Notes under the pieces: generated by a model
Told to the model about the DNA's origin: nothing
What the model saw: the letters and a program-made list of their open reading frames with translations, nothing else
The model's database searches: none
Position numbers and translations under genes: made by a program
In this document: positions 1-35,506 of the stretch, in pieces
Layout: each line of letters opens with the position of its first letter
How positions within the stretch are numbered: the first letter of the stretch is position 1
DNA from: a virus
DNA: 35,506 nucleotides
Reading direction: 5' to 3' (one strand)
IMG/VR virus record: IMGVR_UViG_3300025914_000029
Location: 1-35,506 of that record

Positions 1-1696
1 GGCAATATTCTGCTTTCTCTTGCAGGGTATTGCCTTTGACTCGCTGAGATTTTATTCCTTGAATGAAGGTTTCAGGTTCACAGATTACATAGAGTTCTTC
101 TCTTGCTCGGGTAACCGCAGTGTAAAGCAATTCTCTCTGGAGCATTGTTGCATGGGATTGATGACAGATAAAAAACACCTTGCGCCATTCTGAGCCTTGA
201 GACTTATGCACGGTTAAACAATATCCTAGAAGCATTGCATTCAAATCACCTGCAGTTTGTACCTTTACTTCTTGATCCGAATCATTCATCCGAAGAGTAA
301 TGATGTGAGATGCAACTTTAACTCGGTCTTCTCCTTGGGCTGCAGCTACCTGATTCAGCATGAAATCTACTGCTTCATCTGAAGGATCTGAATCTCTTAT
401 ATGTGCTACTGGATCATGACCCCAATAATCTAGAGTTTTAGATGGAATTTGGTATGGAGCGCCTGAGTACGCTGGATTTGATTCAATCTTTAGGATTGTG
501 GCATCTTCTTTATCGTAGAGAACTTTCTCTCCGATTGAAAAATACAATCTCTGGAAACCTGCGATTACTTCATGAACTTCTCGTCCTGCTTTCTTTGCGA
601 GATGATTTGCAATGATCTTATTGAGTTCATCAGTACCAAAGGATTTGTTAAATGGAATCAGAATGATGTCTTCTTCAGGGGAGTAAACTCCATTCTCTTC
701 TGCCGCTTTGAAAAATTGGCCGGCGGTTTGGAGTGCATTAAGTGCGTCGATTTTCTTTTTCCAGGGATGGAGAGTTAGTTTTCCTGGGAATTTCCATTTG
801 GAGAATTCCTGGGCCTGTATTCCCACTCCAGAGAGAATACGATGCGCCAAAGAAATAATTGGAGACTCAAGCGCTTGACGGTAAACTTCTGTGAGTTCAA
901 CCACGGGTAGTTCGAGTAACTTAAACCCAAGAATCGCCGGTCCGAAAACCGGTGGCAATTGCTGAATGTCACCGAGAAATATTTGTTGTGGATTATGCGG
1001 ACACGCATCGATAACCTCTTGATATAAATCAGTACCAAGCATTGAAGATTCTTCAAAGATGATACATTTAATGGAGGATGAAAGTGGGCGACCTGGACCT
1101 CGTGTGGCTTCAAATACCATCTTAGTTTTTTCTTCTCCTGAAACCTCATCCATTACAGTGTAGTAAATCGGTTGATATTCTAGGAGCTTATGGATAGTGA
1201 TACAGTTAGCTTGGAGGTCTTCGGACATGTTTCGTTTAATGTTTGCAACTGCTCTACGAGTGTAAGCAACAATAACAATTCCTGGAGTTCCGCTTTGAAG
1301 ATATTTATGTCCTTCTCCATTGAGAATACCTGCTTTACCAGAAAGGATGAGATTCTGTCCGACTGCCTTTTGGCATGTTGTTTTACCAGTTCCTGCAGCT
1401 CCGATAAGAACACAGGATTCACCATTACCACTGAGTTCAACAAAATGGGACTGCTTTGAGTTGAGGGTGATGAGGTTTCCATATTTGTCATAAATTTGGT
1501 TTGTTGATTCTCTGGCCATTCCACTGGTTGGAGAGATAGATTCCCTTCCTTGTCCATTTTCATCTCGTAGGCCATCTTGAATATCATCCTTGATTGTTGC
1601 TTCGGGAGTGGCAGGATTGAGAGATTTCTCTCGTTGTTTCCTGTAAAGTTCTGCTAGAGCTTTAAGTCTCTCGCGATCAATAATTTGATTTGTCAT
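1..1696 (-). CDS. SF1B DNA helicase, Dda/RecD-like (C-terminus off window)
   Basis: This is an ATP-dependent 5'-3' type helicase, probably acting in phage DNA replication or recombination. From the ATG at 1696 the frame is open to the left edge, giving about 565 codons without a stop. Visible motifs in order are Walker A GAAGTGKTT (about residues 99-107), motif II IIFEESSML (about 212), motif III GDIQQLPPV (about 240), motif IV LTEVYRQ, motif V LTVHKSQGSEW (about 498) and motif VI YTAVTRARE (about 528). The order and the TVHKSQG and VTRARE signatures are those of the RecD/Dda/TraA group. The roughly 90-residue N-terminus is polar and unassigned. The start overlaps the stop of the upstream 72-aa gene by ATGA, so translation is probably coupled. 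It is the last visible gene of the leftward block. Helicase identity is secure; the exact subfamily is inferred. Confidence 0.93.
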   Translation of the reverse strand, partial: MTNQIIDRERLKALAELYRKQREKSLNPATPEATIKDDIQDGLRDENGQGRESISPTSGMARESTNQIYDKYGNLITLNSKQSHFVELSGNGESCVLIGAAGTGKTTCQKAVGQNLILSGKAGILNGEGHKYLQSGTPGIVIVAYTRRAVANIKRNMSEDLQANCITIHKLLEYQPIYYTVMDEVSGEEKTKMVFEATRGPGRPLSSSIKCIIFEESSMLGTDLYQEVIDACPHNPQQIFLGDIQQLPPVFGPAILGFKLLELPVVELTEVYRQALESPIISLAHRILSGVGIQAQEFSKWKFPGKLTLHPWKKKIDALNALQTAGQFFKAAEENGVYSPEEDIILIPFNKSFGTDELNKIIANHLAKKAGREVHEVIAGFQRLYFSIGEKVLYDKEDATILKIESNPAYSGAPYQIPSKTLDYWGHDPVAHIRDSDPSDEAVDFMLNQVAAAQGEDRVKVASHIITLRMNDSDQEVKVQTAGDLNAMLLGYCLTVHKSQGSEWRKVFFICHQSHATMLQRELLYTAVTRAREELYVICEPETFIQGIKSQRVKGNTLQEKAEYC

Positions 1697-1911
1697 ACTG
1701 GAGTTACCTTTACTATTGTGATTGAATCATATTTATAGTAATATGTTTTAGTAGGTATTTCATTTGTTTTAATTTTAACAGCTTCATCATAATTTGAAGT
1801 AACAAAAACACCGGTGGTTTCGCGCCAAAAATCAATTTTGGTAATTCCGTTACGAGTCCATTGAAGCAGGATTGCATAGGTATCAGGAACTATTGGTTTT
1901 CTTGAAGTCAT
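1693..1911 (-). CDS. hypothetical protein, 72 aa
   Basis: I do not recognise this protein. It is a small single-domain product beginning MTSRKPIVPDTYAILLQW, with alternating hydrophobic and charged stretches that suggest a small beta-rich fold (for example TGVFVTSNYDEAVKI, then a Tyr-rich YYYKYDSITIVKV strand near the end). There is no signal peptide or membrane segment. It ends in an ATGA overlap with the helicase start and begins 6 nt after the previous gene. This tight packing supports it as a real member of the leftward operon. Function unknown. Confidence 0.7.
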   Translation of the reverse strand: MTSRKPIVPDTYAILLQWTRNGITKIDFWRETTGVFVTSNYDEAVKIKTNEIPTKTYYYKYDSITIVKVTPV

Positions 1912-1917
1912 AGAAAT

Positions 1918-2241
1918 CTAGTCCTTATAAATTGGTTTCACCAGCACATACCCATATGGCATGAAACCTAGTTTTCTAAATGAAAGCGCCACATCTTTTA
2001 CTGCAGTGAGATGTTCTCTCAAGCAATTATGGTAAATGATGTGGTATTCTAGACCTTGATGGGTAATTACTCCCCAGTAATCTGCGTGAAGGAAAAATTC
2101 ACTGGACCAGTGGAGGAGATAATAGCGCTTTAGGGATGGATTATCTCGATCTGTGATTTCCCAGTGAGTGAGGACTTCGGAAATGATTGCACTGGAATTG
2201 GGTTTTGGGTTTGGGTGAGGATTTTCTGGAGCGAATGTCAT
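1918..2241 (-). CDS. hypothetical protein, 107 aa
   Basis: I do not recognise this protein. After a Pro/Asn-rich N-terminus (PENPHPNPKPN) it has a compact region rich in aromatic residues and His, including LLHWSSEFFLHADYW and YHIIYHNCLREHL. A Cys and several His residues are present but do not form a clear zinc-binding pattern. No membrane segment is evident. Its start overlaps the stop of the upstream 63-aa gene by 4 nt (ATGA) and its stop lies 6 nt before the next gene, consistent with translational coupling in one transcript. Confidence 0.72.
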   Translation of the reverse strand: MTFAPENPHPNPKPNSSAIISEVLTHWEITDRDNPSLKRYYLLHWSSEFFLHADYWGVITHQGLEYHIIYHNCLREHLTAVKDVALSFRKLGFMPYGYVLVKPIYKD

Positions 2242-2429
2242 ACTGGAAATCCTGCTGCGTTAAATCCATAACTCAAAGCATACATAACTTGTTTATATGT
2301 CATTGCTTTGTACCAAGAAAATGGATAGAAGAAGTACAATCGTTGATAGAAAGTATCTTCTTGTTTAGAAAGATTTCCAAAATCATCTATTACATTATTT
2401 AGATACCTCCAAGAAGCTGCTGTATTCAT
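2238..2429 (-). CDS. hypothetical protein, 63 aa
   Basis: This is a small aromatic-rich protein (for example FYQRLYFFYPFSWYKAM) that I do not recognise. The ATG overlaps the stop of the 339-aa gene upstream, and a strong purine-rich ribosome binding site (AGGAGGGCAGGAGA) lies inside the end of that gene. Its own stop overlaps the next start by 4 nt. The overlaps on both sides and the strong binding site are the main reasons to accept it as a gene. Confidence 0.7.
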   Translation of the reverse strand: MNTAASWRYLNNVIDDFGNLSKQEDTFYQRLYFFYPFSWYKAMTYKQVMYALSYGFNAAGFPV

Positions 2430-3445
2430 TCTCCTGCCCTCCTCTCACCCGCTTCATTTCTTTCTTTCTCAATTTTCTGTGCCATTTCAAACCGCATTTT
2501 AGCTCTTAAGTATTGCAACTTATTCGGGTATTGTTCAGGTGCAGGTACTTCTAGGGGAGCAGAATCTACCATTGCTTTAAGATTCGCGGTTTCTACTGTG
2601 TCATCTTGGGTGAGGATTTGGAATGATGTGCGAACATCAAAATCACCAAGACCTAGGAAGTTGCGTTGTTTCTCTAAAGCACCTCTGAGGAGTTTAAATA
2701 GGGCATTGGAATAGATTGATCCAACCGGGATTTTATCTTCACAATGCTCCAGGAGTTCTTCTAGATCAGATCTTGGAATTGTAAATAGATATTCTTCTTT
2801 ACACGCCCTGATGATGAGTTGTTTCCAATACTCTGCAACTGGGATTTGGAGACCTGAATTCAATGGAGAGGGAGTAAGAAAGATTGGAAACTCTCCAGCA
2901 ACTGCGGCCCAGTCTGCAATCTGAGCAGCGTATTCTCGAATGTGTTTGTGAGGATTTTTAATCATCCTCTGAAGAGCATTCTCCCGGGTGATTAGCTTAG
3001 CTGAATCATGTGCACTCTTATAACCATCCAAGAAATCTTGGTATGAATCTTGCCAATTTTGAATCCAGTGATGGACATTGGCAAGGAATCTAGTTTCAGG
3101 AGTGATTACATAGCGAGGAAATACAACACTTGGGGTAGAAACAGTATTGAGTTTAATGATTGTGCGTACCAGGAATTCCATATTCTGAGCAATGATTGCA
3201 GCTGTGTGCTCATTACGGAAAACTGGTACACGAAACTCAACTAAGTCGGAAGACCGGAGAATGGAGAGGAAAAGCAAATAGGCATCGGTGGGAGTGAGTT
3301 CTCCAGCCGCCCATTTTCCTGTGTAAGAGAGAAGTTTCTTTTGTGGGAGATTAAATACTGGATGGAAGGTTTCTCGGGAGTGGAATGTACCTGGAAAATA
3401 ATCACAGGCAAATTCTATCCCGGAGATTGAGCATAGAATCTTCAT
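2426..3445 (-). CDS. hypothetical early-block protein, 339 aa
   Basis: This is the second largest gene of the leftward block, and I cannot assign a function. The sequence is soluble and mostly helical. The N-terminus MKILCSISGIEFACDYF has two Cys residues that are not part of an obvious zinc finger. The middle contains a His/Trp-rich segment (FLANVHHWIQNWQDSY) and a basic stretch (RMIKNPHKHIREY). The C-terminus is a charged helix (LQYLRAKMRFEMAQKIEKER) ending Glu/Arg-rich. I see no P-loop, nuclease or polymerase motif. A DNA-replication accessory role is possible from its position near the helicase, but this is inference. The ATG at 3445 has an AAGGA about 13 nt upstream, so that start is only moderately supported. 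The next gene begins inside its stop codon. Confidence 0.8.
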   Translation of the reverse strand: MKILCSISGIEFACDYFPGTFHSRETFHPVFNLPQKKLLSYTGKWAAGELTPTDAYLLFLSILRSSDLVEFRVPVFRNEHTAAIIAQNMEFLVRTIIKLNTVSTPSVVFPRYVITPETRFLANVHHWIQNWQDSYQDFLDGYKSAHDSAKLITRENALQRMIKNPHKHIREYAAQIADWAAVAGEFPIFLTPSPLNSGLQIPVAEYWKQLIIRACKEEYLFTIPRSDLEELLEHCEDKIPVGSIYSNALFKLLRGALEKQRNFLGLGDFDVRTSFQILTQDDTVETANLKAMVDSAPLEVPAPEQYPNKLQYLRAKMRFEMAQKIEKERNEAGERRAGE

Positions 3446-3482
3446 AGTGAATAGAATCCTTTGCTAGAATCGAGAGGAGAGA

Positions 3483-3788
3483 TTAAGGTTTGGGAGGTGG
3501 GATTTGATTGAGAATGTCCTCTACATCTTTAAAGGTTGCATCATAGATTATGCGTGCATGCTCATTTGATACTTTAAGATGGGTTTGGAGCAATCCCATT
3601 GCATGATCTAGAGATGCAGTGATTTGTGGGCGTAATTCTATGGGAGCATAGATTAGGAGAGAATCAAAATTTGCGTAAACCACTGCGAGAGTGGCACAGT
3701 TTTGTTGATTCTCTAGACCTGTGTGGATTCCGATTGAGGTAAGGATATCTACGACTCTAGAGCTTGGTTGAAATGGAAAATTGTTCAT
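3483..3788 (-). CDS. hypothetical protein, 101 aa
   Basis: I do not recognise this protein. It is soluble and predicted helical, ending in a proline-rich tail (NQIPPPKP). I chose the ATG at 3788 (MNNFPFQPSS) over the in-frame ATG at 3803 because GAGGA stands about 8 nt upstream of 3788, whereas the earlier ATG has no binding site. With this start it still overlaps the upstream gene by 32 nt in another frame, which is common in this block. A 37-nt gap separates it from the 339-aa gene. Confidence 0.66.
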   Translation of the reverse strand: MNNFPFQPSSRVVDILTSIGIHTGLENQQNCATLAVVYANFDSLLIYAPIELRPQITASLDHAMGLLQTHLKVSNEHARIIYDATFKDVEDILNQIPPPKP

Positions 3789-4008
3789 TGGAGATATCCT
3801 CATGGAGTTTAATCAGATCATCTAGAATCATTCTCTGCTTTTTTGCTTCTGCGTATGAATGGATTGCGTTAATTTTCTCTTGGATTACTTCCTTGTATTG
3901 CTCATTAATTTCGATTGAGAGAATTTCTAGTTGAGTTGGTGAATGGTAGGGAGAATTGAAATAGAGTGGGAGAGCACGATGGAGGAGATATTGGATTGGT
4001 TTAATCAT
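3757..4008 (-). CDS. hypothetical protein, 83 aa, helical
   Basis: This small protein begins MIKPIQYLLHRALPLYF, a mildly amphipathic N-terminus. A long helical region rich in Glu and Lys follows (YKEVIQEKINAIHSYAEAKK) that could form a coiled coil. No family is recognised. The ATG at 4008 lies inside the tail of the upstream gene, whose stop is at 4001-4003, so translation is probably coupled. An in-frame ATG at 4062 is less likely because it would give a 62-nt overlap without a good binding site. The 3' end overlaps the next gene by about 32 nt. Confidence 0.66.
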   Translation of the reverse strand: MIKPIQYLLHRALPLYFNSPYHSPTQLEILSIEINEQYKEVIQEKINAIHSYAEAKKQRMILDDLIKLHEDISNEQFSISTKL

Positions 4009-4219
4009 TACTTTCAGTCCTTGCGTATTCTGCGATAAAAAGCAATAGGAGAACGATTTCATCAGTATTCAAGTTTGAATAAATACTGTGACTGTAAAAA
4101 TAGTCTCCTAGAAAATCACAGTAGTAATCCCATGCAGCATCACTAAGATATTTAGAAATGGCACATGCGTCATTTTCAAAATAATTTTTTGCTGCTTTAC
4201 GAAATTCTTGAGAAATCAT
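4001..4219 (-). CDS. hypothetical protein, 72 aa, acidic
   Basis: This is a small acidic, helical protein (MISQEFRKAAKNYF, later DAAWDYYCDFLGDYF) that I do not recognise. The start is the ATG at 4219, which forms an ATGA overlap with the upstream stop and has GGAAGGAA a few bases before it. A TTG two codons upstream is not needed. The Leu/Ile-rich segment near the C-terminus (EIVLLLLFIAEYA) is hydrophobic but flanked by acidic residues, and looks more like a buried helix than a membrane anchor. Confidence 0.66.
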   Translation of the reverse strand: MISQEFRKAAKNYFENDACAISKYLSDAAWDYYCDFLGDYFYSHSIYSNLNTDEIVLLLLFIAEYARTESND

Positions 4220-4428
4220 GACCAATTCCTTCCATCAAAAGTTTTAGTTGATCCATCAGAGTAAGTGAATTTCACTCCGAAATTGTGCTGGTCGATTCGA
4301 TAGCAAATGTGGGAAACGAGAGTTGGTGTAGGTGGGAGAGTATCGTAAATATGTTGGAGGAGAGTTTGTTCTGCTTGAAGTTGAGGCATGTGATTTACTA
4401 GAGTTTGATAACTTTGATGTTGTTGCAT
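4216..4428 (-). CDS. hypothetical protein, 70 aa
   Basis: I do not recognise this small protein. It has a Gln/His-rich helical N-terminal half (MQQHQSYQTLVNHMPQL) and a short beta-like C-terminal half (ICYRIDQHNFGVKFTYSDGS). An AGGAGA sits 10-15 nt upstream of the ATG. Just before that is a perfect 9-bp hairpin (4446-4478) that could influence access to the binding site. It is the first gene of a tight run of overlapping genes that continues to the helicase, so a new transcript or a processed end may begin here. Confidence 0.68.
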   Translation of the reverse strand: MQQHQSYQTLVNHMPQLQAEQTLLQHIYDTLPPTPTLVSHICYRIDQHNFGVKFTYSDGSTKTFDGRNWS

Positions 4429-4445
4429 AATGAGAGAATCTCCTA

Positions 4446-4478
4446 GTTAATCCACTCACAAGATTGGAATGGATTAAC
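4446..4478 (-). promoter_or_regulatory. 9-bp perfect hairpin just upstream of a ribosome binding site
   Basis: GTTAATCCA at 4446-4454 is perfectly complementary to TGGATTAAC at 4470-4478, with a 15-nt loop. Read on the - strand, the 3' arm ends right before the TAGGAGA that serves the gene starting at 4428. It could be a translational operator or an mRNA stabiliser. There is no U-tract, so it is not an intrinsic terminator. Confidence 0.5.
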
Positions 4479-4487
4479 AGGAAGACT

Positions 4488-4503
4488 CACCCCCGAAGGG
4501 GTG
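4488..4503 (-). promoter_or_regulatory. stable hairpin with UUCG loop on the - strand
   Basis: On the - strand this reads CACCCC-UUCG-GGGGUG: six GC-rich pairs closed by the very stable C(UUCG)G tetraloop. It lies 8 nt after the stop of the gene ending at 4511. The bases that follow (AGTCTTCCTG) are not a U-tract, so a role as a 3'-end stabiliser or processing barrier is more likely than intrinsic termination. With the neighbouring 9-bp hairpin it forms a tandem structured spacer of about 80 nt. Confidence 0.55.
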
Positions 4504-4510
4504 GTAGAAT

Positions 4511-4717
4511 CTAAATTGCTCTCATTGGAGTTTCTGGCCAACCTGGAAGAGATATGAAATGATCCCGGTTTTCATAGAGTCGATTAGTAAACTCTTTCAT
4601 TGTAGATTCCATTTCTCCTGGATGATCTAGTTGATTGAAGATATCCGTTTGAGTGATAAAGAGACGTTGAGCATAGGTAAGATGGTTCCACCAGAATTCT
4701 GCTTCTGACATACACAT
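4511..4717 (-). CDS. hypothetical protein, 68 aa
   Basis: I do not recognise this small acidic protein. It has a Trp-rich N-terminal part (AEFWWNHLTYAQRLF) and a Pro-rich end (SLPGWPETPMRAI). I chose the ATG at 4717 because TAGGAGC stands 7-12 nt upstream. The longer reading from 4747 would overlap the lipoprotein gene and lacks a binding site. It is followed by the tandem hairpins at 4446-4503. Confidence 0.62.
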   Translation of the reverse strand: MCMSEAEFWWNHLTYAQRLFITQTDIFNQLDHPGEMESTMKEFTNRLYENRDHFISLPGWPETPMRAI

Positions 4718-4734
4718 AGCTTTGCTCCTATAAA

Positions 4735-4881
4735 TCATAGAGTGCATCCTTTTGGCATGGTTGCATCACATTTAACTGGTTGAACTCCTGAGGTTGATTC
4801 ATCTTCAAGTGATCCACCTCCGCATCCGGTTAGCGTGAGGATAACTGCGAAGAGGATTGAGAGAAAAATTACGGTGCGCAT
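4735..4881 (-). CDS. small predicted lipoprotein, 48 aa
   Basis: The 48-residue product starts MRTVIFLSILFAV and has a hydrophobic stretch running into the lipobox LTGC (Cys at residue 20). Signal peptidase II cleavage would leave a 29-residue mature lipoprotein starting CGGGSLEDEST, with Gly after the modified Cys and two further Cys near the end (VKC, KGC). A GAGGTAATC lies directly before the ATG. Small phage lipoproteins act as Rz1-type outer-membrane spanins or as superinfection-exclusion proteins (for example the T5 Llp type). The location in the leftward, presumably early block, far from the lysis genes, fits superinfection exclusion better. The lipobox is seen directly; the function is inferred. 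Confidence 0.72.
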   Translation of the reverse strand: MRTVIFLSILFAVILTLTGCGGGSLEDESTSGVQPVKCDATMPKGCTL

Positions 4882-4896
4882 GATTACCTCATAGAA

Positions 4897-5046
4897 TTAA
4901 TGACAGAGTGGGAGTTGATGAATACTGCGCAAATGAGAGTATGGAGACCAGAAACAAAAATTTCTATCCTGGATCATTGCTTCCATCTCAGCTGAGAACC
5001 ATTGCACATAACCAATGGAATAGATTGAAGTTGTTACTTGTACCAT
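4897..5046 (-). CDS. hypothetical micro-protein, 49 aa
   Basis: This is a 49-residue soluble product rich in aromatic residues and Ser (MVQVTTSIYSIGYVQWF, ending in HQLPLCH). The ATG shares its A with the TGA of the upstream 45-aa gene (TGATG), and a consensus AAGGAG sits about 8 nt upstream inside that gene. This is a typical re-initiation arrangement. I do not recognise a family. The case for a gene rests on the binding site and the tight packing. Confidence 0.55.
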   Translation of the reverse strand: MVQVTTSIYSIGYVQWFSAEMEAMIQDRNFCFWSPYSHLRSIHQLPLCH

Positions 5047-5183
5047 CACATTTCTCCTTCATCTTCAGTTTGATGTAAATCAATCAATCCTGTGATTGCA
5101 ATAAATACAATGAAACTTACTGCATAACAAAAATCAATTGGGAGTAGAATTAAATTCAACAATTTTAAATAGTGCTTCTTCAT
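5046..5183 (-). CDS. small membrane peptide, 45 aa, overlapping the upstream gene
   Basis: The product starts MKKHYLKLLNLILLPID, followed by a hydrophobic core (YAVSFIVFIAITGLI) and an acidic tail (HQTEDEGEM). A positive N-terminus, one long or two short membrane passes and an acidic C-terminus suggest a single-pass inner-membrane peptide with N-in orientation. The first 50 nt overlap the end of the 135-aa gene in another frame, with GGAA just upstream of the ATG. The stop is fused to the next start (TGATG), and the next gene's AAGGAG lies inside it. The function is unknown; small early membrane proteins of phages often affect host physiology or exclusion. Confidence 0.6.
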   Translation of the reverse strand: MKKHYLKLLNLILLPIDFCYAVSFIVFIAITGLIDLHQTEDEGEM

Positions 5184-5541
5184 ATCGTTCCATTTCTTCT
5201 GGGGGCATTAGTGAGTTTTCATACCTATATGTGAGAGCGTTGTTTAGTTCTGTGGGAGTACATGAAGATGGATTAGTTGACCATTTCTCATATGCTTCTT
5301 TTCTCACCTCCACATAATCCAGTTTCTGTGGTTGCGGAGCAAACTCTAGTTTTTGTTCTAGAGTGAGTTTGGTTTCGATTGTGAGTTGAGGTGAGATTAT
5401 CTCTCGGGAGATTTTTAAAGAAAACTCCTCTAGGTACCGAGAGATTGAAATTCTCGCGGCTGTGGGAGATTCTTTAAGAGCCGCAATGATTTCTTTGAGT
5501 TCGGCTGCTGTAAAATATGGGCGGTATTTTTTGGTTGACAT
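5134..5541 (-). CDS. hypothetical protein, 135 aa
   Basis: This is a soluble, helical, charged protein starting MSTKKYRPYFTAAELKEI. The N-terminal 45 residues (ELKEIIAALKESPTAARI, ISRYLEEF) could be a small helical DNA-binding or dimerisation domain. The rest is Glu-rich helix. No family is assigned. I chose the ATG at 5541, directly after the stop of the upstream gene (TAA at 5543-5545), over a TTG at 5586. Its last 50 nt also encode the start of the membrane peptide in another frame. Confidence 0.7.
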   Translation of the reverse strand: MSTKKYRPYFTAAELKEIIAALKESPTAARISISRYLEEFSLKISREIISPQLTIETKLTLEQKLEFAPQPQKLDYVEVRKEAYEKWSTNPSSCTPTELNNALTYRYENSLMPPEEMERYEEALFKIVEFNSTPN

Positions 5542-5542
5542 A

Positions 5543-5758
5543 TTAATTCTTTTTATGGTACTTATACTGTGCCTTACAAACTTCATCTAAAGTTTTATAT
5601 GGGCCAAAAAATCCTGAGTCGTAATCACCGTATTTTTCACCTGCTTCTTCTGCTTCTTCATCAAAGAAATAATAACCAGGATTAAAATCTTGGTGTTGAG
5701 TGCAAAAATAAATTGGATAATAACAATCACGAGTTTGTCGATTATTAATTGGAGTCAT
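5543..5758 (-). CDS. hypothetical protein, 71 aa, acidic and aromatic
   Basis: I do not recognise this small acidic protein. It has a Tyr/Phe-rich core (YYPIYFCTQHQDF), an acidic patch (FFDEEAEEAGEKYGDYD) and a short basic end (QYKYHKKN). The acidic, aromatic composition resembles phage inhibitors or DNA mimics in general terms only. AGGAGA precedes the ATG by 8 nt. It is the first gene after the structured non-coding region at 5774-6217, whose left arm ends 15 nt before its start, so a promoter or processing site for this operon segment probably lies in that region. Confidence 0.66.
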   Translation of the reverse strand: MTPINNRQTRDCYYPIYFCTQHQDFNPGYYFFDEEAEEAGEKYGDYDSGFFGPYKTLDEVCKAQYKYHKKN

Positions 5759-5773
5759 AATGATTTCTCCTAT

Positions 5774-6217
5774 ATAAATCTAAATTGGTTGACCTAACTG
5801 GACTGTGGGACTGTCAGACTGTAGCCCCTCGCCCTGGGTGGGTCAACCCCTCTAGGCGCCATAACTTAGCTCTCCTATCTAACTCATGTATGGGAGCTAA
5901 GTTATATACCCTACACTGCGGTAGCAGTGCTATCTACCATAAGTACTCCCTACGGGAGTTAGATGTATGTATATTAGGTAGTGTTCGTACATGGCGGCAT
6001 AAATATAGGGGTACTTAAAATTAAAAACTCTTATTAATTAATACTTATGATTCGAGTTTGTATTTTAGATACCCCCTATACACTTACTATGTATGTATAC
6101 ACCTAAGTAGAGTAGAGAGACATAAGATTCCATACCCGAGGGGGCAGGGAGGGGTGGAGGCGTAGCCTACGGTCTGGGAGTCTGGCGGTCCACTTAGATG
6201 TACGAGTTTAGATTTAT
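5774..6217 (+). ncRNA. candidate large structured RNA (about 440 nt), family unknown
   Basis: This gene-free stretch folds into one nested structure. The outer stem pairs 5774-5824 with 6217-6167: 38 Watson-Crick pairs, 6 G-U pairs and 7 mismatches, no gaps. It continues as 5825-5836 with 6145-6154 (10 bp, 2-nt bulge) and 5847-5852 with 6138-6143 (6 bp). Inside are perfect hairpins 5861-5872/5894-5905 (12 bp), 5914-5919/5924-5929 (6 bp, loop GGTA) and 5945-5950/5954-5959 (6 bp). A rod follows: 5974-5994/6087-6106, 6004-6021/6062-6080 and 6025-6030/6054-6059. Across the outer stem and rod, ten imperfect pairs are G-U on the + strand and only two would be on the - strand, which favours a + strand transcript. 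A weak + strand promoter (TTGGAG at 5749, TATATA at 5771) is possible. Size and phage setting recall GOLLD/ROOL RNAs, but no family match is claimed. A replication origin is an alternative. Confidence 0.6.
5801..5824 (+). repeat. three tandem 8-bp repeats, GACTGTNN
   Basis: GACTGTGG, GACTGTCA and GACTGTAG follow one another without spacing at 5801-5808, 5809-5816 and 5817-5824. They lie in the left arm of the outer stem of the structured region, and the right arm carries the degenerate partner (GTCTGGGA, GTCTGGCG at 6172-6187). Tandem short repeats can be iterons or protein-binding sites. Here they may simply be the repetitive half of a long RNA helix. Confidence 0.6.
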
Positions 6218-6513
6218 CCTTGATTCTTGTAGTATTTAGCGAATTCTCCATCTTCACATTGAGAAGCCCAGAATGCAGCATTTGCATTAACTGCATGTAT
6301 CATTTGAGCTTGCATTGATTCAATCATATCCAACTTACTTTGTTTTGTAAGTGTGGAATCCTCTGAGAAGCTTCTCAGGGCTTTTGCCATAAACTGAAAC
6401 TGCACTGTTTGGTAAGGCAAACCTTTAGTTTTCATATATGAATCTCCATTGAACGGGGGAAAAATCACTTTATAAACTCCCCCATTTCTGAGAGAGTCTA
6501 AAAGGAATCTCAC
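6214..6513 (-). CDS. hypothetical protein, 99 aa, GTG start
   Basis: I do not recognise this small helical protein (MRFLLDSLRNGGVYKVI, then a middle containing FQFMAKALRSFSEDSTLTK). The GTG at 6513 forms a GTGA overlap with the upstream stop, which supports this start and translational coupling. The stop codon (6214-6216) sits inside the right arm of the long inverted repeat, so ribosomes finishing here would disrupt that arm if both were on the same transcript. The C-terminus is Lys/Asn-rich. Confidence 0.66.
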   Translation of the reverse strand: MRFLLDSLRNGGVYKVIFPPFNGDSYMKTKGLPYQTVQFQFMAKALRSFSEDSTLTKQSKLDMIESMQAQMIHAVNANAAFWASQCEDGEFAKYYKNQG

Positions 6514-7163
6514 AACTCAAGCAGAGCATCCATATCAGGTTTCTTCTCCATTGCTTCCAATCGAGCCATCAGCTTTTTGTATACATCATCTTCATTGGTG
6601 CTCAATTCCAGTGCTTTCTTGCATCCCGCAATCTGTGCAGGATTCAGGAGAGTTTTCCCTCCTGCGAGACTTGCCAAAATCCCCTTGTATGCATTCAGGT
6701 GTTGATTAATTACCTTCTCATTCTCTCCCGTAAGGGATGTGAAATTGAGTTTATCTGCAATCGTCACCGAGAGATTATCACTCAGGTTTTCTGTGAACCA
6801 TTCTTCTACCTTTTCCTTCGTCAATCTCCCACCTGTTGCCTCTGCTTCGAGATAACCGATGCATGCATCAATAGAAATCTCTTCGTCACTCACAGATGCG
6901 AGATTCCCTTGAGAGGATTCATAGAGAGAGCGGATGATTCCATCCTGCGCATTCTCCAGCATACTCACAACATGCGGAAGCAAACGTTCAAGTTGATCTT
7001 CATCGATAGAAGTAATTACCGGCACACTCACTGCAATGCTTTTGTATTTCGCAGGTGTCTTCTTGGTGCTCTTATACCCAACCTTTGCAAGTCTCTGATC
7101 TGCCATCGCTTGAGTTTCCCCAGCAACAAACGGAACCACTGAGTGACGATTAGAAATAGACAT
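6510..7163 (-). CDS. hypothetical early-block protein, 217 aa
   Basis: This is a soluble, mostly helical acidic protein of unknown function. The N-terminal 50 residues are basic and flexible (VGYKSTKKTPAKYKSIAV). Residues 50-100 form acidic helices (SIDEDQLERLLPHVVSM). A Glu/Lys-rich helical region and a Gly-containing segment (GILASLAGGKTLLNPAQ) follow, then a C-terminal charged helix ending MDALLEL. The GGKT is not part of a convincing Walker A because there is no preceding beta strand and no Walker B. AGGAGA lies 10-15 nt before the ATG. Base use is slightly more GC-rich than its neighbours by eye. It may be a conserved early phage protein, but I cannot name one. Confidence 0.78.
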   Translation of the reverse strand: MSISNRHSVVPFVAGETQAMADQRLAKVGYKSTKKTPAKYKSIAVSVPVITSIDEDQLERLLPHVVSMLENAQDGIIRSLYESSQGNLASVSDEEISIDACIGYLEAEATGGRLTKEKVEEWFTENLSDNLSVTIADKLNFTSLTGENEKVINQHLNAYKGILASLAGGKTLLNPAQIAGCKKALELSTNEDDVYKKLMARLEAMEKKPDMDALLEL

Positions 7164-7165
7164 GA

Positions 7166-7246
7166 TTAGAATCTCCTAACAAACTTGATGACTGGAATTG
7201 AAAGTAGTGCGCCAGTCAGAACACACATGAGAATTGCAAGAATCAT
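7166..7246 (-). CDS. 26-aa membrane micro-peptide
   Basis: This 26-residue product is almost entirely one membrane helix (MILAILMCVLTGALL), with a short basic end (IKFVRRF). The ATG at 7246 forms an ATGA overlap with the 72-aa gene upstream, and the following gene's AGGAGA lies inside its last codons. It therefore fits exactly between two accepted genes. The positive C-terminus predicts N-out, C-in orientation. No family can be assigned at this length. It could also be a short leader whose translation couples its neighbours. Confidence 0.45.
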   Translation of the reverse strand: MILAILMCVLTGALLSIPVIKFVRRF

Positions 7247-7461
7247 TCAAACCTCACCCACTCATACACATATCGGTGATTCCAACAATCGAGCACATCT
7301 GCATCTGGATAACATTGTGCCCACTCAATTGCTTCATCTTGCCGGAGGCAGTAGTGAGTGACATTGTACTCTCGTGAGTAGGTTGTGTAACCGAAGTTAG
7401 CACAGATGAGACGGTAGGATGCTTTGAGCAATTGCACTACCTTTCTACTGACTGATTTCAT
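7243..7461 (-). CDS. hypothetical protein, 72 aa, first gene of the leftward block
   Basis: This is the first gene of the leftward block. The N-terminus is basic (MKSVSRKVVQLLKASYRLI) and the rest is rich in aromatic residues, with three Cys. A segment resembling small phage host-takeover proteins (EYNVTHYCLRQDEAIEW) is noted only by composition. GAGAGAG lies about 12 nt upstream of the ATG. Being first in the block and adjacent to the divergent control region makes it a likely immediate-early gene. The function is unknown. Confidence 0.66.
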   Translation of the reverse strand: MKSVSRKVVQLLKASYRLICANFGYTTYSREYNVTHYCLRQDEAIEWAQCYPDADVLDCWNHRYVYEWVRFE

Positions 7462-7553
7462 ATCTAGTTTCTCTCTCAGTTAGAATCAAAATCAACATCT
7501 AAACAACATGATCCAATCATAGTTCAACCTGCCATCAAAAACAAGAAGAAAAG

Positions 7554-7570
7554 TGTAACAATATGTAACA
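7554..7570 (+). repeat. two TGTAACA repeats one helical turn apart
   Basis: TGTAACA occurs at 7554-7560 and 7564-7570, a 10-bp period that places both copies on the same face of the DNA. The position about 100 bp upstream of the leftward block suits a repressor or activator site. No protein is assigned. Confidence 0.45.
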
Positions 7571-7607
7571 GTAAATCTCCTCACATCTTCCCTGCCACCA
7601 AACTTCA

Positions 7608-7632
7608 TGAGAATACAACTGAGAATGAGAAT
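7608..7632 (+). repeat. three TGAGAAT repeats with 12- and 6-bp spacing
   Basis: TGAGAAT starts at 7608, 7620 and 7626; the last two share a T. The spacings are multiples of 6 bp. They are followed by a small dyad (GATT-CGC-AATC, 7633-7643). A regulatory binding site is plausible in this divergent region. Chance cannot be excluded because the motif is short. Confidence 0.35.
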
Positions 7633-7819
7633 GATTCGCAATCAAAGATGGGAGGGGTAGAGGCTTTTTTGGTTCTGGTTGGCTGCCTATGCCTAAACGC
7701 ACACCCAAAAATTACTAAACTTTTTTGAATTGCCTCCTGTAACTAACTATCCCCAGCACTTTGTCATCATTCCTGGTTTATACTTCACCAACTCGTTTCC
7801 TATCTCACCAATTCTTGCC

Positions 7820-8398
7820 ATGAGTACCACAACCACCTCCACAGAAGATCGGGCGCTCACTCTTCTAGGACAAGGAATTGCTCCAGAAATGGTTGCATCT
7901 GCTCTAGGTGTGACACCTTCCAGAATCTCCCAGCTAGTTTCTGATCCAGAATTTGCCGCCCAGGTTGCAGACTTGAGGTTTAAAAATCTCTCGCGCCACA
8001 ATGAGAGAGACAATAAATATGATTCCCTAGAAGACACTCTCCTAGAAAAACTCGAGGATGTAATCCCATACATGGTTCAACCGATGGCAATTTTAAAAGC
8101 AATTGCAACCCTCAACGCTGCAAAACGTAGAGGTTCTTCTGCTCCAGAATCCACAATTAATCAATCCACTGTTGTCAATCTCATCCTTCCTACTCAAGTT
8201 CTCCAACAATTCTCACTCAATTCCGCAAATCAAGTAATTAAAGCTGGCGAACAAGAACTCATTACTGTACAATCAGGACGAATGAAAAATCTCCTAGAAA
8301 CCACTAAAGGACCTCAACATGTCTCAGCTCTTCAATCCAACTCCCGCCCAGAAGTTGCTAACCTCCCAGCTTCTCAAGAAAGCGGAACTCGAAGCTAA
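7820..8398 (+). CDS. terS: terminase small subunit (predicted)
   Basis: This is the predicted DNA-recognition subunit of the packaging motor. Residues 14-41 form a helix-turn-helix (LLGQGIAPEMVASALG, then VTPSRISQLVSDPEF) of the kind found in phage TerS proteins. A charged middle helix (RHNERDNKYDSLEDTLLEKL) and a flexible Ser/Gln-rich C-terminus (to residue 192) follow. The ATG at 7820 (MSTTTTSTED) is preferred over an in-frame TTG at 7730, although no clear ribosome binding site precedes it. It lies directly upstream of the large subunit, with a 49-aa gene overlapping its last 80 nt. The call rests on the HTH, length and position. Confidence 0.78.
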   Translation: MSTTTTSTEDRALTLLGQGIAPEMVASALGVTPSRISQLVSDPEFAAQVADLRFKNLSRHNERDNKYDSLEDTLLEKLEDVIPYMVQPMAILKAIATLNAAKRRGSSAPESTINQSTVVNLILPTQVLQQFSLNSANQVIKAGEQELITVQSGRMKNLLETTKGPQHVSALQSNSRPEVANLPASQESGTRS

Positions 8399-8468
8399 AA
8401 ATAAGCTCGCGGCACGAGACCAACTTCTCCGCATTCAATTACTTCTCGCACAGAAACCTAAAAAATGA
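8319..8468 (+). CDS. 49-aa basic helical protein overlapping both terminase genes
   Basis: This short frame starts with ATG inside the last 80 nt of the small terminase gene. It ends with TGA overlapping the ATG of the large subunit (ATGA). The product is helical and basic: MSQLFNPTPAQKLLTSQLLK, then a charged helix (AELEAKNKLAARDQLL) with a heptad-like Leu pattern and a basic tail (AQKPKK). The large-subunit ATG has no clear binding site of its own, so translation through this frame could bring ribosomes to it. It could be a small packaging accessory protein or simply a coupling cistron. I cannot decide from sequence alone. Confidence 0.6.
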   Translation: MSQLFNPTPAQKLLTSQLLKKAELEAKNKLAARDQLLRIQLLLAQKPKK

Positions 8469-10015
8469 ATCCAAACGATTTAGTTAAGAGATTGGAATTG
8501 GATCTCGGAGTTCCCCAGGAACCTGAACCAGAGCCAATTAAAGAGGCCACATTTGATACTGAGCAAATCCGAGATGCAGCAAAGAACTCTCTAGATTTCC
8601 TAGCTGCAATGGCGATGCCCACAGTTTTCAAATATTTCTTCCCGCCAGTTTTCCAAGCGATCTGGAATTGGCTAGTCTCTTATGTTCACCGCACTCGTGA
8701 TTTTTCCCAACTCGCAATCGGTCTTCCACGCGGGTTCGGAAAAACCATGCTCATTAAAATCTTCATCCTCTATGTAATCCTCTTCACCAAGAAACAATTC
8801 ATCCTCATCATCTGTGGTACCCAAACCAAAGCAAATAATATAATCTCTGATATCATGGGGATGCTCAATGAATCTAATATCAAGAAAGTTTTTGGTGATT
8901 GGAAACTTGGTGCAGAATCGGATCGCCAAGATTTAAAACGATTTGGATTCCGAGGAAGAAATATAATTCTCATGGGAGCCGGCGCACAATCTGACATTCG
9001 AGGAATCACCCTAGAAAATGCTCGTCCCGATGTAATGATTTTTGACGATATCCAGACTCGAGAAGATGCAGACTCTGATGTCATATCAGAAAAACTCGAG
9101 ACCTGGATGGTAGGTACCGCCATGAAGGCAAAGTCTCCTGAAGGATGCTTATATGTATTCATCGCCAATATGTATCCTACTAAGCATTCTATGCTCCGCA
9201 AACTTAAAAATAATCCTACATGGACTAAATTTATCGCCGGAGGAATTCTTGCTGACGGTACATCTCTATGGGAAGACTTACAACCTGTCGCTCAATTACT
9301 CAGAGAGTTCGAGAACGATCTTTCCATGGGACGACCAGAGGTTTTCTACTCAGAGGTCTTAAATGATGAAAATGCATCTACTAACAACCACATTGATATC
9401 ACCCGTATCCCGGATAATCCTTACGAATTCGACAGCGTCCACCAAGGAAATTTTATCGTTATCGATCCCTCCAATGACAAATCAAACTCTGACTCAGTCT
9501 CAATTGGTTACTTTGAAATCTTTGATGAGAAACCAGTCGCAGTTGAAATCATTGAAGGACGATTCTCCCCAGGTGATATGATTATGGAATCCCTCAGACT
9601 GGCACTGAGGCGAAATTGTCGTGTAATCACAATGGAATCAAATGGATATCAATACTCAGGTCTCTATTGGTTCCAATATATGTGCAATCAGTATGGACTC
9701 CAGGATGCAGGATTCCACTTTTTAGAAGTCTACTCAGGTTCTACTTCTAAAAACTCACGCATCTTAACCATGTTTAAATCTCTCCTACGAGGCGAAATCT
9801 ATCTTTCTCGTGCCGCTCGTGCTCCTGTATTCTCCCAGATTACCTCCTTTAATCCTCTCAAGTCTCGGAATGTAGATGGAGTTTTAGACTTACTCACCTA
9901 TTCTCTCAAGGTTCTCGAACTTTACGGTGAGTATATCTCTTCCACTCTGCTTCTCGCATTACAGGAAACTCAGGCAATGGAAGTACATTCTGCTCTTGTA
10001 ACCAATGATTTCTAA
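8465..10015 (+). CDS. terL: terminase large subunit
   Basis: This is the ATPase and nuclease of the DNA-packaging motor. It has the Walker A variant LPRGFGKT (residues 87-94), a coupling segment with CGTQTKAN, and Walker B VMIFDDIQ (190-197). The C-terminal RNase H-like nuclease begins with FIVIDPSNDKS (Asp334), with TMESNGYQ (Glu391) and DGVLDLL (Asp475) as likely further metal ligands. The length of 516 aa is in the usual range. Its start overlaps the stop of the 49-aa gene. Packaging type (cos, headful or direct terminal repeats) cannot be inferred here. Confidence 0.95.
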   Translation: MNPNDLVKRLELDLGVPQEPEPEPIKEATFDTEQIRDAAKNSLDFLAAMAMPTVFKYFFPPVFQAIWNWLVSYVHRTRDFSQLAIGLPRGFGKTMLIKIFILYVILFTKKQFILIICGTQTKANNIISDIMGMLNESNIKKVFGDWKLGAESDRQDLKRFGFRGRNIILMGAGAQSDIRGITLENARPDVMIFDDIQTREDADSDVISEKLETWMVGTAMKAKSPEGCLYVFIANMYPTKHSMLRKLKNNPTWTKFIAGGILADGTSLWEDLQPVAQLLREFENDLSMGRPEVFYSEVLNDENASTNNHIDITRIPDNPYEFDSVHQGNFIVIDPSNDKSNSDSVSIGYFEIFDEKPVAVEIIEGRFSPGDMIMESLRLALRRNCRVITMESNGYQYSGLYWFQYMCNQYGLQDAGFHFLEVYSGSTSKNSRILTMFKSLLRGEIYLSRAARAPVFSQITSFNPLKSRNVDGVLDLLTYSLKVLELYGEYISSTLLLALQETQAMEVHSALVTNDF

Positions 10016-10038
10016 CATCAACACTCCTAGGTAAACAG

Positions 10039-12084
10039 ATGGCATCCAACTCCCCACAATATATTGGTAAGCAATCTCAGGAAGGTCTTATCCAATACCA
10101 TCGCCAAACTTCTACCATTGTTCAACGCCAATGGAATCTCAGAGAACAAATGCGCCAAATTGACATGGCGTATCTGAGAGAACAAGATTACACCGCCGAA
10201 AATTGGAAAGCTCGCATCTCCAATAATGCCGGCGACGCCAATAAAATCCAAAATATTACAGTTCCAGTTATCAAACCCCAGATTAATTCTGCTGTAGCTT
10301 ATCAAGCAGCAGTCTTTCTGGGTGAATATCCTATCTTTCCAGTAAATTCCTCTCCTGGAAATGAATCTGCAGCCAAGCAAATGCAGGCAATTTTCGAGGA
10401 AAACTCAATTCGTATGGGTTGGTTGCGAGAGTTTCTCCTCTTTTTCTACGATGGTTTCAAATATAACCTCTCTGCAATGGAGGTTTGCTGGGAAAAAGTC
10501 ACAACTGCAGCAATTGAAACTGATATCTCCTACAAAGGTGGAGTTGAAGGTAAACCAAAAGAAATTATCTGGGCAGGAAACCGAGTAAAACGCTGGGATC
10601 CATATAATGTATACTTTGATACTCGTGTAGTTCCCTACGATATTCCTTCCAAAGGTGAATTTGCAGGTCACACGGAACTGATGTCTCGTACTGCCCTCAA
10701 AACTTTCATTAATTCCCTTGAAACTCGCCTAGAAGCAAATATCCAACCAGCGTTTGAGTCTCCATCTCTCTTAAATGTGGGAGATTCGGGTAATTGGGGC
10801 GCCTCATACTATCTTCCCAGACTTAATCCTGGTGCATTAGTTGATCCAGCTTCCATGCAATCCACAGATTGGATGTCTTGGTCCGGTCTTGCATCGACCT
10901 CAGCTACTGGACTCTCAATCAACTATCGTGGACTCTATGAAGTATCCACTGAGTATGTAAGAATCATTCCAAAAGACTTTGATATTCGTGTCCCATCTGC
11001 AGGAACTCCTCAGGTATGGAAACTAATCATTGTAAACCACAGTGTGGTGATCTATGCGGAACGCCAAACAAATGCTCACGAAAAGATTCCTGTCTTTTTC
11101 GGTCAACCCGCGGAAGATGGTTTAGGTTATCAAACCAAATCCCTTGCAACAGATGCTCTTCCATTTCAACAGACTGCATCCGCACTAATGAACTCTGTTC
11201 TTGCTTCCCGTCGGAGAGCAGTGACAGATCGAGTACTCTACGATCCATCACGGATTTTAGAGGCTCATATCAACAATCCTAATCCATCTGCTAAGATCCC
11301 GGTTCGACCATCTGCGTACGGAAAAAATGTTGCAGAATCGGTATATCAGTTCCCATTTCGAGACGATCAAGCACAAATTGCTCTTGGAGAAATTCAAGGT
11401 TTAGTTCAGTTTAGCAATGTTTTAGCTGGACAAAACCAAGCTCGCCAAGGTCAATTTGTTAAGGGAAACAAAACTGATGGTCAGTGGGATCAAACGATGT
11501 CATCTGCTACATCGAAAGATCAACTCACCGCATTACTCTATGAAGTACAAGTTTTCACTCCGATGAAGGAAGTTCTCAAGATCAATACTCTCCAATATCA
11601 GGGGGCCGGCACAGTTTATTCTCCCTCCCAGAAACAAGAAGTTCAAATCGATCCTCTAGAACTCCGTAAAGCAGTTTTGAATTTTAAGGTTACTGATGGA
11701 TATCTCCCAGAAGATAAAGTGATGTCCACAGATACTCTCAAGGTTGCAATGCAAGTTCTTGGTTCTTCTCCACAACTTGCTGGAGCTTACAATATTGGTC
11801 CTCTCTTTTCCTACATCATGGAAACTGAGAATGCTGATTTGGAACCTTTTGAGAAATCTCCTCAGCAAATTGCATATGAACAAGCTATGGGACAATGGTC
11901 TCAGATGGCTCAATTAGCAATTCAAAAGGGCGCACCATTTAATGTTCCCCAACCTCTCCCACAACAATATGGATATAATCCTCAGATGAGTGATCCAGAA
12001 GAAGCTGGAGAACCTGCATCTGGAGATGAGTCCACTAACCAACCAACTCAGAGAGTGTCCAATGGCAATCCTCTCCCCCAATAA
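10039..12084 (+). CDS. portal protein
   Basis: This is the dodecameric portal at the capsid vertex, the dock for the terminase and the tail. At 681 aa it is in the range of podovirus portals. The N-terminal region is helical with many charged residues (REQMRQIDMAYLREQDYT), followed by the typical portal stretch (ITVPVIKPQINSAVAYQ) and a wing region with long beta segments. The C-terminus is Pro/Gln-rich and flexible (residues about 630-681). Its position between the large terminase and the scaffold supports the call. The last 23 nt overlap the next gene. I see no strong sequence signature for a named portal subfamily. Confidence 0.88.
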   Translation: MASNSPQYIGKQSQEGLIQYHRQTSTIVQRQWNLREQMRQIDMAYLREQDYTAENWKARISNNAGDANKIQNITVPVIKPQINSAVAYQAAVFLGEYPIFPVNSSPGNESAAKQMQAIFEENSIRMGWLREFLLFFYDGFKYNLSAMEVCWEKVTTAAIETDISYKGGVEGKPKEIIWAGNRVKRWDPYNVYFDTRVVPYDIPSKGEFAGHTELMSRTALKTFINSLETRLEANIQPAFESPSLLNVGDSGNWGASYYLPRLNPGALVDPASMQSTDWMSWSGLASTSATGLSINYRGLYEVSTEYVRIIPKDFDIRVPSAGTPQVWKLIIVNHSVVIYAERQTNAHEKIPVFFGQPAEDGLGYQTKSLATDALPFQQTASALMNSVLASRRRAVTDRVLYDPSRILEAHINNPNPSAKIPVRPSAYGKNVAESVYQFPFRDDQAQIALGEIQGLVQFSNVLAGQNQARQGQFVKGNKTDGQWDQTMSSATSKDQLTALLYEVQVFTPMKEVLKINTLQYQGAGTVYSPSQKQEVQIDPLELRKAVLNFKVTDGYLPEDKVMSTDTLKVAMQVLGSSPQLAGAYNIGPLFSYIMETENADLEPFEKSPQQIAYEQAMGQWSQMAQLAIQKGAPFNVPQPLPQQYGYNPQMSDPEEAGEPASGDESTNQPTQRVSNGNPLPQ

Positions 12085-12343
12085 TTCTTTCCAATCCTGG
12101 ATTCTATCTCCCGAAGAATTCACCCAAGGTTCTATTCTCACTTCTCTCCAGAAACAATGTATTCAAAATCAAATCACCCAACTTGCAGAGGAGAAACTCG
12201 CACTCACTCTTGATCCAACCAATCTCCACCAATTTCTCCAACAAGAGGCGGAACTCCAGGGTTCTATTAAGTCTCTAAAATATCTCCTCACTCTTTCCGA
12301 TCAAGCAGAGGCCGCAAATGGTACTGCTTCCATTAACCTCTAA
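12062..12343 (+). CDS. hypothetical protein between portal and scaffold, 93 aa
   Basis: I do not recognise this small helical, Gln/Leu-rich protein. The chosen start is the ATG at 12062 (MAILSPNNSFQSWIL), 23 nt inside the portal gene. A longer reading from 11990 would overlap far more. The C-terminal two thirds form heptad-like helices (KQCIQNQITQLAEEKLAL and AELQGSIKSLKYLLTL) typical of small coiled-coil head proteins. Position suggests a head-assembly accessory. It is followed 20 nt later by the scaffold gene with its own AAGGAA site. Confidence 0.7.
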   Translation: MAILSPNNSFQSWILSPEEFTQGSILTSLQKQCIQNQITQLAEEKLALTLDPTNLHQFLQQEAELQGSIKSLKYLLTLSDQAEAANGTASINL

Positions 12344-12363
12344 TCCCTCAGAAGGAACTTATC

Positions 12364-13131
12364 ATGTCGATTATGGAAAAGATTTTTGGCCCGCGGGTTA
12401 CTCAAACTCAAGCCCCACAAAATCCTAATTCTCCTGGAATTACCAATAACCTTCCCAATAATCCCCCTCCCAGTGGAACTCAGCAAACTGCACAAACTGC
12501 TCCTAATGGTGTAGTTCCCCAAGGTGGTTCTGATCCTGCAAACCCCCAAGAAAAGCAATCCCCCTTGGAGCAACATAAGGACCTCTGGAAAACTCCCGAA
12601 CCAGATAAGAACGCAACTCCACCGACTTCTCCCGAAGACATTCGGAAACAGATGTTGGAAGCGGCAGGCAAAGTAGATTTCTCGAAGGTTCTTGACCAAG
12701 AGATGTTAACTAAGATTGCTGCAGGAGGTGAAGGAGCTGTTCAAGCTCTTGTTGGCGTTCTCAATAAGACTGCACAAACTGTTTATGGTCAGTCAACTGT
12801 TGTTGCTCAATCTCTGATTGACAAAGCACTGAATGCCCAGGAAGCTAAGTTTCAGTCTGAACTTCCGAATCTTGTTAAGCGATTCTCCACTTCTGAGGGA
12901 ATTCTCAACAAGAATCCTGCACTCTCTAATCCTGTTGTAGCTCCGATTGTTGAAGCTATTCAGTCTCGATTGGTTGAGAAGTATCCGAAAGCATCTTCTC
13001 AGGAAATCCAAACCATGGCTGAAGAACTCATGTCGAATGCTGCTGAACTCTTTAATCCCAAAGCCAAGAATTCTGGAGATGCTGGCTCCAAGGGAAAGAA
13101 GGATGAGGATTGGGAATCGTATCTCTCGTAA
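12364..13131 (+). CDS. scaffolding protein (predicted)
   Basis: This is a predicted internal scaffold that shapes the procapsid and then leaves. At 255 aa, it has a disordered N-terminal third rich in Pro, Gln, Asn and Thr (PNNPPPSGTQQTAQTAP). The middle and C-terminus are helical and charged (EDIRKQMLEAAGKVDFSKV and IQSRLVEKYPKASSQEI). A basic-acidic tail (KGKKDEDWESYLS) recalls the capsid-binding C-termini of scaffold proteins. It lies between portal and capsid genes as in most podoviruses. The call rests on composition and position, not on a family motif. Confidence 0.8.
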   Translation: MSIMEKIFGPRVTQTQAPQNPNSPGITNNLPNNPPPSGTQQTAQTAPNGVVPQGGSDPANPQEKQSPLEQHKDLWKTPEPDKNATPPTSPEDIRKQMLEAAGKVDFSKVLDQEMLTKIAAGGEGAVQALVGVLNKTAQTVYGQSTVVAQSLIDKALNAQEAKFQSELPNLVKRFSTSEGILNKNPALSNPVVAPIVEAIQSRLVEKYPKASSQEIQTMAEELMSNAAELFNPKAKNSGDAGSKGKKDEDWESYLS

Positions 13132-13176
13132 TCTCCATATTCTCTTTTCAATTCAATTCTTATTTGGAGTTAAATC

Positions 13177-13590
13177 ATGGGTTTGTTTAAGCGGGTTCGA
13201 TTGACCCAAAATCTTAATGGCGGACTTGCAGAAGTTTCTCGCCAAGGTGCTGGTGTATTGGACCAGATTGATTGGCAAGCAATTGCAACTGATGCTCCTC
13301 TAACTCTCACTGTTGCACAGATCTCTACTGGAGGGGTTCAGTTTACTTCTTTTAGTGCAGGTCGCGCAGTTACCACGCCTACTGCAGCTTTAATTCTTGC
13401 TGCTGCTCCTGATATGGATGTGGGGGATTCATTTAGTTTCTATGTCTCTTGCGTAGCTGCATTTGCTGCAACTTGGACTGCAGGAACTGGTGTAACTCTC
13501 GCAGGTCGTGCAACTACTCCTGCTTCTTCTTGGTCTATTGTTACGGTTAAGAAACTGTCTGCCACCACTGTGGAATGGCGAGTTTCGTAA
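13177..13590 (+). CDS. putative capsid decoration protein, 137 aa
   Basis: This is a beta-rich protein with many small residues (Ala, Thr, Ser, Gly), for example TLTVAQISTGGVQFTSFS and ATWTAGTGVTLAGRATT. After a basic N-terminus (MGLFKRVRLTQNLNGG) the rest looks like a single beta domain of a kind that recurs in phage virion decoration and fibre proteins. It lies directly upstream of the major capsid gene with a clear GGAG site. A decoration or head-fibre role is inferred from position and fold pattern. Confidence 0.6.
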   Translation: MGLFKRVRLTQNLNGGLAEVSRQGAGVLDQIDWQAIATDAPLTLTVAQISTGGVQFTSFSAGRAVTTPTAALILAAAPDMDVGDSFSFYVSCVAAFAATWTAGTGVTLAGRATTPASSWSIVTVKKLSATTVEWRVS

Positions 13591-13627
13591 TCTACCCCAT
13601 ACTCACACAATCTTAGGAGTTATTTAA

Positions 13628-14848
13628 ATGTCTACGGGTATCTTTAATACTAGTGGTTTTACCACTGATCTTGCAGCCAAGTCGTTTGCAGGGATGATTA
13701 CTCGGCTTATGCCGAATGGTCAAGCTCCCCTGTTTGGCATGACTGCAATGTTGCCAAATGAAACGGCACTTCAGGTGGAACATGGTTTCTTCACCAAGAC
13801 CATGATTTTTCCCCAGATGGTTCTCAACGGCGCAATTGCTGACGGTACCATCACAGTTTTCATTGTCACCACGACTGCTAATCTTTTGCCTGGCATGTTA
13901 ATGCGTGCTCAGTCAACTGGTGAAGTTGTCATTATTAACAGTGTTCTCAATGGCACCCAAGTTTCTGTGAATCGCGGTGTTGGTACTGTTGCTGCTGCGG
14001 CAGTTGCAGATACTGTTGCGTTCTATCAAGTTGGTAATGCATTTGAAGAATCTTCAATTCGACCGAATGCTCTCCAAATTGCTCCGGTTCGCATTACCAA
14101 TTACACCCAGATTTTCCGTAATACTTGGGCACTTTCTGGTTCTGCTCAAGCTACCCAAGTTATCGCCGGTGAAACCACGGTCGCTGAGAATCGTCAAGAT
14201 TGTGCAGCTTTCCATGCAGCGGATATTGAGAAAGCTCTGTTTTTTGGACAGAAATCTCAAGGTACTCGCAATGGTCAACCTTTCCGCACAATGGATGGTT
14301 TGATCAATATTCTTTCCAACCTTACTTATTACCCTTCCTCCTACGCTGCAGTTAATACTACGACTGCCGGTGGCACCACCAACTTCACTCAACTTGAAGC
14401 AGCTCTTGATCCGGTTTTTAATCAGGCAACTGATCCGAAGGTTGGTAATGAGCGAGTTCTTTTCGTTGGTGGCACTGCTCGCAAAGTGATCAATAACATT
14501 GGTCGCTTGAATTCAACTTACTACATCCAAAATGGTGCAACTTCTTATGGTCTGCAATTCGGGCAATTCAATATTGCACGAGGTTCTTTCCGTATGATCG
14601 AACATCCTCTATTCAACTCGAATAGTGATTGGAGCAAGTATGCAGTTGCTGTTGATCTGTCTACTTTCCGTGTTGCCTACCTCGGTGGACGGAAGACTCA
14701 AAAGGCAGAGTTTAACCAAGATGGTCAAGTTGTGGATAACGGCATTGATGCAGTTGGTGGCACGCTCACGAGTGAACTCACTTGTGTTGTGAAGAATCCT
14801 CCTGCTAATGCTCTTATTACTAACCTTACCGCTGCTGCTGCGGGCTAA
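13628..14848 (+). CDS. major capsid protein, SU10/DUF5309 type
   Basis: This is the HK97-fold shell protein. At 406 aa it has the features of the SU10 major capsid family (DUF5309): an N-terminal segment (TTDLAAKSFAGMITRLMPNG), then EHGFFTKTMIFPQ, an inserted small beta region (residues about 70-135), ITNYTQIFRNTWALSGS, and a C-terminal P-domain-like part with VLFVGGTARKVINNIGR and ending VVKNPP. AGGAG stands 11 nt upstream. The gene is followed by a 90-nt spacer with strong RNA structure, as might be expected for a highly expressed transcript. Family assignment is from recognised sequence pattern. Confidence 0.9.
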   Translation: MSTGIFNTSGFTTDLAAKSFAGMITRLMPNGQAPLFGMTAMLPNETALQVEHGFFTKTMIFPQMVLNGAIADGTITVFIVTTTANLLPGMLMRAQSTGEVVIINSVLNGTQVSVNRGVGTVAAAAVADTVAFYQVGNAFEESSIRPNALQIAPVRITNYTQIFRNTWALSGSAQATQVIAGETTVAENRQDCAAFHAADIEKALFFGQKSQGTRNGQPFRTMDGLINILSNLTYYPSSYAAVNTTTAGGTTNFTQLEAALDPVFNQATDPKVGNERVLFVGGTARKVINNIGRLNSTYYIQNGATSYGLQFGQFNIARGSFRMIEHPLFNSNSDWSKYAVAVDLSTFRVAYLGGRKTQKAEFNQDGQVVDNGIDAVGGTLTSELTCVVKNPPANALITNLTAAAAG

Positions 14849-14861
14849 GATTTCCTCCTGA

Positions 14862-14908
14862 GGGAAACCCAGTTTCCGGAGAGTTCTGGGTCATAGTTAA
14901 AACTCTCC
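14862..14908 (+). promoter_or_regulatory. structured spacer after the capsid gene, possible H-type pseudoknot
   Basis: Three perfect pairings compete or combine: GGAAAC 14863-14868 with GTTTCC 14872-14877; ACCCAG 14867-14872 with CTGGGT 14886-14891; and GGAGAGTT 14878-14885 with AACTCTCC 14901-14908. The second and third interleave with no base between them, giving an H-type pseudoknot with stems of 6 and 8 bp and loops of 5 and 9 nt. The first is an alternative hairpin. There is no U-tract behind it, so it is not a standard terminator. It may stabilise or process the capsid mRNA. Confidence 0.55.
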
Positions 14909-14938
14909 TCCCTCCCTCAGTTCCAGGAAAAACAAATC

Positions 14939-15388
14939 ATGAGTTCTGCCCAAACCAATCCTTCTACCGATACTTACCATCTTTTCAAGAGTCAGCAAAC
15001 CTCTTGGACTTACTATTGTCGTAAAGGTCAACCTTGTGTATTTGTGCAGGGTCAATACTTTACCAAAGATCCTGTGATTATCCAGGAGCTGAAAGAAGAA
15101 GTTGCAAACGGTCACCCAGCAATTTATATTGATGAAAATCAGGTGACTTTTAATCCTGAGACTGACACTCCGATGGCAAAACTTAGATCTCAAATGCGAG
15201 AACAAATCATCGCAGAGTTAATGGAGAGCCAAAAGAATGCCTCTGGTGATCCTGCACGAGATATGGGTACATCTAAACAAGATCAATTGAATCCTGCATC
15301 CACATCTACGATTGCTCCTGTTGCTGCTGGTGGAAATGGAATGTCTACCGCAGCTCAAGCAATGCTTACCTCTCTCAAGAAGCCCTAA
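14939..15388 (+). CDS. hypothetical virion-region protein, 149 aa
   Basis: The N-terminal half has a small beta-rich unit (WTYYCRKGQPCVFVQGQYF), then FTKDPVIIQELKEEV and a short strand (HPAIYIDENQVTF). The second half is helical then disordered, with Ala/Ser/Gly-rich stretches (MRDQ-type helix, then STIAPVAAGGNGMSTAA). The N-terminal pattern is the kind seen in small phage proteins encoded between capsid and head-tail connector genes. I infer a head-completion or capsid-associated role from position only. Confidence 0.72.
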   Translation: MSSAQTNPSTDTYHLFKSQQTSWTYYCRKGQPCVFVQGQYFTKDPVIIQELKEEVANGHPAIYIDENQVTFNPETDTPMAKLRSQMREQIIAELMESQKNASGDPARDMGTSKQDQLNPASTSTIAPVAAGGNGMSTAAQAMLTSLKKP

Positions 15389-15391
15389 ATC

Positions 15392-15982
15392 ATGACTCTT
15401 ACCGAACTGCAGTCTGAGGTCTATACATTAACAAATCGCCCTGATTTGACTGCGGAAACTTTAGCTGCAGTTCGGGCCGCCACTCTTAAACTCCATCAAC
15501 TCGAATACTTTTTCAAAGATATCTTCGAGACCGGTGTAACTTTCTCTGCCAGTGCGTATCAACAACAAATTGATTACCGCACACTAATTCCTGCATTCAG
15601 GTCAGTCTCTTACATTCGTAAAACCGATTCTACAGGCTCAGATGATCTGGGCTTTTTTGATGTAATCCAACCTGAATCTGTTCTTGATCTTTACCAACAG
15701 AATCGAGAAGATGTTTATTACGTAGCGGGCCAGATGATTCAACTCCGCTCCTCCACCCAGTTTCAATACATCATCCTGGGATGTTATATCAATCCAGATA
15801 TCACAGTTGCTGGATATAATTCCTGGATTGCATTAGATCACCCATACGCAATTATCTACCAAGCTGCAGCAGATATCTTTAAAGCAATTGGTAAAAGTGA
15901 AGAATTTGCAGCTTACACTGCTATGGCACTAGATCAGCGTCAAGTAGTTACGATTTCTAATATTCAAGCTAAAGGTTACTAA
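15392..15982 (+). CDS. head-tail adaptor / tail tubular protein A-like
   Basis: This is the predicted adaptor ring under the portal. At 196 aa it opens with a helical region (MTLTELQSEVYTLTNRPD, AETLAAVRAATLKLHQLE). A beta region (FETGVTFSASAYQQQIDY, FRSVSYIRK, GFFDVIQP) and a C-terminal helical segment (HPYAIIYQAAADIFKAIG) follow. This helix-beta-helix layout and the length match T7 gp11 and similar podovirus adaptors. Its position after the capsid and before the nozzle and tailspike fits. The family link is inferred from layout. Confidence 0.75.
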   Translation: MTLTELQSEVYTLTNRPDLTAETLAAVRAATLKLHQLEYFFKDIFETGVTFSASAYQQQIDYRTLIPAFRSVSYIRKTDSTGSDDLGFFDVIQPESVLDLYQQNREDVYYVAGQMIQLRSSTQFQYIILGCYINPDITVAGYNSWIALDHPYAIIYQAAADIFKAIGKSEEFAAYTAMALDQRQVVTISNIQAKGY

Positions 15983-15990
15983 GGATTAAT

Positions 15991-17568
15991 ATGACTGCAT
16001 CTATTTGGAATCCTATTAGCACAGTCACGGGAATTTCTGAATCAGTTAATTCTATTGCAGAATTACGACAAATTACTGCAACTCTTGCCACAGTTTTAGG
16101 ACTTACTGCGGTAATTGTTAAAGGTTACTACAGTGCAGGAGACGGTGGAGGTGGAACTTATTATCTTGATACAACTGATACTACTTCCGCTGACAACGGT
16201 GGAACTATAATTGTTGCTAATGATTCTCGTAGATGGAAATTAACCACTCAAGGAATTATTTCTTGTAGGCAGTTTGGGTGTCATGGGGACGGTACAACTG
16301 ATGACACTATAAAATTACAAATTTGGTTGAATTATTGTTATTCTAATAATATTCCATTATTTTTAGCTCCAGGCAATTATGGAGCTAGCTCTCTTTCACT
16401 GACTTTCAATGGAACTAACTTAAACTCTAGTTTTGTAATGTACGGTGCGGGACGCTATGCATCTAGAATTACTCAACTTAGTGGAACATCTCCTTTACTA
16501 CTTCTAACTTCTACTAATCCTGCTACTACTTATGCTGAACCTAATATCTATTTGGGAGATTTTGGGTTATATGGTTCAGGAAAGACTGCTGATGGATTAG
16601 CATTGAAAGGTATCGCTAATTTTAATATTGAAAGATTACTTATTACAGCCTTTGATCATTGTCTATATTTAGGATCAGCTTTAGTTGGGGCAGTTAAAAG
16701 TTGTGATATTCGAGATGGCAATATTGGAATATTTACTACCAAATTAGGAACTGCCTATTGTAATGCAATTACTTTTGATCAATGTAAAGTAAAAAATCAC
16801 ACTACACGTGGCTGGGACTTAGGTTATTGTAAGTTGATAAAAATTACCAATAACTGTGATACTGAAGGTTGCGGTACAGTAGCTAATACAGCTACAGGTG
16901 GATTAATCATTAGAAATACTGTAGATGATGAAACAGGTTATGGTAAAATAATTATTGCAGATTCTTGGTTTGAATCTAATAAAGGTAGGACTATAGATGT
17001 AGAAAATACTTCTGGATTATTCTTAGAACTTAGAAATTTATTACTTGCAAATAGTGAATCAGGTAGGGCTTTAAATGTACAAGGTTGTGATACAATCGTT
17101 TTAAATATGCTAGAAGCTGCGAGTCCTGGTGATACAGTAACAATTGCAAATACTACCAATAGCATTAGTGATGGTTGTTTAATTAATACTACTGTGGACA
17201 GTGCAATTAATAGGTACGTAAAAGCTAGGATTGATAGTGGTACAGGAATTGTATTTAATATTACCAGTGCTGCAGGAAGTATTGATTTAAATGGCGATGT
17301 AAGTATTAATACTGCAGGTAAAGGATTAAAAGTTAAATCTGGAGCTAATGCAAGAATTGGTACAGCAGTATTAGTTGCAGGTACGATAACAGTTAATAAT
17401 ACTTCTATTACTGCTAACACTAGAATTCTTTTAACATGTCTGACTCCAGGTGGAACTCCTGGATTTCTTAGAGTGAGTGCAGTAGTTAATGGTACTTCAT
17501 TTACAATTCTCTCCTCAAATGCTGCAGATACTTCTACAGTATCTTGGTATTTGATTGAATCTATGTAA
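15991..17568 (+). CDS. tailspike 1, right-handed beta-helix (pectate-lyase-like)
   Basis: This is a predicted trimeric receptor-binding or depolymerase spike of 525 aa. Residues about 38-85 form the attachment module seen on many phage spikes (VIVKGYYSAGDGGGGTYYL, then DNGGTIIVANDSRRWKL). The Pec_lyase_3-type start of the helix follows (CRQFGCHGDGTTDDTIKLQ, about 93-111). The middle consists of short repeats rich in Asn, Ile and Gly, the beta-helix rungs. The last 100 residues form a separate beta region (ARIGTAVLVAGTITVN). Codon and base use is visibly more AT-rich than neighbours (many TTA, AGA, AAT), suggesting later acquisition or exchange. The polysaccharide substrate cannot be predicted. 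Confidence 0.87.
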   Translation: MTASIWNPISTVTGISESVNSIAELRQITATLATVLGLTAVIVKGYYSAGDGGGGTYYLDTTDTTSADNGGTIIVANDSRRWKLTTQGIISCRQFGCHGDGTTDDTIKLQIWLNYCYSNNIPLFLAPGNYGASSLSLTFNGTNLNSSFVMYGAGRYASRITQLSGTSPLLLLTSTNPATTYAEPNIYLGDFGLYGSGKTADGLALKGIANFNIERLLITAFDHCLYLGSALVGAVKSCDIRDGNIGIFTTKLGTAYCNAITFDQCKVKNHTTRGWDLGYCKLIKITNNCDTEGCGTVANTATGGLIIRNTVDDETGYGKIIIADSWFESNKGRTIDVENTSGLFLELRNLLLANSESGRALNVQGCDTIVLNMLEAASPGDTVTIANTTNSISDGCLINTTVDSAINRYVKARIDSGTGIVFNITSAAGSIDLNGDVSINTAGKGLKVKSGANARIGTAVLVAGTITVNNTSITANTRILLTCLTPGGTPGFLRVSAVVNGTSFTILSSNAADTSTVSWYLIESM

Positions 17569-17577
17569 GATAGTAAT

Positions 17578-19236
17578 ATGCCTCAAATCACCTATCGAGG
17601 AAATCTCTCTGCAGCAACTTTCCCTATGACGGTTGCACAGGCAGGCAGAAGTGTAATCATTCCTGGACCAGATAATTATTTCGATCGTAGAGTTGATCCC
17701 GATGGCTCTACTAAAGATGCCGGAATTCCTCAAGCGATTTACATGGAGAACGTATTACCTACCTCTGGAGGTTATCAGAGTGTAGGGTATGATCCTACTT
17801 CTAATGTATTTCCATCCACAGGCAATGTAAATTTAACTATCACAGTTTCTGTATCAGGATCGATTTATGGAGTAACTCAAAGAACTCCAATTGTACTAGC
17901 TTTTGTTAGTAATACTGAAGTTAGATGTAATTTCTCCGATGCCCAATATTCTGGTGGATGGATTGCAGCAATTATTCCTGCAGGTTATAGCACTCCTAAT
18001 AATGAGAATGACATTTCATTTGCGTATGTGAGAGGTGTAACTTACTGCTGGATTAAGAGCGCACAAAAATTATATACACTCTCTTGCGCTACTTTAGGTA
18101 ATCCACAAGTCACTTTCACAGATGTCACTGGGACAATTGCAGGTATTGCAGTTGCAAATATTGGCTGGATTACAAGTGCTTTTAATTATCTAATCTGTAT
18201 TGACATTGCAAATCAATCTATTCGCTGGTCATCTACAACTACTCCAACTGATTTTGTAGTCTCTCTGGTCAGTGGCGCAGGGTCAGAAACTCCCACGGGG
18301 TTACAGAGCCAGATGAATTTCCTCCTGGCTCATCCCACTGGATTTTTAATCTATACCGATTCTAATGTAATTGCTGCTTCCTATACTGGCAATGCTAGGT
18401 ACCCTTGGAAGTTTAAAGAAATTTCAGGTTCCACAGGAGTATCTAATCGTTGGCAGATTTCATTAAACTATTTAAATAATTCTGAAGATATTCATTTTGT
18501 TGTTGATGACGCAGGAAAAATTCAAGCAATTTCAGGGTTACGGTCTGAAACTATTGCTCCTGAAGTTACAAACTATTTAGAGCGCTCCAAAATAATTGAT
18601 AATTTTGATTCTACTACTAATACTTTTAGTGTACAACATATCCCAGATAATTTCTATCCGGATGTAATGACATTTGCAGCTAGAAGAAAGATATCTTTTT
18701 TATTGAGTAGATACATTATAATTTCTTATGGACTCATCCAAGGAAGTTATACAAATGCAATCTGGTACGATACAACTTTACAGAGATTTGGTAAATTAAA
18801 AATTGCTCATAACAGTCTCTGGTCTTCTGAGAACTATATTTATTTTATTTCATTCTCTAATCCTGTCGCTACTAGATTGAGTTACGACATCTATGATTAC
18901 ACAGCCGCTTTTAGTGGTGTATTGATATTAGGTAAATTCCAATATGTACGATCTAGATTTATGCGCCTGGAAGAAATTGAGATTGAATCAGAACAATCTA
19001 GTGCAGTAATTTCTGCAAATGCGATTCCAATGAGTCCTAATTTTACATTGGCAATCTTACCTTCTTTAGACGGAAAAAATTTTAATACTGCCATTACTCC
19101 AACACTAGTTTCTAATACTAATGAATTAAGAAGTTATAAATGTCACAACACTGCTATGAATCATTCATTGGTACTTAAAGGTGCCTTTGATGTAAATACA
19201 GTTCAATTGAAATTTGTCCCTGACGGAAAACGTTAA
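17578..19236 (+). CDS. tail nozzle / tail tubular protein B-like
   Basis: This is a 552-aa, beta-rich protein with the N-terminal pattern typical of large podovirus tail tube or nozzle proteins: GRSVIIPGPDNYFDRRVDP, GIPQAIYMENVLPTSGG, then SVGYDPTS, where phage nozzle proteins often have a similar E-N-V-x-P...G...R/GY signature. The interior consists of propeller-like beta repeats (for example GSIYGVTQRTPIVLAFVS). It has no catalytic motif. Its place after the adaptor and spike gene, and the absence of other tail-tube genes, support the call. I am confident that it is a tail protein and moderately confident that it is the nozzle. Confidence 0.72.
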   Translation: MPQITYRGNLSAATFPMTVAQAGRSVIIPGPDNYFDRRVDPDGSTKDAGIPQAIYMENVLPTSGGYQSVGYDPTSNVFPSTGNVNLTITVSVSGSIYGVTQRTPIVLAFVSNTEVRCNFSDAQYSGGWIAAIIPAGYSTPNNENDISFAYVRGVTYCWIKSAQKLYTLSCATLGNPQVTFTDVTGTIAGIAVANIGWITSAFNYLICIDIANQSIRWSSTTTPTDFVVSLVSGAGSETPTGLQSQMNFLLAHPTGFLIYTDSNVIAASYTGNARYPWKFKEISGSTGVSNRWQISLNYLNNSEDIHFVVDDAGKIQAISGLRSETIAPEVTNYLERSKIIDNFDSTTNTFSVQHIPDNFYPDVMTFAARRKISFLLSRYIIISYGLIQGSYTNAIWYDTTLQRFGKLKIAHNSLWSSENYIYFISFSNPVATRLSYDIYDYTAAFSGVLILGKFQYVRSRFMRLEEIEIESEQSSAVISANAIPMSPNFTLAILPSLDGKNFNTAITPTLVSNTNELRSYKCHNTAMNHSLVLKGAFDVNTVQLKFVPDGKR

Positions 19237-19245
19237 GGAGTTTAT

Positions 19246-19599
19246 ATGGGCTGGAATTCTATAGTTCCATATGCCGGTGCCGAGAGTGGAGAACTCCAAG
19301 ACACAATTGGAATTACTAAATTCTCTGGAGCGAATTCAACTGACTGGGCACAAGTAATCGGAGGAGTCATTATCCAAGGAGGTATTGCTCTTGCAGTTCC
19401 TCCAGATGGGACAGTCACTATTAATTTCCAAGCACCGTTTACTAAGCAAGTACTTGGAGTTTTTACCCAGAGTGTCTACATTCCCACTGCTTCAACTTCA
19501 GAGAATGCTGGACTAGTGAATAATGTGGCTTTGGATAAATTTGATTTAGGAAATGATGGATCACAAAAAGATATCTACTGGTGGGCAATTGGAGTCTAG
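19246..19599 (+). CDS. gp53-like tip-domain protein, 117 aa
   Basis: This small beta-rich protein matches the pattern of the gp53-like C-terminal domain usually found at the ends of tail fibres: a hydrophobic start of the domain (VIGGVIIQGGIALAV), then TVTINFQAPFTKQVLGVF, and a typical end (DIYWWAIGV). Here it is a free-standing gene rather than a fused fibre tip, with a short N-terminal extension (residues 1-35). It could cap the nozzle or a spike. AAGGAG precedes the ATG. Confidence 0.65.
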   Translation: MGWNSIVPYAGAESGELQDTIGITKFSGANSTDWAQVIGGVIIQGGIALAVPPDGTVTINFQAPFTKQVLGVFTQSVYIPTASTSENAGLVNNVALDKFDLGNDGSQKDIYWWAIGV

Positions 19600-19616
19600 T
19601 AGTACAGGAGTTTAAA

Positions 19617-20090
19617 ATGACACATCAAGAGTTGGGATTGAGTGATCACTTTAGTTGGGAAGAAGCATGTAGAACAGATCATCAGGAGATAGATAACACT
19701 ATTCCTAAGACTCTGTACTCTACAATCCAAAATACGGCGCGCGGCATGGAAAGAATCCGTGCTCTTCTTTCTCATCCAATCTCGGTAAATTCTTGGTATC
19801 GTTCCCCAGAACTAAACAAGGCTGTGGGAGGAAGAGTCAATTCCCAACATCTCCTCGGTGAAGCTGTAGATTTCACTTGTGATTCCTATGGCACACCTTT
19901 GGAAATTGTACGTAAAATCGCACACTATCCGGATCTCATTAATTTTGATCAATTGATTCTTGAACATCGTTGGGTTCATGTATCCTTTACTTCTATCCCC
20001 GGTGTAGTTCCACGACATCAAGTTTTAACATTGACTAAGAGTGGAAATTATAAGTCCGGGATAACTGATCTAATGGGGAACCCAGCATGA
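19617..20090 (+). CDS. endolysin, M15-type D-Ala-D-Ala peptidase
   Basis: This zinc peptidase cleaves peptidoglycan cross-link peptides. At 157 aa it is one catalytic domain. The zinc site is seen as H78-x6-D85 (SQHLLGEAVDF) and H121 (RWVHVSF), with E116 as the catalytic base. The upstream substrate-side motif is SWYRSPELNKAVGG (59-72). There is no signal peptide, so release depends on a holin. I chose the ATG at 19617, which follows AGGAG; an in-frame upstream ATG at 19581 lies inside the previous gene. Its stop overlaps the start of the holin-like gene (ATGA). Confidence 0.9.
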   Translation: MTHQELGLSDHFSWEEACRTDHQEIDNTIPKTLYSTIQNTARGMERIRALLSHPISVNSWYRSPELNKAVGGRVNSQHLLGEAVDFTCDSYGTPLEIVRKIAHYPDLINFDQLILEHRWVHVSFTSIPGVVPRHQVLTLTKSGNYKSGITDLMGNPA

Positions 20091-20341
20091 GTCAAGAAGG
20101 TGCTATCGATACCCAAGTGCGAATCGATGTTGCAGTTTTAAAGCAGCAGATGGAGCACATGGTAGCTATGCTAGAACAACAAAATCGAAATGCAGAAATC
20201 CAGAAGAAGATTCTAGATGAACTAGTAATTCTTGCTGCTCAAGGGAAAGGTTCCCTCTGGATGTTTATTACACTTGGTGGTGCAATCGCCACTTTTATTT
20301 TAAACTTTAAAAGTATTATTGATTTCTTTTCTAGGAGCTAA
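20087..20341 (+). CDS. holin-like protein, 84 aa (XhlA-type layout)
   Basis: The first 50 residues form an amphipathic or coiled-coil region (QVRIDVAVLKQQMEHMVAM and further Gln/Glu-rich heptads). A single membrane segment follows (SLWMFITLGGAIATFIL, about residues 56-73) and then a short basic end. This N-in coiled coil with a C-terminal membrane helix resembles XhlA-type holin or lysis proteins. The ATGA overlap with the endolysin supports a shared lysis module. An inner-membrane spanin would have the opposite order (membrane helix first), so I prefer holin. Confidence 0.68.
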   Translation: MSQEGAIDTQVRIDVAVLKQQMEHMVAMLEQQNRNAEIQKKILDELVILAAQGKGSLWMFITLGGAIATFILNFKSIIDFFSRS

Positions 20342-20343
20342 TC

Positions 20344-20997
20344 ATGGCAGGCTTATTAGATTCTTTCACTTCCAGTTTTGGTCAGAATCTTGGTGATTCG
20401 TTATTTCGTACCAAGAGTACGGATACCACTTCTGGTACCACTCAGAAAGTTCTCACTCAAGAAGGTATTGATAAACTTGTTTATGATGTGATGTCATCTG
20501 ATCAAGGTTTAGCAGCACTCGCATCTGGTGAGAATGCTTCTGGCGGATTTGGTTCTTCTACTAAATCTCTCATGGCCCAGGATTTAATTGCAAAGCTTGT
20601 TGGTGAACTTGCTAATGTCACCGCTCCCACAGTTACCAATACACAGACTCAGAAATCTTCGGGTAAGAAACTAAGTGTTATTTGTACTGAGTTGCATCGA
20701 CAAGGTTACATTGAAGATGATCTTTACGCTCGCGGCTCACAGAAATTCTATGAAGCCAACCCAGTTATGGCCAGGGGCTATCAATTCTTAGCTCAACCGA
20801 TTGTGCGTAAGATGGTCTCGAATCCTAAGCTCTGCCAATTCTTCCTTCCTTGGGCTAGCGCTCGATATGACTATGTTCTTCTGGGTAAAAACTCTTGGCG
20901 CGCAGGTGTGATGAGTCTTCTGGGCGAACCTATTTGTTTTATTGTAGGTTTATTTATTCGCTCTAATTCGATCTACTCCCATCGCACGGAGAGTTAA
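20344..20997 (+). CDS. small DNA-ejection / internal virion protein (predicted)
   Basis: This 217-aa protein has a Ser/Gly/Thr-rich N-terminus (residues 1-40), then a helical module (EGIDKLVYDVMSSDQGLAAL, SGGFGSSTKSLMAQDLIAK) with the pattern of phage internal or DNA-transfer proteins. A second module includes SVICTELHRQGYIEDDLY and GYQFLAQPIVRKMV, which recurs in podovirus virion proteins. The last 35 residues are hydrophobic and could insert in a membrane. The order small-medium-large with the two following genes parallels T7 gp14-gp15-gp16. Function is inferred from this arrangement. Confidence 0.65.
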   Translation: MAGLLDSFTSSFGQNLGDSLFRTKSTDTTSGTTQKVLTQEGIDKLVYDVMSSDQGLAALASGENASGGFGSSTKSLMAQDLIAKLVGELANVTAPTVTNTQTQKSSGKKLSVICTELHRQGYIEDDLYARGSQKFYEANPVMARGYQFLAQPIVRKMVSNPKLCQFFLPWASARYDYVLLGKNSWRAGVMSLLGEPICFIVGLFIRSNSIYSHRTES

Positions 20998-20998
20998 G

Positions 20999-21148
20999 AT
21001 GAAAAAATTAATTGCTCTTGCACTAATTCTGGGTTGTACTGGTTGTTCCACTTTTAAGCTCGGTGCAATGATGTACTGTCCTTATGGGCAGAACTGCAAG
21101 AGTGAGGTTACTGTACCTACACCTGAAGTCAATCAAGCGGTGAAATAA
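20999..21148 (+). CDS. small predicted lipoprotein, 49 aa (Rz1-like spanin candidate)
   Basis: This is a 49-residue product with a basic start (MKK), a hydrophobic stretch (LIALALILG) and the lipobox-like CTGC with Cys at residue 16 (a second Cys at 13). Mature length is about 34 residues, with two further Cys and a short Pro-containing tail (VPTPEVNQAVK). It lies 2.5 nt-tight between ejection-protein genes: the ATG follows the previous stop by 1 nt and the next gene starts 2 nt after its stop. Closeness to the endolysin and holin genes favours an outer-membrane spanin, although no inner-membrane partner is seen. Virion-linked exclusion is an alternative. Confidence 0.72.
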   Translation: MKKLIALALILGCTGCSTFKLGAMMYCPYGQNCKSEVTVPTPEVNQAVK

Positions 21149-21150
21149 AA

Positions 21151-22812
21151 ATGCCTGAAATCTCCATTGATCAATTGATGACTGATGTAGGAGATTTCCA
21201 AACTACATCCAAAGCATCTGAGGAAGCTATCAGAGCTAATGCTGCGGGCGCAGCTTCTAAGACTTTTGAGCTCTCTCAGGTTTACGATCAAGCTGCTCAA
21301 GATGCAGGACTAGTTGCAACTACTAAAGGTATTGCAGATTTACAAGCTCAGCAGGTAGTTACTAAAATCGCTCAAACTGCTGGAGCTGATCCTGCTTTGG
21401 GGGCAAATCGGATTAATGAACTGGTTGGGAAGTTGGTTACGAGTCAGCAAGAAACTGAACAGAACCTAAAAGAATATAGAGCGAAGGCAGAAGTTAAACC
21501 TTGGGAACATCCTATTGATTACATTGTAGGACAACTTACCCTGCCGTTTACAGAAGAGCGGCTTAAAGGTTCCATGACCCAAACTGCTCTTTACGATAAG
21601 CAATTAGGAGATTTAAATCAAACTCTCTCTTCCTCTGCGGTAACAATTAACAATTTAAAAGAATCCGTTACCAGTGCATCGATTGCTGCTCAAGCTCGAT
21701 TAGCCGAGGTGGAATCCAAAGCACGATCCACTCAAGCTGAGATTGATGGAATCAAATTTAATTCTCAATCAGTCGAAGCTGCAGTGAATGCTTCTCGGGA
21801 TCGCTTGAGTGTGTTATTTAATGCAAAGAGTGCGGCGAACGCAGAAACTCAACTCAAAGTCGCTCTAGGACATCTTGCTCTTGATACTGAGAGATTCCAA
21901 TGGCAGAAGGAAGAGAAAGCAATTTCTGATAAAGCCAGAGCAGATGGTAAAGAAATTGACGGGTACGTAGTTGATACGATTAATAAGAGTCGTGTTAGTT
22001 TAGGTTTACCTCCTCTCACAGGTCTTGCTGCTAAGAGTCAACTTGCACTGTTTAAGAGTGGCGCATCGGAAGAGTTAAAATATCACTTCCAGAATGGTGA
22101 AAGAATTGATGCAACTGGAGTATCCACAGTTGGCAATGATCCTGCATCTTCCCTTCACGCTCTTGAAACTCTTCCCTCCAATCTTCCGGATGTGCGCAAA
22201 GAAACTACCTCGGTTCTTGCCGCAGCTAAACAAGCTCTAGAGTTAAACAAAACCATTGACAAGAAAGATAAAAAAGCTGTGGATGCTTTCATCAATCAAC
22301 ATGTTGCACAAGATATCCAAACTCAATATCGATCGATTGCCCCTAACTCTGGGAACCTTTTTGATGTCGGTGACATTAGTTCTTATCTCACTCTTAATGG
22401 TATTAGCGATTTAGGAGTTACTCAGAAACTTCTTGCCCCTCTAGCTGCAGCTAAGCAACCTCTCAATGATCCAAAAATTGTTCTCTCTCTTGGAGTTGAT
22501 GCAGTTAAGAAAGGTCAGATTTCTTCTGCAGAATTCCAACAACTCGCTTCAGTGTATCAGAAAGCATCTACGATTAATCAAGCTGCCAAAGGATTCACTG
22601 GATTCGGTATTGTTCCTCCAAATGCAGGTAAGAATTATTTCGCCAAGACCTCTAGATTCGGTGGTACCACTGACATGACTGATCCCACAGAGTTAGGTAG
22701 ATATCTGATGAAAGATTTGGCGGGCCAAGTTAATCATGGCAATCCTGCTGATATTCGTGGGGGAACTCCGAATGCAATTCGCCGCACTCTCCAAAATTCT
22801 ACCTCAGAATAA
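21151..22812 (+). CDS. internal virion / DNA-ejection protein, 553 aa
   Basis: This is a long helical, low-aromatic protein. Many Ala, Gln and Glu heptads fill residues 1-280, for example QTTSKASEEAIRANAAGA and ARLAEVESKARSTQAEI. The rest is helical and Ala/Gln-rich, with a final flexible end (HGNPADIRGGTPNAIRR). There is no signal peptide or enzymatic motif. Composition and position between the small and the very large ejection proteins fit the middle member (T7 gp15-like in role) that forms a channel across the cell envelope. No direct sequence match to T7 is claimed. Confidence 0.7.
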   Translation: MPEISIDQLMTDVGDFQTTSKASEEAIRANAAGAASKTFELSQVYDQAAQDAGLVATTKGIADLQAQQVVTKIAQTAGADPALGANRINELVGKLVTSQQETEQNLKEYRAKAEVKPWEHPIDYIVGQLTLPFTEERLKGSMTQTALYDKQLGDLNQTLSSSAVTINNLKESVTSASIAAQARLAEVESKARSTQAEIDGIKFNSQSVEAAVNASRDRLSVLFNAKSAANAETQLKVALGHLALDTERFQWQKEEKAISDKARADGKEIDGYVVDTINKSRVSLGLPPLTGLAAKSQLALFKSGASEELKYHFQNGERIDATGVSTVGNDPASSLHALETLPSNLPDVRKETTSVLAAAKQALELNKTIDKKDKKAVDAFINQHVAQDIQTQYRSIAPNSGNLFDVGDISSYLTLNGISDLGVTQKLLAPLAAAKQPLNDPKIVLSLGVDAVKKGQISSAEFQQLASVYQKASTINQAAKGFTGFGIVPPNAGKNYFAKTSRFGGTTDMTDPTELGRYLMKDLAGQVNHGNPADIRGGTPNAIRRTLQNSTSE

Positions 22813-22819
22813 TTAAATC

Positions 22820-25800
22820 ATGGACCAATCCAATCCCACTGCTTCCTATCTTCTTGCTGCAGATTCCCACAATCTCGGCAACACTGGAACCTCGTGGTTA
22901 GATTTAGATACCTGGACGGAGAAACTTGGTAATGCAGGAAGACTTGCAGCTACCAGTGTGATGTCTGGGTTGAATTCTTTCTACAACACCGGGGTCACAG
23001 TAGGGAATTGGTTTGGCGCAGATTTGAAAGCTAATGATACCCAAGAGTGGATCTCTTCGGTGGATTCAGATTTAGGAAAGTATTACTCAGAGAATACTGA
23101 ATCTGCGGATTTGGGTGGATTTATTCTTGGATCGCTTTTACCGGGACTCGGTGGAGTTAAGATTCTCAATGCAGGTCAGGCAGCTCTCAAGACTGCTAAA
23201 GCTACTGGGTTTATTGGAGCTAATCTTTCTAAAGCAACTGGACTCTTAATTCCTGATACCCAGAAGTTTGTCTCTCTTGCAGCAAATCAACTTAATTCCT
23301 CTACTACCGCAGTTAAACTACTTAATGCAAACACTGTAAAAGCCTTAGCTTCAGGGGTGTGGCAAAACACTCTTGAATCTGCTGCATTTGAAATTGCTGC
23401 TCAGGCTACAATGTTTAAGTCTCCGATTCTTGAGAAACAAGACACTGGAGATATTCTGATTAACATTGCCACTGGAGGAGTCTTAGGTGGAGCGATCGGT
23501 GGAAGTTTTGAAGCTGCTAAGACTTTTGGATTTTTAAGGAAATCGATTCGGGCAGAAGATCAGGCGCGGCTGCCTTTTATTGCGCGCCCCAGTTTTTCTG
23601 AGATTACTGCACCATCTGATCGAATCATCACACTTGCTCATGATGCAGATTCTGCAGCACAGCCGGTGCTTTTAAAGAATCTCGATGGCACTGTGGTTCA
23701 GAATAATTACGCAGTAAACAAAACTCTTTATGATGATAAGATTCGTAAAAACTTTAATGACATTCGTTCTGGAATTAACGAACTTTCAGGTAAAGATTCT
23801 GAGCTTGGCAATATTCTTGCTAATTTATCCACTCCGAAACCAGGTGAGTTTGGATATTCTCAGGATTATCTGAATAATTTTGCTGGGGCTCTACATGTTG
23901 CTCGCCCACTTGAAACTACTCCTGCAGAATCTCTTGCAGCACAGGCAGTTAAGAAAGGTGCAGCTCCTGAGATTCCAGTTAACTCTCGCTATGTAACTCT
24001 CATCGGTGAAGATGCTGGAAATATCTCTGATACTGTACCTACTGTACTTTCTCTTGGTGATATGTACAAGGGAGAAGCAGCGATTAAAGGTAAGGTGAGA
24101 GAGTATGGATTTGACCAAGGTAAACTTTGGAGTGCCCTGGATTTAAAAGGTGGGAGTGCTGCTCAAGAAGCTGAGGCGCGCCATATTTGGGCACATCATA
24201 TGCTCAAGGAAGTTAAAGATGGTGCAACTATCAATCGCTATGATATTCCACTTCTTGAACGTGCTTACTTAGATGGGAAATACAACGTCCGAATTGTAGA
24301 TGGTGAAGGTCCCACTCTTCGGGTGATGACTCCTACTTCTAAGGAAGAACTCTGGAAGGTTCTCAAGGAATCCAAAGTTGATGCAGCCAATGAAGTTCTT
24401 CGCAAAATGTCTCTAGATGGCTCAATTCCGATTGAGCAAGGAACTGCTGCGGCCGCAAAGATTGTTAATGCAAAGCAATCGTTCTTAGAAGGCTTCCCCA
24501 CTTCCAATGAATTCGATGATCTAATGCAAGCTCAAGCAGTTGCAAAAGATTATGCACAATCTCTTAAGGATAAAAATCTTTCCACTTCTGTCTCTGAAGC
24601 AACTACTGATCCAATCTTTCTTCCTAAAGTTGCTAAGATTGTTTACAACCAAGATGACAAGATTCTTGCAGCTACCGAGAATATTGGTGATGCAATCACG
24701 TATTTGAAATCTAAACAAAAGCTTTACCAAGATGGAGCTAAGAATGTTGTTGCTAAGGTGCTCGGAAAGGCAAGTGAGAGTTTGCCTGATTTGAGTGATC
24801 AGGCATTATTCACTGCTTCTCGTAATGGATCGGGTCCCGGACTATTTAGTGCGGAGAATTCTAATTATGGGACCCTTGGATCTTCTATGGCTTGGATTGG
24901 GTCTGTTACTCGGGGAGCTAAAGAATCTCTTCGTAAAGCTACTAATGCAGCTCTCGAAACTCCTCTGGTGAAATTGGGGCAGAAACCTGAAGCGGCTCTG
25001 GAGTTTGAATCTCTTAACCAAAAGGTTACTAGAACTGGTAAGCAATTTGTTTTAAGAGAAACTAGTACTGGTGAATGGGGTCTGGTGGAATCTAAAACTG
25101 CAAGAGGTAATCTCTTGGAGGAAACTAATACTCCGATTATAGATTACGAAGCACTCACCGAAGGTACTGATTTCTTCCCAATTAAAAACCAGGAAACTCT
25201 AGAGGCAGTGCGCGCCCATATCCAAACTTCTGGAACCCGTACAGATTCTTTCCGAGAGATTCGTGCACAACAAGGTCATACAGATATCAAGGACCCTGAA
25301 ACTTTTAGACCAATTCGCCCGAATCTAAAAGATTATCCTCACTTCGCATTTGTCCAAGATCCTACAGTTACTGGTACTGGTCACATGACAATGATTCATG
25401 CAGCCTCTGAGAAAGAGCTTGCAGGATTAATTGATCGGGTGCCCTCGAATTACAAGGTGATTACTAAAACTGACACTGAAGACTTTTTCAAAGCTCGTGG
25501 GGAATATGAATTCAATCGCACTTTGCATGAGAATTACATTAACACTGATTTAGCCAATAACGGTGTTTTCAGTAATTTCTTTCCTAAGAGTGATCCCAAT
25601 AAAATCATCAATGACATTCTACAGCAGCATTTAAGAGAGAGTGACATGCTCGCTCAAGAAGCTGTGCGGCTGAGGTATGAGCCACAATTCTCGTTTTTAG
25701 AGGATCTTGGCGCACAGTATTCTAAAACCGCCACCTCTAAGTTTGCTTCCAAGAGGGAGCTCATTGAACAAACCTCTGATAACCCGTACCTGAATTACAT

Positions 25801-27607
25801 CAAAACTGCTCTTGATATTTCCAAGGTGTCTGAGAATCCATTGATTTATGGATTCAATAAAATGCTTGATACTGCTACCAGTAAAGCGGTTGGAGCAATT
25901 CGGGATACATTTGCTAAGGTTAATTCTCCTGCTGAATTGGAGAAGATGAATTCCATTCTCGATGAGTATGGGATGAAACCTGCTTACTATGATTCAGCTT
26001 TAAATCTCCTAGCAAATCACTCTGCTCCCAAGGGAGAACTTACTAAGTTTGTACGGCGCGCCAACAATCTTTTAAGTCTTTTCACCCTGGGACTTGATCC
26101 TCTCAATTCTCTCAACAATGCGATCGGTGCAAATATCCTTCGCATGACTGAGCTTCGCTCACTTACTCAAGCAATCAAGGGTGGAGATACTGAGATTGCT
26201 GGAGAACTTGCGAAGATTGCTCAGGTAGCAGTTCCTGGAACTACTGATTCAATTCTCGCACCCACCAAATTAGTTTCCAAAGCAATCCAGAATTTCTGGA
26301 AAGATGATGGTGCACTGCTCTCCAAGTATCGTGATGCAGGATTCATCAAAGATCGAGTAGAACAACTCAAACTCCTTGTAGATGACTTTACTCTACAAGG
26401 TACTGAAACTGTGGGGGATTTGAATAAAAGGATGGGCGCCGCGTTTTCCAAAGCTAAAGACCTCGCACAGGCAGGTGAGAAGCTCTCTGGAAATAAACTG
26501 GCTGAAGAGTTCAACCGTTTTATCAGCGCCAATGTGATGGACCAAATCACAAGTATTGGTGTAGCCAAAGGAGTATTAGATGAGCCAACAGCAAAAGCTT
26601 ACATTAATACCTTTGTCAACCGTGTTGAAGGAAATATCATTGCTTCCCAGCGTCCCCTTATGTTCCAGGGACCTGTGGGTCAAGCAATTGGATTATTCCA
26701 GTCCTATCAGTTCAATCTTTTACAGCAACTTTTCCGTTATGTTGGAGAAGGATCAAAGAAAGATATCGGTACCCTCCTAGGTCTTCAATCAACTCTCTAC
26801 GGTCTCCAATCTCTTCCCGCATTCCAGTTTGTCAATACCCACATTCTGGGACAAATGAGTGGGAACACTGAACATCGAGATGCATATGATGCAGTATATG
26901 GAGCTGCAGGAAGAACCGCTGGTGATTGGATTCTCTATGGAATCCCCAGTAACATTTTACAATCAAACATTTATTCTAGAGGTGATATCAATCCTCGCCA
27001 AGTGACAGTTCTTCCCACGTCACTTCAAGAGATTCCACTTGTACAAGGTTGGGGTAAGTTCTTAGGTTCGATGAAAGAATCGATTTCTAAAATTGCAGGG
27101 GGTGGAAACATCTGGGAATCTATTTTACAAGGTGTGGAACACAATGGAATCTCTAGACCTCTCGCAGGATTTGCACAGACTTTACAGGCGATCCCATCAG
27201 GAACAGCGTATTCGACGTCTTCCAAAGGGTCTATTCTCTACTCTAATGATCTTTTTAGTCTTGCTACTCTTACACGTCTCAGTGGTGGTAGACCTCTTGA
27301 TGAAGCAGTAACTAATGATGCACTCTTTAGGGTGAGAACTTATGAGGCCACTCGCAGGAAAGACTTGGCGGATTTAGCAGAGACTGTAAAGACTTCTCTG
27401 ATTGGAGATGAAACTCAATCGGAAGCGCAGGTGAATAAATTTGCAGAGAAGTACGCCTCTCTTGGAGGTAAGCAAGCTGGGTTCAATAAATGGATGATTG
27501 GATTGTATAAGCAAGCTAATGTACCACAAGCTCAGCAATTAGAAATGTCTCTCAAGAGTCCATTTGCATATAAGATGCAACTCTTGATGGGTGGGAATGA
27601 TGAATAG
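22820..27607 (+). CDS. large internal virion / DNA-ejection protein, 1595 aa
   Basis: This is the largest gene in the window. The protein is mostly helical. Two Gly-rich hydrophobic segments near the N-terminus could insert in membranes (GGFILGSLLPGLGGVKIL, about residues 100-117, and INIATGGVLGGAIGG, about 215-229). The middle has charged helical repeats. The C-terminal third has several hydrophobic helices (for example VGQAIGLFQSYQFNLL). I find no clear lytic transglycosylase motif, although T7 gp16 carries one and a degenerate form could be missed. Size, position and composition fit the large ejection protein that leads the genome into the host. The next gene starts 30 nt downstream. Confidence 0.78.
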   Translation: MDQSNPTASYLLAADSHNLGNTGTSWLDLDTWTEKLGNAGRLAATSVMSGLNSFYNTGVTVGNWFGADLKANDTQEWISSVDSDLGKYYSENTESADLGGFILGSLLPGLGGVKILNAGQAALKTAKATGFIGANLSKATGLLIPDTQKFVSLAANQLNSSTTAVKLLNANTVKALASGVWQNTLESAAFEIAAQATMFKSPILEKQDTGDILINIATGGVLGGAIGGSFEAAKTFGFLRKSIRAEDQARLPFIARPSFSEITAPSDRIITLAHDADSAAQPVLLKNLDGTVVQNNYAVNKTLYDDKIRKNFNDIRSGINELSGKDSELGNILANLSTPKPGEFGYSQDYLNNFAGALHVARPLETTPAESLAAQAVKKGAAPEIPVNSRYVTLIGEDAGNISDTVPTVLSLGDMYKGEAAIKGKVREYGFDQGKLWSALDLKGGSAAQEAEARHIWAHHMLKEVKDGATINRYDIPLLERAYLDGKYNVRIVDGEGPTLRVMTPTSKEELWKVLKESKVDAANEVLRKMSLDGSIPIEQGTAAAAKIVNAKQSFLEGFPTSNEFDDLMQAQAVAKDYAQSLKDKNLSTSVSEATTDPIFLPKVAKIVYNQDDKILAATENIGDAITYLKSKQKLYQDGAKNVVAKVLGKASESLPDLSDQALFTASRNGSGPGLFSAENSNYGTLGSSMAWIGSVTRGAKESLRKATNAALETPLVKLGQKPEAALEFESLNQKVTRTGKQFVLRETSTGEWGLVESKTARGNLLEETNTPIIDYEALTEGTDFFPIKNQETLEAVRAHIQTSGTRTDSFREIRAQQGHTDIKDPETFRPIRPNLKDYPHFAFVQDPTVTGTGHMTMIHAASEKELAGLIDRVPSNYKVITKTDTEDFFKARGEYEFNRTLHENYINTDLANNGVFSNFFPKSDPNKIINDILQQHLRESDMLAQEAVRLRYEPQFSFLEDLGAQYSKTATSKFASKRELIEQTSDNPYLNYIKTALDISKVSENPLIYGFNKMLDTATSKAVGAIRDTFAKVNSPAELEKMNSILDEYGMKPAYYDSALNLLANHSAPKGELTKFVRRANNLLSLFTLGLDPLNSLNNAIGANILRMTELRSLTQAIKGGDTEIAGELAKIAQVAVPGTTDSILAPTKLVSKAIQNFWKDDGALLSKYRDAGFIKDRVEQLKLLVDDFTLQGTETVGDLNKRMGAAFSKAKDLAQAGEKLSGNKLAEEFNRFISANVMDQITSIGVAKGVLDEPTAKAYINTFVNRVEGNIIASQRPLMFQGPVGQAIGLFQSYQFNLLQQLFRYVGEGSKKDIGTLLGLQSTLYGLQSLPAFQFVNTHILGQMSGNTEHRDAYDAVYGAAGRTAGDWILYGIPSNILQSNIYSRGDINPRQVTVLPTSLQEIPLVQGWGKFLGSMKESISKIAGGGNIWESILQGVEHNGISRPLAGFAQTLQAIPSGTAYSTSSKGSILYSNDLFSLATLTRLSGGRPLDEAVTNDALFRVRTYEATRRKDLADLAETVKTSLIGDETQSEAQVNKFAEKYASLGGKQAGFNKWMIGLYKQANVPQAQQLEMSLKSPFAYKMQLLMGGNDE

Positions 27608-27637
27608 AAATTACTTTTAATTTACTGGAGAATCTAA

Positions 27638-27889
27638 ATGAAATCTAATGGCGATCCGACTCGGTACTGGGAAGTTGTAACTCCCGATAACGCTGTCGAT
27701 ATGAGTGCGGAATGTAATTATCTTTATGTGGGTGTTACAGGTGATGTCACCTGTATGGTAACTAACCGAGTAAATGGAACTCGAACTGCAGTGTTATTTA
27801 AAGCTCTTGCAGTTGGATACCATCCAATCCAAACTACTCGGGTTAATGCAACTGGAACTACTGCCACTAATATTTTGGCGGCGTTTTAA
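27638..27889 (+). CDS. spike-base-like protein, 83 aa
   Basis: This small beta-rich protein has a recognisable pattern: VVTPDNAVDMSAECNYLYVG, then GDVTCMVTNRVNGT, and a C-terminal motif (HPIQTTRVNATGTTATNI). The same order (a 'P-D/S-x-x-D-M/L ... LYVGxxGD ... RVxATGTTA') occurs in the Rcc01079-type spike base proteins of gene transfer agents and in small virion proteins of many phages. It opens the second appendage cassette, so a role in anchoring spikes is plausible. The similarity is from memory of the pattern, not a search. Confidence 0.6.
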   Translation: MKSNGDPTRYWEVVTPDNAVDMSAECNYLYVGVTGDVTCMVTNRVNGTRTAVLFKALAVGYHPIQTTRVNATGTTATNILAAF

Positions 27890-27901
27890 GGAGAATCTGA
27901 G

Positions 27902-28042
27902 ATGCCAACTGCTGTAGGTGTTGCAGTTAATGTCAAATACATAGCTCCACCTAGAGTAGTCGGTGGAACTGGTAGCGGTGGTGGAGTTTCAACTGCTGGA
28001 CAACCAATTGGTCTTTTATTGGCTTTAACGAAAGCGAGCTAA
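27902..28042 (+). CDS. 46-aa Gly-rich small protein in the appendage cassette
   Basis: The 46-residue product (MPTAVGVAVNVKYIAPPRVV, then a Gly/Ser linker and QPIGLLLALTKAS) has a short beta-like start, a flexible centre and a hydrophobic end. A clear AAGGAG lies about 9 nt upstream and the gene fits tightly between its neighbours. It may be a small linker or cement peptide of the spike assembly. No family is recognised. Confidence 0.6.
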   Translation: MPTAVGVAVNVKYIAPPRVVGGTGSGGGVSTAGQPIGLLLALTKAS

Positions 28043-28045
28043 ATC

Positions 28046-28969
28046 ATGGCAGATAATATTTTAGTTACTCCAGGAGTTGGGGCAACTATCGCAGCGGATG
28101 ATGTTGGTGGAGTTTTACATCAACGAGTTAAGATTATGATTGGCGCGGATGGTGTCGCCAATGATCTTGCTGTAGGCGCCGGTGCAGTAAATACTGGTAC
28201 ACCTCGGGTAACTCTTGCATCTGACGATCCTGCAGTTGCCGCACTTACTGCATCTAACACTCAATTACCTGCAGGTTTAGGTTCTACTGCTGCTGCTGCA
28301 TCTCTAGCAACTACTGCTTCAACTGAGGATGTTGCACGTATCGGAATTATTACTGAAACTGCTCCAGCAACTGATACTGCATCTTCGGGTCTCAATGGGC
28401 GACTCCAGAGAATTGCTCAGAGACTTACTTCTTTAATCGCATTAGTTCCTGCTGCGTTAGGTCAAGGAACCTCTGCCCAAGGATTTAAAGTTGTTCTTCC
28501 TAATGATCAGGCAGGAGCATCTCAACCTACAGTTACTCGGCCTGCCAACACTACTGCATACTCTGCAGGTGACGTAGTTGGTGGAGCAATTACTTTTGCA
28601 ACTGGTCTTACTTCTGGCCAGCATGCAATGATTACTGGAGCAGATTTGCAGTATCAAATCTCTGCAATTCCTTCTGGTATGACTTCGTTCCGGTTGTATC
28701 TCTATGATGTGACTCCTCCTTCTGCCATTGCAGACAATGCTGCCTGGGACTTTGCTTCTGCTGATCGCTCAGCTTTCTTAGGTTATATTGATCTTGGTTC
28801 TCCGGTTGACTTGGGAACTACTTGTTACTGCCAAGTTGATAATGTGAATCATAAGATCAAACTTAATGGTTCTGCTAATGTATTTGGTTATCTGGTAACT
28901 GCAACCGCCTATACTCCCGCAGCTAACTCAGAAGTTATTCTTCCCCGTCTGCATCTGGTGGGAGTTTAA
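28046..28969 (+). CDS. appendage / head-fibre-like protein, 307 aa
   Basis: The N-terminal 80 residues show a common phage virion module: VTPGVGATIAADDVGGVLHQ, RVKIMIGADG, and GTPRVTLASDDPAVAAL. A helical Ala-rich link follows (residues 80-140). A C-terminal beta domain of about 150 residues has VTRPANTTAYSAGDVVGG, FRLYLYDVTPPSAIADN and ends in PRLHLVGV; this repeated pattern is found in head-fibre and tail-appendage proteins. Together these indicate a virion-surface protein with an assembly module and a beta tip. Its exact place in the particle is unknown. Confidence 0.65.
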   Translation: MADNILVTPGVGATIAADDVGGVLHQRVKIMIGADGVANDLAVGAGAVNTGTPRVTLASDDPAVAALTASNTQLPAGLGSTAAAASLATTASTEDVARIGIITETAPATDTASSGLNGRLQRIAQRLTSLIALVPAALGQGTSAQGFKVVLPNDQAGASQPTVTRPANTTAYSAGDVVGGAITFATGLTSGQHAMITGADLQYQISAIPSGMTSFRLYLYDVTPPSAIADNAAWDFASADRSAFLGYIDLGSPVDLGTTCYCQVDNVNHKIKLNGSANVFGYLVTATAYTPAANSEVILPRLHLVGV

Positions 28970-28971
28970 TT

Positions 28972-29622
28972 ATGCCAACACCAGCGATCAATAATATTCT
29001 ATTTGGTCCTCAGAAAGGATTAAGGAAACTTCAATTCCTCACTTCTCCAAATGCATCTGCTGGTGTTGCTACTGCGGTTTTACCTAATGTAAGAGCCGGC
29101 TCTCAGATTATTGTAGGTCATGTAGTTTATGACGCTACAGCAACTGTGACTAGTATTGCATGTACTGGGGAAAGTAACTTAACTGCACGTGGGAGTTTAT
29201 TTAGAGCGGGCGCCGGCATTCTTTCTGATGCATCAATTCAATTTTATTCCCTTGATACAGTTACTGCAGGCGGAGCTAAAACAATTACAATGACTCTCTC
29301 TGCTTCAGTGAGTGGAGTTTTTGGTGCCTGGGAATTTACTGGCGGAGACTCAACAGCATTTTTTGAAGGTCAAGCGACTGCTGCTTCTAACACAGTGAAT
29401 CTCACCACATTAAATAACAATAGTATGATCTGTCTCATTGGTGTAAGTGGAGGTTCTCAATCTCCTGTGCCTCCATACAATCGAGAAATCTTAACTCAAC
29501 CTCTCCAGAATAATTCCTTGTATTACAATCTTAAAGCTGGCCCAGTTGGAACCTATGCCGCAAGTTTCAATGGTACAGGAAATCAATTAATTTTGGCCGC
29601 ATCATTTAAGGCTGCACTATAA
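28972..29622 (+). CDS. beta-sandwich virion appendage protein, 216 aa
   Basis: This is a beta-rich protein with many Ser, Thr, Ala and Gly residues. Strand-like segments include RAGSQIIVGHVVYD, KTITMTLSASVSGVFGAWEF and NQLILAASFKAAL. It looks like a single Ig-like or jelly-roll domain of the kind found on phage surfaces. It sits between the 307-aa appendage protein and tailspike 2, and its last base is shared with the start of the spike gene. The role, adhesion or spike assembly, is inferred from position. Confidence 0.58.
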   Translation: MPTPAINNILFGPQKGLRKLQFLTSPNASAGVATAVLPNVRAGSQIIVGHVVYDATATVTSIACTGESNLTARGSLFRAGAGILSDASIQFYSLDTVTAGGAKTITMTLSASVSGVFGAWEFTGGDSTAFFEGQATAASNTVNLTTLNNNSMICLIGVSGGSQSPVPPYNREILTQPLQNNSLYYNLKAGPVGTYAASFNGTGNQLILAASFKAAL

Positions 29623-31616
29623 TGAGTAAATTTCTTAAAGGTTTACGTGGTGGGCTCGCAGTTACTTATGGTGCTTCGGCAGATGCAGGTGAGACCGATG
29701 ATCCATTGGTTGATGCAACTGCTTACTCCACCTCAGTGATTTATGCTGAAGGTGCAATTGTTTCTAGTGCAGGAGCTTATTACTATTCTAGAGTCTCTGG
29801 GAATTTTAATCAACTTCTTACTAATAATACTTACTGGCTTGCAATTTCTAATTTTGTATATGTAGATGCAACCAGTGGGAGTGATGCAAATACTTATAAT
29901 TCTAATCCTGTAACTGCTGCAGCAAATCCTGTTCAGACTCTTAATCGAGTGCAGGACTTAGTTATTGCTGCAGGTTCACCTAACGTAGTTAATGCTCCCG
30001 CTAAAACTCTTATCCTTCTCAAACGAGGAGATACTTACACGGGGGCATTAACAATTAAAATTGAATGTATCATTGGTGCTTGGGGTTCTAGAGTCTCTGG
30101 TCGACCGATTATTCAATTTGGATTCACCTCTAACACTGGTCTAAGTTTCACTGGTAACACAGTTGAAATCCAAACTGGAGGTGACGGTACGATTGTTAGA
30201 AATATTAAGATCACTCCTAGATTCACTACTCATTATGGATTTGTAGCTGGCACTGGTACCATGGCAGATGGTGATCGGATTTGGAAACAATCTGACCACA
30301 CAATGCAAGGTACGGTAAGAGGAGCATTGAATTCTAATCGTATTACAATTCAATGGGATACTAATACAGACTCCACCACTAATGTAAATAGTGTGGTGTT
30401 TGAAACTCAAGACACATTGAAAAACTTTACCATGGCCGCGAGCACTAATCGCACGGCCATGAGTGGATATTCTGCACAGGCTACTAATTGTAGGGTTCTT
30501 AATTGCGAAGTTTATAACTCATGTGGCAATGGCATGGGTTCTGGAATTACAAACTCTAGAGGTAGTGCAGATAACTTTTATTGCTATAATGTAATTACTC
30601 ATCACCATTGCAAGGGGGGATTAAATGGTGCGGGTTTCCAGGGAGGTTGGGGAGCCAATATTAAGATTCTCCATTGCACCTCTTATGACAATGGTACCGC
30701 TGGAAGTATCTTCAATCATAATTTCTATCTCGATGACTTAGACAATTGCGAGTTTGCATATAACTGGTGTTATATGACAGTGCAGTGCGGTAATTCATCT
30801 CTTGTGGTTCACGGTGAGTGTCATGTGGGATGGATTCATGACAATCTCATGGAACTCTCTCAAGCAGGTTTGGGAATTAATGATGGCTATACTGACATTG
30901 CTCACACAGGTTGGTATGAAGTCATGGATCAATTTACGGTTGAAAGAAACATCATCCGTAATTGTGGATTCTTTGGACCTGATACGGATTCTGGGCCCGC
31001 ATTAGATTTTGCTGCATTAACTAATTCGGTAATTAAAAACAATATTGTTTATGGATGTAAAGGTTATTGCTCACTTGCAACTAATAAACATACTGCTGAT
31101 AAAGCATTTACTGACAATGTTACGATTGCTTATAATACGCTGATTTCTGGAACTTATATTGGAGCTGGTGATTACTGGTTAAAAATCAGTGCTTTCAATG
31201 GTGTTGCTCCAACTAATATTGTAGTTGAAAACAATATCATTGAATCTCAGAGAACCAACGTACAAACTTTTTCTATTGACAGTGGTACTCCGGTTGCGAA
31301 TGTAAGTTTCAATAACAATCTTATTTATAACACCACCGGATACAGTACCATTATTCACTGGAGAGATGCTGGAGGTACAAGTACATCTTATACCTTAGCA
31401 AATTGGGCGGCCACCGGATCAATTAATTCCAACACCACTAATGTAACCACTACGAATTATGCCTCTGTGTTTACCAATGAAGCTGCGGGTGATTTAACTT
31501 TACCTGGAGGTTCTCCAGCAAAAGGTATTGGTACTCCAATTCCTGTAATTACTACTAGAGATTTTAGTAATTACAATCGATCGGTTACAGCACCAAGCGC
31601 AGGAGCTAGAGAGTAA
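29622..31616 (+). CDS. tailspike 2, right-handed beta-helix
   Basis: This is a predicted spike of 664 aa, likely a receptor-binding or polysaccharide-degrading protein. Residues about 30-72 form a small carbohydrate-binding-like module (TSVIYAEGAIVSSAGAYYY, ending TYWLAI). A DUF1565-type entry to a beta-helix follows (FVYVDATSGSDANTYNSNPV, AANPVQTLNRVQDL). The centre has repeated short rungs with Asn/Gly/Ile (CRVLNCEVYNSCGNGMG, NIVVENNIIES, VSFNNNLIYN). The end is a short segment (SPAKGIGTPIPV). It ends the rightward block, 35 nt before the bidirectional terminator. It is unrelated in visible sequence to tailspike 1. Confidence 0.82.
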   Translation: MSKFLKGLRGGLAVTYGASADAGETDDPLVDATAYSTSVIYAEGAIVSSAGAYYYSRVSGNFNQLLTNNTYWLAISNFVYVDATSGSDANTYNSNPVTAAANPVQTLNRVQDLVIAAGSPNVVNAPAKTLILLKRGDTYTGALTIKIECIIGAWGSRVSGRPIIQFGFTSNTGLSFTGNTVEIQTGGDGTIVRNIKITPRFTTHYGFVAGTGTMADGDRIWKQSDHTMQGTVRGALNSNRITIQWDTNTDSTTNVNSVVFETQDTLKNFTMAASTNRTAMSGYSAQATNCRVLNCEVYNSCGNGMGSGITNSRGSADNFYCYNVITHHHCKGGLNGAGFQGGWGANIKILHCTSYDNGTAGSIFNHNFYLDDLDNCEFAYNWCYMTVQCGNSSLVVHGECHVGWIHDNLMELSQAGLGINDGYTDIAHTGWYEVMDQFTVERNIIRNCGFFGPDTDSGPALDFAALTNSVIKNNIVYGCKGYCSLATNKHTADKAFTDNVTIAYNTLISGTYIGAGDYWLKISAFNGVAPTNIVVENNIIESQRTNVQTFSIDSGTPVANVSFNNNLIYNTTGYSTIIHWRDAGGTSTSYTLANWAATGSINSNTTNVTTTNYASVFTNEAAGDLTLPGGSPAKGIGTPIPVITTRDFSNYNRSVTAPSAGARE

Positions 31617-31651
31617 TACATTGCAGATGGAAAAGTAATAGACAAAATAAA

Positions 31652-31675
31652 GCCCCCTTAATTGGGGGCATTTTT
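31652..31675 (+). terminator. bidirectional intrinsic terminator between convergent blocks
   Basis: GCCCCC (31652-31657) pairs with GGGGGC (31664-31669) around a 6-nt loop, followed by TTTTT (31671-31675) on the + strand. On the - strand the other side reads CTTTATTTTG, a usable U-tract. It sits exactly where the rightward virion block meets the leftward accessory block, so termination from both directions is expected. Confidence 0.88.
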
Positions 31676-31685
31676 GTTTGTGGGA

Positions 31686-31931
31686 TTAATAATCTCTTGG
31701 AGCCTGTGAGATATTCAAACCAGGGCCATTACAAATTCCTGGAGAGGTTCCTTTAAGTACAAAAGCTAGATCACTTACAGCTTTTGCTTGGGCACTGAGA
31801 GCTTCTGCAAGAGCGATCACTGCAGAACAAACTTCTGGAGGTTGAGTTGCACCTGATTCAGCGGTATTAGTAAAATTGCAATGACTAATTGAAGTTTGAT
31901 TGGGTTGAGGTTGAGATTTTTTAGTTGCCAT
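31686..31931 (-). CDS. hypothetical protein, 81 aa
   Basis: This small protein has a polar, flexible N-terminus (MATKKSQPQPNQTSISH), a helical Ala/Leu-rich centre (VCSAVIALAEALSAQAKAV) and a Gly/Pro-rich end. I chose the ATG at 31931, 2 nt after the stop of the Tad2-like gene; the longer reading from 31988 overlaps that gene by 55 nt. No family is recognised. As the last gene of the leftward arm it ends 11 nt from the terminator. Confidence 0.6.
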   Translation of the reverse strand: MATKKSQPQPNQTSISHCNFTNTAESGATQPPEVCSAVIALAEALSAQAKAVSDLAFVLKGTSPGICNGPGLNISQAPRDY

Positions 31932-31933
31932 GA

Positions 31934-32197
31934 TTAATTTACCACTCCCCAATCTTCTGCTAATACATCTGTTTGACTTGCTAACCAAGGAACTACTTTG
32001 TCATCTGCAGTCTTCATGTCAATGTGTGCATGATAATTAATCACAGTACCTTCTGGATAAATACCAAGAAGCGGTGGACGACTTACAGAGAAAGTAGAAC
32101 CAGGTACCAGGAAAATAAACATTCCTTTACCATTCCAACCCGCGCGGGCTACTTTATGTCCTGCCTTGATAAGACTCAATGCGTCACCAAAATTCAT
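31934..32197 (-). CDS. tad2: Tad2-like anti-Thoeris protein (DUF2829)
   Basis: The 87-aa product carries the full pattern of the DUF2829 family: ALSLIKAGHKVARAGWNGKG (residues 6-25), FIFLVPGSTF, LLGIYPEGTVINYHAHIDM and VVPWLASQTDVLAEDW. Members of this family include Tad2, which binds and sequesters the Thoeris signal 1''-3' gcADPR made by TIR proteins; some also bind cyclic dinucleotides of CBASS. The length matches a complete single domain. A clear start exists at 32197. It lies next to a DHH phosphodiesterase and near a MazG enzyme. Family membership is secure; which signal it binds is not shown by sequence. Confidence 0.88.
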   Translation of the reverse strand: MNFGDALSLIKAGHKVARAGWNGKGMFIFLVPGSTFSVSRPPLLGIYPEGTVINYHAHIDMKTADDKVVPWLASQTDVLAEDWGVVN

Positions 32198-32210
32198 TTT
32201 AATTCCTTAG

Positions 32211-32468
32211 TTAGTTAAGAGCACTTGTGGGTACAATAATCGTAGCTCTCATTTGCCTCAATCGTTGTACCAGCATATCAGCTAGGTTAATAATGTCTTC
32301 CTGTGTGTATGTTCCATCAAGAACCACTCCTGCATACGCAGCTACTTCAGCGATTCTAATGTAAACATCTTGGTCCTCCTGTACTGAAAGGTTATAGACA
32401 AGTCTCTCATGGTTAAGAATTTCTTCATTGAGAGCGATGAGAGAGGGAGGGAAGTATTCATGAATCAT
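32211..32468 (-). CDS. hypothetical protein, 85 aa
   Basis: I do not recognise this small, soluble, mostly helical acidic protein (IALNEEILNHERLVYNL, then IRIAEVAAYAGVVLDG, and a Leu/Arg-rich end ADMLVQRLRQMRA). It has an ATGA-type overlap with the DHH gene upstream (32465-32468), so its translation is probably coupled to that enzyme. Being between the DHH enzyme and the Tad2-like protein it may be a further accessory or anti-defence gene, but this is position only. Confidence 0.66.
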   Translation of the reverse strand: MIHEYFPPSLIALNEEILNHERLVYNLSVQEDQDVYIRIAEVAAYAGVVLDGTYTQEDIINLADMLVQRLRQMRATIIVPTSALN

Positions 32469-33436
32469 GTTTTCACCTGATCGATTCCTAAAGATAAAGT
32501 TTCACCTTGCCAGAGAGTAATTCCTTCCTCAGACTCTTTAGGTAGTGGATCACTTAGTGTAAACCCTGCTGCATTCTTGTGACCTCCTCCGCCAAAGAGT
32601 TTAGCAAGTCGGCTAACATCGTAATCGCCAATGGATCGTAAGGAGAATCTAACACTATCGTTCGAGTCGTGGTAGTACGTAGCTCCATAACTCTGACTTT
32701 TGAGTGCAAGTACATTTCCAACTTCTGACGCAAAGAATCCTGGGCAATTGCAGACAAGTCCAGATTCACCTGCAATGACAATTTTTCTGGTGCATTCATT
32801 GATGATTGATTCGTGATAGCGTGATTCTTGTTGGAGAAGTGCAGCTCCAACTTTAAAAATTAAACTGTGTTGGTTTTGAAGTAATTCATCTAACCCTGTG
32901 TAATTATCGAAATCAAAAGGTTCAATACGAATTACTGCAGAAACCTGTTTGGAATCTGGGAGTTTAAATTTCCACAAATCTCGATCTTCAATATAATCAA
33001 TTAATGGAGGCCTACTATTGGGAGGTCCAAAATAGTCCCAAGTAATTCCAGCTCCAGATCGATTCATGTCGAATTCAATTTCTAGATTAATTGGTTTAAA
33101 TTCATCTGCTTGGAGCTTACTGAGAGATTCTTGTGCGGTTTTATGGTGATCTAGCAAGACTACTTTATCAAACAGAGAACACAAGCTACAAAGCATGTCC
33201 TCATCAAATGAGAAATCTAGAATATATAAATCTTCTGGTTCATCTGGGATTGAAAAAGTTTTACCTGGAATATCACCATACTGAGCTGGAATGTAAGTAA
33301 CACCTCCAGGATAATCTTGCTCTTTTAGTATATGAAAAGCCCAAGCTGCACCAAATCCATCTACACAATTCTTATGGTAAATTACTACTGCACTCTTCCT
33401 CTGATCCTGATTCTTGATTTGATCTGCTGATTCCAT
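32465..33436 (-). CDS. DHH/DHHA1-family phosphoesterase
   Basis: This is a two-domain metal-dependent phosphodiesterase of 323 aa. The DHH domain motifs are YHKNCVDGFGAAWAF (20-34), LDFS with Asp74, the signature LDHHKT (Asp96, His97, His98) and IEDRDLWKF (149-157). The DHHA1 substrate-binding motif GGGGHKNAAGF is at 282-292. Relatives include nanoRNases (NrnA), c-di-AMP phosphodiesterases and RecJ; the absence of RecJ-type extra domains points to small substrates such as short oligonucleotides or pAp. All metal ligands appear intact. GAAGGA precedes the ATG at 33436, which lies 65 nt inside the upstream winged-helix gene. A role in degrading defence signals is possible but inferred. Confidence 0.9.
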   Translation of the reverse strand: MESADQIKNQDQRKSAVVIYHKNCVDGFGAAWAFHILKEQDYPGGVTYIPAQYGDIPGKTFSIPDEPEDLYILDFSFDEDMLCSLCSLFDKVVLLDHHKTAQESLSKLQADEFKPINLEIEFDMNRSGAGITWDYFGPPNSRPPLIDYIEDRDLWKFKLPDSKQVSAVIRIEPFDFDNYTGLDELLQNQHSLIFKVGAALLQQESRYHESIINECTRKIVIAGESGLVCNCPGFFASEVGNVLALKSQSYGATYYHDSNDSVRFSLRSIGDYDVSRLAKLFGGGGHKNAAGFTLSDPLPKESEEGITLWQGETLSLGIDQVKT

Positions 33437-33764
33437 TTAGCAATTCCTTCAATTGTTTACGTTTACGCCAGTTAGTTGTTTTTTGAGAATCACTTAATCG
33501 TGGTGGCCTTATTGCATCTTCCTCATCCCCATGGATCTTAAATCCATATACTTCTCTGGGAGGGCCTTGTACTTTAACTTTCCTGTAATCTGCAATATAA
33601 ATCCGGCCGGCAAGTTTAAGGATTCTCAGTTTTTGTTCAACCCATTTATGAGAGAGGTTTAACTCAAGTCCGATATCATGGCTGGTTGCGAACTTGAGTT
33701 TCTTTAATGCCTGGATTACTTCTAATTCTGTATGGCGATGTGGACCTTTACTTGTCCGGGGCAT
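33372..33764 (-). CDS. winged-helix DNA-binding protein, 130 aa
   Basis: Residues about 10-65 form a winged helix: LEVIQALKKLKFATSHDIG, then ELNLSHKWVEQKLRILKLAG as the recognition part and a basic wing (RIYIADYRKVKV). The C-terminal half is basic and disordered (KTTNWRKRKQLKELL, ending in an acidic Ser/Glu-rich segment). It is probably a phage transcription regulator, perhaps of this arm. It overlaps the MazG gene upstream by 17 nt and the DHH gene downstream by 65 nt in different frames. Confidence 0.75.
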   Translation of the reverse strand: MPRTSKGPHRHTELEVIQALKKLKFATSHDIGLELNLSHKWVEQKLRILKLAGRIYIADYRKVKVQGPPREVYGFKIHGDEEDAIRPPRLSDSQKTTNWRKRKQLKELLNGISRSNQESGSEEECSSNLP

Positions 33765-34197
33765 CTTGTACCCCTACTTTATCTGCCCTCTCTTGTGCTG
33801 CTTGGTCAGAATATTGGAGTTTCTTATACCTCAATCCCAACTTATCCGCATTACCTTGGATAATCTCTAGCTGCGAAATTCCATAATGGTTTGCCACTGC
33901 TTGCATGTAGAACTTAAGATCACCGAGTTCCTCTACAATATTTGCGCGGTCCCGTTCTTTTCCATAAATGTATTCTTTCTTAATCGCATCTGCCAATTCA
34001 CCTGCTTCACCACAAACACCAAGAGCAGAGTGAAGAATCTCAAGTACATCACCTTGCTTTTTCAGAAGCTTACGTACAAACATATCGTATCGAATGACTT
34101 CGTAAGGAGGAAATGCTCCTTCAGTTTCATCCATCAATGTGACAAATTCATTGGTAGCGGTTGAATCAAAATGCTGGGGTCCAGGGATATTACTCAT
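33748..34197 (-). CDS. MazG-type nucleotide pyrophosphohydrolase
   Basis: This predicted all-alpha NTP pyrophosphohydrolase hydrolyses nucleoside triphosphates to monophosphates. The catalytic MazG motif is visible: VCGEAGELADAIKK (61-74; Glu64, Glu67), IVEELGDLKFY (87-97; Glu89/90, Asp93) and IQGNADKLGLRY (113-124). The 55-residue N-terminal extension (GPQHFDSTATNEFV and onward) is seen in other phage MazG-like proteins. Phage MazG proteins are thought to tune nucleotide pools, including dNTPs; alarmone hydrolysis has been proposed for some. It lies 7 nt from the helicase-like gene and overlaps the winged-helix gene. Confidence 0.88.
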   Translation of the reverse strand: MSNIPGPQHFDSTATNEFVTLMDETEGAFPPYEVIRYDMFVRKLLKKQGDVLEILHSALGVCGEAGELADAIKKEYIYGKERDRANIVEELGDLKFYMQAVANHYGISQLEIIQGNADKLGLRYKKLQYSDQAAQERADKVGVQDAPDK

Positions 34198-34204
34198 CTC
34201 GGTT

Positions 34205-35461
34205 TTACCTTTTCATGTTCCTCTCCTCTACCGTGAGGAGTTCTATATTAACAAATTTATTAGCTCCGAAATCCACTGCTCTCCTCTTAGGCAAATATCC
34301 ATGCCCTCCAGGAACTGATTGTAATTTCTGAGCTTCCACTAGATTCTGTAAAATTGTTGCTAGTTGTTGCATGTTCTCCAAATCAGGTTGTACATGGGGC
34401 CAGATGTCTTTAAACTTCATCGGCCCATGATTCTCATAAATCGCTTGTATAACTTTATGAGAAACTCCTGAACTCCTTGCAGCACCGAACTCTCCGAGTG
34501 CTTTTGGCATGAAGAGTTCCGTATGAGATAAGATTGTATTGGCGTAAATGACATCAGCTTCAGTGACATTTCTTGAGACTCTGGATGCTGAAACGATGAG
34601 ACAGAGTTTGAGGAGATGGGTAAAACGTCTATTAGAATATGCTTCAAATCTGACATCTTCAAGTTGTGTATTAGAATTGTAGATGGACTCAAGTAATCGC
34701 TCTGCTCCACTGTCCAATCTTGCGGGACCAATAACTGTATCTTTGATTGACTTGAAATAGTTAATGATGGCTTGAGTTTCTTCTGCTGGAGGGGCTTTTG
34801 GGAATGCAATTCTTTTTCCATTTGGTTCACCGTATACAAGAATTAACCTGCTGAAAAATCCTTGCCCAATGACTTCTGTAGGAAATGCTAATGAAAATCC
34901 TGTAGGAGTATTGCCACCTAAAAGTGAGATGGTAGGGTCTTGAATTGTCACACTCTTACCTGTTTTAATTCTATTCTGATATGCGCCTGAATAGTCCCAC
35001 ATGTTACCTAGCATGGAGATAAATTCAATATTACCGTTACCTAGAAAATCATTAATCTCATCGATTGCGATAAACATCTCTCTGGGATCGCTCGGACTTG
35101 ATGCTTCAGGTCCCCAGAGATTTTTATCCAGTATATCATCAACTGATTCGAGTTGTTCTTCACCTTCGCCTGCAAGATCAAGAAGAAATTTTTCCTTAGA
35201 TGTGCGCTCACCAGAAAATTTGTGATAACCTGACTGAGTTAGTATATGCTTGATTGTTTTAATCGCAGTGCCTTTTCTAGTTCCAGGGGAGCCGATAAGC
35301 ATTGCATAGATATTAGGATTGATTTTGAAATGACCGTGATTGAAATAAAACTGTCGGCCTAACAGGGCTCCAATTCCTGCCATGGCACACCAACGATTGA
35401 AGAAAGCTGGTACTTCTGTGAAGGAAGTATAGTCCAGATATTTTGTGATTAAATCCCCCAT
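34205..35461 (-). CDS. DUF3987-like P-loop replication protein / helicase
   Basis: This 418-aa protein has a P-loop ATPase core. Walker A is LIGSPGTRKGT (55-65), Walker B is MFIAIDEIND (129-138; Asp134, Glu135), with a sensor-like LLGGNTPTGF (180-189) and a conserved GQGFFSRLILVY (199-210) whose Arg may act as an arginine finger. Residues about 330-418 form a winged-helix-like C-terminus (SHKVIQAIYENHG, MKFKDIWPHV). The pattern is that of DUF3987 proteins often fused to or encoded with phage primases. The N-terminus has FNRWCAMAGIGALLG, as in that family. In-frame stops occur 39 nt before the ATG at 35461, so the protein is not a fragment of a longer fusion. A primase should lie beyond the window. 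Confidence 0.82.
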   Translation of the reverse strand: MGDLITKYLDYTSFTEVPAFFNRWCAMAGIGALLGRQFYFNHGHFKINPNIYAMLIGSPGTRKGTAIKTIKHILTQSGYHKFSGERTSKEKFLLDLAGEGEEQLESVDDILDKNLWGPEASSPSDPREMFIAIDEINDFLGNGNIEFISMLGNMWDYSGAYQNRIKTGKSVTIQDPTISLLGGNTPTGFSLAFPTEVIGQGFFSRLILVYGEPNGKRIAFPKAPPAEETQAIINYFKSIKDTVIGPARLDSGAERLLESIYNSNTQLEDVRFEAYSNRRFTHLLKLCLIVSASRVSRNVTEADVIYANTILSHTELFMPKALGEFGAARSSGVSHKVIQAIYENHGPMKFKDIWPHVQPDLENMQQLATILQNLVEAQKLQSVPGGHGYLPKRRAVDFGANKFVNIELLTVEERNMKR

Positions 35462-35506
35462 TGGTTTTTCCGGTTGGTGGATTGTACTTTGTTTTCTTTA
35501 TCAGTG

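Follow-up and report, generated by a model that had tools for sequence, protein, structure and literature searches.

At positions 5774-6217 of a 35,506-base virus record (the window, by which we mean this whole stretch of DNA) lies a closed palindromic element, which has equivalents at the same place in related phages and which we tentatively read as a signal in the DNA itself, the likeliest being a replication origin built on inverted iteron-like repeats. Inverted repeats, their co-variation between phages, an AT-rich core, a promoter-like motif, strand symmetry of folding, a conserved place and a change in skew are seen directly, and it is from these that we infer melting, initiator binding and origin activity of the element. 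Our literature search turned up no description of an origin, a terminus or an early control site in these phages; lying between a terminator and a promoter, the conserved and hypervariable palindrome is a well-defined spot at which questions of origin, terminus and early control can be asked.

The window carries terminase, portal, primase and helicase genes, and its genes are distantly related to those of Pseudomonas phage PaP2, Polaromonas phage Tiera and EBPR podovirus 3. The group to which it belongs consists of podovirus-like phages of roughly 42-46 kb, many of them uncultured, which are related to the PaP2-like Pseudomonas phages.

The closed element in the window

An inverted-repeat search identified the arms at 5774-5824 and 6167-6217 as the strongest inverted repeat of the 35.5-kb window. 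A preliminary description had proposed a large structured phage RNA at this position, closed by a 51-column outer stem, and our recount on the plus strand reproduced its pairing exactly (38 Watson-Crick pairs, 6 G-U pairs and 7 other mismatches, gap-free); counted on the minus strand, the same arms give 38 Watson-Crick pairs, 1 G-U, 6 A-C and 6 other mismatches. The element and its neighbouring genes are as follows.

5774-6217, no strand assigned: whole closed element, an inverted repeat with structured interior (from fold z, inverted-repeat search and equivalents in related phages)
5774-5824, no strand assigned: outer arm, the 3' arm in the sense of the leftward genes (from sequence; inverted repeat I1)
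5801-5824, within that outer arm: three tandem 8-nt units, GACTGTGG GACTGTCA GACTGTAG
6167-6217, no strand assigned: outer arm, the 5' arm in the sense of the leftward genes, with the inverted units at 6167-6190
5818-5846, minus strand: promoter-like TTGACC-N17-TACAGT, with its -10 overlapping the first repeat unit and directed towards the gene at 5543-5758
6008-6057, no strand assigned: AT-rich core, ending in the conserved motif AATTTTAAGTACCCCTA (minus strand), which in related phages reads ATTTTWAGTGGGGGTA
5134-5541, minus strand: 'KYRPYFT' protein (cluster 9), a downstream gene conserved in 23 phages, with a predicted N-terminal strand-helix-helix
5543-5758, minus strand: 71-aa protein, first gene downstream of the element's promoter, with an AGGAG ribosome-binding sequence ahead
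6214-6513, minus strand: 99-aa ORF between the cluster-0 gene and the element in the window
6510-7163, minus strand: 217-aa protein (cluster 0), without a match to any known family or fold; its gene lies ahead of the element in all 38 phages
7730-8398, plus strand: cluster-2 gene at the small-terminase position, assigned by its place next to TerL
8465-10015, plus strand: large terminase subunit (phrog_38, E 1.5e-41)

Folding of a 464-nt region with RNA parameters gave -176.5 kcal/mol on the plus strand, compared to -132.9 +/- 6.8 for dinucleotide shuffles (z -6.4), and -156.3 kcal/mol on the minus strand (z -7.2). None of 100 shuffles matched the native fold on either strand, confirming the earlier statement that such a fold is not expected by chance, and under DNA folding parameters the element reaches a z of -5.35. 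The inner closing helices, the three hairpins and the central rod of the preliminary description are all present in the minimum-energy structure. The region had further been described as a gene-free stretch between two leftward genes; this holds, with leftward ORFs at 5543-5758 and 6214-6513 on its flanks and no convincing gene found inside, save that the stop codon of 6214-6513 overlaps the arm by about 4 nt.

Known families and sequences provided no counterpart. An Rfam search of the window was empty at gathering thresholds and yielded two chance-level matches (E > 3) when run permissively, in line with the original failure to match the element to the large phage RNAs GOLLD and ROOL. Searching phages by blastn with the window's element gave no match, and blastn with a related element against phages and plasmids, like a 14-mer scan, returned chance matches only, which in the blastn search were short.

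Equivalent elements in related phages

The first contigs of related phages were found through the 217-aa gene (6510-7163) and one more through the arm pattern, while an alignment of large terminases led to 80 loci of related phages, which were scanned for long inverted repeats. Elements were picked by their inverted-repeat score, and controls found none elsewhere; the phages are kin, so that p values and counts given here overstate independence. Closed elements of 246-491 bp, lying beyond the terminase genes, are present in most loci long enough to show them, and in 38 related phages an equivalent element lies directly downstream of the same cluster-0 gene, which is present in every one of the 38 and usually lies 35-290 bp before it. 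Among loci collected via the cluster-0 gene, a sample overlapping in part with the terminase-derived one, the closing stem scored at least 16 in 23 of 32, compared to none of 32 shuffles and none of 29 control stretches taken upstream. Two entries, L196b and L197b, may represent a different inverted repeat upstream of the cluster-0 gene: the related phages L196 (rc 3823-4159) and L197 (rc 2921-3224) both carry a second, different long inverted repeat there. A mobile MITE-like insertion was ruled out as an explanation by the constant place and neighbour gene of the element and by the lack of a second copy within the window.

The closing arms usually consist of about three tandem copies of a 7-9-nt unit whose sequence varies from phage to phage. 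Tandem repetition is clear in 39 of 82 arms (period 8 in 32, period 7 in 4 and period 9 in 3) and in none of the shuffled arms. In the window the unit resembles CAGACTGT; other phages have AATTGACT, TTTTGACT, GTGACAT, GCCAATTT or ATCCCGCT. Nevertheless, complementarity within each phage is kept, with a mean local score of 20.9 for a phage's own arms versus 8.5 for swapped arms. The own arm outscores every foreign arm in only 21 of 41 elements, because phages sharing one unit can exchange arms. Covariation among homologues had been suggested as a check on the proposed structure, and the closing arms indeed co-vary strongly in related phages. Arms that change completely between relatives and yet stay complementary make these phages well suited to work on the maintenance of inverted repeats.

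Read in the sense of the leftward genes, the element starts with the 5' arm, followed by a C-rich stretch, an AT-rich stretch and the core. Beyond the core come a G-rich stretch, which in most elements holds TTGACA-N15-18-TANNNT, and finally the 3' arm. The core has the form [AT]-rich...ATTTTWAGTGGGGGTA or a C-tract version of it, which is the one present in the window, and was recognised in 34 of 41 elements at 0.48 +/- 0.05 of their length. Judged by this position and by the period of the arms, an AT-rich core lies beside or between repeated short units, as in iteron-type sites. Nested hairpins are predicted in many of the related elements. Two phages depart from the usual layout: L186 (rc 4939-5500) has, at the expected place of the element, 9-nt units (ATTGCGATA-like) that are repeated in both orientations over a very long array, and in Tiera (L235, 43613-44085) the element sits in a 780-bp gene-free gap, its 5' arm and C-rich stretch are tandemly duplicated and the core motif is not recognisable.

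The cluster-0 family comprises proteins of 217-254 aa with a confident predicted structure (pLDDT 87). Comparison with known families and folds returned no family and no convincing fold match, for which reason the protein was dropped as a candidate for a known initiator, and it was not found in bacterial genome contigs. Likewise, the cluster-9 protein resembles ribbon-helix-helix proteins in predicted topology only, matching neither their structures nor their families, and was not assigned to that class. Neither protein therefore qualifies as an initiator candidate with a known DNA-binding family or fold.

Strand symmetry, transcription context and skew

The reading as a large structured phage RNA, made either from a promoter of its own or by read-through transcription, accounts for the very strong fold, the nested hairpins in many related phages, the co-varying arms and the lack of an Rfam match. 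In size and in having a large multi-branch fold in a phage genome, the element resembles GOLLD, ROOL and other large phage-associated RNAs. Unlike these, it is without an Rfam match, it is strand-symmetric and it lies between a terminator and a promoter. In the window the opposite strand folds equally well, and across 40 elements the mean z was -6.39 for the sense strand versus -6.48 for the other (p = 0.96, in a comparison that includes no known-RNA control). The interior alone is modestly structured, with mean z of -1.8 and -2.0 on the two strands of these 40 elements. Mismatches in the arms amount to 149 G-U versus 166 A-C, so that an excess of G-U is not apparent, in a test of low power for which an E. 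coli rRNA control gave only a weak G-U excess. We therefore do not press the mismatch count and place the weight on strand symmetry and transcription context.

With regard to transcription, the interval from the cluster-0 stop codon to the element holds a terminator-like hairpin in 18 of 35 phages, compared to 2.8 expected from mononucleotide shuffles; the window itself is among the phages that lack it, and the PaMx41 record annotates a terminator at this place. At the far edge of the element the promoter-like motif TTGACA-N17-TANNNT is conserved, with TTGAC in the same place in most of 41 elements; the match in the window, taken alone, does not exceed chance. A terminator-like hairpin before the element and a promoter after it suggest that the interior is probably not transcribed from upstream in the sense direction. 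Taken together, the evidence favours a DNA signal over an RNA, and we regard the RNA as distinctly improbable. Of the original proposal, the non-chance structure, the absence of an Rfam match and the recurrence with co-varying arms stand, whereas the RNA nature is unsupported, given equal folding of both strands, no G-U excess in the low-powered test and the terminator-like hairpin and promoter on either side. For genome scanning this cautions that a fold may be strong and co-vary and yet belong to DNA, not RNA.

The composition of the DNA also changes at the element. GC skew falls across it in 27 of 28 phages (p = 2e-7) without a change of gene direction, and third-position skew differs between the cluster-0 gene and downstream genes on the same strand in 26 of 28 (p = 3e-6), compared to 8 of 19 and no consistent effect when two downstream genes were paired as a control. 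The cumulative G-C curve of the window peaks at 6239, 22 bp outside the element. Such a shift is to be expected at a point where replication changes direction; by bacterial convention a cumulative maximum marks the terminus, not the origin. Distant members (for example L214, L226 and records G013-G015) show a global skew that follows gene direction instead. Whole-genome skew was consequently set aside as an origin finder, the local change being consistent and the global pattern not. Because the sign is terminus-like and distant members follow gene direction, we take the skew change as support for a replication-related switch, short of proof of an origin.

Once TerL and portal are controlled for, similarity of the repeats between phages tracks the early genes and the replication genes. 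The cluster-9 protein ranks first in partial correlation with the repeats (0.53). For the small terminase the partial correlation is -0.05 (p 0.72), which is not a test of binding and which lends no support to the repeats as small-terminase sites.

Origin, terminus and other readings

The origin is preferred since inverted repeat clusters surround an AT-rich core beside early and replication genes, and since the repeats track those genes and not the small terminase. In the mechanism that we propose, the two inverted clusters of about three 8-bp units each, flanking the central AT-rich stretch with its G/C tract, would both be bound by a phage initiator. The AT-rich core would then melt, possibly with extrusion of a hairpin or cruciform, given that the element as a whole is a palindrome; primase and helicase would load at the melted core. 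The host-type promoter in the far edge, adjoining the repeats, would start the downstream operon and may in addition activate the origin. Against an origin stand the terminus-type sign of the skew, the failure to identify an initiator, and the deposited ends of PaP2, which lie inside its element and fit a terminus equally.

Iteron-type origins with an AT-rich melting region are known from lambda ori and SPP1 ori, where short repeats are likewise clustered alongside an AT-rich stretch, in the neighbourhood of early or replication genes. In contrast to these, the units of the element are only 7-9 nt long, its clusters form an inverted pair with complementarity over 25-60 bp, and its repeat sequence changes completely between related phages. 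Herpesvirus oriL and oriS are palindromic, with inverted protein-binding boxes round an AT-rich centre, and share with the element this arrangement of inverted units; they differ in being of unrelated sequence and from an unrelated virus, whereas the element is about 340 bp in size, its spacer is long and one of its arms contains a promoter. It is also conceivable, if on the unlikely side, that the element represents a previously undescribed class of phage DNA element: a structured palindrome of about 340 bp, hypervariable in sequence and fixed in architecture and place, with arms that are rewritten between phages, perhaps by repeat slippage and arm-to-arm copying, and yet remain complementary, which would act through folded or extruded DNA to start replication or transcription.

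Two further readings centre on the promoter. As a regulatory hub, to which we give little credence, the element would be bound by a phage repressor or activator on the tandem 8-bp units over the start site of the promoter at 5818-5846 and on the inverted units about 350 bp upstream, looping the DNA. Ribbon-helix-helix regulators bind operators built of short units (8 bp for MetJ, 7 bp for omega), and the tandem period of 7-9, mostly 8, resembles them; the conserved TTGACA-N17-TANNNT overlaps the repeats, which places tandem 7-9-bp units over a promoter as in an operator array of this type. The cluster-9 protein, with its predicted strand-helix-helix start and its top rank in the partial correlation, would be a candidate partner, but it lacks a match to the ribbon-helix-helix class and its KYRPY strand shows no change in step with the repeat unit. 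A hub would moreover leave the complementarity beyond the repeats, the mid-element AT-rich core and the skew change unexplained. We consider it very improbable that the element is a single-stranded DNA hairpin promoter or priming site, folding when single-stranded and letting host RNA polymerase start at the base of the stem. Frpo of plasmid F is such a single-stranded promoter, a stem-loop of about 300 nt with the promoter near its base, and the element is comparable in its size of about 340 nt, its fold under DNA parameters and its promoter-like motif, which points outward near the stem base. Unlike in plasmid F, there is neither conjugation nor a known single-stranded stage in these phages, and the promoter hexamers, rather than being consistently paired, are often unpaired in the predicted folds.

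The strongest rival to the origin is a genome terminus or packaging site, which we judge unlikely. Here, terminase would recognise the repeats and cut in or near the core, and the element would be the junction between genomes in concatemers. The PaP2 record (L236, NC_005884) begins and ends inside its own element (43660-43783 and 1-162), a few tens of nt past the core A/T tract. This point, to within a few bases, is also where several other PaP2-like records start, although some may simply have been rotated to match PaP2, and in circularly assembled PaP2-like records the PaP2 ends meet with nothing lost or duplicated. The terminase genes lie within about 2.5 kb of the element and the sign of the skew fits fork termination, whereas the repeats do not follow the small terminase in their similarity. 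The Tiera record, whose reads were run through PhageTerm, starts more than 1 kb from the Tiera element. A further point against a terminus is that the PaP2-like phage Shea, which is reported to persist as an episome, is reported as terminally redundant by PhageTerm (PMC13348215). Compared to the cos sites of lambda and PaP3 (PMC7672466), the element is similar in the nearby terminase genes and in the deposited ends of PaP2 within its element, and dissimilar in that its repeats do not track the small terminase and that contigs of related phages share no single end position. These contig ends are enriched around the element but scatter over several positions. One contig of complete length (G003, of L158/L281; 45,898 bp) runs from the promoter of the 3' arm round to a point within the 5' arm, so that the interior between the arms, roughly 230-290 bp, is missing from its assembly. 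The scattered ends and this gap look like the product of difficult or variable DNA, unlike a single cut site.
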